DNA from: Candidatus Nitrosocosmicus oleophilus
GTDB lineage: Archaea; Thermoproteota; Nitrososphaeria; Nitrososphaerales; Nitrososphaeraceae
NCBI RefSeq assembly: GCF_000802205.1
Contig: NZ_CP012850.1
Span: 3,002,587 to 3,066,586, forward strand
Direction of reading: 5' to 3'
DNA: 64,000 bases
Below are positions 1-64,000 of the stretch, piece by piece (position 1 is the stretch's first letter; each line of letters begins with the position of its first letter). The notes under the pieces are model-generated. The model ran no database searches, was not told where the DNA came from, and saw only the letters and a list, made by a program, of their open reading frames with translations. The position numbers were made by a program, and so were the translations under genes.

Positions 1-60
1 TCAAGGTGTCGCCTAATCAATTCAGGCGTATACACAATCAATAGATTGACTATTTGAATT
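1..60 (+). mobile_element. Possible solo left-end relic of an IS5-family element
   Basis: The stretch at 8-16 (gtcgcctaa) and at about 40-55 (agattgactatttg) lines up in order and spacing with the left end of the intact IS at 31243 (gtcgcctaac, then agattgattatttg just before its transposase start). The similarity then stops and no transposase follows. It looks like an orphan terminal fragment of a diverged relative. The match is short and there is no sequence to the left, so this is weak. Confidence 0.3.
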
Positions 61-128
61 AGAATCCTTTCTGTTATCAACTCATGGCTATTTTTTATGG
101 AATTTAACACAAGACATAGAATAATGAT

Positions 129-2273
129 TCAGCGTATAATGTTGTGGCCCTTTGCGCTTGTCACAATACTTTCTTTTGCTAATCTAAAATGTTCAAAAGT
201 AATTCTAAAATTCTTTAAATCCTGTTTTTTTAGTTTCCTATTTATGGTATTAGCATTAGTTACCTCGGCCTTTCTATGGTTTCTTAGATAGTCCCTTAGA
301 GCTAAAATTGATGCATGATTAATCATGCCTTCAATTTGAGCACCAGTGAATCCATCAGTTAATTTTAAAATTCTATCAATGGTCACGGTTGTTTCATCAA
401 GAGGCTTTTTTTTAAGATGTATCTTGACAATTTGTCTTCTGGATTCGACTGTTGGAACAGGGATCTCTATGATCCTATCAAAGCGTCCAGGTCTCAAAAG
501 AGCACCATCTATCAAATCAATCCTATTGGTAGCACCAATGACAAATACACCATCTAAATTTTCAATTCCATCCATCTCCGTTAGAATTTGACTCATCATT
601 TTTGCAGATGAATCTGTTCCCTCCCTCTCAGTTTTCCTTTGAAGTGCTATTGCGTCAAATTCATCAAAAAAAACAAAACACGGAGCTAGCTGTCTAGCCT
701 TTCTGAAAACCTCCTGGATCGCCTTCTCAGATTCTCCGGCCCATTTAGATAACAATTCGGCACCCTTTATGCTGATAAAGTTTGCACCAGAATTTGAAGC
801 GACAGCCTTTGCCAACAGAGTCTTTCCTGTTCCGGGCATTCCATATAACAGTAAGCCTTTTGGAGGTCGTATACCGGCTATTTCATATATTTCAGAATGA
901 TTTAATAGCCAATCGATCAGGTCTACTAACTCTTCTTTTAATGAATCCAAGCCACCTATTTCGCTCCACTTGACAGTTGGTTTTTGGATAGAGAACTCTC
1001 TGCTAGCTGAGGGAGTAACATCTTTCAAAGCATCATTAAAATCTGAATCAGTGATCGTTATTTTATCGAGTAAATCTTGTGGAATAGGGGTTTGATCAAT
1101 ATTAACTTGTGGCATCAAACGCCTTAGTGAGCGTATTGCAGCTTCTTTTGTTAAGGCCTCCAAATCTGCACCGACAAATCCATGTGTTAGTCTCGATAAC
1201 CGTCCTAGGTCAACATCCCGACCAAGGGGCATCCCCTTTGTATGGATATTTAGTATATCCAGTCTTCCAGCATCATCAGGAATACCTATTTCAATCTCTC
1301 TATCAAATCTCCCTGGTCGTCTAAGGGCGGGGTCTATAGCATTTGGTCTATTTGATGCACCTATCACAATAATCTTACCCCTAGAATTTATCCCATCCAT
1401 CAGTGTCAAAAGCTGTGATACTATACGTCTCTCAACCTCACCTGATACATCCTCCCGTTTTGGAGCGATAGAATCTAGTTCATCAATAAAAAGTATTGAT
1501 GGAGATTTCTCTTGCGCTTGTTCAAAGGTCTCCCGCAGTCTTTTCTCACTTTCACCATAAAACTTGCTTACTATCTCAGGCCCACTTATGGTAAAGAAGG
1601 AAGCGTTTGTTTCATTTGCAACTGCTTTTGCAAGCAGTGTTTTTCCTGTGCCTGGTGGACCATACAACAATACACCTTTGGGTGCATCAATTCCTAATTT
1701 TTCGAATAATTCCGGATGCCTAATTGGCAATTCAATCATTTCACGTATTTTGAGAATTGAACTTCTAATTCCGCCAATATCCTCATAATTAATTCTTTCA
1801 AAAGCATGGGACCTATTCTTCTTAAAACTACCGATCGAAAATTTTGTGGTTGTTTTTACTAGTAGAGGACCAGTACTAGGATTCAAGAAATTTACCAAAA
1901 AAATGATCTTTTTCCCAACCAGATTAATTGGGATAGTATCCGATCTGGAGATTACCCGTCCATCCAACAGCCTACCTAGTGAATTCTTAAACCCTGAATA
2001 CTCTAGCTCTTCCAATGGGATCAACTGAACTTCCTTAGCCACACTCACAATTCCAACCGGACTAACCATAATATGATCATCTATTCCACTTTCCAGAATA
2101 CCTCGGGTATAACCATCAATTCGAATTATCCTCCTGCCATAATCTGATGATAACCCTTCAGACAGTTTGACATATGTGAGACCTTTTTTTCCTTTTAATT
2201 TCAAAACATCCCCGACATTTAGCTGAAGATCACCAAGTATTTTAGGATCCACTAGGGCCAAGCCTTTGCCCAC
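129..2273 (-). CDS. cdc48: Cdc48/p97-type AAA+ ATPase
   Basis: Double-ring AAA+ unfoldase that extracts and unfolds proteins, probably feeding the proteasome. A partial N-terminal double-psi barrel region (about residues 1-165) precedes two ATPase modules. D1 has Walker [18 protein letters not shown] and Walker [14 protein letters not shown]2 has [16 protein letters not shown] and [11 protein letters not shown]. Both carry an RPGRFDR arginine-finger segment. At 714 aa from a GTG it is slightly short for the family. In-frame sequence upstream of the GTG (EVPLKIAETKINF) looks like the normal Cdc48 N-terminus, but no ATG, GTG or TTG precedes it before the stop at 2334-2336, so the true start is uncertain. 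Function is certain from the motifs; it is divergent from the regulator downstream. Confidence 0.95.
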
Positions 2274-2425
2274 AAAATTAATTTTGGTTTCTGCTATTTT
2301 TAAGGGAACTTCAATAGTATTCTTCGTAGTAATTTACCTCGTACTTAGAAAGACAGAATTTTCAACATGATAAACAATCAAAATAACCACATTACAAACC
2401 CATTACATCATGAAATGATTTGTAC

Positions 2426-2438
2426 ATTATATAAATTA
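2426..2438 (+). promoter_or_regulatory. TATA box of the ACT-like regulator gene
   Basis: The AT-rich box attatataaatta lies about 55 bp before the ATG at 2490 and inside the longer reading frame that begins at 2367. A promoter here would start transcription at about 2455-2460, which excludes the 2367 start and supports 2490. Confidence 0.5.
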
Positions 2439-2489
2439 TTTGGATACTTAGTAAAGTTTATTTTATTCGAGAACCATTTATTACATGTA

Positions 2490-3230
2490 ATGTACGTCCG
2501 AGACATCTCGGTCCCACAGGCTGTAAAAGAGATTATCTTGTCAAATGATTTATACTTAAAAGCAGTAAAATCCGGAATTGCTAATTACACTGCAATAGCC
2601 AACAAGATACAATCCGACGTAGAAGCAGTTACTGGAACAAGAGTTAACACAGGCACTATTGTAGTGGCTATTAAAAGATTCGCAGATCTGATAAATAAAT
2701 CAGTAAATTTAGAAAAGCAAAGGGTAGAGGATGAATCAAATGGAAATTATGTAGTTGGAATTGAATCTAAAGAGAACAAATCAGCTATATCTTCCCAAGA
2801 CGCAAGGATGAAACTGACTGGAAGCATAATCGATATTGACTTGGGTAATCAAAATTCATTCAAGAATGTAAATGACTTGTTAGATGAATTTACACAAGAA
2901 ACTTTGATCGATTACAATTTGATACGAACAACCGAAAAAATAAGGATAGTAACTGAAGATATGTTTAATTCAAGAAAAATTATTTCATCCATAACAGAAA
3001 AATGTAATGGTAAGATAACTGCAGGATTGTCAAGAATTACAATATCTCTATTTTCCGATAATATAGTTGGAATTAGACAACTGTTATTTAGTATATTTGA
3101 TGTTTTGAACAATTATAAAATCACTTTAAATAACGTTTTTTTTGGCAGTAATGAAATCGTCCTGATATTAGAAAAGGACCAAGCAATACGCGCTTATGAA
3201 TTACTACAAAAAAAAATTTTTAGAAACTAG
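2490..3230 (+). CDS. Probable ACT-domain regulatory protein
   Basis: A 246-aa soluble protein starting MYVRDISVPQAV. The N-terminal third looks like a helical DNA-binding region (AVKSGIANYTAIANKIQ). The C-terminal half has two repeated beta-alpha-beta stretches around SITEKCNGKITAGLSRITISLF and NVFFGSNEIVLILEKDQAIRAYELL, as in paired ACT-type ligand-binding modules. This resembles archaeal conserved regulators that join a helix-turn-helix to ACT domains. The frame is open 41 codons further upstream, but the TATA box at 2426-2438 argues for this start. Ligand and targets are unknown. It is divergent from cdc48. Confidence 0.6.
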   Translation: MYVRDISVPQAVKEIILSNDLYLKAVKSGIANYTAIANKIQSDVEAVTGTRVNTGTIVVAIKRFADLINKSVNLEKQRVEDESNGNYVVGIESKENKSAISSQDARMKLTGSIIDIDLGNQNSFKNVNDLLDEFTQETLIDYNLIRTTEKIRIVTEDMFNSRKIISSITEKCNGKITAGLSRITISLFSDNIVGIRQLLFSIFDVLNNYKITLNNVFFGSNEIVLILEKDQAIRAYELLQKKIFRN

Positions 3231-3333
3231 AAAGTCAATAAATATTATATACATTGCAGACATGATTGGATAACCCTGATTCTTTACTTGTGTTCTTAAA
3301 GACAAATAAACCCGACGAATACAAGGTAAAAGC

Positions 3334-5136
3334 ATGTTAAAGACATTAAAAATGAAAACTGGAGCATGGGATTTGTCAGAACTCTTGAAGGATCCTATCA
3401 AGAATGAGTTCAACAAATCACTTGGCGATATCAATACTAAAGTAACAAACTTTGAGGAGAAAAAGTCATCTTTAGAACAAAACATTTCTACAACTGATTT
3501 TTTGAAATTAATTAAAGATTCTGAAGATATTGCAGAATCTTTAAGTTATGTTGCTGGGTACGTTCATTTGAAGTATGCTGAAGATACCTCTTCAAATGAT
3601 ATTGGTGCATTAGTCACAAAGATAAATATTTTTTCTTCAGAAATATCAAACAAACTTTTATTCTTTGATTTATGGTTCAAGAAAGTGTTGGACGAGGAAA
3701 ATGCCGATCGTTTAACAAAGGGAGTTCCAGATGTTTACAAAGATTATTTACTTCATGAGCGTTCCATGTCAAAATATACTCTGAATGAATCAGAAGAGAA
3801 GATAATAAACATACTAGATGTTACGGGGATAAGTGCATTAATCAAGATTTATGATAGGATGACAAATGGTTTTGAGTTTGAGTATATAGAAGAAAGAGGA
3901 ACAAGAAAGATAAGAAAAACTATTACTAACAAGGAAAAGCTGGTTTCTTTGGTGAGAAGTTCTAGATCTTCTGAAAGAGTTGCTGCCTATAAATCGTTGT
4001 TGTCAACGTACAAGAAAAATAGCGGAGTTTTGGGTGAGATTTACATCAACCGGATTTTAAACTGGAATAATGAATACATCTTACTTCGAGGCTTTCCAAC
4101 ACCAATTTCTGTAAGAAACTTATCAAACAATATTAGCGATGAGACAATCAGGGCGCTTCTTAGTGTGTGCAGATCTAATTCTAAAGTCTTTCACCAGTAT
4201 TTCAGGGAAAAGGCAAAGATACTGAAGGTTAAGAAACTAGAGAGATATCATCTTTATGCACCACTAAAAACACAGAATCAGAAGAAAGTTACTTTTGGAG
4301 AGGCTCTTAAAATGGTTTTAGAGGCTTTTGATGATTTTCATCCAGAGTTCAAAAATATAGTTCAAGGTTTGGTTACTAAAAAACATATCCATTCAAAGCT
4401 TCAAGACAATAAACAGGGTGGAGCTTTTTGTTCAACAATAAGTCCCAAAGTCGACCCTTTCGTACTCTTGAATTTTGACGGTACTTTAAGGGACATTTCA
4501 ACCATGGCGCATGAATTTGGGCATGCAATTCATAGTGTTCTTGCAGCGGATAAACCGATTAGCGTGCAACATCCTTCCTTACCATTAGCAGAAACTGCTT
4601 CGGTATTTGGAGAGATGATACTCAACGATCGGCTTTTGGATCAGGTCAAGAAAAAAGATAAGAAAATCATGTTAGCAGAACAAATAGATGACTTTTACGC
4701 AACGATTATGAGACAAGCCTATTTTACGATTTTTGAGATTTCAGCGCATGAAATGATCGGAAAAAATAGTGCTACAAACATAGACGAATTATCAGATATT
4801 TATATGGATAATTTAAAAGAACAATTTGGAAATTCATTAAGGTTATCCGATGATTTTAAATACGAATGGCTATACATTCCTCATTTTTATCATTCACCCT
4901 TCTATTGCTATGCGTATTCATTTGGAAATCTACTAGTAATGTCTTTATATCAACAATTCAAGAATGAGGGTAGAGGATTCATACCCAAATACATTAGGAT
5001 CCTGTCATCGGGAGGCTCGAAAAAACCTGAAGATTTACTATTAAATGAGGGCATTGACATCTCTAAAGAAGAATTCTGGCAAAAAGGATTTGATCTCGTT
5101 AATGACAAAATAAGTGAGATGAACAAAATTAAATGA
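3334..5136 (+). CDS. pepF: M3-family zinc oligopeptidase (PepF type)
   Basis: Cytoplasmic metallopeptidase that degrades oligopeptides. The zinc signature HEFGHAIH begins at residue 393, and the third ligand lies in the following LAETASVFGEMIL segment (Glu), as in family M3. Length (600 aa), the helical N-terminal lid region and the C-terminal YxYSFGNLL stretch match oligoendopeptidase F. No signal peptide is present, so it probably finishes off peptides released by the proteasome or Cdc48 route; that role is inferred. An aaggt stretch about 8 bp before the ATG may serve as the ribosome-binding site. Confidence 0.92.
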   Translation: MLKTLKMKTGAWDLSELLKDPIKNEFNKSLGDINTKVTNFEEKKSSLEQNISTTDFLKLIKDSEDIAESLSYVAGYVHLKYAEDTSSNDIGALVTKINIFSSEISNKLLFFDLWFKKVLDEENADRLTKGVPDVYKDYLLHERSMSKYTLNESEEKIINILDVTGISALIKIYDRMTNGFEFEYIEERGTRKIRKTITNKEKLVSLVRSSRSSERVAAYKSLLSTYKKNSGVLGEIYINRILNWNNEYILLRGFPTPISVRNLSNNISDETIRALLSVCRSNSKVFHQYFREKAKILKVKKLERYHLYAPLKTQNQKKVTFGEALKMVLEAFDDFHPEFKNIVQGLVTKKHIHSKLQDNKQGGAFCSTISPKVDPFVLLNFDGTLRDISTMAHEFGHAIHSVLAADKPISVQHPSLPLAETASVFGEMILNDRLLDQVKKKDKKIMLAEQIDDFYATIMRQAYFTIFEISAHEMIGKNSATNIDELSDIYMDNLKEQFGNSLRLSDDFKYEWLYIPHFYHSPFYCYAYSFGNLLVMSLYQQFKNEGRGFIPKYIRILSSGGSKKPEDLLLNEGIDISKEEFWQKGFDLVNDKISEMNKIK

Positions 5137-5709
5137 TATCCTAGTGTATCCTTTTATTGCATCTGATCCGATAGTATGTTTAGCTAATTATACGAATCCG
5201 ATCAATATTTTAGTTATTCGTAGCTGGTAATCCCATAACCACTTTGGTCAATTGCAAGGGTTAAGAATAAAGGATTATTCGTGATCTAATTGCAATTATT
5301 TCTTATTTAATAGACATTGTGTAAACATAATTGGACATGATTTGATCCTAATAATCATCAATAATTATTTTGATTTATCACAAAGAGCACAAATCCTCAA
5401 TTCTTCATAGAGGAACTTTATCTTGTAATAGCTTGAAAGTATTTTAGTTAGATCAATAAATATTCAGGACTAGGTAACTATGGCTTGTAGTCATTAGGGG
5501 TAAAACAAAAATGCATTTCTTGAGAGACTGTAGTCTTTTTGTAGTCATAAATCTCCCCTGTCAACCACTTTTTTATTTTTTGGATATTGGATGCAGACTG
5601 ACGTACGTGGACAGAATGGTATATGGACAAAACTTGAGAGCAAATCTAAAGCAGTAATAAAATAAAGAAACTTGTAAAAGAAATTAGCAAATCCAAACAG
5701 AAAATTACA
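5137..5709. other. Intergenic gap, no gene seen
   Basis: This 570-bp AT-rich stretch separates the convergent pepF and CAP-domain genes. The only open frames are short, without a convincing start context or recognisable residues. It contains the two gene ends and several T-rich runs that could stop transcription, but no RNA or repeat that I can support. Confidence 0.5.
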
Positions 5710-6759
5710 CTAGTCAAATCGCAGAACAGCTTTATTGTGGATGACGTATGAAGTTAGGGGGACTACTTCTCTTGGAGAAGTCCCTTCATCAGTGTCATGA
5801 GTTGAAGTATTCATAGTCTTATTAGCGGCGTACAATACCATGGTAATTATCCTGTCATTTAAAACGAAATCGTCAGGAAATTTAAATGAGAGATTTATTC
5901 TGTCATCAAGAATATCCCAATTTTCCGCCTCAATTATACGATAAGATTCTGGTTGAACATACTGTTCATAAAATTCTAAAGGTTTACTTACGATTAGTCC
6001 CAGGTCCCCCATGCTATAGTTTAATTTATTTTTGTTCACTTCGTACTCCCTCTCATTAGGTAAGTTGTCAATATAGAATGAAATGTGACTTAATTGCAGA
6101 TTTTTTTTTGGATCAAGCATTTTTGCTTCCAATAAATACTCATCGTTTTCATTTGAAAGATTATATCTCAGATAATTGTTTTCAAAATTCTGAACGAGAA
6201 CAAAATAATATTCATTAAAGGCTATCCCAATACTTACATTTGTATGAAGTTTGTTCAAAATATTGTTTTTATGACCATCGTGACAGCACAAGAAATCATC
6301 GAACATCATAGAGTTTTCTAGCTTATCAATTGCATCAAAAGGATCTAGTGGCTCACAGTATAATCTTGAATCACTGGTACAAAAAGAATGAGATGTCATT
6401 CCTTTCATGACATCATCGGTATTGATATAGCTTATTTGACCAATGTTTTGCTGTACGTAACCTGTGCCATTATGTAAAGAATACAGCATATAGGGTTTCA
6501 ACCCGTTCTTGCTCCAATGGGATAAAATCTCTGATTGTAGTATTTCAGATGCATGATATTGAGCAGCCTTATTATCGCTTAGAGATAAAGGGTTGAGCCC
6601 CACATTCAATCGATCGGTATTTATCTTGGATAATGCATAGCTCTGCAATATCTTCAAACTAGAAGTTCCATTAATGGAAAACGCTTCTTGAAAGTCTGTA
6701 ATACAGGCTAAAGAAATGAGAATTATTAGAATATTAGACATTAGAAGGATAAGGAACAT
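5710..6759 (-). CDS. Secreted CAP (SCP/PR-1) domain protein
   Basis: A 349-aa extracytoplasmic protein. Residues 1-25 form a hydrophobic signal or anchor segment. A CAP-domain core follows at about 45-185: INTDRLNVGLNPLSLSDN, then AAQYHASEILQSEILSHWS, and later GYVQQNIGQISY and HKNNILN, which match the family's conserved helices and the H-E pocket. The remaining 160 residues are beta-rich and unassigned. CAP proteins are exported and of varied, often unclear function (lipid or metal binding, peptidase-like). The gene stands alone on this strand, with its promoter region at about 6760-6830. Confidence 0.75.
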   Translation of the reverse strand: MFLILLMSNILIILISLACITDFQEAFSINGTSSLKILQSYALSKINTDRLNVGLNPLSLSDNKAAQYHASEILQSEILSHWSKNGLKPYMLYSLHNGTGYVQQNIGQISYINTDDVMKGMTSHSFCTSDSRLYCEPLDPFDAIDKLENSMMFDDFLCCHDGHKNNILNKLHTNVSIGIAFNEYYFVLVQNFENNYLRYNLSNENDEYLLEAKMLDPKKNLQLSHISFYIDNLPNEREYEVNKNKLNYSMGDLGLIVSKPLEFYEQYVQPESYRIIEAENWDILDDRINLSFKFPDDFVLNDRIITMVLYAANKTMNTSTHDTDEGTSPREVVPLTSYVIHNKAVLRFD

Positions 6760-6836
6760 TTCAATTATTATTTAGCAAATGGTGTTCTGCTGGTTACATA
6801 TTAAGAAATGCAGGCCAGCCCACATATGAAAAATCT

Positions 6837-7067
6837 TTACAAACATTTTGATAATCCCATTTTGTCATTCTGGTTGTCAAAACGATTTCGACCCACCTTT
6901 TGGAACAAGATGGCAGAAGTTATCAAAATTAAGGATATGACAACAGCTGAGAGAATCTGAGACCCAGAGATCCCCAATAATAATCCTAGTGCTAAGGACA
7001 CTGTAAAGATAATCACAATGATTGGTACCCATTTTTTAAGTAATACCTTTTTATCAAAATTAATCAT
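6837..7067 (-). CDS. Small two-helix membrane protein, function unknown
   Basis: A 76-aa protein starting MINFDKKVLLKKW, with two predicted membrane helices (about residues 12-32 and 36-54) and a polar, positively charged C-terminal tail. I prefer the ATG at 7067 to the TTG 27 bases upstream because the shorter form starts cleanly before a Lys-rich membrane-entry segment. No family is recognised. It lies between the CAP-domain and CBS genes without an obvious operon link. Confidence 0.5.
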   Translation of the reverse strand: MINFDKKVLLKKWVPIIVIIFTVSLALGLLLGISGSQILSAVVISLILITSAILFQKVGRNRFDNQNDKMGLSKCL

Positions 7068-7150
7068 ACAGCATACAAAGGTGTTGCATAACAAATTAAG
7101 GGTTACTGGTGATAAGAGGAAATGGCACTTGACATAAAATAAATAACAAT

Positions 7151-7564
7151 CTAATCAATCAGCTCGACTATCCCTTGAGTTAGCATGATCCTGCGTAATT
7201 CTTTAGCTAAATCTGTGACAGTGATTATCCCTATCACTTTCCCGTTTGATATAACAGGCAATCGTCTTATTCGATTATTGATCATTCGTTGCACCGCAAC
7301 ATCCACAGGAGTATCTGGTGCTGCAAAGGTCTGAATCTTGGACATTAATTCAGATATCTTCACTTCTGATGACACCCTATCATTCGCACAAACCCTTTTA
7401 ACAAAGTCTCGTTCCGTAATGATTCCGAGCAATTCATCTTCATCCTGAACTATCAGGGAGCTGATCCTTTTTTCTTTCATAAGCAAAGCGGCATCTAATG
7501 CAGATTTATTAGAATTAATCGTAACAACATGACTAGACATGATCTCACTTACCACTTCTTGCAT
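7151..7564 (-). CDS. Two-CBS-domain protein
   Basis: A 137-aa stand-alone pair of CBS modules (about residues 5-60 and 72-128), recognised from VSEIMSSHVVTINSN, LLGIITERDFVKRV, RRLPVISNGKVIGIITVTDL. Such Bateman modules bind adenine nucleotides and act as energy sensors, here without a fused enzyme. The window has a second such protein at 20028-20486 with the same layout, so they are likely paralogues. The partner is unknown. The start is an ATG, and amoB lies about 400 bp upstream on the same strand. Confidence 0.88.
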   Translation of the reverse strand: MQEVVSEIMSSHVVTINSNKSALDAALLMKEKRISSLIVQDEDELLGIITERDFVKRVCANDRVSSEVKISELMSKIQTFAAPDTPVDVAVQRMINNRIRRLPVISNGKVIGIITVTDLAKELRRIMLTQGIVELID

Positions 7565-7971
7565 AACAGTTTCTTAACCATTAAATAAAAAAAGATTTCT
7601 CTTAGTCATGATAATTCATACCAATTCTATTAATTTTTGAGCACATGTATAGCCGATGGTTCACTATATAGCTATCACAAAAGATTTAAAAATAATTGTG
7701 TTAAAATAAATACATAGAAATGGAAAGCAAGAACTTTTTTACTACAATTTTGAATAAAATCCGTCTCATAAGAGCATCAAGGAAGCATAAGGTAACAGCA
7801 TAACTTATGCAAGATTTAATATTTTGACTAAAATAGTATTATTAATTTTTTCCCATAAATAAAATATTGTTAAAAGGGCTACAAAGTTCAACTATTTATT
7901 AATAGTTTTGAAAAGATTATTACCATAAAATTACAATTTAGGATTTGAATTATGAAACAAAAAAAAATAGA
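7565..7971. other. Gap between the CBS gene and amoB
   Basis: AT-rich, 407 bp. It carries the CBS-gene promoter region and the sequence downstream of amoB. A 27-codon plus-strand frame at 7720-7803 follows a gatttaaaaata box, but it is too short and featureless to call a gene. I see no RNA or repeat. Confidence 0.4.
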
Positions 7972-8550
7972 TTAAATTACTTGCCACGGCCTTGTAGCAA
8001 ATGTTACTCCAAGCCCAGCAGCAATAATTATGCTCTGATATATTATGTTGTTCCACGGAATTGGTTTAAGTATTGGTTCTCCAACTACCTGAATAGTTTG
8101 ACCTGGACCCAAACCTGGACCTACGTTTGCAAGATTGAGTTGGGTGTGAACGTGATAAATCCCAGGTTCTAATGCCTTTGCTTCAATTTGGTATGGAACG
8201 GTTTCTTGTGGTTGAATTTCAAGGATGTTTCCTGGTGGATCTCGACTAACGAATTCCCATCTGTTTCCAGCATTGGTAGATTCACTGAAAAGTGATATCC
8301 AACCTCTCATTGGTCTATTTACCAAACTTTGAAGTTCGCCTGTAACTACCAATGTGTCACCAGTGTTTAGAGATTGAGCTGAAAAAGCTTCATCGTTGAT
8401 TCTAACGAATCTACTTTGAAGCTGAGCTTGAACTCCGTGACCATCAGCCATTGGAAGTAGTGCAATAATACTAGCTAATATGGATGCTCCTGCGATAAAG
8501 GTTACAATTAGAAACACCATAGCGGGTTTGTTGCCGCTCTTCTTATTCAT
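7972..8550 (-). CDS. amoB: Ammonia monooxygenase subunit B (archaeal)
   Basis: Membrane-anchored cupredoxin-like subunit of the copper enzyme that oxidises ammonia to hydroxylamine. At 192 aa it has the short archaeal form, lacking the second cupredoxin domain and one membrane helix of bacterial AmoB. Residues 11-33 form the signal or anchor helix. His38 (ADGHGVQAQ) and the His133-Val-His135 pair (IYHVHTQLNL) correspond to the PmoB copper ligands of particulate methane monooxygenase, and a C-terminal helix spans about 168-186. It is 6 kb from amoA on the same strand, separated by korAB, so it is transcribed on its own. No amoC is in the window. Confidence 0.97.
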   Translation of the reverse strand: MNKKSGNKPAMVFLIVTFIAGASILASIIALLPMADGHGVQAQLQSRFVRINDEAFSAQSLNTGDTLVVTGELQSLVNRPMRGWISLFSESTNAGNRWEFVSRDPPGNILEIQPQETVPYQIEAKALEPGIYHVHTQLNLANVGPGLGPGQTIQVVGEPILKPIPWNNIIYQSIIIAAGLGVTFATRPWQVI

Positions 8551-9232
8551 CTAGGGATTCAACTTCTTACATAGATAAAAAGTTTGCTGTATCCTCTAAT
8601 CGTTAAACATCAATTTTTTATAACAATAATCAAACATTGTCGAAATTCTATAACATACACAGACATTTCACCTAAATCATATTAGAAGATGAAAAATCAG
8701 GTAGAATGAAAATTCCAGTGATGTTAATAGAATCATGAAAAAGATTGATTTCTAATTGCAAATATCGAATATCATGAATCTAGGGTTTTCGAATCGTAGT
8801 ACGAACCTTCTTTATTTTTAGATGGGATTTAGTTGCAACGAATGATTGCGATATGTACCCAACTTGGATACTTCTTTTTGTAATTCTTATCTTTATTATT
8901 GATACTGTCCACCACTATTTAGGATCTTATCTGAGGTGCAGTGAGCTAGTTAAATTTTAGAGGCCTCGCGAAATTTGTGTTTGAAATATCATACTAAATA
9001 CAAAGCACAAAGTTTTGTGATTTATTAATTAAATCTATTGGAGTCATTAGAGATTCATTGTTATATCAGAACATCCATTTCTTCATTCTAGACCCAGACT
9101 TTATCACTCGAGCTAGATAGTGTAAATAATCTAACACAATCAAAATATCCTGGGAAATTTAACAAGTTTTTGAACAAATTCTATTCAAACTAAGTATAAG
9201 TATTAATACGATGATCTGGTTAAAATAGGCTA
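8551..9232. other. Long upstream region of amoB
   Basis: A 680-bp non-coding stretch between the divergent amoB and the small zinc-finger gene. It must hold the amoB promoter: AT-rich boxes such as ttttttataac at about 8612-8622 lie on the amoB side, and taagtataagt at about 9191-9201 lies before the zinc-finger gene. The length suggests a long leader or upstream regulation for amoB. I see no open frame or RNA fold that I can defend. Confidence 0.4.
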
Positions 9233-9391
9233 TTGAATCAAGGAACTGATTTCCAGTTAGATGAAAGCGAAGAAACAGTGTTGTGTGATCTTTGTGGAAA
9301 TGTTCTTGAAGCATGCATGTGCGTATGTCCTTACTGTGGAAGAGGAGATAAATGTGAGTGTTGTATTCATGATTCGATGACTGGCGGTTGA
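9233..9391 (+). CDS. 52-aa cysteine-rich zinc-finger protein
   Basis: A short gene starting TTG and encoding MNQGTDFQLDESEETVLCD followed by eight cysteines in LCGNVLEAC, CVCPYCG and KCECC. The CxxC pairs would bind one or two zinc ions. An in-frame stop at 9221 limits the start, and the TATA-like box at about 9191-9201 is placed for a leaderless mRNA at the TTG. It ends 65 bp before korA on the same strand, so the two may be co-transcribed. Function is unknown; the dense cysteine spacing makes a chance frame unlikely. Confidence 0.6.
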   Translation: MNQGTDFQLDESEETVLCDLCGNVLEACMCVCPYCGRGDKCECCIHDSMTGG

Positions 9392-9456
9392 ACAAACTTC
9401 TTAATTTAGATGGGTTGAAACTATAATAAGAACAAGCGCAGATATTAATATTATTA

Positions 9457-11490
9457 ATGGCTATTTCTAGAGAGTCCATTTCTTGGGTTATTGGTGGGCC
9501 TCAAGGAAGCGGAGTAGATTCAGCGTCCCACATATTTCTAAAATCTATAGCGATGTCGGGTCTAAATGTATTCGGGAAGAGAGAATACCACTCAAACATA
9601 AAAGGAGAACATAGTTACTTTTCTGTCAGATTTTCAAATCAAATTGTAAGGTCTCATGTCGATGATATCGATATTCTTGTAACATTTGATGCTGAAACTA
9701 TAGTAAGACATTCTCCATTCTTAATGAAAGGTGGAATATTAATTTATGATCCGGATGTTGTAGGAAAGAAAATTGAAGATATACACACTTTGGACAAATC
9801 ATCCGAAAAGAGAATATCACATATCTTAAAGAGCAATAACAAAGAATTTAGTCTTGCAGGAATAATTGAGGAGCTCAAAGAGAGGAAAGTCATACTGGTA
9901 AAATTACCATATACTAAATTAATAAACAAGTTTTCTGAGGCTATTCAGGATCATTCCCTAAGTAAATTAGCAAGGATTACCAACGTAATGTCACTTGCAG
10001 CTTCACTAGCGGTTTTAGATTTTGATATTCCCCTTATGGAACAAGGGATACTAGATACCTTTGCTAACAAACCAAAGATAGCAGAACTCAATGTGAAAGC
10101 GGCAAATTTCACTTATTCGTATGTTAAGGAGAACTTTGGTGCGATCCCAGAAAAATTTTCATTTATATCAAAAATACAGAATGAAGCTAAAAGCAATTCC
10201 ATTATTGCACAAGGAAATCAAACTTCACCTCTAGGAAAGATGGTGGCCGGCTGTAGATTTCAAACATACTATCCTATCACGCCAGCTACCGATGACAGCG
10301 AATATCTAGAATCAAACCAGATTATAGATCAAAACGATAATGATATTGGATCAGTGGCAGTAATTCAAACGGAAGATGAGATAGCCGCTATAACTATGGC
10401 TATTGGAGCAGCTTTAACCGGTGTACGAGCCTGTACTACTACTTCAGGTCCAGGGTTTTCTTTGATGGCAGAAGCATTAGGATGGGCAGGAATAAATGAA
10501 GTCCCTTTGTTAGTTAGTTTGTATCAACGTGCAGGACCATCGACTGGACTACCCACAAGACAAGAGCAAGGAGATCTACTATTTGCAATTAATGCAGGAC
10601 ATGGTGAATTTCCTAGGATAGTCTATTCGTCTGGAGACATCGAAGAAAGCTTTTACGATACGATTAGAGTATTCAATTATGCAGATATTTTCCAGACGCC
10701 AGTTATTCATATGTTAGACAAGTATCTTTCTAATAGCATTATTACGTGCAGCCCATTTGAATATAAAAATCTGAAGATAGAAAGGGGAAAATTATTAGAG
10801 GGTAATTTGATAGAGATTAAACAACAAGGCTTTCCAGATCACTTTAAAAGGTTCGAATTGAACGATGATCCGATTACAATACGAGTACCGTTAGGCACAG
10901 AAAATGGTATATTCTGGAATACGGGCGATGAACATGATGAAATGGGTCATATAACTGAAGACCCAGAGACTAGGATCAGCATGATGGAAAAGAGATTATC
11001 CAAATTAGAATTAATTCAGAATAAAATTCCTAAAGAAGAACAAATTGTGATCGAATTTGAAAATAATATAAGCAGTAAAGCAAAAAAATTAATCGTAATA
11101 GTTAGTTGGGGATCTACGAAAGGAGCAATTTTAGATTCATTAGAAAAAATAACAGAATCAGATGACAAAACTCAATTCTTGTACCTTCAAATCAAATTAT
11201 TAAATCCTTTTCCAGGAAAACTTTTGGAAGACATTGTAAATAATAAAATGAAAAAATTGAATACTGGTGATAACAAGATCTCCAACATTGAAACAATAAT
11301 AACAATTATTGAGATGAACTATTTGTCGCAATTGGACGTTCTAATAAAACAAAATACAACCTTGCAATCAGATCACAACATACTAAAATATAATGGTAGG
11401 CCAATGTCTCATACCGAAATATACAATTCTTTATTAAACATAATAGATAACCAATCAGATCGGAGAGTGGTATTAACAGATGGAGTATAA
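9457..11490 (+). CDS. korA: 2-oxoacid:ferredoxin oxidoreductase, fused gamma-alpha subunit
   Basis: Catalyses CoA- and ferredoxin-dependent oxidative decarboxylation of 2-oxoacids or the reverse carboxylation. The 677-aa chain starts with the gamma domain (GGPQGSGVDSASHIFLKS, then KGEHSYFSVRFS, to about residue 190), followed by the alpha domain (YPITPATDDSEYLE, EDEIAAITMAIGAALTGVRA, TTSGPGFSLMAEALGWA) with the YPITP motif of this superfamily. It overlaps korB by 11 bases, so the subunits are translationally coupled. A fused gamma-alpha with separate beta and no delta subunit is usual in archaea. Substrate (2-oxoglutarate or pyruvate) cannot be fixed from sequence. Confidence 0.95.
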   Translation: MAISRESISWVIGGPQGSGVDSASHIFLKSIAMSGLNVFGKREYHSNIKGEHSYFSVRFSNQIVRSHVDDIDILVTFDAETIVRHSPFLMKGGILIYDPDVVGKKIEDIHTLDKSSEKRISHILKSNNKEFSLAGIIEELKERKVILVKLPYTKLINKFSEAIQDHSLSKLARITNVMSLAASLAVLDFDIPLMEQGILDTFANKPKIAELNVKAANFTYSYVKENFGAIPEKFSFISKIQNEAKSNSIIAQGNQTSPLGKMVAGCRFQTYYPITPATDDSEYLESNQIIDQNDNDIGSVAVIQTEDEIAAITMAIGAALTGVRACTTTSGPGFSLMAEALGWAGINEVPLLVSLYQRAGPSTGLPTRQEQGDLLFAINAGHGEFPRIVYSSGDIEESFYDTIRVFNYADIFQTPVIHMLDKYLSNSIITCSPFEYKNLKIERGKLLEGNLIEIKQQGFPDHFKRFELNDDPITIRVPLGTENGIFWNTGDEHDEMGHITEDPETRISMMEKRLSKLELIQNKIPKEEQIVIEFENNISSKAKKLIVIVSWGSTKGAILDSLEKITESDDKTQFLYLQIKLLNPFPGKLLEDIVNNKMKKLNTGDNKISNIETIITIIEMNYLSQLDVLIKQNTTLQSDHNILKYNGRPMSHTEIYNSLLNIIDNQSDRRVVLTDGV

Positions 11491-12445
11491 ATTAGCCGAT
11501 TTTAAGACACCAGTTCATAATGACTGGTGTGCAGGTTGTGGAGACTTTGGTATACTTAATGCAATACAAATGTCTCTTTATGAATTAGAAATACTTCCGC
11601 ATCAAGCTGCAATTTTTTCTGGAATTGGATGTTCGGGAAAAACCCCTCATTTCATTAATACATTTGGAATACACACACTACATGGCAGAGTCTTGCCTTT
11701 CGCTCAAGGAGCCAAATTGGCCAATCCGAATTTGAAAATTCTGGCTGTTGGTGGCGATGGAGATGGATTGGGAATAGGCTCTGGACATTTTGTAAACTCA
11801 GGAAGAAGAAATATTGATCTCACATATATTATTTATAATAACGGGGTTTATGGATTAACCAAGGGACAAGCATCACCCACTCTAAAATTAGGGATGAAGA
11901 CAAAATCTCTGCCTCAGCCCAATGTAAATGATAGTATTAATCCCATAGCATTGGCTTGTATTAGTGGTTTCACCTATATAGCAAGAGGATACTCATATGA
12001 CATTAAACATCTAAAGGAGGTTATTAAGAAGGGAATTGAACATGAGGGTTTATCCTTTATTGACGTATTACAGCCTTGTCCTACTTACAATGACATAAAC
12101 ACAAAGGAATGGTATCAAAGTTTTACTCTAGATGAGAATAATCCTTCGATAAGAATTCCCAAGATATACAAGCTAGAAGAAGAAGGGTATAACGGGGTAG
12201 TGGATAATGATGAGGAGTCATCAAATAAGATAATCAAAGCTATAGAAAAATCAAAGGAATGGGAAAATAGAATTCCTGTTGGGGTATTTTATGAAAATAA
12301 GAATACGCCTACATATGAAGAAAGATTACAAGGCAGAATTGACAATTACAAGGAATATCCACCAGCACTGCAAAGAATAAAAGATAAAAACGGAAATCCA
12401 AATATCAACATAGACAGGTTGCTCGATGAGCTTAGAACAAAATAA
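11480..12445 (+). CDS. korB: 2-oxoacid:ferredoxin oxidoreductase, beta subunit
   Basis: Thiamine-diphosphate- and Fe4S4-binding subunit, 321 aa. Cys17 and Cys20 (WCAGCGDFGI), the Cys in FSGIGCSGKTPH and the Cys in LQPCPTYND are the cluster ligands. GGDGDGLGIGSGHF is the TPP-Mg motif, and the NNGVYGLTKGQASPT stretch closes the site. Its ATG lies inside the end of korA. Together the pair forms the whole enzyme, linking acetyl-CoA or succinyl-CoA to 2-oxoacids for biosynthesis. The gene is followed by a gap of more than 2 kb with no partner. Confidence 0.95.
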   Translation: MEYKLADFKTPVHNDWCAGCGDFGILNAIQMSLYELEILPHQAAIFSGIGCSGKTPHFINTFGIHTLHGRVLPFAQGAKLANPNLKILAVGGDGDGLGIGSGHFVNSGRRNIDLTYIIYNNGVYGLTKGQASPTLKLGMKTKSLPQPNVNDSINPIALACISGFTYIARGYSYDIKHLKEVIKKGIEHEGLSFIDVLQPCPTYNDINTKEWYQSFTLDENNPSIRIPKIYKLEEEGYNGVVDNDEESSNKIIKAIEKSKEWENRIPVGVFYENKNTPTYEERLQGRIDNYKEYPPALQRIKDKNGNPNINIDRLLDELRTK

Positions 12446-13150
12446 TCTGGTACTAAATTCTAGTCCTTCTTCAAATTTCACATTTTACTATTTTCGTACT
12501 AAAACTTTAATTCTTGTTAAAGCATCATTATGCTCTCGATGTAATAATCTGTATAAACAGATATTAATACAAGATAGAAAAAATTTTCACAATTATCAGT
12601 GGTTTGCCATAGTTAAACTCATCATAGTTTAGTTACACGAAGTCATTTGAGTTCATATATATAGTAATTTACACTACCAGATTATCCTCTGACCTGATAG
12701 CAAATAATATAATCCTAGATTGATGGTTTTAATTTCACTTCAAACCATATAGTGGCCTTGCAGTGTGAAATTCCTATACTTTTGCTCAATGTTAGCGTTT
12801 TTGAAAATATATGACTATATTATGTAAATTTCTGTTATTAGTGAGTGTTTTTTATAATTTTCTTCATTAATTCCTGAATCAGAATACTTAGTACAAACTA
12901 ACTAAAAATTCAATAGTTGCTTGCCCATTAGATTTCATATCGTAAATTCAAGGATACCGATATTATATAGAGATTCGTTATATCTACATGTATATATTGA
13001 ATAATTATGAATAGTTTGGTATGCTTTTTGTCATGTAATCAATAGAAAGGGCGATATCAAAACCCTAAACCTAATGTATAGATGAAGCCTCCAAAAGGAG
13101 GTTTATTTCGTGCATATAGATGCTTGGACTAATGTATGCTAGTCCAGGGA
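12446..13150. other. Non-coding stretch after korB with two hairpins
   Basis: AT-rich sequence with no credible gene. Near its right end lie two perfect hairpins: cctcc-aaaa-ggagg at 13088-13101 and a 7-bp stem with an 8-base loop at 13125-13146 (tggacta/tagtcca). On the minus strand they fall directly after the stop of the open fragment at 13151, so they could be its terminator; they could also belong to a small RNA. Confidence 0.4.
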
Positions 13151-13300
13151 TTAAATAGGTCTTTTGTATTTGGGTAGCAACAATGGTCCTAAATCCTGAG
13201 GTATCGAATCCCAAATGCGGTCTTCTTTCCAGTTAATGTAGAAATTTTGAATATGTATTGTCTTTTCTTTTGTCTTTTTTATGTCATTAAGCAGAGCACA
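13151..13300 (-). pseudogene. Start-less 49-codon open fragment
   Basis: The minus strand reads open from 13300 to a TAA at 13151. The peptide (including NFYINWKEDRIWDSIPQDLG and LLLPKYKRP) has the composition of real protein, yet there is no ATG, GTG or TTG between the upstream in-frame stop and the middle of the peptide. It is probably the remnant of a gene broken by decay, next to a decayed transposase on the same strand. I do not recognise the family. A chance open frame is possible. Confidence 0.3.
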
Positions 13301-13384
13301 TTAGATTTTCTGGGTAATCAACAGGGATTAATCATATCTTCTAACCATTATAATCCATCTGGTAACTAACAGGTATTCATTATC

Positions 13385-13815
13385 TGGTAGTTTACCAATC
13401 ATGAAACTATTTCTGAAACTCCATCATACTTTCTTAACTTATTCCTAAACACATCATTCATTATTCTGTACCTTTTTATTCTGCAGATGGCATGACATGT
13501 TCTACCACTATTCTTTTCGCAGAATGGTTCTTGTTGTACTCTTTTTCTGTTCTGCAGTTAGCTGGCAACCTTACTCCTCCTTGATAGGTAATGATGATTA
13601 TTGTTGAGGAAAGTATTTTTCCACTCCTAGAAAGCCAAGGTCAAACATAAAACCTGTCAAGATATAGGTATGTGTGAGGTATATGGACGATAATATGCCA
13701 AGACCATGATAATAGATAACCCTGTCTTTAACATCCAGTTTGAAACTTCGTCTACCAGCCAGCCCCAACGCTCTTTCTCTCTATCTCTCTTATTTTGAGA
13801 TAAGCGCTTTATCTC
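13385..13815 (-). pseudogene. Decayed IS5-type (DDE_Tnp_4-like) transposase
   Basis: Reading the minus strand in several frames gives ordered pieces of a transposase. The N-terminal part has KRALGLAGRRSFKLDVKDR, then IYLTHTYILTGFMFDL. The C-terminal part has GVEKYFPQQ, SSLPIKEE, EYNKNHSAKRIVVEHV, then CRIKRYRIMNDVFRNKLRKY and LVNYQIMN. Stop codons (for example TGA before LVNY) and at least two frameshifts break it. The middle of the protein, between FDL and GVEKYFP, is missing, so an internal deletion has occurred. VEH...RIKRY is the conserved C-terminal region of this family. It is unrelated in sequence to the intact ISH1-group element in this window. Confidence 0.75.
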
Positions 13816-13973
13816 GTGTTTTGGATAGGATATTTTGATAAATTACTTTATAAATATCATCAAATTGTTTGACTGAAAGACCGGTGAATGACTTGAAAAA
13901 TGTGCGTTTCCTGGATAATCTATAGTGAGATAACAAATGGAAAAAGACATCTTTACATAAGATGTACAGAAAT

Positions 13974-14002
13974 AAAGCTGTTTAGACTAATTACACAAAA
14001 GA
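13974..14002 (+). repeat. 29-bp direct repeat, copy 1
   Basis: The motif beginning aaagctgtttagactaat occurs here and again at 14329-14357 with one difference (a to g), 355 bp apart in the same orientation. Direct repeats of this size around a decayed segment suggest a past insertion or tandem duplication. No mobile-element ends are obvious. Confidence 0.7.
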
Positions 14003-14165
14003 GATTTTTACCTATTTATCTTTTATAACTTGATTCACATACTACAATAGTATATAGTCACGATCTGGTGGTGGTCGTTGGATTGAATTTTATTATCAAT
14101 AGTAGGAATTAATTTTGCATTTATGAGAAAAGTTAACCTGTGTCACTTGAGACACATTCATTTAC

Positions 14166-14321
14166 TTAATTTCCCTTAATATATCTATATACCATTCCAC
14201 TTAAATGTAAATCAAACGGTCACTCAACAAATTCAACCTTATTTGTATCACAAATATCGTTTAATTTCTCTTTTTGTATATCTTTTAAAAATAATTCAGA
14301 GAAATTGCAATATTCACACAT
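14166..14321 (-). pseudogene. Possible small decayed gene between the direct repeats
   Basis: The minus strand encodes MCEYCNFSELFLKDIQKEKL and on to FVE, where a TGA at 14220-14222 interrupts the frame. The same frame continues as PFDLHLSGMVYRYIKGN and ends at 14166. A CxxC near the start and a coherent continuation after the single stop suggest a small protein gene killed by one nonsense change. The family is not recognised. A 33-aa functional ORF is the alternative. Confidence 0.3.
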
Positions 14322-14328
14322 CTTTTCT

Positions 14329-14357
14329 AAAGCTGTTTGGACTAATTACACAAAAGA
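14329..14357 (+). repeat. 29-bp direct repeat, copy 2
   Basis: Second copy of the repeat at 13974-14002, identical at 28 of 29 positions. It overlaps the region just upstream of the decayed small ORF. Confidence 0.7.
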
Positions 14358-14599
14358 TCAATAGTACCAGTGGAATCCATTAATCAATCCAAAATGACTA
14401 GATTATCAATATTGTTTCAACAAATAAGAATACAAAGTCAAATCAGTGAGAGACTATACCTAACTTTCTATAACCTAATATAACTTGGTAGTAAAATCAT
14501 TTCCACAATTCGGCTTATAGAATATTTTTGAGAATTTTAATATTACGTATAGGTTCTTAATTTTTTATAAATTCTGATTTTTAAAATAAAAAAAGGGGT

Positions 14600-15250
14600 T
14601 TAGTCCCACTTACTCCATGCAGCCATCCATCTGTAAGTCCAAGTATTGAGTTTTGCACCCAAGGCCGCTATAGGTACACAAAGCACCGCTCCAGCTCCTG
14701 CTCCCAACGCGACAGGACTGTTATAGAACTTTCCTACCTGTGGTTCAATTGGAGTCATGTATGGTGGTAATGTGGGTCTAGGATATTTGAATGCCATTTC
14801 TAATGGGTCAGCAACCAGCAATAAGTTAATCATATTAAACAGTGGGAGTGACATTCCTACCAATACACCACCAATTAATATAGCCGCGTGTTTGTTTCTT
14901 CTTGTTGCCCAGTACGCCAAATCCAATAACATAGCAGACGGTATCCAAACAGGAACCACGACAAAATCGTACGGGTATCCCAATGCGAACCATGCTCCTT
15001 TGGCAACCCATGTATAAATCGTCATAATAGTTGCGTAATACGTAGCCGTGCCAGGGACACCGGTAAACAACATATAGTATATAGCTCCTACCACAAGCAT
15101 TGTGGATTGAGAAATCGAGAATACGACGAATGATGTCCATGCCCAGTCAGTATAGAAGATATAATCTCCTGCGTTGATTGTAAGCAACGTACTATTTACT
15201 GCAACAACAACTATGAACAAATAGTGAGTTGTACGTCTTAACCAGACCAT
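14600..15250 (-). CDS. amoA: Ammonia monooxygenase subunit A (archaeal)
   Basis: Membrane subunit of the ammonia-oxidising copper enzyme and the standard marker gene for these archaea. The 216-aa length and sequence (MVWLRRTTHYLFIVVVAVNS, TINAGDYIFYTDWAWTSF, FALGYPYDFVVVPVWIPSAM, YWATRRNKHAAILIGG) are those of archaeal AmoA, with about six membrane helices and the conserved short C-terminus WMAAWSKWD. An ATG start lies 150 bp after amoX on the same strand, so the pair may be co-transcribed from upstream of amoX. The 3' side opens on a 2.1-kb gap. Confidence 0.98.
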   Translation of the reverse strand: MVWLRRTTHYLFIVVVAVNSTLLTINAGDYIFYTDWAWTSFVVFSISQSTMLVVGAIYYMLFTGVPGTATYYATIMTIYTWVAKGAWFALGYPYDFVVVPVWIPSAMLLDLAYWATRRNKHAAILIGGVLVGMSLPLFNMINLLLVADPLEMAFKYPRPTLPPYMTPIEPQVGKFYNSPVALGAGAGAVLCVPIAALGAKLNTWTYRWMAAWSKWD

Positions 15251-15401
15251 TATTATGCTGTTCTTATAGGTAGTATATAAGATTTTGTGTATATTTTTTT
15301 AAAAATCTACAATTACTTGAATAAATAATTTAATTATGACTATTTCTAAACTATTAATAATATCTATAATTTTTGAACTTAAAAAGATAAAATGTAGGAT
15401 A

Positions 15402-15749
15402 TTACATCCTTACTGGTTTTTCACCAGCTATTTTCAGCATCCAGATCATTCCCAAAACTTCAATAACGGTCAAAACAGATAGAGCATATAGACCACTTGG
15501 TAACGGATATGCCCATGGATACACAGTAACACCAACATAGACACCACCAGCTGTAGCCACCCAACATAATATAAAGCCCAAAACTATAATACCTCTCATA
15601 TTTTCGACTCTACGGCCAATCATACGCTCGATTTCGTCTCTGCTTGCTCCTGATGAACCACTACTGCCACCACCACTATTACTACTACCACTATTACTAC
15701 TACCAGATCCAGTTTGTGCACTAGGTTTATACCCTTTTGGTAAAGTCAT
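15402..15749 (-). CDS. amoX: AmoX, ammonia monooxygenase-associated membrane protein
   Basis: A 115-aa protein found beside amoA in ammonia-oxidising archaea and proposed as an extra subunit of the complex. A low-complexity Ser/Gly-rich segment (about residues 11-36) follows the first ten residues. Then comes a charged helix (RDEIERMIGRRVENM) and two membrane helices (about 52-72 and 82-104), ending GEKPVRM. Its order (amoX then amoA on one strand) matches group I.1b organisms. The Ser/Gly linker is longer than I would expect for the core family, but this is not decisive. Confidence 0.88.
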   Translation of the reverse strand: MTLPKGYKPSAQTGSGSSNSGSSNSGGGSSGSSGASRDEIERMIGRRVENMRGIIVLGFILCWVATAGGVYVGVTVYPWAYPLPSGLYALSVLTVIEVLGMIWMLKIAGEKPVRM

Positions 15750-15961
15750 TATTTGTAATAAAGACGGTTCCTTTTTAAATTTTGCTATTGAGTTTGACGA
15801 TTTAAAACTAGCACGTTGTAATTATGATATCTGAATATTTTTGAATCAAAATCACAAATCCTTTTCAATGATTATACAACAAAAATCAAAATTTTTCTTA
15901 TCTGAAATGTAACCCATTTTGAAAAAATATACCTATATAGCGTTTTATTTAATAAAAAAAC

Positions 15962-16933
15962 ATGGCTATTTCATTAATACCCGCAAACAGGAAAATGAAG
16001 GGTCAAAAGGTCTCGACACAAGGAGACAACACCGTTGTAAAAGGGAGTATTTTGGTAAAGAGGGGCTTTGCCCACATGCAAAAACACGGAGTAATTATGG
16101 ATGTTACTAATGTTGAACAAGCTCAAATAGCAGAAGAAGCGGGAGCGGTAGCTGTGATGGTTTTGGACAAGTTACCTTATGATGTTAGAAAAGCAGGAGG
16201 GGTAGCAAGAACAGCTGGAGTAAAAACGATCGAAGAGATAATGAATGCCGTATCAATCCCTATCATGGCAAAATGTAGAATAGGTCATTACTCCGAAGCC
16301 AAAATGCTCGAAACTTGTGGAGTAGATATGATCGATGAGAGCGAAGTTTTAACTCCCGCTGACGAAGAAAATCACATTTGGAAGTGGGAGTTCACTACAC
16401 CTTTTGTAAATGGTGCAAAGAATTTGGGGGAGGCATTACGAAGAATAGAGGAAGGTGCTTCAATGATAAGAACTAAAGGTGAACCCGGAACCGGAAATGT
16501 TGCTGAAGCGGTTAATCATATTAGAAAATTGAATAAGGAAATAAGGTTATTAAAGGCAGCCTATTTGGATAACGATTATCAAGAAATAATAAAACTCGCT
16601 AGGGATTACAGGGTTTCCATGGAGGTAGCATCGGAAGTGGGCAGACTAGGTAGGCTTCCCATAGTAAACTTTGCAGCTGGTGGTATTACTACTCCAGCTG
16701 ATGCCTCTTTCCTGATGAAATTAGGTTGTGATGGTGTTTTCGTTGGTTCTGGTATATTCAAATCAGACGACCCATCTTCAAGGGCAAGAGCGGTTGTATT
16801 GGCCACTACATTTTATGATAATGAAAAGGAGGTTTTGGAGGCTCAAAAGATGGTAGATGAAAAAAAGTCACTTATTGGATTAGACACAAAAAATTTGGAT
16901 CTGCGAATGCAAGAGAGAGGACCTGCAGTTTGA
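15962..16933 (+). CDS. pdxS: Pyridoxal 5'-phosphate synthase, lyase subunit
   Basis: Makes pyridoxal 5'-phosphate from ribose 5-phosphate, glyceraldehyde 3-phosphate and ammonia delivered by PdxT. The (beta/alpha)8 protein is 323 aa. The two active-site lysines lie in [12 protein letters not shown] and [12 protein letters not shown], and the phosphate-binding loops are [13 protein letters not shown] and VFVGSGIF. A tatata box about 27 bp before the ATG suggests a leaderless transcript. It overlaps pdxT by four bases, so the two subunits are coupled. Confidence 0.97.
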
Positions 16934-17571
16934 ACTCCCTATTAAAAGTAGGTATTCTAAGCATTCAAGGCGATATTGAGGAAAATTCAAACGCAATTAA
17001 GGAATCATTTAAAGAACTAGAAATTGAAGGCACGGTAGTCTATATGAAAGATTTAAAAGATTTAGAAGAAATTGATGGACTAATTATTCCAGGAGGTGAA
17101 AGTACAGTAATAGGTATGCTCTTATTCCTAAAGGGGGTTCAACCAGATTTAATCAGAAAAAAGATCCAAGAGGGCCTACCAATATTAGGAACTTGTGCTG
17201 GACTCATAATGCTATCGAATAAGGCATATGATAAAACTATTGGCGAGACAAAACAAGCATTATTAAAAGTTCTGGACGTTACAATAGAACGTAACGCCTT
17301 CGGACGTCAGCATGAATCCTTTGAGTCTGAATTAGATATATCATATTTAGGAGAAAGAAAATTCAATGGAGTTTTTATAAGAGGTCCAGCCATAACTGAG
17401 ATCGGTAATGATGTAGAAATCATTGCAGAATATGATAAAAAGATCGTAGCCGTCAGGCAGAATAACATCTTGGGAACATCATTTCATCCTGAACTTGCCA
17501 ACGATAACAGGTTCCATACCAATTTAGTAAAGTTAATGGTAGATTACAATAAATCCAGAAAAGAAAAATGA
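16930..17571 (+). CDS. pdxT: Pyridoxal 5'-phosphate synthase, glutaminase subunit
   Basis: Class I glutamine amidotransferase that hydrolyses glutamine and channels ammonia to PdxS. The nucleophile is the Cys in GTCAGLIML; the His-Glu pair is in SFHPELAND; the oxyanion strand is [10 protein letters not shown]. It starts with TTG overlapping the pdxS stop (TTGA), typical for this operon. The 213-aa length is slightly above the family average, with a basic C-terminal tail. Confidence 0.96.
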
Positions 17572-17907
17572 CAAAACCGAACTCATGAGTAACAGGAACA
17601 AGACCCTGAAATAAGACCTGAAAAAATCATAAAGTTATGCGTTAGGTCATATGAACACGCATTACAACCTATATCGTTGATCTATTCTCGTCAGCTCACC
17701 TTTAATGATGCGTCAATGTATGCATCTCAAAGGTTTTGTTTCTAATACAATTATAACTTATTGTAAAGCTAAAAAATTTGTATTAACTTTTCATAGTCTT
17801 TGTAAATTAAGTGACAATTGTAAGCAAGGCATGTAACTTGACAAGTCCAGGCAAATTTAGAAGACAAGACCGAGCCTCAATTCTGGTAGTAAAGCCATAT
17901 AGAAAGG
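17572..17907. other. Gap between pdxT and tRNA-Leu
   Basis: 336 bp of AT-rich sequence. It contains the ends of pdxT and of the tRNA on opposite strands, and no open frame or structure that I can defend. Confidence 0.4.
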
Positions 17908-18024
17908 TGCGGGGGGTGGGATTTGAACCCACGGACCCCTAAGAGACGGGATCCCTTATATAGATCTTAAGTCCCGCGTCTCCAAAATATTATTATTTAT
18001 TTGGCCAGGCTCTACAACCCCCGC
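17908..18024 (-). tRNA. tRNA-Leu (anticodon UAA), probably two introns
   Basis: Acceptor strands GCGGGGG and CCCCCGC pair at the ends, with discriminator A at 17908. The T arm is GTGGGTTCAAATCCCAC. The anticodon stem-loop reads CGGGA-CTTAAG, interrupted by 13 bases (atctatataaggg, possibly shifted by a base) at the standard 37/38 site, then ATCCCG; the anticodon is TAA. The total of 117 bases minus 13 still exceeds a normal tRNA-Leu by about 17-19, and the excess lies in the D arm as an AT-rich hairpin (ccaaataaat...attttgg). The variable arm suits leucine. CCA is not encoded. Confidence 0.85.
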
Positions 18025-18233
18025 CCAACTAAGGTTAATTTTGAAACACTAATATATATATCATGAATTGTAAATCCTTTAATCAGTAGGCATATAGCCG
18101 AAATTTAATCCCGGAGTGATTGATTTGTCAAAATGTTTAATAAATCGTTCACTTTCCAAAATCAAATCAACATGAAATTAATCGGAGTATCCATTCTAAA
18201 ATTTAAATTTAAGAAAACTGAGGGGAAATACTA

Positions 18234-18341
18234 TTGAAAAATGATGAATTAACTAATTTTCAATATCAGAGCAAAAAACAAAATCCTTTTCCAGGTGGGT
18301 ATACATCTTTTAAATATCCATTAGTTATAGGTGGTTCCTAG
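18234..18341 (+). CDS. Possible 35-aa small protein
   Basis: A TTG-initiated frame encodes MKNDELTNFQYQSKKQNPFP then GGYTSFKYPLVIGGS. An atttaaattt box lies about 25 bp before the start, and gaggggaa could pair with 16S rRNA. It lies in an otherwise empty 520-bp gap. No family is recognised and the length makes a chance frame quite possible. Confidence 0.28.
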   Translation: MKNDELTNFQYQSKKQNPFPGGYTSFKYPLVIGGS

Positions 18342-18548
18342 AATAAAAAAAATATTTCCAGAAATCTAACTAAATCTTATAAATTGCGAACTTTGTTCGA
18401 TAATTTTCTTCTCAAAATACTCGTTAGATGAAGATGCGACATATAAACCAATTTTAAATCGAATAAGGGAAATTCTAAAAGAATAAGGATTATGGATCAA
18501 GATGAAGGAGATTGGATTTGAATCACAGTTGTTTAGTAAATTCAAAAA

Positions 18549-19097
18549 TTAGGTTGGTAGGCTATACACGTCACAATTCCAATCCTGGATCTTGTTTTCA
18601 AAGGTGCACTTTATGTCTACTTCAGAATAATCAATATCTACTGCAGAATTAATTGCTTCAAACAGTTGTTTTTGGATCGTAGCGCTGATCGTTGCCTGAT
18701 CAACAAAAGGATTTGGTAGGGCAGGCAATACATTTGTTGCATTGGCGGTTGAATTAGAAGAATTATTTGGCTCCATTATATAGCCTGCAGTAGGTGAAGA
18801 AAGAAAGTCATTAATAATTGTAGAGTTAATAATGTTCTGTGAGTGATTCAAAAAGTTACTACTCCCGCTAATTATATACGAGGTATCAAAAAATGGTTTT
18901 ATGTATGCAGTTTCATTTACGATTTGATAGGAATTCGTAGATGATTTTGATATCTGTACAGCGGATTGGAGATTTTCCCCCGAGTTTTGGGCATTAGAAG
19001 CAGGCACGCCCATGCTAACTAAAAGTAATACTAACACACCACTCAAACAATAAGAAAACGTAAGACCTCGTTTTGGAAAAGAGTTTATCTTATTCAA
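18549..19097 (-). CDS. Secreted protein of unknown function
   Basis: A 182-aa protein with a clear signal peptide: basic MNKINSFPKR, a hydrophobic stretch to about residue 33, and a SNAQNS cleavage region. The mature part is rich in Asn, Ser and Thr with several N-x-S/T sites, and ends with two cysteines (DIKCTFENKIQDWNCDVYS) that could form a disulfide outside the cell. It resembles archaeal secreted hypotheticals; no domain is identified. The gene is isolated, with a TATA-like atttatatgg just upstream. Confidence 0.6.
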   Translation of the reverse strand: MNKINSFPKRGLTFSYCLSGVLVLLLVSMGVPASNAQNSGENLQSAVQISKSSTNSYQIVNETAYIKPFFDTSYIISGSSNFLNHSQNIINSTIINDFLSSPTAGYIMEPNNSSNSTANATNVLPALPNPFVDQATISATIQKQLFEAINSAVDIDYSEVDIKCTFENKIQDWNCDVYSLPT

Positions 19098-19521
19098 ATT
19101 ATCAATAAATATTTATATGGCAATATAAACATTTTCGGGATTTTTGATTGATAGATTACCAAAGCAGGACAGATGGTGGACAAAAATCAAATCTTAGATA
19201 TCTGTCCAAGACGATCAGAGATGTTCAAAACCTAAGAATTTTCGTTAGCCTATACCGCTTGGTGAGATAAAATGTTGAAAACGTGTGATCAATTTGAAAG
19301 ATTCGGACCGGTAGTCGACAAAGATCTAATTTTACAAGAAATCTATTTGGGGAATAGTGCTTTAGAAGTGTGTTGATTAAAATTCTTTTTTAAATATTGC
19401 TTATACCCCTCCCAATCAAGGTGATCGTTAAAATAATTTCTTACTGAATTTGGTAAGATGACTTCATCATTAACTTGTTCACTAAGGAGTTCAAAATGGC
19501 TTTCTTTTGGGTTACAAAGAA

Positions 19522-19596
19522 AGCCTTGGGCGGGAATTGAACCCGCGACCTTTGCCTTACCAAGGCAACGCTCTGGCCAGGCTGAGCTACCAAGGC
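19522..19596 (-). tRNA. tRNA-Thr (anticodon GGU)
   Basis: An intron-less cloverleaf. The acceptor is GCCTTGG/CCAAGGC. The D arm is GCTCAGCCTGGCCAGAGC. The anticodon stem is TTGCC/GGCAA with loop TTGGTAA, giving anticodon GGT. The T arm is GCGGGTTCAATTCCCGC and the discriminator is T. CCA is not encoded. Confidence 0.95.
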
Positions 19597-20027
19597 ATTT
19601 TATTAATAAAAAATATGAACATAATTTAACCATTTCCATTCAACATTGTATTCGCACAAGTGCAATGGTATTATAGTCTCCATTTTGATTTTCTAATATT
19701 GTATCTCCATAGTTAGAGTATGTATCAAGGACAATTATTAAGAATCACTGCTCAGGAGTTGCTGTTGTTGATATTCTAACCCTATATCGGATTTGATTTA
19801 ACTCCACCAACAAATTAATATCAAGAAAGGACAGAACATCCAATAATTACACCACACCTCTACTCACAATTTGAGATTTCAACGACAGTCGTCTATCTCT
19901 TCGCCAATCGAAATACAAGATTGAAATTTATAAAAAATACTCCTTCTATTTTGTAAAATGCTAGAAGGAATTACCAGAGTTGTACAGATCTCGTACATAT
20001 GATATAGAAGAGTTCAAACATCTATTT
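19597..20027. other. Gap upstream of tRNA-Thr
   Basis: 431 bp between tRNA-Thr and the end of the second CBS gene, both on the minus strand. It should hold the tRNA promoter. I see no gene or repeat. Confidence 0.4.
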
Positions 20028-20486
20028 CTAGTTTGATACATCGTTCATTTCCAGGATTTTCTTCAACGATCTATGCCTATTATAATCATCAAGCAGTATT
20101 CTGGCAAGATGATGTGTAATATCAGTAACACTTATTATCCCAATAATGCGGTTATCGGCCTCTAAAACAGGTAGTCGCTTGATCTTATTTGAAAGCATGA
20201 TTCTTGATGCGGTATCAACTGAATCATATGTCATGATAGTAATTAGTGGAGAAGACATGATCTCTTCAACGAGAACTTTATCGGCATTATAATTCTCCAA
20301 ACAAACACGTTTGACCAAGTCGCTTTCAGTTATAATTCCGACAGGGGTATTGTCCTTATCTATAACAATTAAGGATCCTATACGATTCTTGGTTAGAATA
20401 GCAGCTACATCACGCGCAGTCTTATTGGAATACGCAGCAATTGTCCAGGGCTCCCTAAAAGACATTATCTCACTTACGCTACTCAT
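20028..20486 (-). CDS. Two-CBS-domain protein
   Basis: A 152-aa paralogue in layout of the protein at 7151-7564. The first CBS module covers about residues 5-62 (VSEIMSFREPWTIAAYSNK, PVGIITESDLVKRVC) and the second about 72-132 (EEIMSSPLITIMTYDSVD, RLPVLEADNRIIGIISVTDI). A charged C-terminal tail follows. It probably senses adenine nucleotides; the partner is unknown. It is divergent from the DNA ligase gene, with about 170 bp between them. Confidence 0.88.
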   Translation of the reverse strand: MSSVSEIMSFREPWTIAAYSNKTARDVAAILTKNRIGSLIVIDKDNTPVGIITESDLVKRVCLENYNADKVLVEEIMSSPLITIMTYDSVDTASRIMLSNKIKRLPVLEADNRIIGIISVTDITHHLARILLDDYNRHRSLKKILEMNDVSN

Positions 20487-20656
20487 ACTATTGAAATAGC
20501 ATGTATCAACTTCGTATAAAAACTATCAACCTACTAAATGGCTATTATTGTAGTAAAACAAGCAACCTATATGTACGGAAAACATCAATACAGGTTCACT
20601 TTTTAACAATAATACCGTCACAATAAATAATAATCTAATTTCATTAGGATTCTGTA

Positions 20657-22408
20657 GTGAATTTTCTAGAACTAGCTGAAACCTTTGCAATGATGGAGAA
20701 AACCACGAGTAGGTTGGAACTTACTGATCATCTAGTATCAATATTAAAAAAAACACCTACTGATATAATCGATAAATTAGTTTATTTAATTCAAGGAAAA
20801 CTAGGACCAGATTATGAATCGAGTGATCTGGGAATTGCGGATAAACTAATAATCAAATCTCTGTCACTTGTAAGTGGTCATTCACCTGCCTACATTCAAA
20901 ATAAATATTCTGATATAGGAGATTTGGGAGAAGTCGCTTACAATATCTTAACGAACAAAATACAAACCACATTAATTCATCAACTACTAACTATCGAATA
21001 CCTATTCGAAACATTACTAAAGATTGCCAATACATCTGGGACAGGTTCTTTGGACGTTAAACTCAGGTTCATCGTGAGTTTGTTGAACAACTCCTCCAAT
21101 CTTGAAGCCAAATTTATAGTCAAATTGATCCTGGGAAATTTGAGACTGGGTATAGCTAACTTTACTCTACTTGATGCAATATCTCTAACCTTCACCGGAG
21201 AGAAGAAAAACAGACGAATTTTAGAAAGGGCCTATAACGTTTCTAGTGATTTAGGAAAGATTGCATTAATACTATCCAAAGGGTCAATTGAGGATATCCA
21301 GTCGATCTCGATTTCTTTATTTATTCCCATTCGACCAATGCTTGCTGAAAGAGTATCAAATCCATCGGAGGCTCTGGAAAAAATTAATGGCGATGCATTG
21401 GCAGAATTTAAGATCGATGGTGAAAGAATTCAAATACATAAAAAAGGAAAAAAGATAGAACTATTCACAAGGAGCCTAGAAAATGTAACCTCAAATTTTC
21501 CTGATATCCTATCGGCGTTGGATGAAATTGAGACCAAGGATTTGATAGCTGAGGGCGAAGTTGTTGCAATTGATCCTGCGACCAAAAAGTACCTTCCATT
21601 TCAAGCCTTAATGCGAAGAAGAAGGAAGTATAATATTCAACAAATTACCTTAGATTATCCAGTAATATTGAATTTGTTTGATTTGTTGTACTATAACGGC
21701 CTTGACAAGACTCACGTACCCTTATCCGAACGCAGAAGGTTACTTGAAGAAATATTTAGTACGCAGAAAACGGGTGATAAGATAATCCTGATAGATCAAA
21801 TTAAAGTTTCAAGAATTGACGAAATAGAAAACTACACCGAAAAGGCGCTCAAGAATGGTTGTGAAGGAATCATGGTAAAGAATCCCAATAGTCAGTATAG
21901 GGCTGGAGCCAGAGAATGGGCTTGGATGAAACTAAAGAAAGAGTATTCTGGAGAAGTTACGGATTCGGTTGATCTAGTAATAGTAGGGGCGTTGCATGGC
22001 AAGGGAAGGAGGGTTGGAAAATATGGAGCATTGCTGTTGGCTACATATGATGCAGAAAGAGATGTCTTCTGTACTATATGCAAAGTAGGAACTGGATTTA
22101 CAGATAATGTTCTCATAGACATAACAGACAAGCTTAACATGCACGTAATCAAACATAAACATTCCAGAGTGGAATCTGGAAATACAAAAATGGATACATG
22201 GTTTGAACCCAAAATTGTTCTAGAAATACTTTCTCCTGAAATAACTTTAAGCCCTGTTTATACAACTGCAATTAATAGAATAAAGTCCGGGTATGGTCTA
22301 GCACTTAGATTTCCAAAGTTTACCGGAAAAATTAGGGAAGACAAATCAGCAGAGGATGCTACAACAGTCAAAGACATTTTTGAAATATACAGAAGTCAAC
22401 TAAAGTAG
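20657..22408 (+). CDS. lig: ATP-dependent DNA ligase (archaeal type)
   Basis: Seals nicks in replication and repair. The 583-aa chain has an N-terminal helical DNA-binding domain (about 1-215). The nucleotidyltransferase domain has motif I EFKIDGERIQ, with adenylated Lys252, then ELFTRSLENVT, EGEVVAID, EGIMVKNPNSQYRAG and WMKLKKEY. An OB-fold follows from about residue 435. Length and order match the archaeal and eukaryotic ligase I group. The start is a GTG with the helical domain beginning directly at NFLELAETFAMME. Confidence 0.96.
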   Translation: MNFLELAETFAMMEKTTSRLELTDHLVSILKKTPTDIIDKLVYLIQGKLGPDYESSDLGIADKLIIKSLSLVSGHSPAYIQNKYSDIGDLGEVAYNILTNKIQTTLIHQLLTIEYLFETLLKIANTSGTGSLDVKLRFIVSLLNNSSNLEAKFIVKLILGNLRLGIANFTLLDAISLTFTGEKKNRRILERAYNVSSDLGKIALILSKGSIEDIQSISISLFIPIRPMLAERVSNPSEALEKINGDALAEFKIDGERIQIHKKGKKIELFTRSLENVTSNFPDILSALDEIETKDLIAEGEVVAIDPATKKYLPFQALMRRRRKYNIQQITLDYPVILNLFDLLYYNGLDKTHVPLSERRRLLEEIFSTQKTGDKIILIDQIKVSRIDEIENYTEKALKNGCEGIMVKNPNSQYRAGAREWAWMKLKKEYSGEVTDSVDLVIVGALHGKGRRVGKYGALLLATYDAERDVFCTICKVGTGFTDNVLIDITDKLNMHVIKHKHSRVESGNTKMDTWFEPKIVLEILSPEITLSPVYTTAINRIKSGYGLALRFPKFTGKIREDKSAEDATTVKDIFEIYRSQLK

Positions 22409-22671
22409 TGGTGATGGTGGTGGTGGTGACGGCAGTGTTAGCTGAGTTGAATACGGAATTTTATCTATGGTGATTTAATTTTTTCATCGAAACCAATTAG
22501 AATAAATTTTCTATGACGGGTGGAGACATTAATGTAACTATTAGACAAACTTACACCCACCCCCGATATTGTTGTCCTCTGGCCGCCTTAAAATTAGTTT
22601 TACTCTTGTATAACAATAACATCTAAGATTAGTAAAAAAATTTTAAAAGTGTTATAGCATATTAGACTAGA

Positions 22672-23520
22672 TTGATTACAATTAATCAGATCTATTGCGA
22701 AGATTGTAATTTGTTCATGGAAAAAGTTAGAAAGGAGGACAGATTTAAGATAGACGTAATCATTACTTCGCCTCCTTACAATATTGGAAAAAACTATAGT
22801 TCCTATCACGATACGAAAAAGACTGACGATTACTTAGATTGGCTACTTGTGGTAGCTCAAAAAAGTTTTTGGATTTTAAAACCTAATGGATCCTTTTTTC
22901 TCAATATCGGGGGAACCTCAGCTGAACCTCTAATTCCATTCCTTGTCCTAAACAAGTTTATCTCTGCTGGCTATAAATTACAAAACACCATTCACTGGAT
23001 TAAATCCATATCTATTGAAAAGGAAGACATAGGGAATAATAATCAGATTTGCAAAACCGGTTTTTCGGTAGGTCATTTCAGACCAATCAGAAGTAACCGA
23101 TATTTAACCAATACACATGAATACATTTTTCACTTTACTAAAACGGGAACCCAAAATTTAGAAAAACTATCAATAGGTGTTCCTTATCAAGATAAATCAA
23201 ATATTAAAAGATGGAAATCAGTGGAACAGGATAAGAGAGACAGAGGGAATGTATGGTTCATATCTTATCCCACCATTCAATCAAGTAGATCACATCCAGC
23301 TATTTTTCCCGAGAAACTAGCTAGTCTTTGTATCAAACTACATGGATATTTGAATAAAGATTTTATAGTATATGATCCTTTTATGGGTATAGGTAATACT
23401 GCATTAGCATGCATCGAACTTGGTATCAACTATATTGGGACTGAGATTGATGAAAACTATATTAACATAGCTAATAATATGATCGTAGAAAAGAAAAAAA
23501 ACCTCTCGAAGTCAAAGTAA
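22672..23520 (+). CDS. Site-specific DNA methyltransferase, beta class (orphan)
   Basis: SAM-dependent DNA methylase, 282 aa. Catalytic motif IV TSPPYNIG lies at residues 32-39, ahead of the SAM-binding motif I (YDPFMGIGNTALACIELG) near the C-terminus, the permuted order of the beta class. TSPPY is usual for N4-cytosine methylation, though N6-adenine is not excluded. The target-recognition part lies between. A TTG start gives MITINQIYCEDC. No restriction enzyme gene is adjacent, so it may be an orphan methylase. Confidence 0.85.
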   Translation: MITINQIYCEDCNLFMEKVRKEDRFKIDVIITSPPYNIGKNYSSYHDTKKTDDYLDWLLVVAQKSFWILKPNGSFFLNIGGTSAEPLIPFLVLNKFISAGYKLQNTIHWIKSISIEKEDIGNNNQICKTGFSVGHFRPIRSNRYLTNTHEYIFHFTKTGTQNLEKLSIGVPYQDKSNIKRWKSVEQDKRDRGNVWFISYPTIQSSRSHPAIFPEKLASLCIKLHGYLNKDFIVYDPFMGIGNTALACIELGINYIGTEIDENYINIANNMIVEKKKNLSKSK

Positions 23521-24123
23521 CAATTATGTACTTATACTTTTCACTAGAGATTCAATGATAGGAAGAGAGTTTTAAGATCTTGGTAATGCATTGATACAAT
23601 AGTTCGGATGATTGACCTTATTACACCAATACAAATAACAGTTATTGTTATCAAATAGAGGTACACAATAACCAACGAAGTCATATACAGGTTGAGTTTT
23701 ATTTATTTAGCGACCTGATGATTTTTGAAAAACATACTTGCAATTTATTTGAGTCATGAGTACTAATGATCTTGGGTTATAACCACATAAAGATTATGGA
23801 AAATTCTACTGATGATATCAAAAAATGTTATTTTAGGTAATCTATATGATGTCGTAAGTTATGAGAGTTGGATTTACCACTATATCTTTTCAATGATAAA
23901 TAGTAAACGACCAGAGTCAGAGATCAGGATATAGGTTTAAAGGAATCTAAAGATAGATACATACAGCACGGGTGATCCGACATTTTTGGAAATAATGACA
24001 TTATATGGGAAATAGAGAAAGTTTGTATAATATATCATCTTCATATTTTAGATAATTATTCAGTATCTCTCTTTTAATTTAGGAATATACAAAACAATCG
24101 GAAGGATAGTACGCTACTACGTT
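23521..24123. other. Gap of 600 bp, no gene seen
   Basis: AT-rich sequence between the methyltransferase and the convergent membrane-protein gene. Frames are short and broken; no RNA fold or repeat stands out. Confidence 0.4.
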
Positions 24124-24567
24124 CTATTTTTTCCTCAATACCCTAAGGATTCCCATCCCCATAATAAAATACCCTATTACTATTACTCCAATGAATTGAG
24201 GTGAAACTCCTTGCGATTGTCCGCTATCGGACGATGAATTCATGCTATTACTATCTTGTGTCGGGACAATAAACGACGATATCATTACGGAAGTACCCAT
24301 GATAGCACCGCCTATGATTAATAGGACAGTTAGAATTCTAGATGCCACATTTATTCCAATCCCAAACGAAATTACAAATAATAAAATCGATCCACCGCCA
24401 AAAATCATTCCTCTTTCTTTGGCTGAGAGAGGCAAAAAGCCGTCTTCTGAATGATTAATCATCGAAACAGCGACATCAAGAAGATATATTACTAATAGCG
24501 CAAGTGCTATAGATACTAGGACTTCAGATGCTATTTTTCTTGTTCCTTGCATGCTATTTATTTTCAC
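24124..24567 (-). CDS. Four-helix membrane protein, function unknown
   Basis: A 147-aa protein with hydrophobic helices at about 14-33, 53-73, 77-98 and 124-143. A Ser/Asn/Gln-rich loop (SNSMNSSSDSGQSQG) lies before the last helix and the end is basic (RVLRKK). No conserved catalytic residue is seen. An ATG start near an AT-rich promoter suggests a stand-alone gene. Confidence 0.55.
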   Translation of the reverse strand: MKINSMQGTRKIASEVLVSIALALLVIYLLDVAVSMINHSEDGFLPLSAKERGMIFGGGSILLFVISFGIGINVASRILTVLLIIGGAIMGTSVMISSFIVPTQDSNSMNSSSDSGQSQGVSPQFIGVIVIGYFIMGMGILRVLRKK

Positions 24568-25005
24568 ATTGGTTATTTAATGATTAAATAGTAAATAGCG
24601 ATTTCTGAGATTCTATTATCATCTGAGGTTGACCAAATAAGGGTAATCAGATGATCAAGAAGTCATAATAATGGAAAACAATTATTTTAGACACTGCCAA
24701 ATTGAGCTAAAAAAATCGTCAATGGTAAACACAATACAGGATATTAGTTTCGGTTATAAAAATATGACAATGATCAGAGATTTGGTGTGTTTTCGTGCCT
24801 CTCAACACAAGCGACGAGTCATTAGATCTGTCTAATTTGACCACCAAAACTTGAATAAAACTTAGTTAATCTTATATTAAATTTAATTAACAATCAGCCA
24901 AATCCCCTACCGAGTTAAAAGGAAGATATAGAACAAAATTGAGGGAAAAAGGAAAATGAAAAAATTCTTTATAAATAGAATGGCGTGTAAATAACAAAAG
25001 GTATA
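24568..25005. other. Divergent promoter region
   Basis: 438 bp between the membrane-protein gene and the Clp1-like gene on opposite strands. A tctttataaataga box at about 24966-24979 lies about 30 bp before the TTG start at 25006 and probably drives the kinase. No gene is seen. Confidence 0.45.
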
Positions 25006-26139
25006 TTGAAAACAGTACTGATAAAGGGTCCAGTACTACTTGAGATTAAGGGAGAATGTAACATATTAGGGGTCAAATGCAAGAATGAATGCATCGGATG
25101 GGAAAGCAGTAGAATCATTCCAGTTGAAAAAAATATCAATTCTACCTTATCGATAATTAGGGGAAGGAGTTTGAAATATCATTACCATGAAACAATTAGG
25201 TATAACAAGAAATTTGGAATCTCAATTTGGAAAGGCCTTGTGAAAAACGTTTTGAGGCAAGAAAAAAAGAGAATCATAATAATTGGACCCTCCAATTCAG
25301 GTAAATCAACCCTTTCATTGTATATGGCAAATGTGTTTTTAGGCCATGGTTTAAGACCATTGATAATAGATGCAGACGTGGGTCAAGGCGATTTGGCTCC
25401 ACCCACTTGCTTGGGAGCAGCAGTAATGAATTTCCCGGAAGTAGATCTATGGAAAGTAAGAACAAATTTTACCAATTTTATAGGCAGCATTCAACCCGTT
25501 GGGTATGAATCTAAAATTATTTCAAGCATTAGCCAGCAGTTGGATACTTCATTAAAGCATGATTTGTCGATTATAAATACTGACGGATATATAAAAGGGA
25601 ACGGACTGGTACACAAGATCGATCTGATAAAAAAAATACAGCCTGATTGTATAATATATCTTGGCGGCGCAAATATGGACAGAAATCTAATGGAATTTTT
25701 TCACCATCTCCCAAGAAACCTGAAAATGAATTTCATGTATGGAGAAAGGCAAGGAGCTGTAAATAATAGATCTCTAGCGGAAAGATATGCTAAAAGAATA
25801 AAGACTTTTTGTAAATATTTGACAAAGGATAAGATCATACTCGTGAAATTAGATCTTTCTAGAATCAATCATATTTACTACAGAAATAGATTTTTTTCAG
25901 AAATAAGATGCCAAATGGGCTACGAGTCCCTAGATGTAATGAATGAAAAAATATTTTACATTCCCGATAGCGAATTTCTAAAAAACCGTTTTGTGGGATT
26001 TGGAAATAAAATTGATAATGGCCTGATTTGTGGATTTGGATTGATCGATGATTTTATGAAAGGAGTTATTAGTGTTAAGGCAAGTGTCAAAGAATTTGAT
26101 ACAATATTCTTAAGTGACACCAAATTAGAAATAGTATGA
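25006..26139 (+). CDS. Clp1/Grc3-type polynucleotide 5'-kinase
   Basis: Predicted RNA (or DNA) 5'-hydroxyl kinase. An N-terminal beta-rich domain (about 1-75) precedes the P-loop GPSNSGKST at residues 94-102, then DADVGQGDLAPP (Walker B and the Clp1 lid region) and a C-terminal domain to residue 377. These match the archaeal Clp1/Grc3 family, whose members phosphorylate RNA ends during tRNA splicing or RNA repair. That fits a genome with intron-rich tRNAs, though the link is my inference. Start is TTG; the TATA box is about 30 bp upstream. Confidence 0.88.
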   Translation: MKTVLIKGPVLLEIKGECNILGVKCKNECIGWESSRIIPVEKNINSTLSIIRGRSLKYHYHETIRYNKKFGISIWKGLVKNVLRQEKKRIIIIGPSNSGKSTLSLYMANVFLGHGLRPLIIDADVGQGDLAPPTCLGAAVMNFPEVDLWKVRTNFTNFIGSIQPVGYESKIISSISQQLDTSLKHDLSIINTDGYIKGNGLVHKIDLIKKIQPDCIIYLGGANMDRNLMEFFHHLPRNLKMNFMYGERQGAVNNRSLAERYAKRIKTFCKYLTKDKIILVKLDLSRINHIYYRNRFFSEIRCQMGYESLDVMNEKIFYIPDSEFLKNRFVGFGNKIDNGLICGFGLIDDFMKGVISVKASVKEFDTIFLSDTKLEIV

Positions 26140-26210
26140 AAGTGTTAATTTGAATCAGCGGTATTAACAAAGCCTAGATAACTTAAATATCACCATCATA
26201 ATATCAAATA

Positions 26211-26369
26211 ATGAACCACTCCATGGTATCACAAAGCAGAACATCAAAGTCCTGTATTGTTTGTAAAAGGGAACTTACAGTGATTAACACTAAGGTAAAC
26301 AAGAATCCAAAGTACTCTAAATACAGAGAGATAGTGTGTAACGACTGTTTTAATCTATACTATCCTTAA
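26211..26369 (+). CDS. 52-aa zinc-ribbon protein
   Basis: ATG-initiated small gene. Two CxxC pairs, CIVC (residues 15-18) and CNDC (43-46), are separated by 24 mostly basic residues, a classic zinc ribbon. The box acttaaatat at about 26180-26189 is placed for a leaderless transcript at the ATG. Function unknown; such proteins often bind nucleic acid. It lies between the Clp1-like kinase and the TPR gene on the same strand. Confidence 0.6.
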   Translation: MNHSMVSQSRTSKSCIVCKRELTVINTKVNKNPKYSKYREIVCNDCFNLYYP

Positions 26370-26590
26370 AAGTGATCGATTCTGATTTAGAATGATTTAG
26401 TCCTTCTCAAACTTTTTAGCAATTGATGCAACCAAAAGAAGATAATGGTTAATAACAATATAATACAGAATTTTTGTAAAGAATAATTACTGCATTATTT
26501 TCTCTATAATTCCATTATGACTATAACCACTGAATAATTTTTTTAAAAATTGATTTAAATCGATATTAGTAAATAGATAGAACTTTACTT

Positions 26591-26695
26591 ATGTCAAGTC
26601 AAGCTTTCATACATTCAAAGAAATTAACAGATCTCATCAAAGTCTTAGAAAAGGGTGTTAGAACATTATTTTACAAATACTATAAGGGTATTTAG
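26591..26695 (+). CDS. Possible 34-aa basic protein
   Basis: Frame starting ATG and encoding MSSQAFIHSKKLTDLIKVLE then KGVRTLFYKYYKGI, a basic amphipathic peptide. It ends 35 bp before the TPR gene on the same strand. An AT-rich tttaaatcgat box lies about 35 bp upstream. No family; it might be a leader peptide or chance. Confidence 0.3.
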   Translation: MSSQAFIHSKKLTDLIKVLEKGVRTLFYKYYKGI

Positions 26696-26730
26696 CAATC
26701 ATCTGGGAACGGGGGTTAAAACTGAAGAAC

Positions 26731-27960
26731 ATGTTTGATGGCTATGCTTCTGTCACAGTTATGGGTAAACTGCTAAAGAAGATCGTCGCAGATTACACAG
26801 ATCTTTTAAGCGAGCCAGTGAGGTTTGAAGGCCTACTCAAAGATATATACGGCTCTGAAAATAAGAGGGAAATATTTTTGCTTACTGTCGCCCTTAGGGC
26901 TAGAATAACTGAGTTTCGAGAGTGTAATATCTTTGATAAGGATACTGAAAACAAGATTTACAACGTGATCACCAGATTATCCTCAGATTATGGATTGGAT
27001 GAAAAATCTGCTGCATGGGCGACTATTGCTTGGTCTATTGGATTTGATCTGATGACAGAAGAAGAGTTTAATGATTTGGCAAATGGTAATAGATCAGAAA
27101 GATATTTGATCCTCGGCAATCATATTGCGAATATGGATGAGGGCATCCAACAAGGGGAAGTTTTGCAGTGTAATCCAATCTCCAATTTAGTAATGGTAAA
27201 CACAGCCAATCTAAAACAGTTATATGAAAATGGAATAATGTTCCATAACCAAGGTAAATTTGTAGAAGCATTAGAATGCTATGATAAAGCACTAAGAATA
27301 GATCCCCAGAATTCTAATGTTTTATCTAATAAGGGGTTGTCTCTTCATAACCAAGGTAAATTTGTAGAAGCATTAGAATGCTATGATAAAGCACTAAGAA
27401 TAGATCCCCAGGATGAATTCATAATCAAGAGAAGGAACAATACCAAAGAGTTATTATTTAACTCTAGCAACAATGCAAGATCTGGTCAAGCCATAGGTCA
27501 AGTATCAAACTTGAACAATGGCTTGAAAAATTCTAACAAGTTATACTTTCTAGGATTAGCATTAGCTGCAGTACTCTTGACAATAGGTGTAGTTACGTAT
27601 ATAATTTTCGGAACAAATATTGACCTTAAAGTAAATCTTTTAGAGGACAAATCCGAGTTAAATGGTTATGTTTCCACTAATAATAACGCTCTAACAAATC
27701 AGGGTTTAGAATCACCGGGTATTTCCTCCGATAAAGAATCAATTTCAGAATTCACGAATAATATAGAAAAAGAATTGAATCTCCAGATAAATAGTGAAAA
27801 CCAGTCCCTTTTGCAAAATGTAAATAAATCAGAGGCACACTCTAATACTGGAAATTCACAGAGTAATGGCATAGAGTCTGATGGTTTGAATGGAGTGGAT
27901 CAAAAGGTAGACAATTTTAAAACAGAGCTAGGTAAAGCAATGAAAAGCAACTTTAGCTAA
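26731..27960 (+). CDS. Membrane-anchored TPR protein next to kinase-phosphatase operon
   Basis: A 409-aa protein. Residues 8-115 form a helical domain (LLSEPVRFEGLLKDIYG, KREIFLLTVALRARI, LDEKSAAWATIAWSIGFDL) of a kind I associate with bacterial signalling proteins joined to kinases or TPRs. Residues about 165-230 hold two TPR repeats with almost the same sequence (HNQGKFVEALECYDKALRI). One membrane helix lies at about 271-292, then a 115-residue Asn/Ser-rich tail that would face outside. It converges on the PP2C gene with 48 bp between the stops. It may sense or localise the vWA-kinase-phosphatase set; that is inference. Confidence 0.7.
   Translation: MFDGYASVTVMGKLLKKIVADYTDLLSEPVRFEGLLKDIYGSENKREIFLLTVALRARITEFRECNIFDKDTENKIYNVITRLSSDYGLDEKSAAWATIAWSIGFDLMTEEEFNDLANGNRSERYLILGNHIANMDEGIQQGEVLQCNPISNLVMVNTANLKQLYENGIMFHNQGKFVEALECYDKALRIDPQNSNVLSNKGLSLHNQGKFVEALECYDKALRIDPQDEFIIKRRNNTKELLFNSSNNARSGQAIGQVSNLNNGLKNSNKLYFLGLALAAVLLTIGVVTYIIFGTNIDLKVNLLEDKSELNGYVSTNNNALTNQGLESPGISSDKESISEFTNNIEKELNLQINSENQSLLQNVNKSEAHSNTGNSQSNGIESDGLNGVDQKVDNFKTELGKAMKSNFS
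27244..27411 (+). repeat. Duplicated 66-bp TPR segment
   Basis: The blocks 27244-27309 and 27346-27411 appear identical over 66 bases, with a 102-base period equal to one 34-residue TPR. Identity at synonymous sites shows a recent duplication or gene conversion inside the TPR gene. Confidence 0.85.
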
Positions 27961-28008
27961 TAAAAAAACAAATCTTTGGTTTTTTATCAATCTTGAGCAG
28001 GCATTAAT

Positions 28009-28932
28009 CTACATCTGATAAATCAAACCAAGAGTTATATCATCACCACTCCCTTCGAGAGAGGTTTGTTTTAATATGTTGCAAAGATTCTTACTCAAGT
28101 ACGAAAACCCGAATTTCTCCAAAAGTGCTAAATAATCAAGTCCGATTTTAAGAAAGCCAGATTCACTGCTAAAGGAATTGCAATATCCATCGGTAGATAA
28201 CAAAATCAACTTCGGTTTTAAGGCCTGAAAGTCAAATATTCCAGTTTTGAATTCTAGCCAACTATTGTCCATGCAAAGTGATTCGGTATGAATAATTGAT
28301 TCGATTGATGAGTTGTCATCAGAGTCACTGTTCTTATTGGAAAACATACATCTTACGTTCTGGTCATTGTCAACAATCAATATATTACCATCACCCAGTT
28401 GAAAAAATATGAAATAATTTTTTGTTATGACTGCAGTCAATAATGTGGATCCATAAGCGATCTTTGGATTGTTAACTATTTTTTCTAATATGAGGGGACC
28501 TTTCTTTTTCAATATGAGGTCAATCTCGCTGTTTGAAAAAGGATGTTTTTGCACATGATATTGCACTCGATCCATCCAATTATGTACTAATAGACGAGGC
28601 GCGGAGTATCTAATAATATCCCTTACCTGAAAAACATTATCGATTTCAATTGGTTGATTATGAAATAGGTCAAATAAAGTTTCTACCGCAATTTTGACTG
28701 CAAATTGTGAACCGACTTTGCTTCTAAAATGTATATCACTTCCATGACCATCTGCAACTGACATGACTACAGTGTTAGACGTATGAGATTGTTTCCACCT
28801 AATTGAATCTTGATTGGAAAAACCAGTTCGTGAATGTGATGCGCCCTCTACACTTTTGCTGTACACTAACCACTTTTTTGAATTTGATGTTATACATTTA
28901 TCAAAGATTTGTGTGGTATTAATTTCAATCAT
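28009..28932 (-). CDS. PP2C-family protein phosphatase
   Basis: Mn/Mg-dependent Ser/Thr phosphatase, 307 aa, last gene of the vWA-kinase-phosphatase operon. Metal-site motifs are SNQDSIRW, VADGHGSD, the later STDGYCNSF and C-terminal SGDDITLGL. It presumably reverses the neighbouring kinase. No membrane segment or signal is present. It follows the kinase gene by 15 bp, which implies one transcript. In TerY-P triads of bacteria a PP2C of this divergent kind is standard. Confidence 0.9.
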   Translation of the reverse strand: MIEINTTQIFDKCITSNSKKWLVYSKSVEGASHSRTGFSNQDSIRWKQSHTSNTVVMSVADGHGSDIHFRSKVGSQFAVKIAVETLFDLFHNQPIEIDNVFQVRDIIRYSAPRLLVHNWMDRVQYHVQKHPFSNSEIDLILKKKGPLILEKIVNNPKIAYGSTLLTAVITKNYFIFFQLGDGNILIVDNDQNVRCMFSNKNSDSDDNSSIESIIHTESLCMDNSWLEFKTGIFDFQALKPKLILLSTDGYCNSFSSESGFLKIGLDYLALLEKFGFSYLSKNLCNILKQTSLEGSGDDITLGLIYQM

Positions 28933-28947
28933 GAGTCCATTATGTCC

Positions 28948-30387
28948 CTAGTAGCAAACCACACCCTTAGAGGTGCCAAAGTCTATTTGAGTACCTGGCA
29001 CTAAGGAGAAACTTTGCTTTGAATAAACCTCAATTACATCACCATTAGCCTTGCCAACTTTCCAAGTACATGCAGAAAGATTCTTCAATCCCCAGACCCC
29101 GGGATCAGTTGGATGCCTAGAAACTTCTGCTATAGGATTAGAGAAATCGTATTTGCGGTCCGGATCTATGTGATGAAGGAATAATTTGGTGTCATGATTT
29201 AAAGCAACAAACAATCGATCATCAATTCGAATATTCAAAATGTGAGTATTCATAGTTTTACATTTTGGATTCCAACAAAGAGGATTGCTTTGTACCCCCT
29301 TGGCCATATTGCTTTGTTTCCAAACATTATTGTCAGGATTAACTCCACCCAGGTCTACGGGGATCTTTAATTTTTCAAGTACAAAGGAATCAGTAGCAAG
29401 GAAATTCTCAGAACCACAACGTTTACAATAATATAGAGAATCGCGTAACGCGAGCAAAGCAATTTGCCATTCAGTTTCTCTGACCCTTCCATGCATCGGG
29501 TCCGTAATACCATTGGTAAAAGCCCTTATGAAAATTCTTTTAATAAAATCGGGATAAATACTCCAAAATATTATGGCATTCTCATGAAAAGCTGGATCAG
29601 GATAATTGGAATCATTGCTAGGATCAAATATGAAAATCGGTTCGAAACCGTATAGTTTAGACATGGAAGGTAGGTCAAGACTTTTGATGGAACTTTCGAT
29701 CTTGCCTTCCAATGGATGGTTTAGAAACAAAATATAAAATAATATTATTGCTAACGAGTATAAATCTGTTTGGGTATTTGGTAACGCTTTTCCAACTATT
29801 ATTTCTGGGGCCATGAATTTAGGGGTCCCTATTACGTTACCTTTATCTTGACCATTTACTACAATATTATCTGTATCTCCTATGCGTATTTCCCCATTTT
29901 CAGGGTCAAAATAAATATTATTTAGGGATAAATCCTGATAACAAAGGCCCTTTGAATGCAATAGATGAAAACTTTGTACCAATTCAAAGCAGGCGGTCAG
30001 CAACACTTTAAAGGAAGGATCAATTTTCCTAGATAGCCATAAACTAAAACTTTTAAATCTCGATTCCTTCATGACCATTGCGTATCCAAATCCTTCTTTA
30101 TTTGGAGTTTTAACTAGTGCCAAAGGCCAAAGAAACCGATTACTTGGAGAATCTTTTTGAATTAGAGATTTGAGAATATCATATTGCTCTTTAGTAGCCA
30201 TGGAAGGAAAATACCACTTTAGAACAAGTTGAGTATTATCTGGACTGATTAATGAATATACCTTACCTTGGGTACCTGAACCCAATTCTTTTTCAATATT
30301 GCAAACTATGTTTAGGCTGTTTATGTGGACTGGCTCACCCGCTTGAAACTCGTGCGTGGTGTTCATTTGTTTAGCCTTTGGAATCAA
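28948..30387 (-). CDS. Ser/Thr protein kinase with zinc ribbon and FHA-like tail
   Basis: 479 aa if started at the TTG; an ATG at 30366 with an upstream aaagg is a good alternative. The kinase domain covers about residues 28-300: glycine loop GSGTQGKVY, Lys57, catalytic loop CYQDLSLNN (Tyr in place of the His of HRD), GDTDN in place of DFG, and GTPKFMAPE. A zinc ribbon follows (YYCKRCGSEN, later LCWNPKC). The last 90 residues are beta-rich (GVWGLKNLSACTWKV, GDVIEVYSKQSFSLVPGTQI) and resemble an FHA fold that would bind phosphothreonine. This order matches kinases of TerY-P triads. Confidence 0.88.
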   Translation of the reverse strand: MIPKAKQMNTTHEFQAGEPVHINSLNIVCNIEKELGSGTQGKVYSLISPDNTQLVLKWYFPSMATKEQYDILKSLIQKDSPSNRFLWPLALVKTPNKEGFGYAMVMKESRFKSFSLWLSRKIDPSFKVLLTACFELVQSFHLLHSKGLCYQDLSLNNIYFDPENGEIRIGDTDNIVVNGQDKGNVIGTPKFMAPEIIVGKALPNTQTDLYSLAIILFYILFLNHPLEGKIESSIKSLDLPSMSKLYGFEPIFIFDPSNDSNYPDPAFHENAIIFWSIYPDFIKRIFIRAFTNGITDPMHGRVRETEWQIALLALRDSLYYCKRCGSENFLATDSFVLEKLKIPVDLGGVNPDNNVWKQSNMAKGVQSNPLCWNPKCKTMNTHILNIRIDDRLFVALNHDTKLFLHHIDPDRKYDFSNPIAEVSRHPTDPGVWGLKNLSACTWKVGKANGDVIEVYSKQSFSLVPGTQIDFGTSKGVVCY

Positions 30388-30393
30388 AATTAT

Positions 30394-31086
30394 TTACCAC
30401 ACATCGGTAGCTCCCGATATTATTTCAGGAGGTTTAGGTATGTCAACATTAGAAATAGATCCGTCATAGTATTTTTGTTGGCTTTTGGGTCTAGCTGAAG
30501 CTGTTTGCACGACTGTTGATACCCATTTTATATATTTTGTGAGCGATTCGGGGTTTCGCGCCAATAGCGGTTGTCTTTCATTGTCTCCAATAAACCTTTG
30601 AAGAACATCCATGTTTGCGTCCTCACCGATTGCAATAGATACTCGAATTGCCTTTCGACCCCATGGTTCTGACAACAATTTTTCCAAACCATCTTTAAAA
30701 TTATCAGTGGGTTGTCCATCAGAGAGCAATACCAATACTGGTGGTAACCCCCTTTCAGTCATTGGAGGTATGCGCAAGATTTCAGATAGTAAAAGGAAAG
30801 CTTGTCCCAAATCAGTTTCACCCTTCGCCTCTATATCAGTCCATTTGAATTCATTTACCCTTGTAGGGGCAATAATCCATTGTGCACCTGTGGAAAACTT
30901 TAATGCACTTATTAACAGATTTGCTTGGATATTATTTTCAGATTCTCTTTGCATATGAGGAATTGCCTCTTTGATAGCATAATTCAAGGCCTGGATCTTT
31001 CCATCATCTCTCATAGATCCCGAGCAATCTACAATCCAGATAAAATGTAGTTCTCTTTTTGAAATTTCACCACCTGGAAGAGTCAT
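30394..31086 (-). CDS. TerY-like vWA-domain protein
   Basis: First gene of the triad, 230 aa, a single von Willebrand A domain. The metal-site (MIDAS) motif DCSGSM is at residues 20-25, with the Thr in KGETDLGQAF and the Asp in LLSDGQPTD. A short Ser/Pro-rich tail (ASARPKSQQKYY) may be a phosphorylation target. I prefer the ATG at 31086 to the TTG at 31095, since the TATA box sits about 25-30 bp before it. It ends six bases before the kinase gene. TerY proteins are thought to assemble partners through the metal site. Confidence 0.88.
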   Translation of the reverse strand: MTLPGGEISKRELHFIWIVDCSGSMRDDGKIQALNYAIKEAIPHMQRESENNIQANLLISALKFSTGAQWIIAPTRVNEFKWTDIEAKGETDLGQAFLLLSEILRIPPMTERGLPPVLVLLSDGQPTDNFKDGLEKLLSEPWGRKAIRVSIAIGEDANMDVLQRFIGDNERQPLLARNPESLTKYIKWVSTVVQTASARPKSQQKYYDGSISNVDIPKPPEIISGATDVW

Positions 31087-31108
31087 AAAAATCAAAAAAA
31101 ATAGATGG

Positions 31109-31120
31109 ATAATATTTATA
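31109..31120 (-). promoter_or_regulatory. TATA box of the triad operon
   Basis: On the minus strand ttataaatatta lies about 25-30 bp before the vWA start, fitting a leaderless or near-leaderless mRNA. The IS at 31243 lies outside it, so the core promoter is intact although any upstream activator site could have been displaced. Confidence 0.5.
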
Positions 31121-31234
31121 ACAATTTCACCTAATAGTATCTTAGATTTCTTATGATGAATTTTTTTTAATAAATAGATATGTTTACTTGGATATGAAAA
31201 ACTGAGAAAAAAGTGAATTTTTCATCATAATCCT

Positions 31235-31242
31235 TAATTCAG
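31235..31242 (+). repeat. 8-bp target-site duplication, left
   Basis: taattcag directly precedes the left terminal repeat of the IS and recurs at 32240-32247 directly after the right end. Eight bases is the target duplication reported for the ISH1 group of IS5 elements. Confidence 0.85.
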
Positions 31243-32239
31243 TGCTTTGTCGCCTAACTCAACATATTTAGCTGGAATGAACAGATTGATTATTTGTGAT
31301 AGACTGGCCCTCTTACAATCGCTCATTAGTTCAACGCGGTGAGATCCTCTTCTCGTATGATTTCCTTGATGGTTGGGGTTCAGAGATAGAGAATATGAAT
31401 ATAAACAAAAAGGGTAAACCATTTGTATTTCCAGATTCTTTCATCTTGGCCATTGGTTACATTCGCTATTTATTTCACCTACCATACAGACAAACCCAAG
31501 GTATAATTAAGGCCACAGGAAAAAGGTTACCTGCTAATCCACCAAGTTATGGTCACATCTGTAAACGAATCAACAAGCTAAACATCGATATTAAAAGAGA
31601 CAAGATGGATGACGATGATGACCTAATAATATCAATAGACAGTACAGGTATCAAGATTACTAACAGAGGTCAGTGGATGGATGAGAAATGGAATACACAA
31701 AATAGAAAAGGATATCTCAAGATCCACGTTGCTGTAGACATAAAGACCAGGAAAATCATTGCTTTGGAAGTGACAGATGAGAAGGTACATGATGGGAAAA
31801 TGCTAAAGAAACTAGTCAATCATGTTTTGGATTCGAGAGAACCAAACACTGTAAAGATAAAATCGGTACTAGCTGATGGAGCCTATGATTCAAATCCAAA
31901 CTTTGTGTATCTTGAGGACAAAAAGATCAATCCAGGTATAAAGGTAAGAAGGAACTCTATTGTTTCTCCTAAAAACAATAGGTTAAGGAACAACGAAGTA
32001 AAGTTACAAGCAAAGGATCTGTTGAAATGGAAGACAAAAAGAAAATACGGACAGAGATGGATATCTGAAACTGTGTTCTCAGCTATAAAGAGAATGTTTG
32101 GTGAATACACATCAGCAAACAGGTTTCAAAACATGGTAAAGGAGATCATGATAAAAGTATCATTGTATAACATTTTTAGAAGAATATAACATGATGATCA
32201 TGATGATAACCGGAGAATAAGGAATTATGCAACAAAGCA
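31243..32239 (+). mobile_element. Complete IS5-family element, ISH1-like group
   Basis: A 997-bp element with imperfect terminal inverted repeats: left tgctttgtcgcctaactc against right (complement) tgctttgttgcataattc, 15 of 18 matching. It encodes one transposase filling most of its length and is flanked by an exact 8-bp duplication, so it inserted recently and singly. A second copy in opposite orientation begins at 63522. It sits upstream of the vWA-kinase-PP2C operon. Confidence 0.9.
31296..32189 (+). CDS. IS5-family DDE transposase
   Basis: A 297-aa transposase starting GTG, MIDWPSYNRSLVQRGEILFS. DDE residues are likely Asp115 (SIDSTGIK), Asp194 (LADGAYDS) and Glu258 (RWISETVFSAIKRMFGEY). 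An N-terminal helical region binds the element ends. The frame is intact and the C-terminal 141 residues are identical to the copy at the window end, so it is probably active. An internal IS5-type start within 53 bp of the left end is usual. Confidence 0.93.
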   Translation: MIDWPSYNRSLVQRGEILFSYDFLDGWGSEIENMNINKKGKPFVFPDSFILAIGYIRYLFHLPYRQTQGIIKATGKRLPANPPSYGHICKRINKLNIDIKRDKMDDDDDLIISIDSTGIKITNRGQWMDEKWNTQNRKGYLKIHVAVDIKTRKIIALEVTDEKVHDGKMLKKLVNHVLDSREPNTVKIKSVLADGAYDSNPNFVYLEDKKINPGIKVRRNSIVSPKNNRLRNNEVKLQAKDLLKWKTKRKYGQRWISETVFSAIKRMFGEYTSANRFQNMVKEIMIKVSLYNIFRRI

Positions 32240-32247
32240 TAATTCAG
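32240..32247 (+). repeat. 8-bp target-site duplication, right
   Basis: taattcag follows the right end of the IS, identical to 31235-31242. Together they restore the pre-insertion site as a single copy. Confidence 0.85.
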
Positions 32248-32442
32248 CACAAAATTCAAGAATGTTCTTGGAGTTAAAGGAAATATTCTTGAGATTTAAG
32301 ATGAAATGGAGGCAATGTTACAGTGTATTCAATAATGCAAAACTAGACTAACCGAAGTAGATATAATCAGACTATTTCCTCATGTGTAAATAATCTTCCG
32401 ATAACAATCATACAAATTTTTGATTATAGATTAATGATATTT

Positions 32443-32805
32443 TTATTCCGACCTATCTTTATAGGAGTAACTTATACTATTTTTAAAATTATTTATTGAT
32501 TCTATACCTTCTTTGCCCTTCACTATCATTTTGTTAATAGTTTTGCCAGTTGCATTCACCATTGTTGGTAACTCGTTAACGACATTCATTGCCAAATCAA
32601 GAATTTGTTTGAATGAAGTTTCAGAATCCTTTATTTTAAGAGGTGAGTTCCTTTCAATCGAATCCTTTATTGTTCGTGTGACATCACTTTCTAAATGATC
32701 TGGAATGTTGCTCTCTGATCTGGTTATGTTCTCAACATCAATTTTCTTATCGATTCCAACGGTATTATTTTCATCCCTATAGCTGTCGAAAATATCATGA
32801 GCCAT
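32443..32805 (-). CDS. Hypothetical acidic/helical protein
   Basis: A 120-aa soluble protein. The first 50 residues are polar and acidic (FDSYRDENNTVGIDKK); the second half is amphipathic helix (FKQILDLAMNVVNELPTMV, KTINKMIVKGKEGIESI). No cysteines and no signal peptide. A TATA-like atatttt box lies upstream. Family not recognised. It lies between the IS and the SRP RNA, both unrelated. Confidence 0.45.
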   Translation of the reverse strand: MAHDIFDSYRDENNTVGIDKKIDVENITRSESNIPDHLESDVTRTIKDSIERNSPLKIKDSETSFKQILDLAMNVVNELPTMVNATGKTINKMIVKGKEGIESINNFKNSISYSYKDRSE

Positions 32806-32889
32806 ATTCTTAAAATATGGAACAAAATATTTAACCTGTTTTCAACTTAGTTAAATAATAAAGCTTTATAAAAAACACAATTAGAAACA

Positions 32890-33207
32890 GTAGGGTAGCC
32901 CGTTAGTACCAACATGAACAAAAGGCCCCATTTCAAATCCTCCCAAATCCACCACGTAGACGTAACAGCACGGCTGCGATGCCTTAGGGTTGCTCCCTCC
33001 CGGACCTCACCCATTTCAACAATCCACAGTCAATTTTACACCTTCATGTAAGTTGCTGCTCATAGCCATCCGATACGGCATGATTTCATCCCAGTCGAAC
33101 GAGCGGGTATCCTCCCATTCACGAATTTACCTAACGGTTACTGATCCCGACATAAAGCCGATTTTCGGCAAGGGGCACGGCTAGCACCCCGATCCTACCT
33201 ACCCCGA
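32890..33207 (-). ncRNA. Signal recognition particle RNA (7S)
   Basis: About 318 bases on the minus strand. The S-domain helix 8 signature GTCCGGGAGGGAGCAACCCT-AAGGC is present (shown in two parts), the binding site for SRP54. The ends pair (ggggtag at the 5' end, ctaccct at the 3' end) as helix 1/5 of archaeal 7S RNA, and the 5' part carries the Alu-domain ggtgctagccgtgcc. A box taaaattatatttg at about 33228-33241 is a suitable TATA element. Ends are estimates to a few bases. It works with SRP54/SRP19 and FtsY (gene at 45210). Confidence 0.92.
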
Positions 33208-33344
33208 CAATCAATACCTCCAATTCAAATATAATTTTATTGGATGATATAATTCTAAAATCAAAAAAATATTTTTTGGGTCGGATCCGGTCGTGAACAA
33301 AAACTAAATAAATTTTTCTAAAAAAATAGGCGATATAGATCTTT

Positions 33345-35006
33345 CTACATCATTCCATCCATGCCTGGTGGCATTCCGCCCATTCCGCCTGGTGGCATTC
33401 CTCCTCCACCAGCAGATTTACTTGAAGCAATTACATCATCAATCCTTAGCAACATGGATGCCACTTCAGTAGCGGATTTTATAATCTGTTCTTTTACTGA
33501 TAACGGCTCAAATATTTCAAGTTTAGACATGTCGGCAATTCGTGAATTGCGTGCATCAATTCCAGCCCATTTTGATCCCTTATTTTGCTTAGATCGCAAT
33601 TCAGCTAATGTATCAATTTGGTTCATTCCTGCATTTTCTGCAAGGGTTAAGGGGATAATTTCCAGTGCTTCAGCGAATTTTTCGGCTGCCAGTTGTTCTC
33701 TACCAGTCAATGTATTAGTCCATTCTCTCAATTTTCCAGAAACGTACGCCTCAGGTGATCCACCTCCAGCTACTATCAAGGGTTTTTCCAAGACATCTTT
33801 AGTCACCATAAGTGCATCATGAACAGAACGGTCTGCCTCATCGACTACTCTCTGGGATCCACCACGGATCAAGATGGTTACAGCTTTTGGATTCTTGCAT
33901 CCTTCTATGAATACCCACTTATCAGTTTCAACCTTCCTTTCTTCAACGAGATCAGCAGCTCCCAAATCCTTGCTTGTCAAGTCATCTAGATTGTTGATAA
34001 CTCTTGCGCCTGTTGCTCTGGATAACTTGGTCATGTCGCTCTCTTTCACACGTCTAACAGTCAAAACATTGGCTTTTGCGAGATAGTGTTGTGCAATGTC
34101 ATCTAATCCTTTTTGACATATTACTACATTAGCACCAGATCCAGTTAATTTTTCAACCATGGTCTTTAACATGGTGTTTTCTTCATCAAGGAATCGCTTC
34201 ATTTGCTCTGGTGACGTAATGTTTAATTTTGCGTCAAATTCTGTCTTTTCTATTTCCAAAGCAGAATTGATTAATGCGATCTTAGCTTTTTCTACCCTTT
34301 TGGGCATCCCTCCATGAACTACCTCCTTGTCTAAAACAATTCCTTTTATCAATTTTGTATCTTTAATGGATCCGCCAGATTTCTTTTCAACCTTGATATC
34401 ATCCAAATCGACTTTTGTAGATCCATTTCGAGACTCGGATACTTGTTGAGCAGCTGTTACAACAATATTAGCCAGGTCATCTGATTCCTTTGAAACTAAT
34501 TTAGTTTGCATTGATGTCTTTGCTATTTTTACTAATTGCTCCTTCTCGTTATTTGTTACCTTAATGGCGATATTGTTCAAAAGTTCTATTGACTTGACAG
34601 CACATTTTCTATACCCATCTACAATAACAGTCGGGTGAACATTCTTCGTAATCAACTCCTCTGCTTTTTCAATCAAAGAACCCGCTAGAACAACTACAGA
34701 AGTTGTACCGTCCCCCACCTCATTATCTGTTGCCTTGCTTATTTCCACCATCATTTTGGCAGCAGGATGTTGAACATCAATTTCTTTTAATATAGTTGCA
34801 CCATCGTTAGTGATAGTTACATCACCTAAAGAATCTACAAGCATTTTGTCCATGCCTCTAGGTCCTAAACTAGTTCGTACTATTTCAGCAACTGTCTTTG
34901 CTGCGTTTATGTTATTTTTCTGTGCCTCTCTTCCTTTAGTCTCACTTGCGCCTTCTTTTAATATTAAAACGGGCATTCCGCCTGCTGATCCTGTTTGAAT
35001 TGACAT
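33345..35006 (-). CDS. Thermosome (group II chaperonin) subunit
   Basis: ATP-driven folding chaperonin. Signatures are [44 protein letters not shown] and the later [10 protein letters not shown] and WAGIDA. The C-terminal Gly-Met tail ([19 protein letters not shown]) is typical of the family's cavity-lining end. I take the ATG at 35006, which has aaggtga about 10 bases upstream; a GTG five codons earlier is possible. About 553 aa, normal length. It is followed upstream by rpl11 and spt5 on the same strand. Confidence 0.96.
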
Positions 35007-35108
35007 ATTTCCATCATTCACCTTAAAATTATAGTTTACACTGCAGTCATTGGTATATTTTAAACTTACTTAAATAAAATTAATTTACTTGAAAAAAAAT
35101 AAAAATAA

Positions 35109-35591
35109 CTAGGCTAGCAACGCATCGTATTTGCCAGCTGAAATATCTTGATATATCTCATTTGCCACCTTATCTTCCACTTTTATACCCAGACTTAGAC
35201 AGGTGCCTATTATTTCCTTTGAAGAAGATTTTATCGTTTGTGCGTATGAGACATCTAATTTCATTTTTGATATTTTGACTATACCTTCCATTGAGATATT
35301 CCCTACAAAATTAGTACCAGCAGTTCCAGACCCTTTGGTAATTCCAGATTCCTTAAAAATAAGGGCAGCTGTTGGAGGTATACCTACCTCAACTGTAAAT
35401 TGTTTAGTCTCAGTATCGACTTCCACTTTGACTGGAACTTTCATTCCCGGAAAATCTTTAGTTTTTTCGTTAATAGTATTAACAACTTGTAAAATGTTAA
35501 TTCCAAGTGGTCCAAGAGCAGGTCCTAAAGGTGGCCCCGCGCTAGCTTCGCCCCCACTTACTAATGCATTCACAACTTTTTTTTCACTCAT
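35109..35591 (-). CDS. rpl11: Ribosomal protein uL11
   Basis: Large-subunit stalk-base protein, 160 aa. SGGEASAGPPLGPALGPLGI and the C-terminal RNA-binding region (SGITKGSGTAGTNFVG, SKMKLDVSYAQTIKSSSKEI, IGTCLSLGIKVE) are diagnostic. It follows spt5/nusG by 41 bp on the same strand, the usual archaeal neighbour order. Confidence 0.97.
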   Translation of the reverse strand: MSEKKVVNALVSGGEASAGPPLGPALGPLGINILQVVNTINEKTKDFPGMKVPVKVEVDTETKQFTVEVGIPPTAALIFKESGITKGSGTAGTNFVGNISMEGIVKISKMKLDVSYAQTIKSSSKEIIGTCLSLGIKVEDKVANEIYQDISAGKYDALLA

Positions 35592-35632
35592 AAGATATTA
35601 CAAACAGACTAATGTAAAAACCACTTATAATT

Positions 35633-36367
35633 CTATAAAGACTTTTTTAAATAATTAGCGTCAACAGTTACAGGTATTTGATATGGAGAATCAAGTAATA
35701 CTACTGTGGCTTCCTGCTTTTCATAATCAACTCTCATAATTTTGGCTTTCATGGATTTGAACGGTCCCGCAATAATCTCTACTGTGTCATCGATGATTAG
35801 TTCGGTAACTACTGGTTTCTTGATGAGATAACCCTCCAGATCCTTAAATGGAAGTTCACCCCTTATTTGTCCACGTATATGTCGGATTCCGTGCAAAGCC
35901 TCATATGCGATATTCGAGTCTACTGCTTCAACGATTACGTAACCCTTAAAATTTTCTAAAAATAAAACCGAATATATACCCTCTATTTTCTTTGAGTGCA
36001 ATCTACTCTGCAGCATTGATGCTATCATGCTTTCTTGACCTCCAGCCACCCTAACAACAAAAAATTTTGAATCATCATCCTCTTCGTTTGACAAGAGAGC
36101 AGTATCCCCAGTTTGATTGTCAGGCTCTTTTGATCCCTTCTCACTTACATTTTTAAATTCCTTAGCATCTAAATTATCATCCTTTGTCCTCTTTGTACTG
36201 TTATTACCAATCAACTTGGCCTTGGTTGATTTTTTTTTATGCTGACTATCAACAATATCGGTGTCAGTGTCAATTTTATCGGATTTATTATTATCATTAG
36301 AATACTTGTCATCATTCAGGTCTATCAAATCCAAATCATCGTCGTCTTTGTGGAGGTTTTTTGGCAT
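35633..36367 (-). CDS. spt5: Transcription factor Spt5/NusG with acidic N-terminal extension
   Basis: Clamps RNA polymerase for processive elongation. The NGN domain starts at about residue 98 (KFFVVRVAGGQESMIASML, FKGYVIVEAVD) and the KOW domain lies at about 190-235 (DTVEIIAGPFKSMKAKI, VVLLDSPYQIPVTV). Ahead of it is a polar, charged 95-residue extension (KDDDDLDLIDLNDDKYSND, HKKKSTKAKL) absent from typical archaeal Spt5, reminiscent of the acidic N-terminus of eukaryotic Spt5. An in-frame ATG nearer the NGN domain is lacking, so the extension is probably real. Confidence 0.93.
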   Translation of the reverse strand: MPKNLHKDDDDLDLIDLNDDKYSNDNNKSDKIDTDTDIVDSQHKKKSTKAKLIGNNSTKRTKDDNLDAKEFKNVSEKGSKEPDNQTGDTALLSNEEDDDSKFFVVRVAGGQESMIASMLQSRLHSKKIEGIYSVLFLENFKGYVIVEAVDSNIAYEALHGIRHIRGQIRGELPFKDLEGYLIKKPVVTELIIDDTVEIIAGPFKSMKAKIMRVDYEKQEATVVLLDSPYQIPVTVDANYLKKSL

Positions 36368-36485
36368 ATTTATAGAATCATTAAACGTATTTGTTTTGGA
36401 ATTTATAAGTTTATAACATTTGATTCAACTATCAAATTTGACGCGTCTGAGTTAAAAATAAGAAATAAATCTAAATCAAGATCTC

Positions 36486-37382
36486 TTGTTCTCCTTGGTA
36501 AATAATTTTACAATCATAACCTCTTCCAAAGATATTGCCAGTTTTACCATGCTAAATTATTTGAAAAATGAGGTAGGGTTTGAGGACTCTCTTGATGATC
36601 GCGCCAAACTCGGGATTGACAAAAATCAAGATGCAAGAAATTCTGATTCTAGAATTAGATTTCTTAAATGCAAAAAATATAACAACCTGAACTTAGTTGT
36701 AACAGATGAGGAATTAATTCACATTAAAAACATCGACAAGTTTGAATTTCCAAATAACGTATTAATTTTCCTATCTAAACACGCATCAAAGAGTAAAATA
36801 CCTGCATTGACATCCCACTTTACAGGAAATTTTTCAACAGATAAGTCGCTAGGTGGGGCAGCATTTGAGATAGGTATTGCATACCCTAGTTTTCAAAAGG
36901 AGTACATGAAAAATTTGTTTTCGATGAAGAACAGCTTACCCAAATACGATCTCACTATTGAATCTTCTCATCACGGACCAACATCATCCTCCAATCCAAT
37001 CTTGTTTATTGAGATAGGATCCTCTGAAGAAGAATGGAACAACAAGGAAACAGCCAAGATGGTTTGTGATTGCTTGATACAAACTATACAAAATGTAAAC
37101 AAAAAAGCGAATAATGAAGAATTAGAAATTGCTATAGGGTTGGGTGGTAACCATTATCCACAAAAATTTAACAACTTAATTCTGTCTTCGAATGTTGCCT
37201 TTGCATCTATTGCCAGTAAACATAATTTGAGATTCATTAATAATGAAATGTTAAACCAGATGTGGGAAAAAAGCATTGAGAAGGTAACCAGTATTTATAT
37301 TGACAAGAAAGGTATGGGTAGTGAAAAAAATAGAATATTATCACTCCTAAGAACGCATGTATTAGAACCAAAGTACATTTGA
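36486..37382 (+). CDS. dtdA: D-aminoacyl-tRNA deacylase (archaeal DtdA)
   Basis: Removes D-amino acids wrongly attached to tRNA. The 298-aa protein has FTIITSSKDIASFTMLNYL at the start, then FLSKHASKSKIPALTSHFTG, LTIESSHHGPTSSSNPILF and AIGLGGNHYPQKFNN, the conserved blocks of the DtdA/GEK1 family (zinc enzyme). Start is TTG; a later TTG is possible. It is divergent from spt5 with about 120 bp between. Confidence 0.93.
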   Translation: MFSLVNNFTIITSSKDIASFTMLNYLKNEVGFEDSLDDRAKLGIDKNQDARNSDSRIRFLKCKKYNNLNLVVTDEELIHIKNIDKFEFPNNVLIFLSKHASKSKIPALTSHFTGNFSTDKSLGGAAFEIGIAYPSFQKEYMKNLFSMKNSLPKYDLTIESSHHGPTSSSNPILFIEIGSSEEEWNNKETAKMVCDCLIQTIQNVNKKANNEELEIAIGLGGNHYPQKFNNLILSSNVAFASIASKHNLRFINNEMLNQMWEKSIEKVTSIYIDKKGMGSEKNRILSLLRTHVLEPKYI

Positions 37383-37565
37383 TCTCATAATATTTTTCTC
37401 GTTCTCGATGAATAGGATTGATAGCATTAACTAATCAAAACAAATCATTAAACGACCTAAAAAACTGTAACCGCAAGATAACAGATTAGTAGTTAATTCC
37501 AATTTCACATCAAATATCCTAAACTTAGATTAACTCATTCTGCAAATAATAAATCAGGAAGCAAA

Positions 37566-38012
37566 ATGAAGAAGGACGAGACACCACCTTTTGATCAAAG
37601 CCATAAAAAAACTTCGATGGTTGTAACCTCGGTTTTAAAAAACCAAAACGAAGTATTGGTTTTACGTAGAAGTATGAAAGTTAAGACCATGCAAGAAAAA
37701 TGGGCAGGGGTGAGTGGGTATCTTGAAAAAAACGAAGATTTACTCTCTAGGGCATTGATAGAGATCTATGAGGAAACACGAATCAACAAAGATGAGTTAA
37801 TATTAAGAAAAATATTTAATCAATTTGGTGTTCAAATTCACAACGAATTGATGATAATCATCCAACCCTTCTGTTTTGTTTCGAACACCAGGAATGTAGT
37901 ATTAGATTGGGAACATTCAGACTATTATTGGATGAATAAGAAGGAAATGGACAATTTTGAATTCGTCCCCCGATTAAAACAAATAATCTCAAGATGTTTT
38001 GAAGAACTATGA
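37566..38012 (+). CDS. Nudix hydrolase
   Basis: A 148-aa Nudix-fold protein, hydrolysing nucleoside diphosphates linked to another moiety. The Nudix box GYLEKNED...EIYEETRI lies at about residues 54-76, but the usual REUxEE begins with Ile in place of Arg and Gly is replaced by Arg near its end, so specificity is uncertain. A preceding WAGVSG stretch is normal. ATG start; no clear operon partner. Confidence 0.85.
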   Translation: MKKDETPPFDQSHKKTSMVVTSVLKNQNEVLVLRRSMKVKTMQEKWAGVSGYLEKNEDLLSRALIEIYEETRINKDELILRKIFNQFGVQIHNELMIIIQPFCFVSNTRNVVLDWEHSDYYWMNKKEMDNFEFVPRLKQIISRCFEEL

Positions 38013-38077
38013 CAATAAGGATTGACAAAATGTTAGAATTGTCGTAATTGAAAAAAATAAGATGTTAAAATCCTATA

Positions 38078-38524
38078 TTAGTGTGTTTTTGTTATTTTAA
38101 CCAGTTCTCTAAGATGAGACAAGGAACGTACTTGAGCACCATTTACTTTTTTGTATAGAGCCCAAAATTGTTCATTCGTTATGTCTTTTCTCTCCTTTAA
38201 TATCTTTAGATGCCTTCTCATCGATCGTACTTTGATAACATACACTTCCTTTTTACCTACTCGAGCTGTCTTTTTGCCTTTTTTGGATCCTGGGCCAGTT
38301 CCATGTTTTTTCTTAGTTGCAAGTTTTGACCTAGTTCGGCCTCTTGAAGTGCCTCTAACTTTTGCGGTCCAGATGGACCCATTGCTTATCAAAGATCTTA
38401 TGTTTTCACGTGTAATTGAGTCGGCTACGTCATCTAATTTGTCTGGTTCAAATCTTACCCTATTAACTCCAACTCCAAGAATACGGGATGCTAGTTCTCT
38501 TTTTTTATGTATATTTACTACCAT
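38078..38524 (-). CDS. rpl19e: Ribosomal protein eL19
   Basis: A 148-aa large-subunit protein specific to archaea and eukaryotes. KRELASRILGVGVNRVRF, then RTRSKLATKKKHGTGPGSKK (GPGSKKGKK is the family hallmark) and VRSMRRHLKILKE are diagnostic. It follows rpl32e by eight bases, the usual order. Confidence 0.97.
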   Translation of the reverse strand: MVVNIHKKRELASRILGVGVNRVRFEPDKLDDVADSITRENIRSLISNGSIWTAKVRGTSRGRTRSKLATKKKHGTGPGSKKGKKTARVGKKEVYVIKVRSMRRHLKILKERKDITNEQFWALYKKVNGAQVRSLSHLRELVKITKTH

Positions 38525-38532
38525 TCATATCA

Positions 38533-39021
38533 CTACTTTTGATTTTTCTTTGGGGTTGAAGCTTTGGATGAATTTTTCTTTGGGGTTGAAGCTTTGGATG
38601 AATTTTTCTTTGGGGTTGAAGCTTTGGATGTATCGGATTCAGATTTTTTTCCGTTAATTAGTTTAATTCCCATTGACTCTGCTTTTGAAATGATCTCAAG
38701 TCTCTTCTTGTTTCCTACAGTACGGCCTATGCGGGCTGCATCTTTAGTTTTGTCCAGGAGCATTAAATCCTTAACGTTGTGAACCAAACTGTCAACATAA
38801 CCAGAAGGATGTAATCCCCGTGATATTTTGGGGCCACGGTAACCAATCTTTACCAATGGGGGTACTCCTGAGACTTGTTTTCTCATCTTATTGTCAACGC
38901 CCTTTGGTTTTCTCCAGGTGACGGCTAACCTTTTATATCTCCAGCTTTCTTGTCTCTTAAATTTGGGACGATGCTCTGAAATCTTTTTACGTTGTTCAAG
39001 GAGATCATTATTGATTACCAT
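38533..39021 (-). CDS. rpl32e: Ribosomal protein eL32 with repetitive tail
   Basis: 162 aa. The core (about residues 10-125) has FKRQESWRYKRLAVTWR, KPKGVDNKMRKQVSG and PKISRGLHPSGYVDSLVHN, diagnostic of eL32. After GKKSESD the protein ends in three near-identical SKASTPKKNS decapeptides encoded by a 30-bp tandem repeat. The basic tail would lie on the ribosome surface or enter rRNA. It leads the rpl32e-rpl19e pair. Confidence 0.96.
   Translation of the reverse strand: MVINNDLLEQRKKISEHRPKFKRQESWRYKRLAVTWRKPKGVDNKMRKQVSGVPPLVKIGYRGPKISRGLHPSGYVDSLVHNVKDLMLLDKTKDAARIGRTVGNKKRLEIISKAESMGIKLINGKKSESDTSKASTPKKNSSKASTPKKNSSKASTPKKNQK
38543..38630 (-). repeat. 30-bp tandem repeat in rpl32e
   Basis: Three copies (38543-38572, 38573-38602 and 38603-38630, the last without two bases) of a unit that reads SKASTPKKNS. 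Near-exact identity indicates recent slippage, in frame. Confidence 0.9.
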
Positions 39022-39194
39022 AATATCGTTTTATTCTACTTAGAATAAATAAATATGTTTCCGATTGATGCCGCACCTCCTAAGATAGTAATTGCGTTAG
39101 TTAGCCCATAAGAAAATATTTACCAAGATATCAAGCCAAAACATCAGATAAAGAAAAGGAAAAGGATAAAAGGTTTCGTATCCACAATTGTTTA

Positions 39195-39815
39195 ATGAGT
39201 AAATATGAATTACCCCCTCTTCCATATGGCTATGATGCATTAGAACCACACATAGATGCAAAAACTATGGAAATCCATTATACGAAACATCATCAAACAT
39301 ATACCAACAATCTAAACGCAGCTCTTGAAAAATGTCCTCAAGATGTGCAGAATAAGGATATAACAGAAATACTAAGTGACTTAGGGAGTGTACCCAATGA
39401 TGTGAGAGCAGCAATAAACTTTAATGGTGGTGGATTTGATAATCATCGAATTTTCTGGAACAATTTGACACCGAATGGCGGTGGGGACCCACAAGGATCT
39501 ATTGCAGAGGCAATAAATAATTCATTTGGAAGTTTTTCAGCCTTTAAGGAAAAGTTTACTACAAGTACTGTAGGTATTCAAGGAAGCGGTTGGGGATGGC
39601 TAGTATTTGACCCAAAAAACAACAAAGTAGACTATAAATCCATGCCAAATCAAACTAGTCCCAGGACAGAAAATCTAATACCACTGTTAGGATGTGATGT
39701 TTGGGAACATGCTTATTACCTCAAATATCAAAACAAAAGACCCGACTATGTCAACGCTTGGTGGAATCTGATAAATTGGGAAGATGTCAACAATAGGTAT
39801 GCCAAATCAAAGTAA
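39195..39815 (+). CDS. sod: Superoxide dismutase (Fe/Mn)
   Basis: Removes superoxide. The 206-aa protein has the full Fe/Mn set of metal ligands: His28 (MEIHYTKHH), His84 (DNHRIFWNN), Asp168 and His172 (CDVWEHAYYLKYQNKRPDY). GSGWGWLVFD is also conserved. Fe or Mn use cannot be set from sequence. A stretch of aaaaggaaaaggat lies upstream. It is monocistronic, divergent from rpl32e, and probably important in this aerobic ammonia oxidiser. Confidence 0.96.
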   Translation: MSKYELPPLPYGYDALEPHIDAKTMEIHYTKHHQTYTNNLNAALEKCPQDVQNKDITEILSDLGSVPNDVRAAINFNGGGFDNHRIFWNNLTPNGGGDPQGSIAEAINNSFGSFSAFKEKFTTSTVGIQGSGWGWLVFDPKNNKVDYKSMPNQTSPRTENLIPLLGCDVWEHAYYLKYQNKRPDYVNAWWNLINWEDVNNRYAKSK

Positions 39816-39847
39816 CCTATTTTTTGTTGTAAGAAGTAGTTAACTTT

Positions 39848-40591
39848 CTAGTTAATAACGTCGATTTTTCCAAACCCTTCTCTAATTGTGGTGTTAACAT
39901 TCATAGTATAATTATAAATAATTTCAGAATATTTGACTAAAATTGGCATAATGTCATCCAAGTTTTTACTCAGGTAAAAACCTGGACAATCACCTGTAAG
40001 TTGAAATGATGTATGTACAGATACTAGGTTCTTTTCATTTTGACTCCATGAAAAAAAGGGATATAACCAACAAACCCCAGGCTTATTGGGATGGAGCTGA
40101 CATGCTCCACATTCATTTAGGAATCTGCAAGAAATAGGGTGACCGTTGTCAGCCTCATTTTCTGACTTCCTTCTCTTCAAATTAAGCATAGTCAAAGTTG
40201 TTATTACATGAGAATTTGAATCTGAAGCGGATTCATTATCCCATGTTGCTACATAAGTTTCATTTCGTAGAAAAGACGGTTGCGAATCATATCCCAAATG
40301 TTTTGAAATAGTGGCAATATCTCTCGAAGTTAAGGGTAACCGTCCTTGCTTATCACAGCAATTATGACAATCAGGCCATAGACAATCCCATAATAAAAAA
40401 AGAGAAGATTTAGACAAAAAGGGGATATGATAAGTAACCTTGTTTATCCTAATAGTATAATCTTGAATGTCCATGCGTTTTCCAAGATGCACATCTCTAA
40501 CAATTGGATCTATCTCCCATTTTTTTGAGAGATCATCTAGTGCGGAAGAGACATCATCAACTTTTTCCTCTTCCCCATGAGAAAACACCAT
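39848..40591 (-). CDS. YkgJ-type cysteine-cluster protein
   Basis: A 247-aa protein with a cysteine cluster resembling the YkgJ (Zn/Fe-chelating) family: CLWPDCHNCCDKQGRLPLT, then CRFLNECGACQLHPNKPGVC, WLYPFF and TGDCPGFY. About ten cysteines could bind an Fe-S or zinc cluster. Function unknown. It is divergent from the next gene. Confidence 0.8.
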   Translation of the reverse strand: MVFSHGEEEKVDDVSSALDDLSKKWEIDPIVRDVHLGKRMDIQDYTIRINKVTYHIPFLSKSSLFLLWDCLWPDCHNCCDKQGRLPLTSRDIATISKHLGYDSQPSFLRNETYVATWDNESASDSNSHVITTLTMLNLKRRKSENEADNGHPISCRFLNECGACQLHPNKPGVCWLYPFFSWSQNEKNLVSVHTSFQLTGDCPGFYLSKNLDDIMPILVKYSEIIYNYTMNVNTTIREGFGKIDVIN

Positions 40592-40670
40592 GTATGTAGA
40601 ATTATAAAACCGGATGTTTAAATGTGACTATGATATCAAGTCCAATAATAAAGACCGAAACACAGAGAAA

Positions 40671-41018
40671 ATGACATTAGAGAATTACAAACACAAGGAA
40701 AGGAAAAAGGGAAAACATGCGTCCTCGACTGAAAATCGTCGTTTGGTATGGGAATTTGTAATCTGGCCGCTAATATTGGAAGTTAACAGAAACTATTTTA
40801 CTTTACAAGAATATCACATTAAGAGAGATAGCATTTGTGAAAACAAAGAAATTTTGCCCTCCAAGGTTGCAGGAGGGTTTGTATCACTATTGGTTAAAGG
40901 CATCCTAGTGCGCGAAAAGAACATTTATTCAATTCATTATAAACTGATCCCGTATATGAGAAAAAAAGTTCATCTCGATTATGGAACGGTAATTAGAGAG
41001 ATAAATACAAAGAAATAA
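40671..41018 (+). CDS. Hypothetical basic protein, possible winged helix
   Basis: A 115-aa protein with a Lys-rich N-terminus (YKHKERKKGKHASS), then RRLVWEFVIWPLILEVN, YFTLQEYHIKRDSIC and GGFVSLLVKGILVREKN, a helix-helix-strand layout consistent with a winged helix. The attataaaac box at 40601-40610 is too close to the ATG at 40614 but fits transcription for the ATG at 40671, so I chose the latter. No family match is claimed. Confidence 0.5.
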   Translation: MTLENYKHKERKKGKHASSTENRRLVWEFVIWPLILEVNRNYFTLQEYHIKRDSICENKEILPSKVAGGFVSLLVKGILVREKNIYSIHYKLIPYMRKKVHLDYGTVIREINTKK

Positions 41019-41107
41019 ACAACATAATTCTATTGCTGACAAGTACTTCACTAGATTAGAGATAAAATAAAATAATAGAAGCAAATATCACAAAGTGTAG
41101 CTCGTGA

Positions 41108-41234
41108 AGCCCGGTCGAACCATAAAAAATGGTGCCGAATCTAGCGGTCAAACTCCAAGAGGACTAAGGATCTCAGGCTCTGGATCTGGTAGAGAAGAAA
41201 CCTGGGGACAGCAGTTCGAATCTGCTCCGGGCTA
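41108..41234 (+). tRNA. tRNA-Gln (anticodon CUG), probably three introns
   Basis: Acceptor AGCCCGG pairs with CCGGGCT before discriminator A at 41234. The T arm is AGCAG-TTCGAAT-CTGCT. The anticodon stem CTCAGG/CCTGGG encloses CTCTGG, about 16 extra bases (atctggtagagaagaa) at site 37/38, then A, giving anticodon CTG. The 127 bases minus 16 still exceed a normal tRNA by about 37. This fits a 22-base insert in the 5' side of the D stem (around aaccataaaaaatggt) and a 15-base insert after GCGGTCAA. The mature length would be about 74. Exact splice sites are inferred. Confidence 0.85.
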
Positions 41235-41285
41235 CCTTTAGATTGAAATAAGAAACCCTTAAGACACATTACAATACAATGGATT

Positions 41286-42848
41286 CTAGTTCAAATGCGG
41301 ACCCGCCTTAATAATTTCTGCAGAAGTGGGTTCAAATTTCCTGAAATTATTTATAAACAATTTAGCCAATCTTTTGGCAGAAAAGTCATATTGATTCTTG
41401 TCATGCCAAGTATTTCGAGGATTTAATATGGAAGCAGGAATGTCATAGCATGACGTGGGGTAATCGAGATTAAACGTTTCGTGTGTCTCATATGGAACTT
41501 CATCTAGTGCGCCTTTGAGCGTTGCAGATACCATCTGCCTGGTATATTTTAGATCTATTCGTTTACCTATTCCATAAGGACCGCCCGACCAGCCGGTATT
41601 GATCAAATAAACTTTTGAATTATATTTGGTTATCTTCTCTCCTAGTAACTTCGCATATTCTGCAGCTCTTAATGGCATGAAAGGGGCTCCAAAACATTGA
41701 GAAAACGTCTCTTTTGGTTCAGTGATTCCTCGCTCAGTCCCTGCTAATTTACTAGTATATCCCGACATAAAGTGATACATGGCACCCTCCTTTGATAATT
41801 TAGATATAGGAGGAAGGACCCCAAAGGCATCTGCAGTAAGAAAAATAATCACGGATGGATGACCGCAGACACTTGGAATAACGGCTCCAGGTATAAAATT
41901 CAAAGGATAGACAACACGAGTATTTTCTGTTAAACTACCATCTGTAAAATCAGGTTCCCTTGTAAAAGGATCAATAACAACATTCTCCATTACCGAACCA
42001 AACTTAATGGCATTCCAAATCTGTGGTTCTTTGTCCTTGTTTAGATTAATACACTTAGCATAACAACCCCCTTCAAAATTAAATACACCATTATCAGACC
42101 AGCCATGTTCATCGTCTCCCACTAATCGTCGATTTTCATCGGCCGAAAGGGTTGTTTTTCCAGTTCCTGACAAACCAAAAAATAGGGCCGACCTATCATC
42201 CTTGCCCAAATTTGCCGAACAATGCATAGGAAATATACCTTTTTTGGGTAAAAGAAAATTCATGACTGAAAACATGGATTTCTTTATTTCACCAGCATAA
42301 GATGTTGACCCCATCAGGACCAAATTTCGCTTGAAACTAATAATAATGAAAGTTTCAGATTTTGTTCCTTCTAACTCTGGGAAAGATGCAAAATCATTGA
42401 TTGACAACAAAGTAAAATCAGGTTTGAAATGTGACAATTCTTCTTGTGATGCGTTTATGAAAATTTGAGTTGCGAATAGACTATGCCATGCTCTATCTGT
42501 AATAACTCTTATAGATAGCCTGGAAGAGATGTCAGCTCCAACAAATCCATCAAAAGTATAGAGTTTCTGGGCTAAATTATTATCATGGATATACTTTGTC
42601 ATACGAGTAAATATTTTTTCAAAGTTTTCTTCAGAAATTGGATGGTTAACTTTACCCCAATCTACCGACTTGGCAGTAATTTCATCCTTGACAATATATT
42701 TATCCTCAGGCGAACGACCAGTAAATTTTCCGGTCTTTACCGATAACGAACCGGTAAATGATAGCTTACCCTCATCATTCAGAATAGCTGATTCAACTAA
42801 TAGGGGAACTGTTAAATTTCTTTGCCCCTCATTAATTGTAAAGTCCAT
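41286..42848 (-). CDS. pckA: Phosphoenolpyruvate carboxykinase (ATP)
   Basis: Converts oxaloacetate and ATP to PEP and CO2, the first step from carbon fixation or the TCA pool to sugars. The 520-aa chain has TGRSPEDKYIVKD, the P-loop GLSGTGKTTLSADENRRLVGDD and NFEGGCYAKCI with the substrate/metal ligands. These place it in the ATP-dependent family. The ATG start is 42848. Gluconeogenic GAPDH is encoded 5 kb away. Confidence 0.97.
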   Translation of the reverse strand: MDFTINEGQRNLTVPLLVESAILNDEGKLSFTGSLSVKTGKFTGRSPEDKYIVKDEITAKSVDWGKVNHPISEENFEKIFTRMTKYIHDNNLAQKLYTFDGFVGADISSRLSIRVITDRAWHSLFATQIFINASQEELSHFKPDFTLLSINDFASFPELEGTKSETFIIISFKRNLVLMGSTSYAGEIKKSMFSVMNFLLPKKGIFPMHCSANLGKDDRSALFFGLSGTGKTTLSADENRRLVGDDEHGWSDNGVFNFEGGCYAKCINLNKDKEPQIWNAIKFGSVMENVVIDPFTREPDFTDGSLTENTRVVYPLNFIPGAVIPSVCGHPSVIIFLTADAFGVLPPISKLSKEGAMYHFMSGYTSKLAGTERGITEPKETFSQCFGAPFMPLRAAEYAKLLGEKITKYNSKVYLINTGWSGGPYGIGKRIDLKYTRQMVSATLKGALDEVPYETHETFNLDYPTSCYDIPASILNPRNTWHDKNQYDFSAKRLAKLFINNFRKFEPTSAEIIKAGPHLN

Positions 42849-43051
42849 CTTCTAATTCTGCTTCATAATACCAATAGTTATAATCTTTGGGGTAGATTGT
42901 TATTAAAGATATGGACCATAAATTATAAAAAATTTTTTTGTTAGAAAAATTTTAATAATTTATTTTATTACATTGTTATGAAAATTAAAAAAATAATATC
43001 ATCCAAATCCAATAAAATTAATTCAAAATTTAGTTAATAAGTTAACCTTTC

Positions 43052-43807
43052 TTAATAAAAATCAGTTAAATCTATATTAAAAAAATATTTCAATATTTCT
43101 ACATAGCTTTTCACTGGAGGTGGAATTTCATTTTCACATGCTATTCCCAAATCTCTCGCATTAAACCATATAATTAGACTTTGTAAGATATTCAGGAATC
43201 TGTGATGACTTGCGTCGACCGTTCCAAAAGATTTGATGTACCTGTCAGCCAAATTCCATGACGCCGTAAAGTCAATACAATCGCTTTTATAGATTGCTCT
43301 AAGTTGATCTTTAATATCCATTCCAATTTTAAACGGTTTTTGACACACTAATATTGGAAAATCAATTTTGTCAGGTAGAAAAAGAGCGGGCGGAGACCAA
43401 ATTGAAATAATTCTGGCACCATTATCTAACTCTGACTCAAACTTTTTGGATAATAACTTATTTATTTTTTCATCTGTAAACCAAGAAAAGATCACGGTCG
43501 CCTCGGACAAGGAACAACTAGATACGTTTTCATTAAGGGCATAAACATTTTTGATTTTAGTTTTTGATTTTATTTCATCAATAACTGTGGCGTTAATATC
43601 TATGCCTACAGCTTTTTTAACTTTGAATTCTTCTATGGCAATCTGTAATGTTGAAGGATTGTTACCAATACCAAGATGATAAAATATATCATCTTTATTC
43701 AAATTTGAAAACGAGAACATCTTCCTAATAAAGTCATCAGGAATAACAACGCTGTCCCCGGTTAATACCGTATTGGGCAACGTTGAAATAAACTCACTAA
43801 TTTTCAC
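43052..43807 (-). CDS. Class I SAM-binding methyltransferase-like protein
   Basis: 251 aa with a Rossmann-type SAM site: FYHLGIGNNPSTLQIAI (motif I region), KAVGIDINATVIDEIK (acidic end of strand 2), and NGARIISIWSPPALFLPD. No substrate motif is recognised and the acceptor is unknown. It is downstream of the Rieske gene on the same strand with a 43-bp gap, so co-transcription is possible. Confidence 0.55.
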   Translation of the reverse strand: MKISEFISTLPNTVLTGDSVVIPDDFIRKMFSFSNLNKDDIFYHLGIGNNPSTLQIAIEEFKVKKAVGIDINATVIDEIKSKTKIKNVYALNENVSSCSLSEATVIFSWFTDEKINKLLSKKFESELDNGARIISIWSPPALFLPDKIDFPILVCQKPFKIGMDIKDQLRAIYKSDCIDFTASWNLADRYIKSFGTVDASHHRFLNILQSLIIWFNARDLGIACENEIPPPVKSYVEILKYFFNIDLTDFY

Positions 43808-43850
43808 ATATATTTACCTTTTTTTTGTTACGGTTATTCTCTTACTAATA

Positions 43851-44159
43851 TTATATTTCGACAAATACATTATCTCCCTCTATCAGCACATTGTATGACT
43901 GTTGGTTTTTTAGTTTTTGAGGAAACCAGATAAGATCACCAGTTTGTACATCCCATTTAGCACCGTGCCATGGACAAATAAGTTCTTTGCCTTCTAATAC
44001 CCCCTCGTGTAATTCGGCTCCTGCGTGAGTACATATATTATTAATTGCATAGTATTCACCTTTAACATTAGCTATTACGATTTCTTTACCCGCAGCAGTA
44101 ATATTTTTTAGTTTACCTTCAGGAATGTTTACGGCCTTGTCCACCAAAAACTTTGTCAT
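43851..44159 (-). CDS. Rieske [2Fe-2S] ferredoxin-like protein
   Basis: A 102-aa soluble electron carrier. Cluster ligands Cys43-His45 (NICTHAGAEL) and Cys62-His65 (LICPWHGAKWD) follow the CxH...CxxH rule of Rieske proteins. No membrane anchor, so it is a ferredoxin type rather than a bc1 subunit. The partner oxygenase or reductase is unknown. It lies between argF and the methyltransferase-like gene. Confidence 0.93.
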   Translation of the reverse strand: MTKFLVDKAVNIPEGKLKNITAAGKEIVIANVKGEYYAINNICTHAGAELHEGVLEGKELICPWHGAKWDVQTGDLIWFPQKLKNQQSYNVLIEGDNVFVEI

Positions 44160-44210
44160 ACTTAATTATTTCAAAATTTAGAATATTTTAAAGTATTTGA
44201 TACTTTTTAT

Positions 44211-45167
44211 TCAAGAATGGTTCCTATTGTGTACTGATGAATCTCCCAAGATCTTGATCAATAAGGCTTTTTGTACATGTAAACGATTTTCGGCCTCGCT
44301 CCAAATGACAGAATGGGGGCCATCAATGATCTGAGATGTAACTTCTTTCCCTCTCTTTGCAGGCAAACAGTGCATAAAAATGAAATCTTTTTTTGCATAT
44401 TTGACCAAGTCATCATTAACCTGATATTTAGGGAAAAATATTTTTTCTCGACTGTCGAATTCATTTTCCTTTCCTATCGAAATGTGAGTATCGGTAACTA
44501 TCACATCGGCAGCAACAACTGCTTCTGTAGGATCCGATGTTATCAATAAAGCCGATTCATTTTTTCTAGCTGATGTTCTTGCTACTTCCACTACCCAATT
44601 TGGTGGTTCAAAACCTAGTGGAGTAGAAACTCGAATATTTATTCCCAATTTTGAACATCCTAGGAGTAAATCATTACAAACATTATTGCCATCTCCAATA
44701 AACGCCATATTGATCCCTCTTAATTTTTTTTTATATTCGAGGATGGTGAGCAAATCCGCTAGAATCTGACATGGATGAAATAAATCAGATAATCCATTTA
44801 TGACCGGAATGGAAGAATATTCTGATAATTGTTCGATATCTTTATGATCATATACTCTTGCCATCAAAATATCAGCATATAATGATATGGTCTTAGATGT
44901 ATCTTGTATCGATTCACCGCGGGATAACTGTAAATCATTAAAAGACAGATTTATTGCATGCCCACCTAATTGAAGCATTGCAGTTTCAAAACTTATTCTA
45001 GTTCGTGTAGAGGGTTTTTGAAAAATCATTCCCAGGATTTTTCCATTTAGGTATTTAAGATTCGAACCTTGTGTTTTAAACTGGTTTTTCAAGGATGATG
45101 CGTGATCCAGCATGGCTAAAATTTGATCAGACCTCAAATCTTGAAGACTTAGGATATCTTCTTTCAA
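44211..45167 (-). CDS. argF: Ornithine carbamoyltransferase
   Basis: Makes citrulline from ornithine and carbamoyl phosphate in arginine synthesis. 318 aa; carbamoyl-phosphate site STRTRISFETAMLQLGGHA, ornithine motif HPCQILADL and C-terminal HCLPAKRG. The closing SMG-type loop is altered here. It follows ftsY on the same strand by about 42 bp. Confidence 0.96.
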   Translation of the reverse strand: MKEDILSLQDLRSDQILAMLDHASSLKNQFKTQGSNLKYLNGKILGMIFQKPSTRTRISFETAMLQLGGHAINLSFNDLQLSRGESIQDTSKTISLYADILMARVYDHKDIEQLSEYSSIPVINGLSDLFHPCQILADLLTILEYKKKLRGINMAFIGDGNNVCNDLLLGCSKLGINIRVSTPLGFEPPNWVVEVARTSARKNESALLITSDPTEAVVAADVIVTDTHISIGKENEFDSREKIFFPKYQVNDDLVKYAKKDFIFMHCLPAKRGKEVTSQIIDGPHSVIWSEAENRLHVQKALLIKILGDSSVHNRNHS

Positions 45168-45209
45168 TACTAATTTTGAAAAAAATCTTTAATTTAATGC
45201 TTTCAAATA

Positions 45210-46679
45210 CTATTTCTTTTTCTTAAACCATCCGAATCGGCTTTTTTTCTCAGCTTTTTCCTTCTTTTCTACTTCTTCCTTCACTTGCTCTTCCTTCACT
45301 TGCTCTTCCTTCACTTGCTCTTCCTTCACTTGCTCTTCCTTCACTTGCTCTTCCTTCACTTGCTCTTCCTTCACTTGCTCTTCCTTCACTTGCTCTTCCT
45401 TCACTTGCTCTTCCTTCACTTGCTCTTCCTTCACTTGCTCTTCCTTCACTTGCTCTTCCTTCACTTGCTCTTCCTTCACTTGCTCTTCCTTCACTTGCTC
45501 TTCCTTCACTTGCTCTTCCTTCACTTGCTCTTCCTTCACTTGTATAGACCCGGAAATCTTTTTATTTTCACTAGTAGATTTCCCATTCGAGTACGAGTCT
45601 TGTTGTTCAACAGAAGTACTGAACGAAGACGATGGATCTATTTCTAAATCATCATTCTCTAATTGGTTATACGTATCAGCACTAGTAGTAGCCGCTTCAA
45701 TAACAGGGGCCACATAATTCTCGTTTGACAATGATGATTGAGTACCACGGTAAGAATCAAGGAGCGACTCATTATTGAAAATAGTCTCAACAAATTTTTC
45801 TCTATTGAAATTGATGATATCGTCGTATCCTTGACCTACCCCTAGATAAATAATCGGTTTGGAGGTAATGTAGGATATGGATATTGCTGACCCGCCTTTA
45901 GCATCAGCATCGGTTTTGGTCAGGATTGCACCATCAAATTCTGTATATGAAAAGAACTCTCGTGCTTGATTAATAGTGTCATTACCTGATAAAGAATCAC
46001 CAACGAATAGTTTGATATCAGGTTTGATAACCTTTACAATTTTTCCAATTTCATCCATTAGATTCTTTGCAGTTTGCATCCTTCCCGCAGTATCAATTAA
46101 TACAACATCAATGTAGTGTTTGCTCGCGTACTCTAATGCATCCCTGGAAACAGCAGATGGATCGGCACCGTATCTTTGAGATATCACTTTTATAGATAGT
46201 TTTTCTGCGTGTGATGAAATTTGCTCGATAGCTCCAGCTCTGTGAGTATCAGCGGCGGCAATCACTACTGAAAATCCAGACTTTTTTAGTAAATTAGCCA
46301 CCTTGGCTACAGTGGTAGTTTTTCCTGTCCCATTTATTCCTAAAAATACAATTTTAAACGGTCCACCCTTGCGTTGCTTCTTTTCATTAACCGCAGAAAT
46401 CAAATCAACAGATCCTGCCTTGGCCAGAATCTTTGAAAAATTATCTTTTAAAGTAGCTGCAATAATTTGTTCAGTAGTTTCATTCTTTTGTAATTTCATA
46501 CCCACCAAATTGTCTTTTATTTGCTGCGATAAATCATCTATAACTTCTTGAGAAACATCACTTTCCAAAAGGGCAATATTTAGATCAAAAAGGCTTTCAT
46601 CCAAATCTTTATCAGATAGTTCTCTCTGACTAATGCTCTTTGCAGCACTAGAGAATGCTCGCTTTAATTTATCAAACAT
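45210..46679 (-). CDS. ftsY: SRP receptor GTPase FtsY with a repetitive C-terminal tail
   Basis: Docks SRP-ribosome complexes to the membrane. The 489-aa chain has N domain (about 1-85), G domain with P-loop GINGTGKTTTVAK (114-126), DTHRAGAIEQ, DTAGRMQTAKNLMDE, TKTDADAKGG and GVGQGYDDI (to about 305). A 185-residue tail follows: Ser/Asp/Glu-rich, then 17 exact VKEEQ pentapeptides, then a Lys-rich end (KKSRFGWFKKKK). In many FtsY proteins the charged region is N-terminal; here it is at the C-terminus and may contact membrane or ribosome. It is downstream of pfdA by 54 bp, an order seen in archaea. Confidence 0.96.
   Translation of the reverse strand: MFDKLKRAFSSAAKSISQRELSDKDLDESLFDLNIALLESDVSQEVIDDLSQQIKDNLVGMKLQKNETTEQIIAATLKDNFSKILAKAGSVDLISAVNEKKQRKGGPFKIVFLGINGTGKTTTVAKVANLLKKSGFSVVIAAADTHRAGAIEQISSHAEKLSIKVISQRYGADPSAVSRDALEYASKHYIDVVLIDTAGRMQTAKNLMDEIGKIVKVIKPDIKLFVGDSLSGNDTINQAREFFSYTEFDGAILTKTDADAKGGSAISISYITSKPIIYLGVGQGYDDIINFNREKFVETIFNNESLLDSYRGTQSSLSNENYVAPVIEAATTSADTYNQLENDDLEIDPSSSFSTSVEQQDSYSNGKSTSENKKISGSIQVKEEQVKEEQVKEEQVKEEQVKEEQVKEEQVKEEQVKEEQVKEEQVKEEQVKEEQVKEEQVKEEQVKEEQVKEEQVKEEQVKEEQVKEEVEKKEKAEKKSRFGWFKKKK
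45286..45540 (-). repeat. 17 exact copies of a 15-bp in-frame repeat in ftsY
   Basis: The plus-strand unit tgctcttccttcact repeats 17 times without a visible change over 255 bp, coding VKEEQ on the minus strand. A partial unit flanks it. Because 15 is a multiple of three, copy-number change alters only tail length. Exact identity at synonymous positions shows recent expansion. Confidence 0.95.
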
Positions 46680-46733
46680 ATAGGCATCCCAAACACATAA
46701 TCTAATACTTTTTCTGGTTGATTTTGAAAGCCC

Positions 46734-47276
46734 CTAGTGGGAGTGGGAGTGTGATGGTGAATGGGAATGTGCTGTTTCATCGTGGTTTCGCATCTGCCCA
46801 ACATAGGAATTTACAGTATTCTGTATTTCCATCATTCGGTGCGATATCTGTTGTTTTTGTGTTGATAATTGCTTAGTAGCCAATTCAAATTCCTTTATGC
46901 GTTGCTCTATGAAGTTGACAGCATCATCCTTCCTCTTTTCAACTACTACCCCAGCACCGATATTTACCAGAACTTTTTCTAGTGGATAAATAAGACTCTT
47001 AACATAAACACCTATACCTAAGGGTACTAAGGAGATTGTTTCGGATTCCGGAGACAAAGATCTTAATGCTTCAAAGGAGTTATGAGACTCTTCATATAAT
47101 CGATGTAATACGGACTCCTTTGCTACTACGTCATTATAATAAGCTTCAAGTAACTTTGATTCCTGTACTAAATCATTTACTGTTTGTTCCATATCAATAC
47201 CTCTTCTATTACCCCCATCCATTGTCATAATAAGCTGATTTGCATCTGACTTTATTATAACCTTGGCATTATTCAA
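46734..47276 (-). CDS. pfdA: Prefoldin alpha subunit with His-rich tail
   Basis: Jellyfish-shaped chaperone subunit that delivers clients to the thermosome. Two coiled-coil arms (TVNDLVQESKLLEAYYNDVV and ATKQLSTQKQQISHRMME) frame the beta-hairpin region (SLVPLGIGVYVKSL, NIGAGVVVEKRKD). The C-terminus ends in HDETAHSHSPSHSHSH. The TTG at 47276 gives 180 aa; an ATG at 47192 (MEQTVNDL) has gaggt six bases upstream and starts where most homologues do, so it may be the true start (152 aa). It precedes ftsY. Confidence 0.92.
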   Translation of the reverse strand: MNNAKVIIKSDANQLIMTMDGGNRRGIDMEQTVNDLVQESKLLEAYYNDVVAKESVLHRLYEESHNSFEALRSLSPESETISLVPLGIGVYVKSLIYPLEKVLVNIGAGVVVEKRKDDAVNFIEQRIKEFELATKQLSTQKQQISHRMMEIQNTVNSYVGQMRNHDETAHSHSPSHSHSH

Positions 47277-47733
47277 CTTGGAGCCGGTTCTAGCTCTTTA
47301 TCGCTCATTATTCTATATTTAGGCTGAGTGAGATGCAAAAATAACAAAAAGTTCGGCGTCCAGAAAACGTAGATAGTTTCGGTCTTCCATATTGAAATCT
47401 TATCCGTTAAATGATCATCTTTGTCCATTCCTTAAACAATAATCAATGAATTGCCAGTTTTAGGTAGTTGGAAGTAGTTAACACATTCAATGATTTAGTA
47501 TGTCTGAGTAATTCATTGCCAATCTCCGTCGCGTCTAAAGAACCTGCATTTCATAATCAACAAATCAAATAGGCGTAAGGGAAATGAGTTGATAATAGTA
47601 TAAGATTTTCTGTCTTTGAATTAAAGGCAATAAAATTGCAAAAATAGTGACAAGATTGTAGGATATGAACCGAAACTAAAGTCATGATCACCATTAAAAA
47701 TATATTAAATATTGCAAAAATTACAAACCAAGA
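47277..47733. other. Divergent region between pfdA and gap
   Basis: 457 bp. On the minus strand an 11-codon ORF (MSDKELEPAPS) ends overlapping the TTG start of pfdA, which could be a leader or chance. TATA-like tattaaatattg at about 47703-47714 fits the gap start at 47734. No other gene is seen. Confidence 0.45.
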
Positions 47734-48780
47734 GTGTATCAAGTTTTCATAAATGGTTATGGCATAATTGGAAGCCGCTTGGCAACTGCCTTAACAAAGG
47801 ATAAATCTATTAACCTTATAGGTATAGCAAAATATTCTGTCGATGAGAAAACACAAGAGGCAATAAGCAAGGGATACAAGGTTTTTGTTCCTAGTAAATT
47901 GATTAAGGAATTTAGAAATAAAAATTACGACATTTCAGGCAGTATCGAGGATGCAATAAACCAATCCGATTTGGTTATAGATGCTTCTACAGAAGGAAAT
48001 GGAATTAAAAATAAGAGAAAATATTATCATCCTCTTAAGAAGAAGGCAATCTTTCAAGGGGGGGAAGATAGGTATGGCAGAAATTCTGTGGCAGACATTA
48101 TCCACAATTCAAGAGTAAACTATGAAAAGACATTAGACAAAGATTCCGTAATCCAGGGTAGCTGTAATGTTACTGGAATGGGTAAAATCATCCAGCCATT
48201 GATTGAAACTTATGGTAAATTAATTAAAAGATTTGATGTGGTATTAGTGAGGAGATGGGCCGATCTTGAAGATAAAAAAGAGGTAAGAGATTCGATAGAA
48301 TGGGATAAGAATCCACACCACCAGGACGATTTGAAGGATTTCATACCCTCTGCCAACTTGTATGTCGATGCGTTAAAGGTGCCATCAAGAATGATGCATC
48401 TTCATCAAATGACGATCAGGTTCGATGGTAAACCACCATCCAAGGATGACATCCTAGAAAATTTCAAAAATGAATTTGGAGTGGCTATTTTGCAAAATGC
48501 AAAGGGTACCGGAGATATAAGAAAGAAGGCTGCAGAACTCAAATTTGATCATGGAGATACATCAATGGTCCACATCCATAGCGAGTTAATAAAAATCCAA
48601 GAGGATACATTGAAGATTTCATATTCAGATGATCAAACCGGGATGGTAATTCCTGAAAACTACATGTTAATACAATCAATGTTGTTGAAACAGCCCCGAG
48701 TATACGCAATAAAGCAAACTGACAAGATTTTTGGCATGAAAAAGAAAAAGAAATTATTGGAATCAGAGTTTCAGGGCTAA
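47734..48780 (+). CDS. gap: Glyceraldehyde-3-phosphate dehydrogenase (archaeal type II)
   Basis: Phosphorylating NAD(P)-dependent GAPDH, used here mainly for gluconeogenesis. 348 aa; Rossmann NGYGIIGSRLATAL, DASTEGNG, and active-site Cys144 in QGSCNVTGMGK. Further blocks VVLVRRWADLEDKKEV and MMHLHQMTIRFDGK are typical of the archaeal branch. The start is GTG. Confidence 0.96.
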   Translation: MYQVFINGYGIIGSRLATALTKDKSINLIGIAKYSVDEKTQEAISKGYKVFVPSKLIKEFRNKNYDISGSIEDAINQSDLVIDASTEGNGIKNKRKYYHPLKKKAIFQGGEDRYGRNSVADIIHNSRVNYEKTLDKDSVIQGSCNVTGMGKIIQPLIETYGKLIKRFDVVLVRRWADLEDKKEVRDSIEWDKNPHHQDDLKDFIPSANLYVDALKVPSRMMHLHQMTIRFDGKPPSKDDILENFKNEFGVAILQNAKGTGDIRKKAAELKFDHGDTSMVHIHSELIKIQEDTLKISYSDDQTGMVIPENYMLIQSMLLKQPRVYAIKQTDKIFGMKKKKKLLESEFQG

Positions 48781-48896
48781 GTCATATTGACACCTGATCT
48801 GATTAGGTAACAAAAATCACATTATTGAGCCGTAAAAAGTATTAATTTAAATCAAACACAAAAAGAACAAAGAGGATTTAATCCCAATGTCAGGCT

Positions 48897-50414
48897 CTAT
48901 TTTTTTATTCCAAATATCCTATCAAAATAATCTGATGATTCTGCTAGGGATGGGTTTGATATGGTGTCTTCGCCTTCCGCTACTTTGGCTAATTTTCTTG
49001 CCAACTTTTTCTTGTATTCAAGCTGCATCTGTCTGGCTATTTGAATACGTTGAGCTTGTGGCGACCCTGCACCATGCATGGATTCGGTTAGGTACCCAAC
49101 GGCATTTCTACCAAGTGTCATATTCTCGATTAACCGAAGTATACGAACCCTGTCTTCTGTTGATACGCCTTTTCGTCCTTTCAAGTATTTATCAAGTAAT
49201 GGACCGGTAACTGGTCCTCTAAAGTCCTTCTCAGAAGGCATAGTGACCATAAGGCCTCCAGCAATGTCCTGAGCTAGCCGTCCAATTTCGTATGGAAAAC
49301 GGGTAACATTGTGCTTGCATACATTAGCAAGCATATCATCGTTAATGAAATTCCCTGACTCAGTCCTGTATGCTTGATGTGAAGAAGCTATACCAGCCGC
49401 AAAAATTGTTTCATTTAAATGAGTCATCTCAATTAATTTGTCCTTAATATGGGAAGCGTTTGAAACGCCATTATATTCAGCGATTGCCGCAGAAGCACCG
49501 ATCAATACATCTCCTAATCCGGTTTTACAAACATAACTTCTCCTATGATAGCAAGTAAATCTTTCAACCAACATTGAAGCGAACTCCACCTCGCCTTCCA
49601 TGAAGATCAATTCGTTTGGAATAAACACGTTATCAAATATTATAAGTGCCTCTTGTCCGGAAAATTGAGAATTACCTGCATCCAAGTCCCCCTCTTCCAT
49701 ACTCCTGGTATCGCACGATTGTCTTCCATAGATATAAGTAATACCTTTTGCATCTACCGGAATGGCACCGACGATTGCATAGTCCCTATCTTCGGGCCTC
49801 ATACGCATAGTAGGCATCACAATTAACCAGTGTGAATTAATGCATCCAGTCTGATGAGCTTTAGCTCCTTTGATATAAACGCCCTTTTCGTCCCTTTTTA
49901 CAACATGGACAAACATATCTGGATCTTCTTGTTGAGATGGAGATAAACTCCTGTCCCCTTTGGCATCCGTCATTGTCCCTCCGATTACATGGTTTTCATA
50001 TTGAATTTTTTTGATAAATTCAATTAGTCTCTCATGATATGGTGTTTGATATTTTTTATCAATTTCAAATGTTGTAGAATATAATGAGTTTAGTGCATCC
50101 ATTCCTACGCAGCGTTGAAAACAAGTTCCAGTTTGTTGTCCGAGCTTTCTTTGCATACGGTTTTGATTCACCAAGTCTTGGGAACTTTCTGCTATATGCA
50201 AGAATCTGTTAACCTTGAGTCCCGTCAATGAGGAAGTTGCAGAACCTATTTCGGGATCTTCTTCTGCAATATCATACGTTGCTGCCACGGCATTAATAGA
50301 AGGCCTAATCATAGGATGATCAACCGGCTCCTTAACTAGTTCTCCAAAAAGATAAACCTGCAAATTTCTATCTCTCAAACTTTCAATGTACTCAGACCCA
50401 TTTTTAATAGGCAT
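48897..50414 (-). CDS. 4-hydroxybutyryl-CoA dehydratase
   Basis: Key enzyme of the 3-hydroxypropionate/4-hydroxybutyrate cycle, converting 4-hydroxybutyryl-CoA to crotonyl-CoA by a radical route with FAD and a Fe4S4 cluster. 505 aa. Cluster ligands correspond to Cys98 and Cys102 (GTCFQRCVGMDAL) plus His290 and Cys296 (CYHRRSYVCKTG). HVIGGTMTDAKGDRSLSP and HQTGCINSHWLIVMPT are family blocks. The His-Cys spacing reads one residue shorter than the clostridial enzyme's as I recall it. The gene is convergent with gap, 116 bp apart. Confidence 0.95.
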   Translation of the reverse strand: MPIKNGSEYIESLRDRNLQVYLFGELVKEPVDHPMIRPSINAVAATYDIAEEDPEIGSATSSLTGLKVNRFLHIAESSQDLVNQNRMQRKLGQQTGTCFQRCVGMDALNSLYSTTFEIDKKYQTPYHERLIEFIKKIQYENHVIGGTMTDAKGDRSLSPSQQEDPDMFVHVVKRDEKGVYIKGAKAHQTGCINSHWLIVMPTMRMRPEDRDYAIVGAIPVDAKGITYIYGRQSCDTRSMEEGDLDAGNSQFSGQEALIIFDNVFIPNELIFMEGEVEFASMLVERFTCYHRRSYVCKTGLGDVLIGASAAIAEYNGVSNASHIKDKLIEMTHLNETIFAAGIASSHQAYRTESGNFINDDMLANVCKHNVTRFPYEIGRLAQDIAGGLMVTMPSEKDFRGPVTGPLLDKYLKGRKGVSTEDRVRILRLIENMTLGRNAVGYLTESMHGAGSPQAQRIQIARQMQLEYKKKLARKLAKVAEGEDTISNPSLAESSDYFDRIFGIKK

Positions 50415-50563
50415 GTATTAAATTGAACGAGATATTATTTGAATATTTGTATACGTCCTTCTGAAAACCATTCGTAGTATTGCAGGACCGCGGCATTAAT
50501 GGCCTAATCGACAAAGATCCGTCTAAGGACAACTTATTTTTAATATCGGCGAACAATATATTT

Positions 50564-50911
50564 ATGAATCAAACAAGCCAAATTAAGACTCTACTAAAAG
50601 AGCAGCTTCAAATGAATGAATTAGAGACCGACATTTTTTTGGCATTAATGAAATCAGAAAAAACAACTTCTCGGGGATTCCAAGAGAAAACCAACCTAAC
50701 GGTCGATCAAATTATTGAAATTTCTAAAGGCTTAGAAAATAAAGGAATGGTTATCGAAATTAACAAAAACGAATTTAGAGCCTTGCATCCGAGGTTTGCG
50801 ATAGTAAATAGATATAGAAGAATATGTCAAGCAAATAACATACTTTTCAAAAAGAACACATTAATCGATAACCTCGGAATAATGCTAGAAAACTATCAAA
50901 ATCAGATATAA
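50564..50911 (+). CDS. Small winged-helix regulator (TrmB-like)
   Basis: A 115-aa protein: QMNELETDIFLALMKSEKTT, SRGFQEKTNLTVDQIIEISK and GLENKGMVIEIN form a winged-helix DNA-binding domain of TrmB type. The C-terminal helix (RFAIVNRYRRICQANNILFKK) may dimerise. A TTG at 50480 opens a longer frame, but ttatttttaata at about 50534-50545 is a TATA box properly placed for a leaderless start at the ATG 50564. Divergent from the dehydratase gene; it might regulate it, though that is speculation. Confidence 0.65.
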   Translation: MNQTSQIKTLLKEQLQMNELETDIFLALMKSEKTTSRGFQEKTNLTVDQIIEISKGLENKGMVIEINKNEFRALHPRFAIVNRYRRICQANNILFKKNTLIDNLGIMLENYQNQI

Positions 50912-50971
50912 AGAGAAATAAACATTATGTAAGGGCTAAATAAGGGAAAACGGTTAAATTAATAATTCAGG

Positions 50972-51394
50972 ATGCAATCTTCAACTTCATCAGGAAACAA
51001 TAAGGACAAAATAGCCTATTTTGGTGTAATAAACATAAATGAAAATGGGAGAAATATTGGAGCGGTTGATATTTGGAGAAGTTTAATTACAAAGAATCTA
51101 TTTTGTGAAGAAAAAAGATTAGGAATTCTGGATATCACAGATAAAATAGGTATGCCCGAAATTAAGAATGACGAAATTTGGGCTGTGGCCATAAATAAAT
51201 TTAGAAAAGGAAAAGATCGGTGGAAATTGATAAGTATTGCTAAAGATGGTAAAACAGAATTTTTGGATACCGATGATGAAACCAAAATAATTGTAGATAC
51301 ATCAAATTTCAAGATCATTGATAAAGAATGGTGGAGTTTTTTGGTTTCAGAAAATGTAAACAAAAGTGTAGAAATTACTAAAGAATTGATATAA
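50972..51394 (+). CDS. Conserved-looking hypothetical protein
   Basis: 140 aa, mixed alpha/beta, starting MQSSTSSGNNKDKIAYFGVI. No motif is recognised. It is followed after one base by the next gene, implying joint translation, and preceded by the winged-helix regulator with a 60-bp gap. It could belong to a three-gene operon of unknown job. Confidence 0.5.
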   Translation: MQSSTSSGNNKDKIAYFGVININENGRNIGAVDIWRSLITKNLFCEEKRLGILDITDKIGMPEIKNDEIWAVAINKFRKGKDRWKLISIAKDGKTEFLDTDDETKIIVDTSNFKIIDKEWWSFLVSENVNKSVEITKELI

Positions 51395-51395
51395 C

Positions 51396-51692
51396 ATGAT
51401 AAATGAATTTCCGGAGGAATATGACAATCTAGAAATCGACATTAGTATAAAACATGTTGTAGAAGGGGCTCTGGCTAGCAAACTATCAGGCTATTTTCTG
51501 ATTTATAACAACAAGTTTAGTTTCAGTGCAGTAGCTTTTGGTCGGATAGGCGGACATAATATAAACGTCAAAATTTCTAAAACCACTGGTGACAAGATTA
51601 GAAAACTAAATTTGGATCCCGAAATAGTGATATTGATAATTCAGAGAAAAATTATTGAGGGAGATATCACTATTCTGATGAAGGAACATTAA
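51396..51692 (+). CDS. Hypothetical protein, coupled to upstream gene
   Basis: 98 aa, an acidic N-terminus (INEFPEEYDNLEIDISIK) and compact beta-rich core (YFLIYNNKFSFSAVAFG). No family is recognised. It starts one base after the upstream stop, and the frame runs to a TAA. Convergent with mtnP. Confidence 0.5.
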   Translation: MINEFPEEYDNLEIDISIKHVVEGALASKLSGYFLIYNNKFSFSAVAFGRIGGHNINVKISKTTGDKIRKLNLDPEIVILIIQRKIIEGDITILMKEH

Positions 51693-51713
51693 TAGTTTCA
51701 CAAGGTCAAAATG

Positions 51714-52520
51714 CTATAATACGGCATCCTTTAAAGCATTTCCACAGGAACAGTTGTTTTGTTCTTCAGGGATCATAGGTAGTATCTTCTCGAGAATCCT
51801 CCTAGTGGTTTCAACGTTCTTGTTTAAGGTTTCTATAATTTCTCTTGACGACACAGGCTGATCGGCCCAAACATCATAATCTGTAATAGTAGAAACAGAA
51901 AGATAACAGATCTCACTTTCTCTAGCCAAAATGCATTCAGGAACTAGGGTCATGCCTATGATGTCAGCCCGATATACATCCCTATATATCTTAGATTCTG
52001 CGCGTGTAGAAAATCTCGGACCTTCAATACATACATATGTTCCCTTATCATGAACACGTATGCCTAACTCATTAATACAGCTGATAGCTATATTTCTCAT
52101 GTCCCCACAGAAAGGATCTGCTACAGAAATATGGCATACTTTTGGCCCATCATAAAAGGTATAAGCCCGTTTTTTTGTAAAATCAAAAAATTGATCAGGA
52201 AGCATCACATCCCCAGGTTTTATTTCATAATCCAAACTACCTACTGCAGAAGGTGCAATGATTCTCTTAATTCCCAATTCTTTTAGAGCCCAAATATTAG
52301 CCTGATAATTTATCATGTGAGGAGGAATTCTATGGCCTTTCCCATGCCTTGGGAGAAAAGCTATTCTCTGATTCCCAAATTTTCCAATAATAATAGCGTC
52401 TGAAGTAGGACCATAGGGAGTATGAGGATTAATTGATTGTTCTATCTTAAATAAATTAGGGTCATAAATTCCGGTACCACCGATTATGGCTATACCTACA
52501 GATTTATCACTAGCAAGCAT
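51714..52520 (-). CDS. mtnP: S-methyl-5'-thioadenosine phosphorylase
   Basis: Cleaves methylthioadenosine (a polyamine/SAM by-product) to adenine and methylthioribose 1-phosphate. 268 aa. Phosphate motif GGTGIYDP, then LPRHGKGHRIPPHMINYQAN, APSAVGSLDYEIKPGDVMLP and the base-binding GPRFSTRAESKIY. The downstream apt would recycle the adenine: the apt stop abuts this start directly. Reads together as a two-gene salvage operon. Confidence 0.94.
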   Translation of the reverse strand: MLASDKSVGIAIIGGTGIYDPNLFKIEQSINPHTPYGPTSDAIIIGKFGNQRIAFLPRHGKGHRIPPHMINYQANIWALKELGIKRIIAPSAVGSLDYEIKPGDVMLPDQFFDFTKKRAYTFYDGPKVCHISVADPFCGDMRNIAISCINELGIRVHDKGTYVCIEGPRFSTRAESKIYRDVYRADIIGMTLVPECILARESEICYLSVSTITDYDVWADQPVSSREIIETLNKNVETTRRILEKILPMIPEEQNNCSCGNALKDAVL

Positions 52521-53054
52521 TTAGTAAACCACCATTGAATGAACACGATATCCTCTTTCTCTTAATAGTTTCCCCCCATCCAAGGAGGATAACTCTATTA
52601 TGAATGCAAATCCCGCTACCTTGCCTCCCAAGTCTTCAACTAAGCTGGCCGCGGCTAGTGCGGTACCACCAGTAGCAAGTAAATCATCGGCTATCAGAAT
52701 TCTGTCACCTGTTCTTAGTGAATCAGACTGCAGCTCCATTACCGCTGTACCATATTCAATTCCGTATGATTGTTTTATGGTAGTTCCAGGGAGTTTTCCA
52801 GCTTTTCTTATCATGATTACTCCTTTGTTAAATTTTAAACCCAACAAGGTAGATATAATAAACCCTCGTGCTTCAATACCCGCTACATAATCAACCTTAA
52901 CCTTTTGAAACTGGTCATAAAAATGATTTCCAAGTATATCCAAAGATTTACCATCTCTAAATACAGGATTGATATCCTTAAACAATATTCCTTGCTTTGG
53001 AAAATCAGGGTAATCTCTTATTAGATCTTGAACGTGGCTAATATCTGAATGCAC
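52521..53054 (-). CDS. apt: Adenine phosphoribosyltransferase
   Basis: Converts adenine and PRPP to AMP. 177 aa; PRPP loop RILIADDLLATGGTALAAASL, GIEARGFIISTLLGLKFN and IRKAGKLPGTTIKQSYGIEYG are the family blocks. First gene of the apt-mtnP operon, spacing zero. It starts on an ATG about 100 bp from the divergent rlmE. Confidence 0.96.
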   Translation of the reverse strand: MHSDISHVQDLIRDYPDFPKQGILFKDINPVFRDGKSLDILGNHFYDQFQKVKVDYVAGIEARGFIISTLLGLKFNKGVIMIRKAGKLPGTTIKQSYGIEYGTAVMELQSDSLRTGDRILIADDLLATGGTALAAASLVEDLGGKVAGFAFIIELSSLDGGKLLRERGYRVHSMVVY

Positions 53055-53152
53055 AAAATTTTTTTAGATTTATACCTATAAAAAACATTACTAGAAGTTT
53101 TCAAGAAACAAATATTATGAATGCCTACCATTTCTTTATGAGAATGATATAA

Positions 53153-53755
53153 TTGAAACTTGCCGATGCAAGGAGGGATCCCTATAGGAAGCTTGCTAAG
53201 GAAAATAGCTACAGGAGTCGTGCTGTTTACAAGCTTTCGCAATTAAATAAATCACACCACATTTTGAAACAAGGGATGAAAATAGTGGACATAGGTGCAG
53301 CTCCCGGCGGTTGGTTACAATTTGCATCTAAAATAGCTGGAAATGAAGGTAAAGTCATTGGGATCGATGTGAAAGAGATAGAACCGATTTTAAACGTCAT
53401 CATTATTCATGGAAATGTAGAGGATGAACAAACGGTAACATTATTATCAAAGTATTTGGATGGCAAGGCTGATATAGTCTTATCGGATCTAGCACCCAAC
53501 GTTTCTGGATTGTGGGAAATGGATCACTTAAAGCAAATTGACTTAACAATGAAGGCTGTGGAAATAACTAAAAAAATCCTTAAGGTAAATGGAAATGCAG
53601 TGTACAAAGTATTTCAAGGAGAAACAACGCCGGAATTTATTACCTATGTAAAAAGTATATTTTCTACAGTCCAGATAACAAAACCTGATGCAAGCAGAAA
53701 ACAGAGTAGCGAGATATATTTATTGTGTAAGCACTTTAATCCATCTATAGTTTGA
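53153..53755 (+). CDS. rlmE: 23S rRNA 2'-O-methyltransferase RlmE (FtsJ family)
   Basis: Methylates a 2'-OH in the large-subunit rRNA. 200 aa: RDPYRKLAKENSYRSRAVYK, SAM motif IVDIGAAPGGWLQFAS, VLSDLAPNVSGLWEMDHL and the KVFQGE tetrad region carry the catalytic K-D-K-E residues. Starts on TTG after an AT-rich box. Divergent from apt. Confidence 0.94.
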   Translation: MKLADARRDPYRKLAKENSYRSRAVYKLSQLNKSHHILKQGMKIVDIGAAPGGWLQFASKIAGNEGKVIGIDVKEIEPILNVIIIHGNVEDEQTVTLLSKYLDGKADIVLSDLAPNVSGLWEMDHLKQIDLTMKAVEITKKILKVNGNAVYKVFQGETTPEFITYVKSIFSTVQITKPDASRKQSSEIYLLCKHFNPSIV

Positions 53756-53767
53756 GAAACAAAATAA

Positions 53768-54946
53768 TTAATTCTTGCGTCTGATATTTAGCATTTTTTC
53801 AGCCTGTTCCAACTTCGAAACATCTCCACTGTTCTTTATTATAGTCTCTAATAATTTTTGTGGGCGTCCTTCATTTAATGAATCTCTCACAATCGATAAT
53901 GCGTCACTTAAAGATTCTATTTCTCCTCCAACCATCAAGGCAGCTGCACTGTTGAGTAAAACAATGTTTTCCTTGGATTTGTTGGATTGTATTCCATAGA
54001 TTATTCGTAAACTTTCATTTATTGATTCCATTTTATCCTTTACAATTATATCTTGAATTGAAGATCTGGGCAAACCCAATGAAACAGGATCTAATAATTC
54101 ATGCCGGACAAGGTACTTTCCATCTTGAAAAGTGACATGAATTATAGTGTTCCTGCTCGTGGTAGACAGTTCATCCATTCCATCATGAGATCTAACTATC
54201 ATCGCATGCTTTAAACTAAGAGTAGGGATTATTTCAGGAATAAGGGTTAACAAGGACGGGTCAGCAACTCCTATTACCTGGCCATACAGATTTCTACAGG
54301 GGTTACACAATGGTCCAACTTTGTTAAATATTGTACGAATTCCTAACTCCTTCCTTACCTTAGAAACATGTCGTAATCCCGGATGAAATTTAGGGGCATA
54401 AAGAAAACCAAGCCCATAGTTTTCAATAGATTTTACAATAGGCATAATATTATCTTCATCCAATCGATAGCCAATATATTCAAATAGATCTGCGCTACCA
54501 CTTAGACTTGATGACGATTTGTTACCATGTTTTGCTATCGCTATTTTTTTACAAGAGCTAGCAATAACGGCTGAAGTGGTGCTTATATTGAATGTATTTA
54601 AGAAATCGCCTCCAGTTCCACAATTATCTATGATTGGGAGCTCAGACACGGGATTGATTGGTATGGAAGATCCTCTGATAATTTCAGCTGCAGCCTTTAA
54701 TTCATCGTGGTCTTCTCCATTCAAGATTAGAGCCATCAAGAAAGCTGAAATAAACACGTCAGAACAGAGTCCGTTGATAATACTAGTCATTACAGACCTC
54801 ATTTCAGTGCTATTTAGTCTTTGTCCAGTCGAAAGTTTCTTTAGATAAATTTGATTTTGCGAGTGCAACTCATCTCCGATACGGCCAAAGTGATTACCGT
54901 ATGCTGTCTCTGTACCTTTATCGATATTTCTAATGTTCGAACTCAT
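53768..54946 (-). CDS. trpD: Anthranilate phosphoribosyltransferase
   Basis: Second tryptophan-pathway step: adds PRPP to anthranilate. 392 aa; NCGTGGDFLNTFNISTTSA (PRPP binding), KHGNKSSSSLSGSADLFEYI and RTIFNKVGPLCNP are diagnostic. A 35-residue N-terminal extension (MSSNIRNIDKGTETAYGN...) is polar and not needed for the fold; an internal start is possible. The ATG overlaps the stop of trpG by four bases. Confidence 0.95.
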   Translation of the reverse strand: MSSNIRNIDKGTETAYGNHFGRIGDELHSQNQIYLKKLSTGQRLNSTEMRSVMTSIINGLCSDVFISAFLMALILNGEDHDELKAAAEIIRGSSIPINPVSELPIIDNCGTGGDFLNTFNISTTSAVIASSCKKIAIAKHGNKSSSSLSGSADLFEYIGYRLDEDNIMPIVKSIENYGLGFLYAPKFHPGLRHVSKVRKELGIRTIFNKVGPLCNPCRNLYGQVIGVADPSLLTLIPEIIPTLSLKHAMIVRSHDGMDELSTTSRNTIIHVTFQDGKYLVRHELLDPVSLGLPRSSIQDIIVKDKMESINESLRIIYGIQSNKSKENIVLLNSAAALMVGGEIESLSDALSIVRDSLNEGRPQKLLETIIKNSGDVSKLEQAEKMLNIRRKN

Positions 54947-55533
54947 TTTTTTATCATTCGGATAAAATTAGAGAGAATTTTCTTACCTTCAACAGTTAAT
55001 ATCGACTCAGGATGAAACTGTATTCCTTCTATCAGATATTTTTCGTGACAGGCACCCATTATTTCTCTGTCGTCTAATGAAATAGAAGTAATCTTCAAAC
55101 ATTTTGGAAAACTATCTTTGTCAGCAATGAGTGAATGATAACGCGTTGCCACAAATGGGTTTTTGACACCTTCAAACAACATAGTATTGTTGTTGAATTG
55201 GATATTACTGGTCTTACCATGTTTTATTTCTTTAGCCTTCTTTACCGTTCCTCCAAAGGCGTTCACAATGCCTTGATGACCCAAGCAAATACCCAAAATT
55301 GGAACAGATGGTCCCAGCTTGGTTATCACCTCCGAACATATTCCAAAATCCTTTTTGTATTTTGGATGTCCTGGACCTGGCGATATTATAATTGCATCAG
55401 GATTCATTTTAGATATACCTTTAATGGTAATCTGATTATTCCGTTTTACTACAGGATCTGTACGTAGTAAACCCATAATCTGGGCAATATTATAAACAAA
55501 TGAATCGTAATTATCAATTATAAGGACTTTCAT
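54943..55533 (-). CDS. trpG: Anthranilate synthase glutaminase component
   Basis: Class I glutamine amidotransferase, 196 aa, supplies ammonia to TrpE. Nucleophile Cys in LGICLGHQGIVNAFGG, oxyanion GPGHPKYKKDFG, and HPES near the end. It leads the trpG-trpD pair; trpE is not in the window. Confidence 0.95.
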   Translation of the reverse strand: MKVLIIDNYDSFVYNIAQIMGLLRTDPVVKRNNQITIKGISKMNPDAIIISPGPGHPKYKKDFGICSEVITKLGPSVPILGICLGHQGIVNAFGGTVKKAKEIKHGKTSNIQFNNNTMLFEGVKNPFVATRYHSLIADKDSFPKCLKITSISLDDREIMGACHEKYLIEGIQFHPESILTVEGKKILSNFIRMIKK

Positions 55534-55590
55534 TTAACTAGTGGTCACAATCTATTATCCCAAAGTTGATAATAATACTTTCTAATAAGG

Positions 55591-56499
55591 CTAAATATGT
55601 AACATCTTTTTATATTTATCATATCTGTCCACTATATCTTCAATAGTTATTCGCATTAATCCATCGATTCCAAACTCCTCTATCGCAAAAGTACCCATAA
55701 TACTTCCCATGAGAATTGATTCTTTAACCAGTGCTAAATCATTCGCTAAATGACCTTTAGACTTTGAGATTAAATACCCCATAAATCCACCAGCAAATGA
55801 ATCCCCAGCTCCTGTAGGATCAGTAACGCTTTCTAATGGGTATCCGGGTATTGGTATAACCTCGTCACCAATAAATAGTAATACACCATGTTCTCCCTTT
55901 TTAATAATTGCAAAATTTGGACCATAGGACAAAAGTTGTTTGCCGCATTTAACAAGATTAGAATTATTGCAAAGCAATCTTGCTTCTTGGTCATTTATTA
56001 CTACCCCATTTGTTTTTTCAATCATAGATATAACAGAGTCCTTCTTATTGTGAATCCAATATTCTATAGTATCGCAAATAATTAGTTCAGGACTATTAAA
56101 ACTATCAATTATTTGTATATTTTGTTCGGGATCGTTATTTGCAAGATAAATATATTTTGAGTTTTTGTATTCGGCTGGAACAATCGGTTCAAAATTTTCA
56201 ATTACATTCAGTTCAGTTATGTTTGTCGTCCTATGAGATAGGTCAAAATCAAATGTAGAATCATAAAAGAAAGTTTTCTTGTCATTGAATCGCTCTAAGC
56301 CCTTTATATCCAATTTGTTGCTCAGCTGAGTGTAATATTTATCTGGAAAATCATTACCAATCGCACCTATTAATGAGACAGGTACGAAAAAGGATGCAGC
56401 CATAGATGCATAAGTCGCAGCACCTCCCAAGATACGCTCTTTTGTCTCAAATGGAGTTCTTGTAGTGTCTAAAGCAATCGAACCAAAAACTGTAAGCAT
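55591..56499 (-). CDS. PfkB-family sugar or nucleoside kinase
   Basis: 302 aa from the ATG at 56499 (MLTVFGSIALDTT); a longer frame from 56544 is unlikely because it would overlap the promoter. PfkB signatures: GGAATYASMAASFF (sugar binding) and TDPTGAGDSFAGGFMGYL (catalytic Asp and anion hole). Substrate is not determined. Divergent from ubiX, with an AT box between them. Confidence 0.88.
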   Translation of the reverse strand: MLTVFGSIALDTTRTPFETKERILGGAATYASMAASFFVPVSLIGAIGNDFPDKYYTQLSNKLDIKGLERFNDKKTFFYDSTFDFDLSHRTTNITELNVIENFEPIVPAEYKNSKYIYLANNDPEQNIQIIDSFNSPELIICDTIEYWIHNKKDSVISMIEKTNGVVINDQEARLLCNNSNLVKCGKQLLSYGPNFAIIKKGEHGVLLFIGDEVIPIPGYPLESVTDPTGAGDSFAGGFMGYLISKSKGHLANDLALVKESILMGSIMGTFAIEEFGIDGLMRITIEDIVDRYDKYKKMLHI

Positions 56500-56516
56500 T
56501 AGGAAGAGTATTAGAG

Positions 56517-56530
56517 TATTAAATATAAAA
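56517..56530. promoter_or_regulatory. AT box shared by divergent pfkB and ubiX genes
   Basis: The single box tattaaatataaaa lies about 25 bp from the pfkB-type ATG (56499) on one strand and about 33 bp from the ubiX ATG (56557) on the other. There is room for only one such box in the 57-bp spacer, so both promoters may use it. Confidence 0.45.
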
Positions 56531-56556
56531 CATTGGAAACACAATAAATAAAGAAC

Positions 56557-57126
56557 ATGGGAGAAAATCCAAGGATAGTTGTTGGGATTACAGGAAGTTC
56601 AGGTGTAATATATGGCATTATGCTTTTGAGGGCACTACAGAAATTTGATATTGAGACCCACCTAGTACTTAGCAAGTGGGCAGAAAAGAATATAGAGATT
56701 GAAACAGAGGAAAATGTCAACGAGATTAAAAGGATCTCAAATTTTGTCTATGATGAAAATGATATGGCTGCACCCATATCAAGTGGATCATTTAGAACCG
56801 ACGGGATGGCGATTATTCCTTGTAGTATGAAAACCCTTTCTAGCATTGCCAATGGTTACGACGATAACCTTATTTCTCGAGCAGCGTCAGTTACTATCAA
56901 GGAAAATCGGAGGCTTGTCCTAGTCCCAAGGGAGACCCCACTTTCAAAAATCCACATATCGAATATGTTAAAGTTGGCAGAGATTGGAGTGGTGATATTA
57001 CCAGCAATGCCAGGATTTTACCATAAACCAAAATCAATTGACGACCTAATTTCACATATCATTGGAAAAACACTTGATCAATTTGGAATAAACAACGAGA
57101 TGTTCAATAGATGGGGTAAGAAATAG
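56557..57126 (+). CDS. ubiX: UbiX-type flavin prenyltransferase
   Basis: Makes prenylated FMN, the cofactor of UbiD-family decarboxylases. 189 aa; VVGITGSSGVIYGIMLLRAL, GSFRTDGMAIIPCSMKTLSS, RLVLVPRETPLSKIH and LPAMPGFYHKPKSIDDLI are diagnostic. ATG start, leaderless promoter shared with the PfkB-type gene. Confidence 0.95.
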   Translation: MGENPRIVVGITGSSGVIYGIMLLRALQKFDIETHLVLSKWAEKNIEIETEENVNEIKRISNFVYDENDMAAPISSGSFRTDGMAIIPCSMKTLSSIANGYDDNLISRAASVTIKENRRLVLVPRETPLSKIHISNMLKLAEIGVVILPAMPGFYHKPKSIDDLISHIIGKTLDQFGINNEMFNRWGKK

Positions 57127-57262
57127 AACTTGACGATCATAACATCTGTTAAAAAGATGGATCGTCCTGAAATAATATCAATTAACAAGAGTATTAACCC
57201 GATATTAGTGAGCTGAAGAAAATCCTGGTGGTTAGCCCAATATTTTCATGGTAAATAGCTAT

Positions 57263-57841
57263 TTATTTAATTTTTTCCCATAGATCCATTTTTGCTAATT
57301 TTTTCCTTCTGTTATGTTCCTCAAGCATATGATACACTGATTTGTGGGAGCTTCCTTTACAGATCATTAAAATTGCGTTTAATGCTAGAGACGTTTCGTC
57401 ATAAGTCCCAATGAATCCGACAAAGTGTCCGTAGATTGATATATCAGCACCAGAGAAGTCCTCCAGGTTCTTTCTAAATTTACCACTCTGTCCAATAAGT
57501 CTTGATTTGATCCTATCTAAAGAATTCATTGATTTCCCTGAATACTCCCGTAGATCTACAAGTTGCAATAAAGATTCATCGGATAGCAACCTATAGGCCC
57601 GTTCAGGGGAGAAGCCTTTTGAAATGGCCATTATTATTTCGGATGCTTTGAATATTCCACTATTTGTTATGGATGCTTCATTTTTTAGTCGGATCGTTAC
57701 ATCCCCAGTATCTCCGTCTACATCCAGGGTAATATTGCATTTTGATTCTATTTCAGATTTGACAGATCCTTTTTTCCCAACTATAACCCCTATACGATCT
57801 TTGGATACTTTGATTACCTTAAAAATATTTTCAAAAGCCAC
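57263..57841 (-). CDS. KH-domain protein of the Pno1/Dim2 family
   Basis: A 192-aa protein with two KH-type domains: the first at about 10-70 (VSKDRIGVIVGKKGSVKSEI), the second at about 105-170 (SRLIGQSGKFRKNLEDFSG). Archaeal Dim2/Pno1 binds the 3' end of pre-16S rRNA. It lies close to rps17e, supporting a ribosome-assembly role (inferred). Confidence 0.9.
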   Translation of the reverse strand: MAFENIFKVIKVSKDRIGVIVGKKGSVKSEIESKCNITLDVDGDTGDVTIRLKNEASITNSGIFKASEIIMAISKGFSPERAYRLLSDESLLQLVDLREYSGKSMNSLDRIKSRLIGQSGKFRKNLEDFSGADISIYGHFVGFIGTYDETSLALNAILMICKGSSHKSVYHMLEEHNRRKKLAKMDLWEKIK

Positions 57842-57891
57842 TATATGATAGTGAACACCAAGCTATAATATATTTTAAAAAAGAGTTACAG

Positions 57892-58146
57892 TCATCCGCC
57901 ATGTACAACTGATAGAATAGTAACAGTATCTCCGGACGAAATTTTGGCTCCTCTTCCACCCATTACAGAGGACTCGACGCCATTAATCGCGATCATTATT
58001 TCGTCCTCTTTTATCTTATTTTCCAAATCATATTCTCTCTCCAACAATGTAAGTAATTCATTTACGCTTGAATTGGTTACATTGATATTTACTGTTGAAA
58101 ATCCAGCTGCCTTCCTTATACCACCAACCAAATCAACAGTTATCAA
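57892..58146 (-). CDS. MoaD/ThiS-like small modifier protein
   Basis: 84-aa beta-grasp protein ending VVHGG. The C-terminal Gly-Gly is required for adenylation and transfer, so it could be a sulfur carrier (MoaD/ThiS) or a SAMP-type protein modifier. It starts two bases after the rps17e stop, so it is probably in the same transcript. No E1 gene is adjacent. Confidence 0.85.
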   Translation of the reverse strand: MITVDLVGGIRKAAGFSTVNINVTNSSVNELLTLLEREYDLENKIKEDEIMIAINGVESSVMGGRGAKISSGDTVTILSVVHGG

Positions 58147-58148
58147 TC

Positions 58149-58388
58149 TTATTCTGCAGTTTCTTCACGAGATTCAGTATTTTCTTCAGAATATGAGAGT
58201 GAGGCATTCTGTTGAGCTAGGTTTCTATTTACATTCTTGGTAATGTAACCTGCTATTTTGTTTCGTAATTCCTTTGAACGAACAATGGCAAAATTCTTAA
58301 TGGTTTCTTTATTTTCGTTAAAATCACTAGTAAATTTATCAGGATAACGTTCCAACAATTCGTTGGCCATTTTTTTGACTCTATCCAC
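58149..58388 (-). CDS. rps17e: Ribosomal protein eS17
   Basis: 79 aa. ELLERYPDKFTSDFNENK and SKELRNKIAGYITKNV match the eS17 core, though the N-terminal basic motif (R-x-R-T-K) is reduced to MDRVKK. A Glu-rich tail (YSEENTESREETAE) follows. It is first in a rps17e-MoaD-like pair. Confidence 0.88.
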   Translation of the reverse strand: MDRVKKMANELLERYPDKFTSDFNENKETIKNFAIVRSKELRNKIAGYITKNVNRNLAQQNASLSYSEENTESREETAE

Positions 58389-58470
58389 ATGATTAGAAAA
58401 AAAACAAGGGTATTTTATCTTTTATCTTAATTAGATTAGACTAAAGACGAATTCACTATAGGTAGACATG

Positions 58471-59244
58471 TTAGTTTAAAAATCGTGTAGAATTGTCATA
58501 AAGAATTTCAGACATTTCCTCAAAGGACTTTTTTAACAAAACAGAAGCAAAATAAACTATGCTTATTACCATAGATGGAGAAGTAAGTGCACCATCAAAG
58601 CAATTCCTGTATTTGACCGGCCCATCAGTCTCTACCAAGATCAGGTTAATATCAGATTCTTTTAACAAGGCATGTTTGTCATTTGAGTACAGTAGATATG
58701 GACCGAAAGAAACGAAATATCCCTTATCATTTATTCTTTTTAGATTGCTTTTGTTCCCATCATACCAATGGAATATTGCATTCCTAATTTTATATGAAGG
58801 CAATATCTCCAGAATTTCATTTACAGATTTTCGAGAATGAAGAGACACCGGCTTTTCATTCTTTTCTGCTAGGTATAGCATTTCTTCGAAAACAATTTTT
58901 TGTCTTTCGAGTGTATTGTCTGGATCCAAATTGGTATATGTTGGATCAATTCCAATTTCACCTATTCCAGTAATAAATTCAAGTTTAGATTGTAAAAGAC
59001 TCTCAAACAATTGCAGATTAACAGAACCCGCTGCAAACTGTGGGTGTATACCCACAAAAACTCTAAACAGATCGGAATCCTTAAAAAATTTTTCCTTTAG
59101 TGATAACGCCTCTACAGAGGAATTGAAATCTTCTGACATGCAAATCGATTGAACATTAGCCTGACGCATGTAATCGAATATCATCTTATGGTATTTGTTA
59201 TAATTCTTATCTGATAAATGAATGTGCGAATCAACGTAATACAA
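58471..59244 (-). CDS. TatD-family metal-dependent hydrolase
   Basis: 257 aa TIM-barrel hydrolase, probably a nuclease. HxH motif YVDSHIHLSD, Glu in GIGEIGIDPTYT, His in SLHSRKS, His in FHWYDGN and Asp in VETDGPV give the TatD metal site. Substrate uncertain (DNA or D-amino acid esters proposed for the family). Isolated, minus strand. Confidence 0.88.
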   Translation of the reverse strand: MYYVDSHIHLSDKNYNKYHKMIFDYMRQANVQSICMSEDFNSSVEALSLKEKFFKDSDLFRVFVGIHPQFAAGSVNLQLFESLLQSKLEFITGIGEIGIDPTYTNLDPDNTLERQKIVFEEMLYLAEKNEKPVSLHSRKSVNEILEILPSYKIRNAIFHWYDGNKSNLKRINDKGYFVSFGPYLLYSNDKHALLKESDINLILVETDGPVKYRNCFDGALTSPSMVISIVYFASVLLKKSFEEMSEILYDNSTRFLN

Positions 59245-59515
59245 TTACTTGTTAATCTTTAGATGCAACTAATTAATTATTAGTCTTCGCTTGCGATATA
59301 ATAAGCGAGCGATCAATATATCTACTAGTTATCTCAACATCAACAATGTATAACTTAAAGATCTCGATCAAGATAATTGCATTCTGGGTAAAGTCTGGAA
59401 ATAATAATATGACCTAATGATAAAGGACTCATATTTAGTAGTAAGAATGAACTCTTTAATTGAATCAATTTTACATAGGAGTTTAATAAACGAGGTAACA
59501 ACACTAGTAGAATAA

Positions 59516-59743
59516 ATGGCAATAAATTCTGAATCCGAAATAGCCCTCGCGTCTGTTCACAGAATCATAAAAAAATACGGTGCCGAAAGGGTAAGTGACA
59601 GTGCAGCAGATGAATTGAGAAGAATATTAGAAGCCTTAGGCGAAAATATTGCTAAGCAGGCCGTGCAGTTGGCCAGTCATGCTCACCGGAAAACAATCAA
59701 ATCTGAAGATATAACCCTTGCATCTAAAAATTTTATCAAATAA
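59516..59743 (+). CDS. Archaeal histone
   Basis: A 75-aa single histone fold: LASVHRIIKKYGAERVSDS, then AADELRRILEALGENIAKQAV and KTIKSEDITLASKNF. Dimers wrap DNA. A Lys-rich loop in HAHRKTIKSED matches the DNA-binding loop. The tail is very short. ATG start; tRNA-Cys is downstream on the same strand, separately transcribed. Confidence 0.95.
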   Translation: MAINSESEIALASVHRIIKKYGAERVSDSAADELRRILEALGENIAKQAVQLASHAHRKTIKSEDITLASKNFIK

Positions 59744-59867
59744 TTACATAGAGTCAAGAACGGATTCATTTTTGACGGTATTGTATTGCCCTATTTATGA
59801 TCTTGTAAAGATATGAAACCATTACCAAAGAAATATAAGTTTTCAATTAATGATAAAATAAACAGCT

Positions 59868-59955
59868 GGTGGGGTGGCAGAGCGGCCATGCGTTCGCCTG
59901 CAGACTCAAAGATACAGATAGCGAATATATAAGGGTTCGAATCCCTTCCCCACCT
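59868..59955 (+). tRNA. tRNA-Cys (anticodon GCA) with intron
   Basis: Acceptor GGTGGGG/CCCCACC, discriminator T. Anticodon stem TTCGC/GCGAA with loop CTGCAG, then about 16 intron bases (actcaaagatacagat) at site 37/38, then A; anticodon GCA. T arm AAGGG-TTCGAAT-CCCTT. The 88-base gene leaves a 72-base mature tRNA. CCA not encoded. Confidence 0.92.
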
Positions 59956-59965
59956 CTTAAGAATA

Positions 59966-60565
59966 CTATTTCAGGCACATTTTGATGATTGATGGATTTT
60001 TAGTACGTATTATTTTGTTGATATCCTTTAGCAAAAATTCTAAATTTATATCATAAAAATATCTAGGATAGTCTTTGAATTTTTCCAAAGAGCGATTGAG
60101 GATGGAGAAAAAAATGGCATTTTCTCCTTTTTGGAAGTGCACATATGCCGCATCCACTAAAATTAATCCATTTAAGAGATTTCTTGTTTCTCCCTTTGAA
60201 TCTTTCCAAACACCCTCTAGAACTTCATGAGACTTCCAATATCTTTCCATGTTAAATAAAAATATTGATGACATCACTGCGTCATCTCTGGATCTAAAGC
60301 CGGTTACTTCATTCAATTCTTCTAGTCGGATCAAGGATCCTAACATGTCAATGGGTCCAAAAAATTCAAGATCATTGGGGCTTAATGAGTTATCGTCCTG
60401 TGTACTAACGTCTATCTCAATAAAATAACTTGAAATCCGGATGTCCCTGACTACTGCATTGCGATAGTTTTGTAGTAGCACCCGCAGTGAATGTAAAACA
60501 CTTTTTGAGTTGGCGGGCAAATAATTATTTTTGTTACCTAGATAAACAAGATATCTTTTATTCAT
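59966..60565 (-). CDS. DUF309-domain protein
   Basis: 199 aa. The DUF309 core (about residues 105-165) has MERYWKSHEVLEGVWKDS and NGLILVDAAYVHFQKGE with the HE/W residues. The N-terminal 95 residues are unassigned. Function unknown in all members. Convergent with tRNA-Cys. Confidence 0.8.
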   Translation of the reverse strand: MNKRYLVYLGNKNNYLPANSKSVLHSLRVLLQNYRNAVVRDIRISSYFIEIDVSTQDDNSLSPNDLEFFGPIDMLGSLIRLEELNEVTGFRSRDDAVMSSIFLFNMERYWKSHEVLEGVWKDSKGETRNLLNGLILVDAAYVHFQKGENAIFFSILNRSLEKFKDYPRYFYDINLEFLLKDINKIIRTKNPSIIKMCLK

Positions 60566-60649
60566 GTAGCTAGTTCGTTATTAACCGATTATGGTAAATG
60601 AGCCTTCTGATTTCTGTGGCAGAAGTCGTTAGAGCAGGATAATCTGTTA

Positions 60650-60817
60650 TTAATAAACCGATTCAGACGAAGGTCTTAATCCCCTTTTCTTTGACATGAA
60701 ACCACAATTTCCACATTTATAAACTCTTTTTCTTTTATAGGTGTAAATAACATCTATTTCTTCTATCCAATCATGTGCAGTTTTTAACATACAGTTTGTG
60801 CAAAATCTTTTTTCCAA
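60650..60817 (-). CDS. 55-aa zinc-ribbon protein
   Basis: Starts TTG and encodes MEKRFCTNCMLKTAHDWIEE ... ending in VYKCGNCGFMSKKRG and ESVY. Two CxxC pairs (Cys6/9 and Cys35/38) form a zinc ribbon with a basic strand between. An in-frame stop three codons upstream bounds the start. It sits 60 bp after sucD on the same strand. Function unknown, probably nucleic acid-binding. Confidence 0.6.
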   Translation of the reverse strand: MEKRFCTNCMLKTAHDWIEEIDVIYTYKRKRVYKCGNCGFMSKKRGLRPSSESVY

Positions 60818-60877
60818 ATGGATTTACAAGTACGTAAGGCGTTGAACAAATAAAAATAGATTTAGTCGACTATTATA

Positions 60878-61795
60878 TTACCTTCTTAATTTTGTCCTTA
60901 ACAACAACGGAACTTCCCTTGGGCTTTTTGCAACTGGAACGTTTGCCTTATCATAGTTATTTATTTTTGATTCGGCAGATCCGTAGTTTCCGTAAACTAT
61001 AGCTCCAGCATGACCCATTCGTTTTTCTTTGGGGGCAGATCTTCCTGCTATGTAAGCAACAACAGGTTTTGAGAAATTAGTCTTTATGATATAGTCGGCG
61101 AGTTGTTCTTCTGCGTCACCACCTATTTCACCAACCACAACCACAGAATCAACATCTTCTCTGTTTCTAATTAACCCAAAAGAATCAATAAGATTAGTTC
61201 CATTGATTGGATCACCCCCTATTCCCAATCCTAAACGTTGTCCAAAACCAGAGTTGGATAGATGGAATGAAACTTCATACATTAAGGTCCCGCTTCTTGA
61301 AAATACAACTGTGTTCCCCTTAGTAAAAGGTTGAGCGGGCATGATTCCAACTTTCATTATATCCGGGATAATCACTCCCGGAGTATTTGGTCCAATCATT
61401 CTCGCTCCTTTTTTCTGAGCATACTCGAAGACTTTTATTGAATCAATTATTGGCACATGTTCTGGTATTGCTACTATTAGTTTAATTCCATTATCAAGAG
61501 CTTCTTTAGCTGCTTTATAAAAGAATGGAGCGGGTACGAATATCCCAGATATGACTGATCCTGATGCTTTTACTGCTTCCTCTACTGTATTGAAAACAGG
61601 AACATCCTCAAATTTGGAACCTCCTTTACCAGGTGTGACCCCTGCGGCTATATTAGTTCCATAAGATCGCATTAATCTTGTGTGTGTTGATCCAAAGCTG
61701 CCCGTAATTCCTTGAATGATTACAGGTTTCTTTTCATAATCAGCATCAGATTCATTCCCGGATAAAATTCTAAAGATGTCAAATTGTGTGGTCAA
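60878..61795 (-). CDS. sucD: Succinyl-CoA synthetase (ADP/GDP-forming), alpha subunit
   Basis: 305 aa; reversible succinate + CoA + NTP to succinyl-CoA. CoA site QGITGSFGSTHTRLM; phospho-His262 in EKRMGHAGAIVYG; GPNTPGVIIP. It follows sucC by 13 bp, TTG start. In the HP/HB cycle and the linked TCA route it feeds succinyl-CoA and KorAB. Some family members use other acids, so the substrate is inferred. Confidence 0.94.
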   Translation of the reverse strand: MTTQFDIFRILSGNESDADYEKKPVIIQGITGSFGSTHTRLMRSYGTNIAAGVTPGKGGSKFEDVPVFNTVEEAVKASGSVISGIFVPAPFFYKAAKEALDNGIKLIVAIPEHVPIIDSIKVFEYAQKKGARMIGPNTPGVIIPDIMKVGIMPAQPFTKGNTVVFSRSGTLMYEVSFHLSNSGFGQRLGLGIGGDPINGTNLIDSFGLIRNREDVDSVVVVGEIGGDAEEQLADYIIKTNFSKPVVAYIAGRSAPKEKRMGHAGAIVYGNYGSAESKINNYDKANVPVAKSPREVPLLLRTKLRR

Positions 61796-61808
61796 ATTGT
61801 CTCACTGT

Positions 61809-62918
61809 TTAGTTGTTATTTATCTTTAGGACCACAGCATTTATTGCTTCCTCTACTGTGTCAAATAAGCGTGCTTTGCTTCCGTTGAGCAATTCCCTTG
61901 CCTTTTCGGATTGAGCTCCAGAGATTCTAGCGTAAACAGGTACTGTCAATATATTGTTCTTATATGCCTCCAGAATACCCTGTGCCACAAGATCTGTTCT
62001 CACAATTCCTCCATATAGATTCACAAGGATTACTTTTACTTTCGGAAGTCTACTTATGACTTTAAGAGCTTCATAAATGGTTTCGCTCGTAGCTCTTCCC
62101 CCAAAGTCAAGGAAAGCCCCTGCTTTTCCATTTGCATCCGTAACCATATCTAGAGTTGACATGACTAAACCTGCGCCATTGCCTATGATTGCGATGTCTC
62201 CTTCCAATTCAACAAAAGAAAATCCATTTTCAGCAGCTTGCTTTTCCAAATCGCTAAGATACAGATACTTTTTTAAATCCTCGTGTCTAAAGAGAGAGTT
62301 ATCATCAATTATCACTTTAGCGTCCAAGGCAAGTAAGGAGTCATCAGAAATGATAGCCAGAGGATTTATCTCTGCTAGTTCGGCCTCCTTCTCTACAACT
62401 ACTCCAAAGAGATTTAGTAATAAGTTGACAAAACTTTCTTTGGATTTATCGGGGATATTCAAACTAGATGCGATAGTACTCGCCAACTCACTTGAAACGC
62501 CTTCAATAGAAATATCTTGAATTATTTTATTGTCAGTTTGTTCAATATCAATCCCCCCTTCTGATGAAGCAATTATCGAGAAACAACGTTTGCTCCGATT
62601 TAAAAAGATAGACAAATAGATTTCTTTCACAATGTCAACCATTTTCTCTAAGAGGATACCCCTTGGCAATTCGCCCTTTACTTCTTTCACTAATAATTCA
62701 CCAAACTTAGTTTCTAACTCAGAGGAATCTTTGCATTTTTGAATCGCTCCTGCTTTGCCTCGACCCCCAACTGTTAGTTGAGATTTCAAGACAAACGGAA
62801 AACCTAGTTTCTGAGCTCCAATTCGGGCATCTTCCACATTTTCAGCCAGAATAGACTCTGGTGTTTTGATACCAAATTGATTAAATAGCTCTTTTCCTTG
62901 ATATTCGAGAAGTCGCAT
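61809..62918 (-). CDS. sucC: Succinyl-CoA synthetase, beta subunit
   Basis: 369 aa. ATP-grasp domain at about 1-235 (LLEYQGKELFNQFGIKTPES, FVLKSQLTVGGRGKAGAIQK) and a CoA-ligase domain (GNGAGLVMSTLDMVTDANGK, GGRATSETIYEALKV, NLYGGIVRTD). First of the sucCD pair. No signal or extra domain. Confidence 0.95.
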   Translation of the reverse strand: MRLLEYQGKELFNQFGIKTPESILAENVEDARIGAQKLGFPFVLKSQLTVGGRGKAGAIQKCKDSSELETKFGELLVKEVKGELPRGILLEKMVDIVKEIYLSIFLNRSKRCFSIIASSEGGIDIEQTDNKIIQDISIEGVSSELASTIASSLNIPDKSKESFVNLLLNLFGVVVEKEAELAEINPLAIISDDSLLALDAKVIIDDNSLFRHEDLKKYLYLSDLEKQAAENGFSFVELEGDIAIIGNGAGLVMSTLDMVTDANGKAGAFLDFGGRATSETIYEALKVISRLPKVKVILVNLYGGIVRTDLVAQGILEAYKNNILTVPVYARISGAQSEKARELLNGSKARLFDTVEEAINAVVLKINNN

Positions 62919-62960
62919 CTTTGTAAAGGTTTGAAAATACTCTTTATAAACAATCCTTTT

Positions 62961-63479
62961 TTAGATTTGTTTAAGGATTGCTGAATTATTTCCTAAATTC
63001 TTCAAGTCCTCGCTCATATTGAGCGAGTTTGATGTAATATTCTTAACGTTTAACAGATAAACAGAGTAATCTTTCAGATTATTCATTAATTCAACGTATC
63101 TTGGCATTAAAGTTTGATTTGGTTGTCCATTTAACAAGGTCTGCATTAATTCATTATTTTGATTGATCGAGACACTAATGACGTCATTAATGTACGTCCT
63201 ATTGACAGTGTTTGCTTTAGCATCATCAATCTGATTTTGAACCTCGTTTTGTAATAGTGAAAATTGACTGTTGACTGAAGTTAATGTATCATTTGGATCC
63301 AAGAATGAAATGGTCATGTTACTCACTCCATTATTTTGTACATTTTCTGATGGCAGAAACCATACAATAAAGCTAGCGCCTATAATACCTATAACTAGAA
63401 TACTGGTTAAGATGATTCCTTTTTTATTAATTCTCTTACTATTATGAGTATTATCATTTTCCTTCTTGTCAGTAGTCAT
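62961..63479 (-). CDS. Membrane-anchored hypothetical protein
   Basis: 172 aa. A polar, basic N-terminus precedes one membrane helix (about residues 22-42, GIILTSILVIGIIGASFIVW). The outer part is Asn-rich with several N-x-S/T sites and coiled-coil-like helices (SLLQNEVQNQIDDAKAN). No domain. It lies between sucC and the IS. Confidence 0.5.
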   Translation of the reverse strand: MTTDKKENDNTHNSKRINKKGIILTSILVIGIIGASFIVWFLPSENVQNNGVSNMTISFLDPNDTLTSVNSQFSLLQNEVQNQIDDAKANTVNRTYINDVISVSINQNNELMQTLLNGQPNQTLMPRYVELMNNLKDYSVYLLNVKNITSNSLNMSEDLKNLGNNSAILKQI

Positions 63480-63521
63480 TGATTTTTTTTTGATTATACT
63501 ATAATTATTACTTTATGTTTG

Positions 63522-64000
63522 TGCTTTGTTGCATAATTCCTTATTCTCCGGTTATCATCATGATCATCATGTTATATTCTTCTAAAAATGTTATACAATG
63601 ATACTTTTATCATGATCTCCTTTACCATGTTTTGAAACCTGTTTGCTGATGTGTATTCACCAAACATTCTCTTTATAGCTGAGAACACAGTTTCAGATAT
63701 CCATCTCTGTCCGTATTTTCTTTTTGTCTTCCATTTCAACAGATCCTTTGCTTGTAACTTTACTTCGTTGTTCCTTAACCTATTGTTTTTAGGAGAAACA
63801 ATAGAGTTCCTTCTTACCTTTATACCTGGATTGATCTTTTTGTCCTCAAGATACACAAAGTTTGGATTTGAATCATAGGCTCCATCAGCTAGTACCGATT
63901 TTATCTTTACAGTGTTTGGTTCTCTCGAATCCAAAACATGATTGACTAGTTTCTTTAGCATTTTCCCATCATGTACCTTCTCATCTGTCACTTCCAAAGC
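63522..64000 (-). mobile_element. Second copy of the ISH1-like IS5 element (cut by window end)
   Basis: tgctttgttgcataattcc at 63522 is the same terminal repeat as the right end of the element at 31243-32239, reversed. The sequence inward matches that element's downstream end and transposase without a visible change. The candidate target duplication on this side is tatgtttg (63514-63521); the other side is outside the window. Confidence 0.9.
63572..64000 (-). CDS. IS5-family transposase, C-terminal part (partial)
   Basis: The last 141 residues are identical to the copy at 31296-32189, including ADGAYDS and SETVFSAIKRMFGEY. The N-terminal half is beyond position 64000. Confidence 0.9.
   Translation of the reverse strand, partial: ALEVTDEKVHDGKMLKKLVNHVLDSREPNTVKIKSVLADGAYDSNPNFVYLEDKKINPGIKVRRNSIVSPKNNRLRNNEVKLQAKDLLKWKTKRKYGQRWISETVFSAIKRMFGEYTSANRFQNMVKEIMIKVSLYNIFRRI

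Follow-up and report, generated by a model that had tools for sequence, protein, structure and literature searches.

Four genes lie close together in the window, by which we mean the whole stretch of 64,000 nucleotides of Candidatus Nitrosocosmicus oleophilus that was analysed. Three of them, encoding a TerY-like vWA protein, a Ser/Thr kinase and a PP2C phosphatase, follow each other on the reverse strand, and the fourth, encoding a TPR membrane protein, converges on them (Table 1). The spacing reported in the initial annotation was borne out by the coordinates of the open reading frames, with 48 bp between the stop codons of the TPR and PP2C genes and gaps of 15 bp and 6 bp within the triad. 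Since the TPR gene lies on the opposite strand, facing the triad, the operon does not imply co-expression of the two. The same window of this ammonia-oxidising soil archaeon contains amo genes at 14600-15749, recognised from the sequence. The vWA reading frame has an ATG at 31086 and a TTG at 31095, of which the ATG is probably the start because the aligned sequences are conserved from MTLPGG onward. A box upstream of this gene, GGTGAAATTGTTATAAAT, is conserved in the syntenic genomes and provides a TATA-like element about 30 nt before the ATG. Such an element at this distance from the start is expected for a leaderless archaeal transcript, and the box is likely to be the promoter of a leaderless triad mRNA. 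Further upstream, a gene for a fast-evolving protein of 120 residues is present in all genomes in which this side of the syntenic unit is readable and absent from the four empty sites described below, and its product is a possible fifth member of the unit. Purifying selection acts on all four genes, with dN/dS values of 0.03-0.05 for the vWA gene, which evolves most slowly, 0.13-0.19 for the kinase, 0.17-0.18 for PP2C and 0.26-0.41 for the TPR gene; on account of these low values we regard them as conserved genes and not as chance open reading frames.

Table 1 Features of the locus. Positions are those of the window; residue numbers refer to the respective protein.
Feature	Position	Strand	Remarks
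TPR membrane protein	26731-27960	+	409 aa; converges on PP2C
N-terminal helical domain (TPRN)	26758-27096	+	aa ~10-122; AF2 model, profile matches
Two TPR units	27214-27426	+	near-identical within each genome; dN/dS ~0.1
Single TM helix	27550-27606	+	aa 274-292; helix prediction
Last 19 residues (..FKxELxxAMxSNF)	27901-27957	+	conserved in alignment; dN/dS 0-0.05
PP2C phosphatase	28009-28932	-	PP2C_2, E=2e-30 (Pfam)
Ser/Thr kinase	28948-30387	-	Pkinase, E=2e-19 (Pfam); start TTG 30387 or ATG 30366
C-terminal kinase domain	28951-29250	-	~100 residues; beta-rich by AF2 model
Split zinc ribbon of kinase	29260-29427	-	C321, C324, C371, C376
TerY-like vWA protein	30394-31086	-	VWA_2, E=1.5e-5 (Pfam); MIDAS intact
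Upstream box GGTGAAATTGTTATAAAT	31114-31131	-	conserved in syntenic genomes; TATA-like element ~30 nt before vWA ATG
120-aa fast-evolving protein	32443-32805	-	same strand as vWA gene, upstream of it

The initial annotation had recognised a triad of vWA protein, zinc-ribbon kinase and PP2C phosphatase, and this assignment is upheld by the Pfam matches, by four conserved cysteines and by intact active-site and MIDAS residues. Judged by sequence, the three adjacent genes fall under the definition of the TerY-P triad, i.e. a TerY-like vWA protein, a Ser/Thr kinase with a C-terminal zinc ribbon and a PP2C phosphatase (PMC11090510, PMC4978471). Among 11 aligned archaeal vWA sequences, the MIDAS residues D23xS25xS27, T94 and D126 are invariant, and the same holds for D42, D61-G62-H63-G64, D181, D248 and D297-D298 in the alignment of PP2C. 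vWA domains bind peptide or divalent metal through their MIDAS, and by analogy the same is expected of the protein at this locus. The kinase retains the ATP-binding lysine K57, the catalytic D152, N157, the metal-binding D171 and the APE motif in the alignment. D171 sits in a DTD motif, and the motif of most bacterial relatives is DND. Since DTD stands in place of DFG, catalytic activity is likely but not certain. The kinase shares 29-44% full-length identity with kinases of bacterial triads, some of which are encoded beside TerD, and falls into one common tree with them. Its AF2 model (pLDDT 88.8) was confirmed by Foldseek for the kinase fold only. Three cysteines of the zinc ribbon, C321, C324 and C376, are invariant across an alignment of 37 archaeal and bacterial kinases, in which C371 is conserved to 90% or more; an insertion of about 35 residues into the ribbon is confined to the syntenic group of Nitrosocosmicus and absent from the bacterial kinases and from a divergent copy in the Nitrosocosmicus genome G004. 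The C-terminal kinase domain had been described as FHA-like. It is predicted to be beta-rich, but sequence searches with FHA profiles and against Pfam and the PDB gave no match for it, and an FHA match was absent from the whole genome. We therefore dropped the FHA identity.

In the TPR protein, Pfam recognises two TPRs (E=6e-21), whose near-identity within each genome reflects concerted evolution, and the single membrane helix noted earlier was found as well. Lysine and arginine are enriched on the N-terminal side of this helix in most orthologues, which suggests an N-in/C-out topology with an external C-terminal region. Between the two sub-clades of Nitrosocosmicus, the full-length proteins are only about 30-36% identical, yet the motifs of the N-terminal domain and of the C-terminal 19 or so residues are retained in both. 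The N-terminal domain comprises about 110 residues and is all helical in the AF2 model (pLDDT 79.8). It belongs to no Pfam or NCBIfam family, and neither PADLOC nor NCBIfam has a name for the whole protein. A known fold was also considered for the domain and given up, as Foldseek against the PDB returned nothing at E<1 and searching PDB sequences with a profile gave no credible match.

The kinase is present in 12 of 15 Nitrosocosmicus genomes and has no full-length match elsewhere in the sampled family. Apparent relatives from the family's other genera (G015-G049, E>1e-8) match the kinase domain only weakly and were set aside. The initial annotation had named co-occurrence of the TPR gene with the triad as a test of its proposal and had asked whether the gene order is conserved. 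Both were found: of the 12 kinase-bearing genomes, 11 have the TPR gene next to the triad, the three genomes without the kinase lack it, and in all 11 the syntenic unit occupies one site in one order, although contig ends cut off part of it in G012, G013 and G014. This order is ligase, N4-methylase, CLP1-type kinase, TPR gene facing PP2C-kinase-vWA, 120-aa gene, thermosome, L11 and NusG. Each genome with the unit has one copy of the N-terminal domain, the copy of G014 being cut at the contig end. An inverted duplication of kinase and PP2C genes at the start of contig C255 of G012 appears to be an artefact of assembly and was left out of the counts. Four genomes, namely the three without any triad and G004, which has a divergent triad elsewhere, show an empty site, where the CLP1 gene faces the thermosome gene over a stretch of 855-1100 bp without the unit and without the 120-aa gene. 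The divergent triad of G004 lacks the N-terminal domain and carries TPRs on its PP2C instead. The thermosome protein is 88-89% identical to that of the window in the empty-site genomes versus 94-99% in the carriers. Since these identities separate the two groups, the simplest reading is a single gain of the block in one sub-clade, loss being the less simple one.

The N-terminal domain is found beside related triads far outside Nitrosocosmicus. A profile built from seven Nitrosocosmicus domains alone and run against 1,772 open reading frames from triad loci matched 18 of them at E<0.01, every one a triad neighbour, from Chloroflexota, Planctomycetota, Bacillota, Spirochaetota and one Methylomonas plasmid. 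A fuller profile, to which bacterial sequences had been added, detected 57 proteins in 43 loci and none in reversed or shuffled reading frames; being trained on triad neighbours, it could under-detect a subfamily living away from triads. The domain occurs at 33 of 48 kinase loci. Many of the remaining loci, about one third of the total, are cut short, and some that lack the domain have ample flanking sequence (L074, L084, L091, L094 and L122). The parts attached to the domain vary widely and include LRR (LRR_5), WD40, FISUMP, FGE-sulfatase, TPR, a TM helix with an external region, GYF-TM, beta-helix, ClpX zinc finger, Clp_N, Tim44 and Sel1, and in one case (L087) the domain is fused to a vWA. 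Spirochaetes and the Methylomonas plasmid have arrays of up to five domain-bearing genes, and some copies in triad-bearing genomes sit on other contigs. In a second archaeal lineage (G263, G462), the domain is carried by an LRR protein encoded divergently from kinase-vWA-PP2C, and it is single-copy per genome there as in Nitrosocosmicus. The four-gene signalling unit proposed in the initial annotation is thus supported, but the arrangement also occurs outside this lineage.

For a genome-wide comparison, independent searches for the domain and for the kinase were run on one and the same set of genomes, in the archaeal phylum (n=398) and in Chloroflexota (n=251). In the archaeal phylum, the domain and the kinase clade were each found in five genomes, the identical five, which represent two genera. 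In Chloroflexota, the domain was found in four genomes and a strong kinase match (E<1e-140) in the identical four, and seven genomes with weak kinase matches only had no copy of the domain. The domain is clustered with the triad in three of these four genomes; in the fourth, it lies beside the vWA and PP2C genes, and the kinase gene is on a short contig of its own. Neither scan revealed a copy of the domain in a genome without this kinase clade. Plain counting from the set sizes puts the odds of such identity at about 1e-11 for the archaea and 6e-9 for Chloroflexota, but related genomes are not independent, so that the real weight of the comparison is that of two archaeal lineages plus Chloroflexota. 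Among 72,556 plasmid records, a single one bears the domain, the same record that holds the best kinase match, and in it five domain genes follow kinase-vWA-PP2C. Enterobacterial ter plasmids with distant kinase matches did not yield the domain at the E limit used, nor did the one such plasmid that was scanned by profile.

The unrooted kinase tree splits into two clades with 100/100 support. The first comprises Nitrosocosmicus, Chloroflexota, Planctomycetota and one acidobacterial orphan, and the second Bacillota, Spirochaetota, Bacteroidota and other archaea. As the partner domain occurs in both, its link to the triad is either old or was moved as a cassette. The unit was probably gained from bacteria of the Chloroflexota/Planctomycetota side and inherited vertically thereafter; in this unrooted tree, the direction of transfer into Nitrosocosmicus is suggested by the position of its kinase among bacteria.

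We put at roughly 60% the probability that the locus encodes a reversible phosphorylation switch of TerY-P type with a dedicated partner, which, to go by the shared sequences, would be recruited via the N-terminal helical domain. In such a switch, this domain would dock its carrier onto the vWA protein or the kinase; the kinase would then phosphorylate either the carrier or a molecule bound to the carrier's C-terminal part, and PP2C would reset the phosphorylation. The Nitrosocosmicus partner would then have the docking domain and two TPRs inside the cell and the conserved C-terminal peptide outside; as this partner is membrane-bound, it would anchor the switch at the cell envelope, where the switch could signal a condition outside the cell or govern a membrane process. 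For the broader proposal, the scales are evenly balanced: the N-terminal domain would be an unnamed docking domain that defines the clients of a large TerY-P kinase clade in Archaea and Bacteria, and the triad a plug-in phosphorylation hub with an output determined by its clients, of which Nitrosocosmicus has fixed a single one at the membrane. Such a design of one machine with many clients, with the single-copy archaeal case as its simplest form, is suggested because the domain was not seen without the kinase clade in the two phylum scans and because arrays of carriers surround single triads. Counting against docking are the kinase loci without the domain, about one third of the total, and G004, in which TPRs are joined to PP2C. 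The initial annotation had also spoken of stress; signalling stands, and nothing favours stress over other signals. Substrates of TerY-P kinases are not established in the literature searched. A domain by which triad partners can be recognised from their sequence would allow candidate substrates to be listed across many phyla, and its presence beside the same switch in many bacterial phyla gives an indication of the targets of this poorly understood switch. At this locus, ammonia-oxidising archaea possess a eukaryote-like kinase/phosphatase switch that is complete and linked to a membrane protein; some members of the genus are in culture.

We consider it unlikely that the unit is instead a stand-alone anti-phage system like the one of TerY-P type, with kinase-OB-fold versions, that Gao et al. 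reportedly described in 2020. The kinase at this locus has a zinc ribbon followed by the beta-rich domain without Pfam or PDB sequence match, and no OB-fold was identified in it. TerY-P-like modules do protect against phage and connect to restriction systems (PMC11090510), and the domain-sharing arrays resemble the effector-associated domains (EADs) of conflict systems (PMC7159879). However, neither a McrB-type GTPase nor a helicase or nuclease lies beside the unit, which sets it apart from CoCoNuT and restriction-linked TerY-P systems. The flanks consist of the CLP1-type kinase, DNA methylase, ligase, thermosome, L11 and NusG genes, among which no MoxR AAA+ ATPase was recognised beside the vWA gene. 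No PADLOC model matches the vWA protein, PP2C or the partner, either at this locus or in bacteria; the kinase matches other kinases only. The fixed site between the CLP1-type kinase and thermosome genes in 11 genomes, under purifying selection, also argues against a defence system.

Improbable as well is a Ter-type switch for metal or tellurite stress that has lost the other Ter genes. The triad has been proposed as a metal-sensing phosphorylation switch, according to PMC11090510 citing Anantharaman 2012, the MIDAS of the vWA protein is intact, and clostridial relatives adjoin TerD genes. Against this stands the distribution of the Ter genes: TerD, found in the control genomes, occurs in none of the 15 Nitrosocosmicus genomes, TerC in only one of them in intact form, and TerD lies near this kinase clade in the Bacillota group only. 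The earlier statement that no other ter genes are present thus holds for terD, and has to be amended for terC, of which this genome contains a fragment below the cut-off and with stops.

We give little credence to the view that the domain serves homotypic oligomerisation, as a scaffold by which the carriers cluster mutually without docking onto kinase or vWA protein. It would accord with the several carriers per locus and their variable fused parts, as in the EAD principle (PMC7159879): like the EADs of ternary conflict systems (PMC7159879, PMC8195603), the domain is small, helical and present on many variable proteins, which in the bacterial arrays surround one core. In contrast to these systems, the core is a kinase/phosphatase triad instead of MoxR-vWA or a GTPase, and the domain is single-copy in both archaeal lineages, where it could thus pair only with itself; its fusion to a core component, seen only once, also speaks for docking. 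Finally, that the TPR gene is an unrelated neighbour held beside the triad by vertical inheritance alone would fit its convergent position outside the operon and the one inherited site behind all 11 Nitrosocosmicus copies, but is very improbable given the same domain beside triads in distant bacteria and a second archaeal lineage and the exact genome-wide co-occurrence in two phylum scans.

The unit is a variant of TerY-P, neither a Ter operon nor a standard phage-defence operon. It differs from the described triads in being archaeal, in lacking adjoining Ter, restriction or secretion genes, and in having an extra beta-rich kinase tail and a fourth partner with an unnamed N-terminal domain. 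The triad as such has been described before; its membrane-tethered form in archaea and the domain shared by the partners are unreported in the literature searched, which excludes Anantharaman et al. 2012, and appear to be new, with priority for the domain uncertain. The TerY-P/ter clusters of enterobacterial plasmids (e.g. NZ_CP026208) likewise combine vWA, PP2C and kinase genes in one cluster, but the kinase of NZ_CP026208 is only about 26% identical, and TerD and TerW are present there, whereas the partner domain was not found. The GAP1-N2 systems, described from Actinobacteria only (PMC7159879), have a GAP1/GTPase component that was not recognised at this locus, but share with it a kinase with zinc ribbon and beta domain, a PP2C phosphatase and a vWA protein.

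The two TPR units of the membrane partner were compared in 11 genomes. Within each genome, about 60 nt are almost wholly identical between the two copies, synonymous sites included, and this identity stops at a sharp 3' boundary; from genome to genome, the sequence of the unit is widely divergent and the number of units is constant at two. These sequence patterns show that the tandem pair undergoes concerted evolution.

The unclassified 120-aa gene, which was gained with the unit and is missing from the empty sites, is possibly a fifth member of the unit; a Pfam search of its protein returned a weak partial match and nothing else. The DDE transposase gene separating it from the vWA gene was present in this genome only, among the genomes compared at the site; a second copy, encoding the same protein sequence, closes the window on its right-hand side.

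On plasmid CP157007, the kinase, vWA and PP2C genes are followed by five genes in a row encoding proteins with the N-terminal partner domain. Because ClpX zinc-finger and Clp_N domains precede the partner domain in two of these five proteins, their architecture hints at a link to Clp proteases. In other loci, partner proteins end C-terminally in FGE-sulfatase or FISUMP domains. The Nitrosocosmicus genome G004 carries a divergent triad at a different site, whose PP2C has fused TPRs and which has a separate TPR protein close by; the partner domain was not found at this triad.

The genome of the window retains a TerC remnant with three stops, and TerC is intact in the relative G002. Separately, the window encodes an FtsY-like SRP receptor in which the pentapeptide VKEEQ forms a long tandem array close to the C-terminus.

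Coordinates of the features described
Feature	Location	Position
Two TPR units	window	27244-27411
DDE transposase gene	window	31296-32189
120-aa gene	window	32443-32805
FtsY-like SRP receptor	window	45210-46679
VKEEQ array	window	45285-45647
Second DDE transposase copy	window	63572-63997
TerC remnant	G000:C1	1040552-1040728
Divergent triad, G004	L036	7795-12979
Plasmid CP157007 locus	L120	6318-10854
FGE-sulfatase/FISUMP partner protein	L069	11718-12797
FGE-sulfatase/FISUMP partner protein	L073	5207-8509
FGE-sulfatase/FISUMP partner protein	L068	13470-15359
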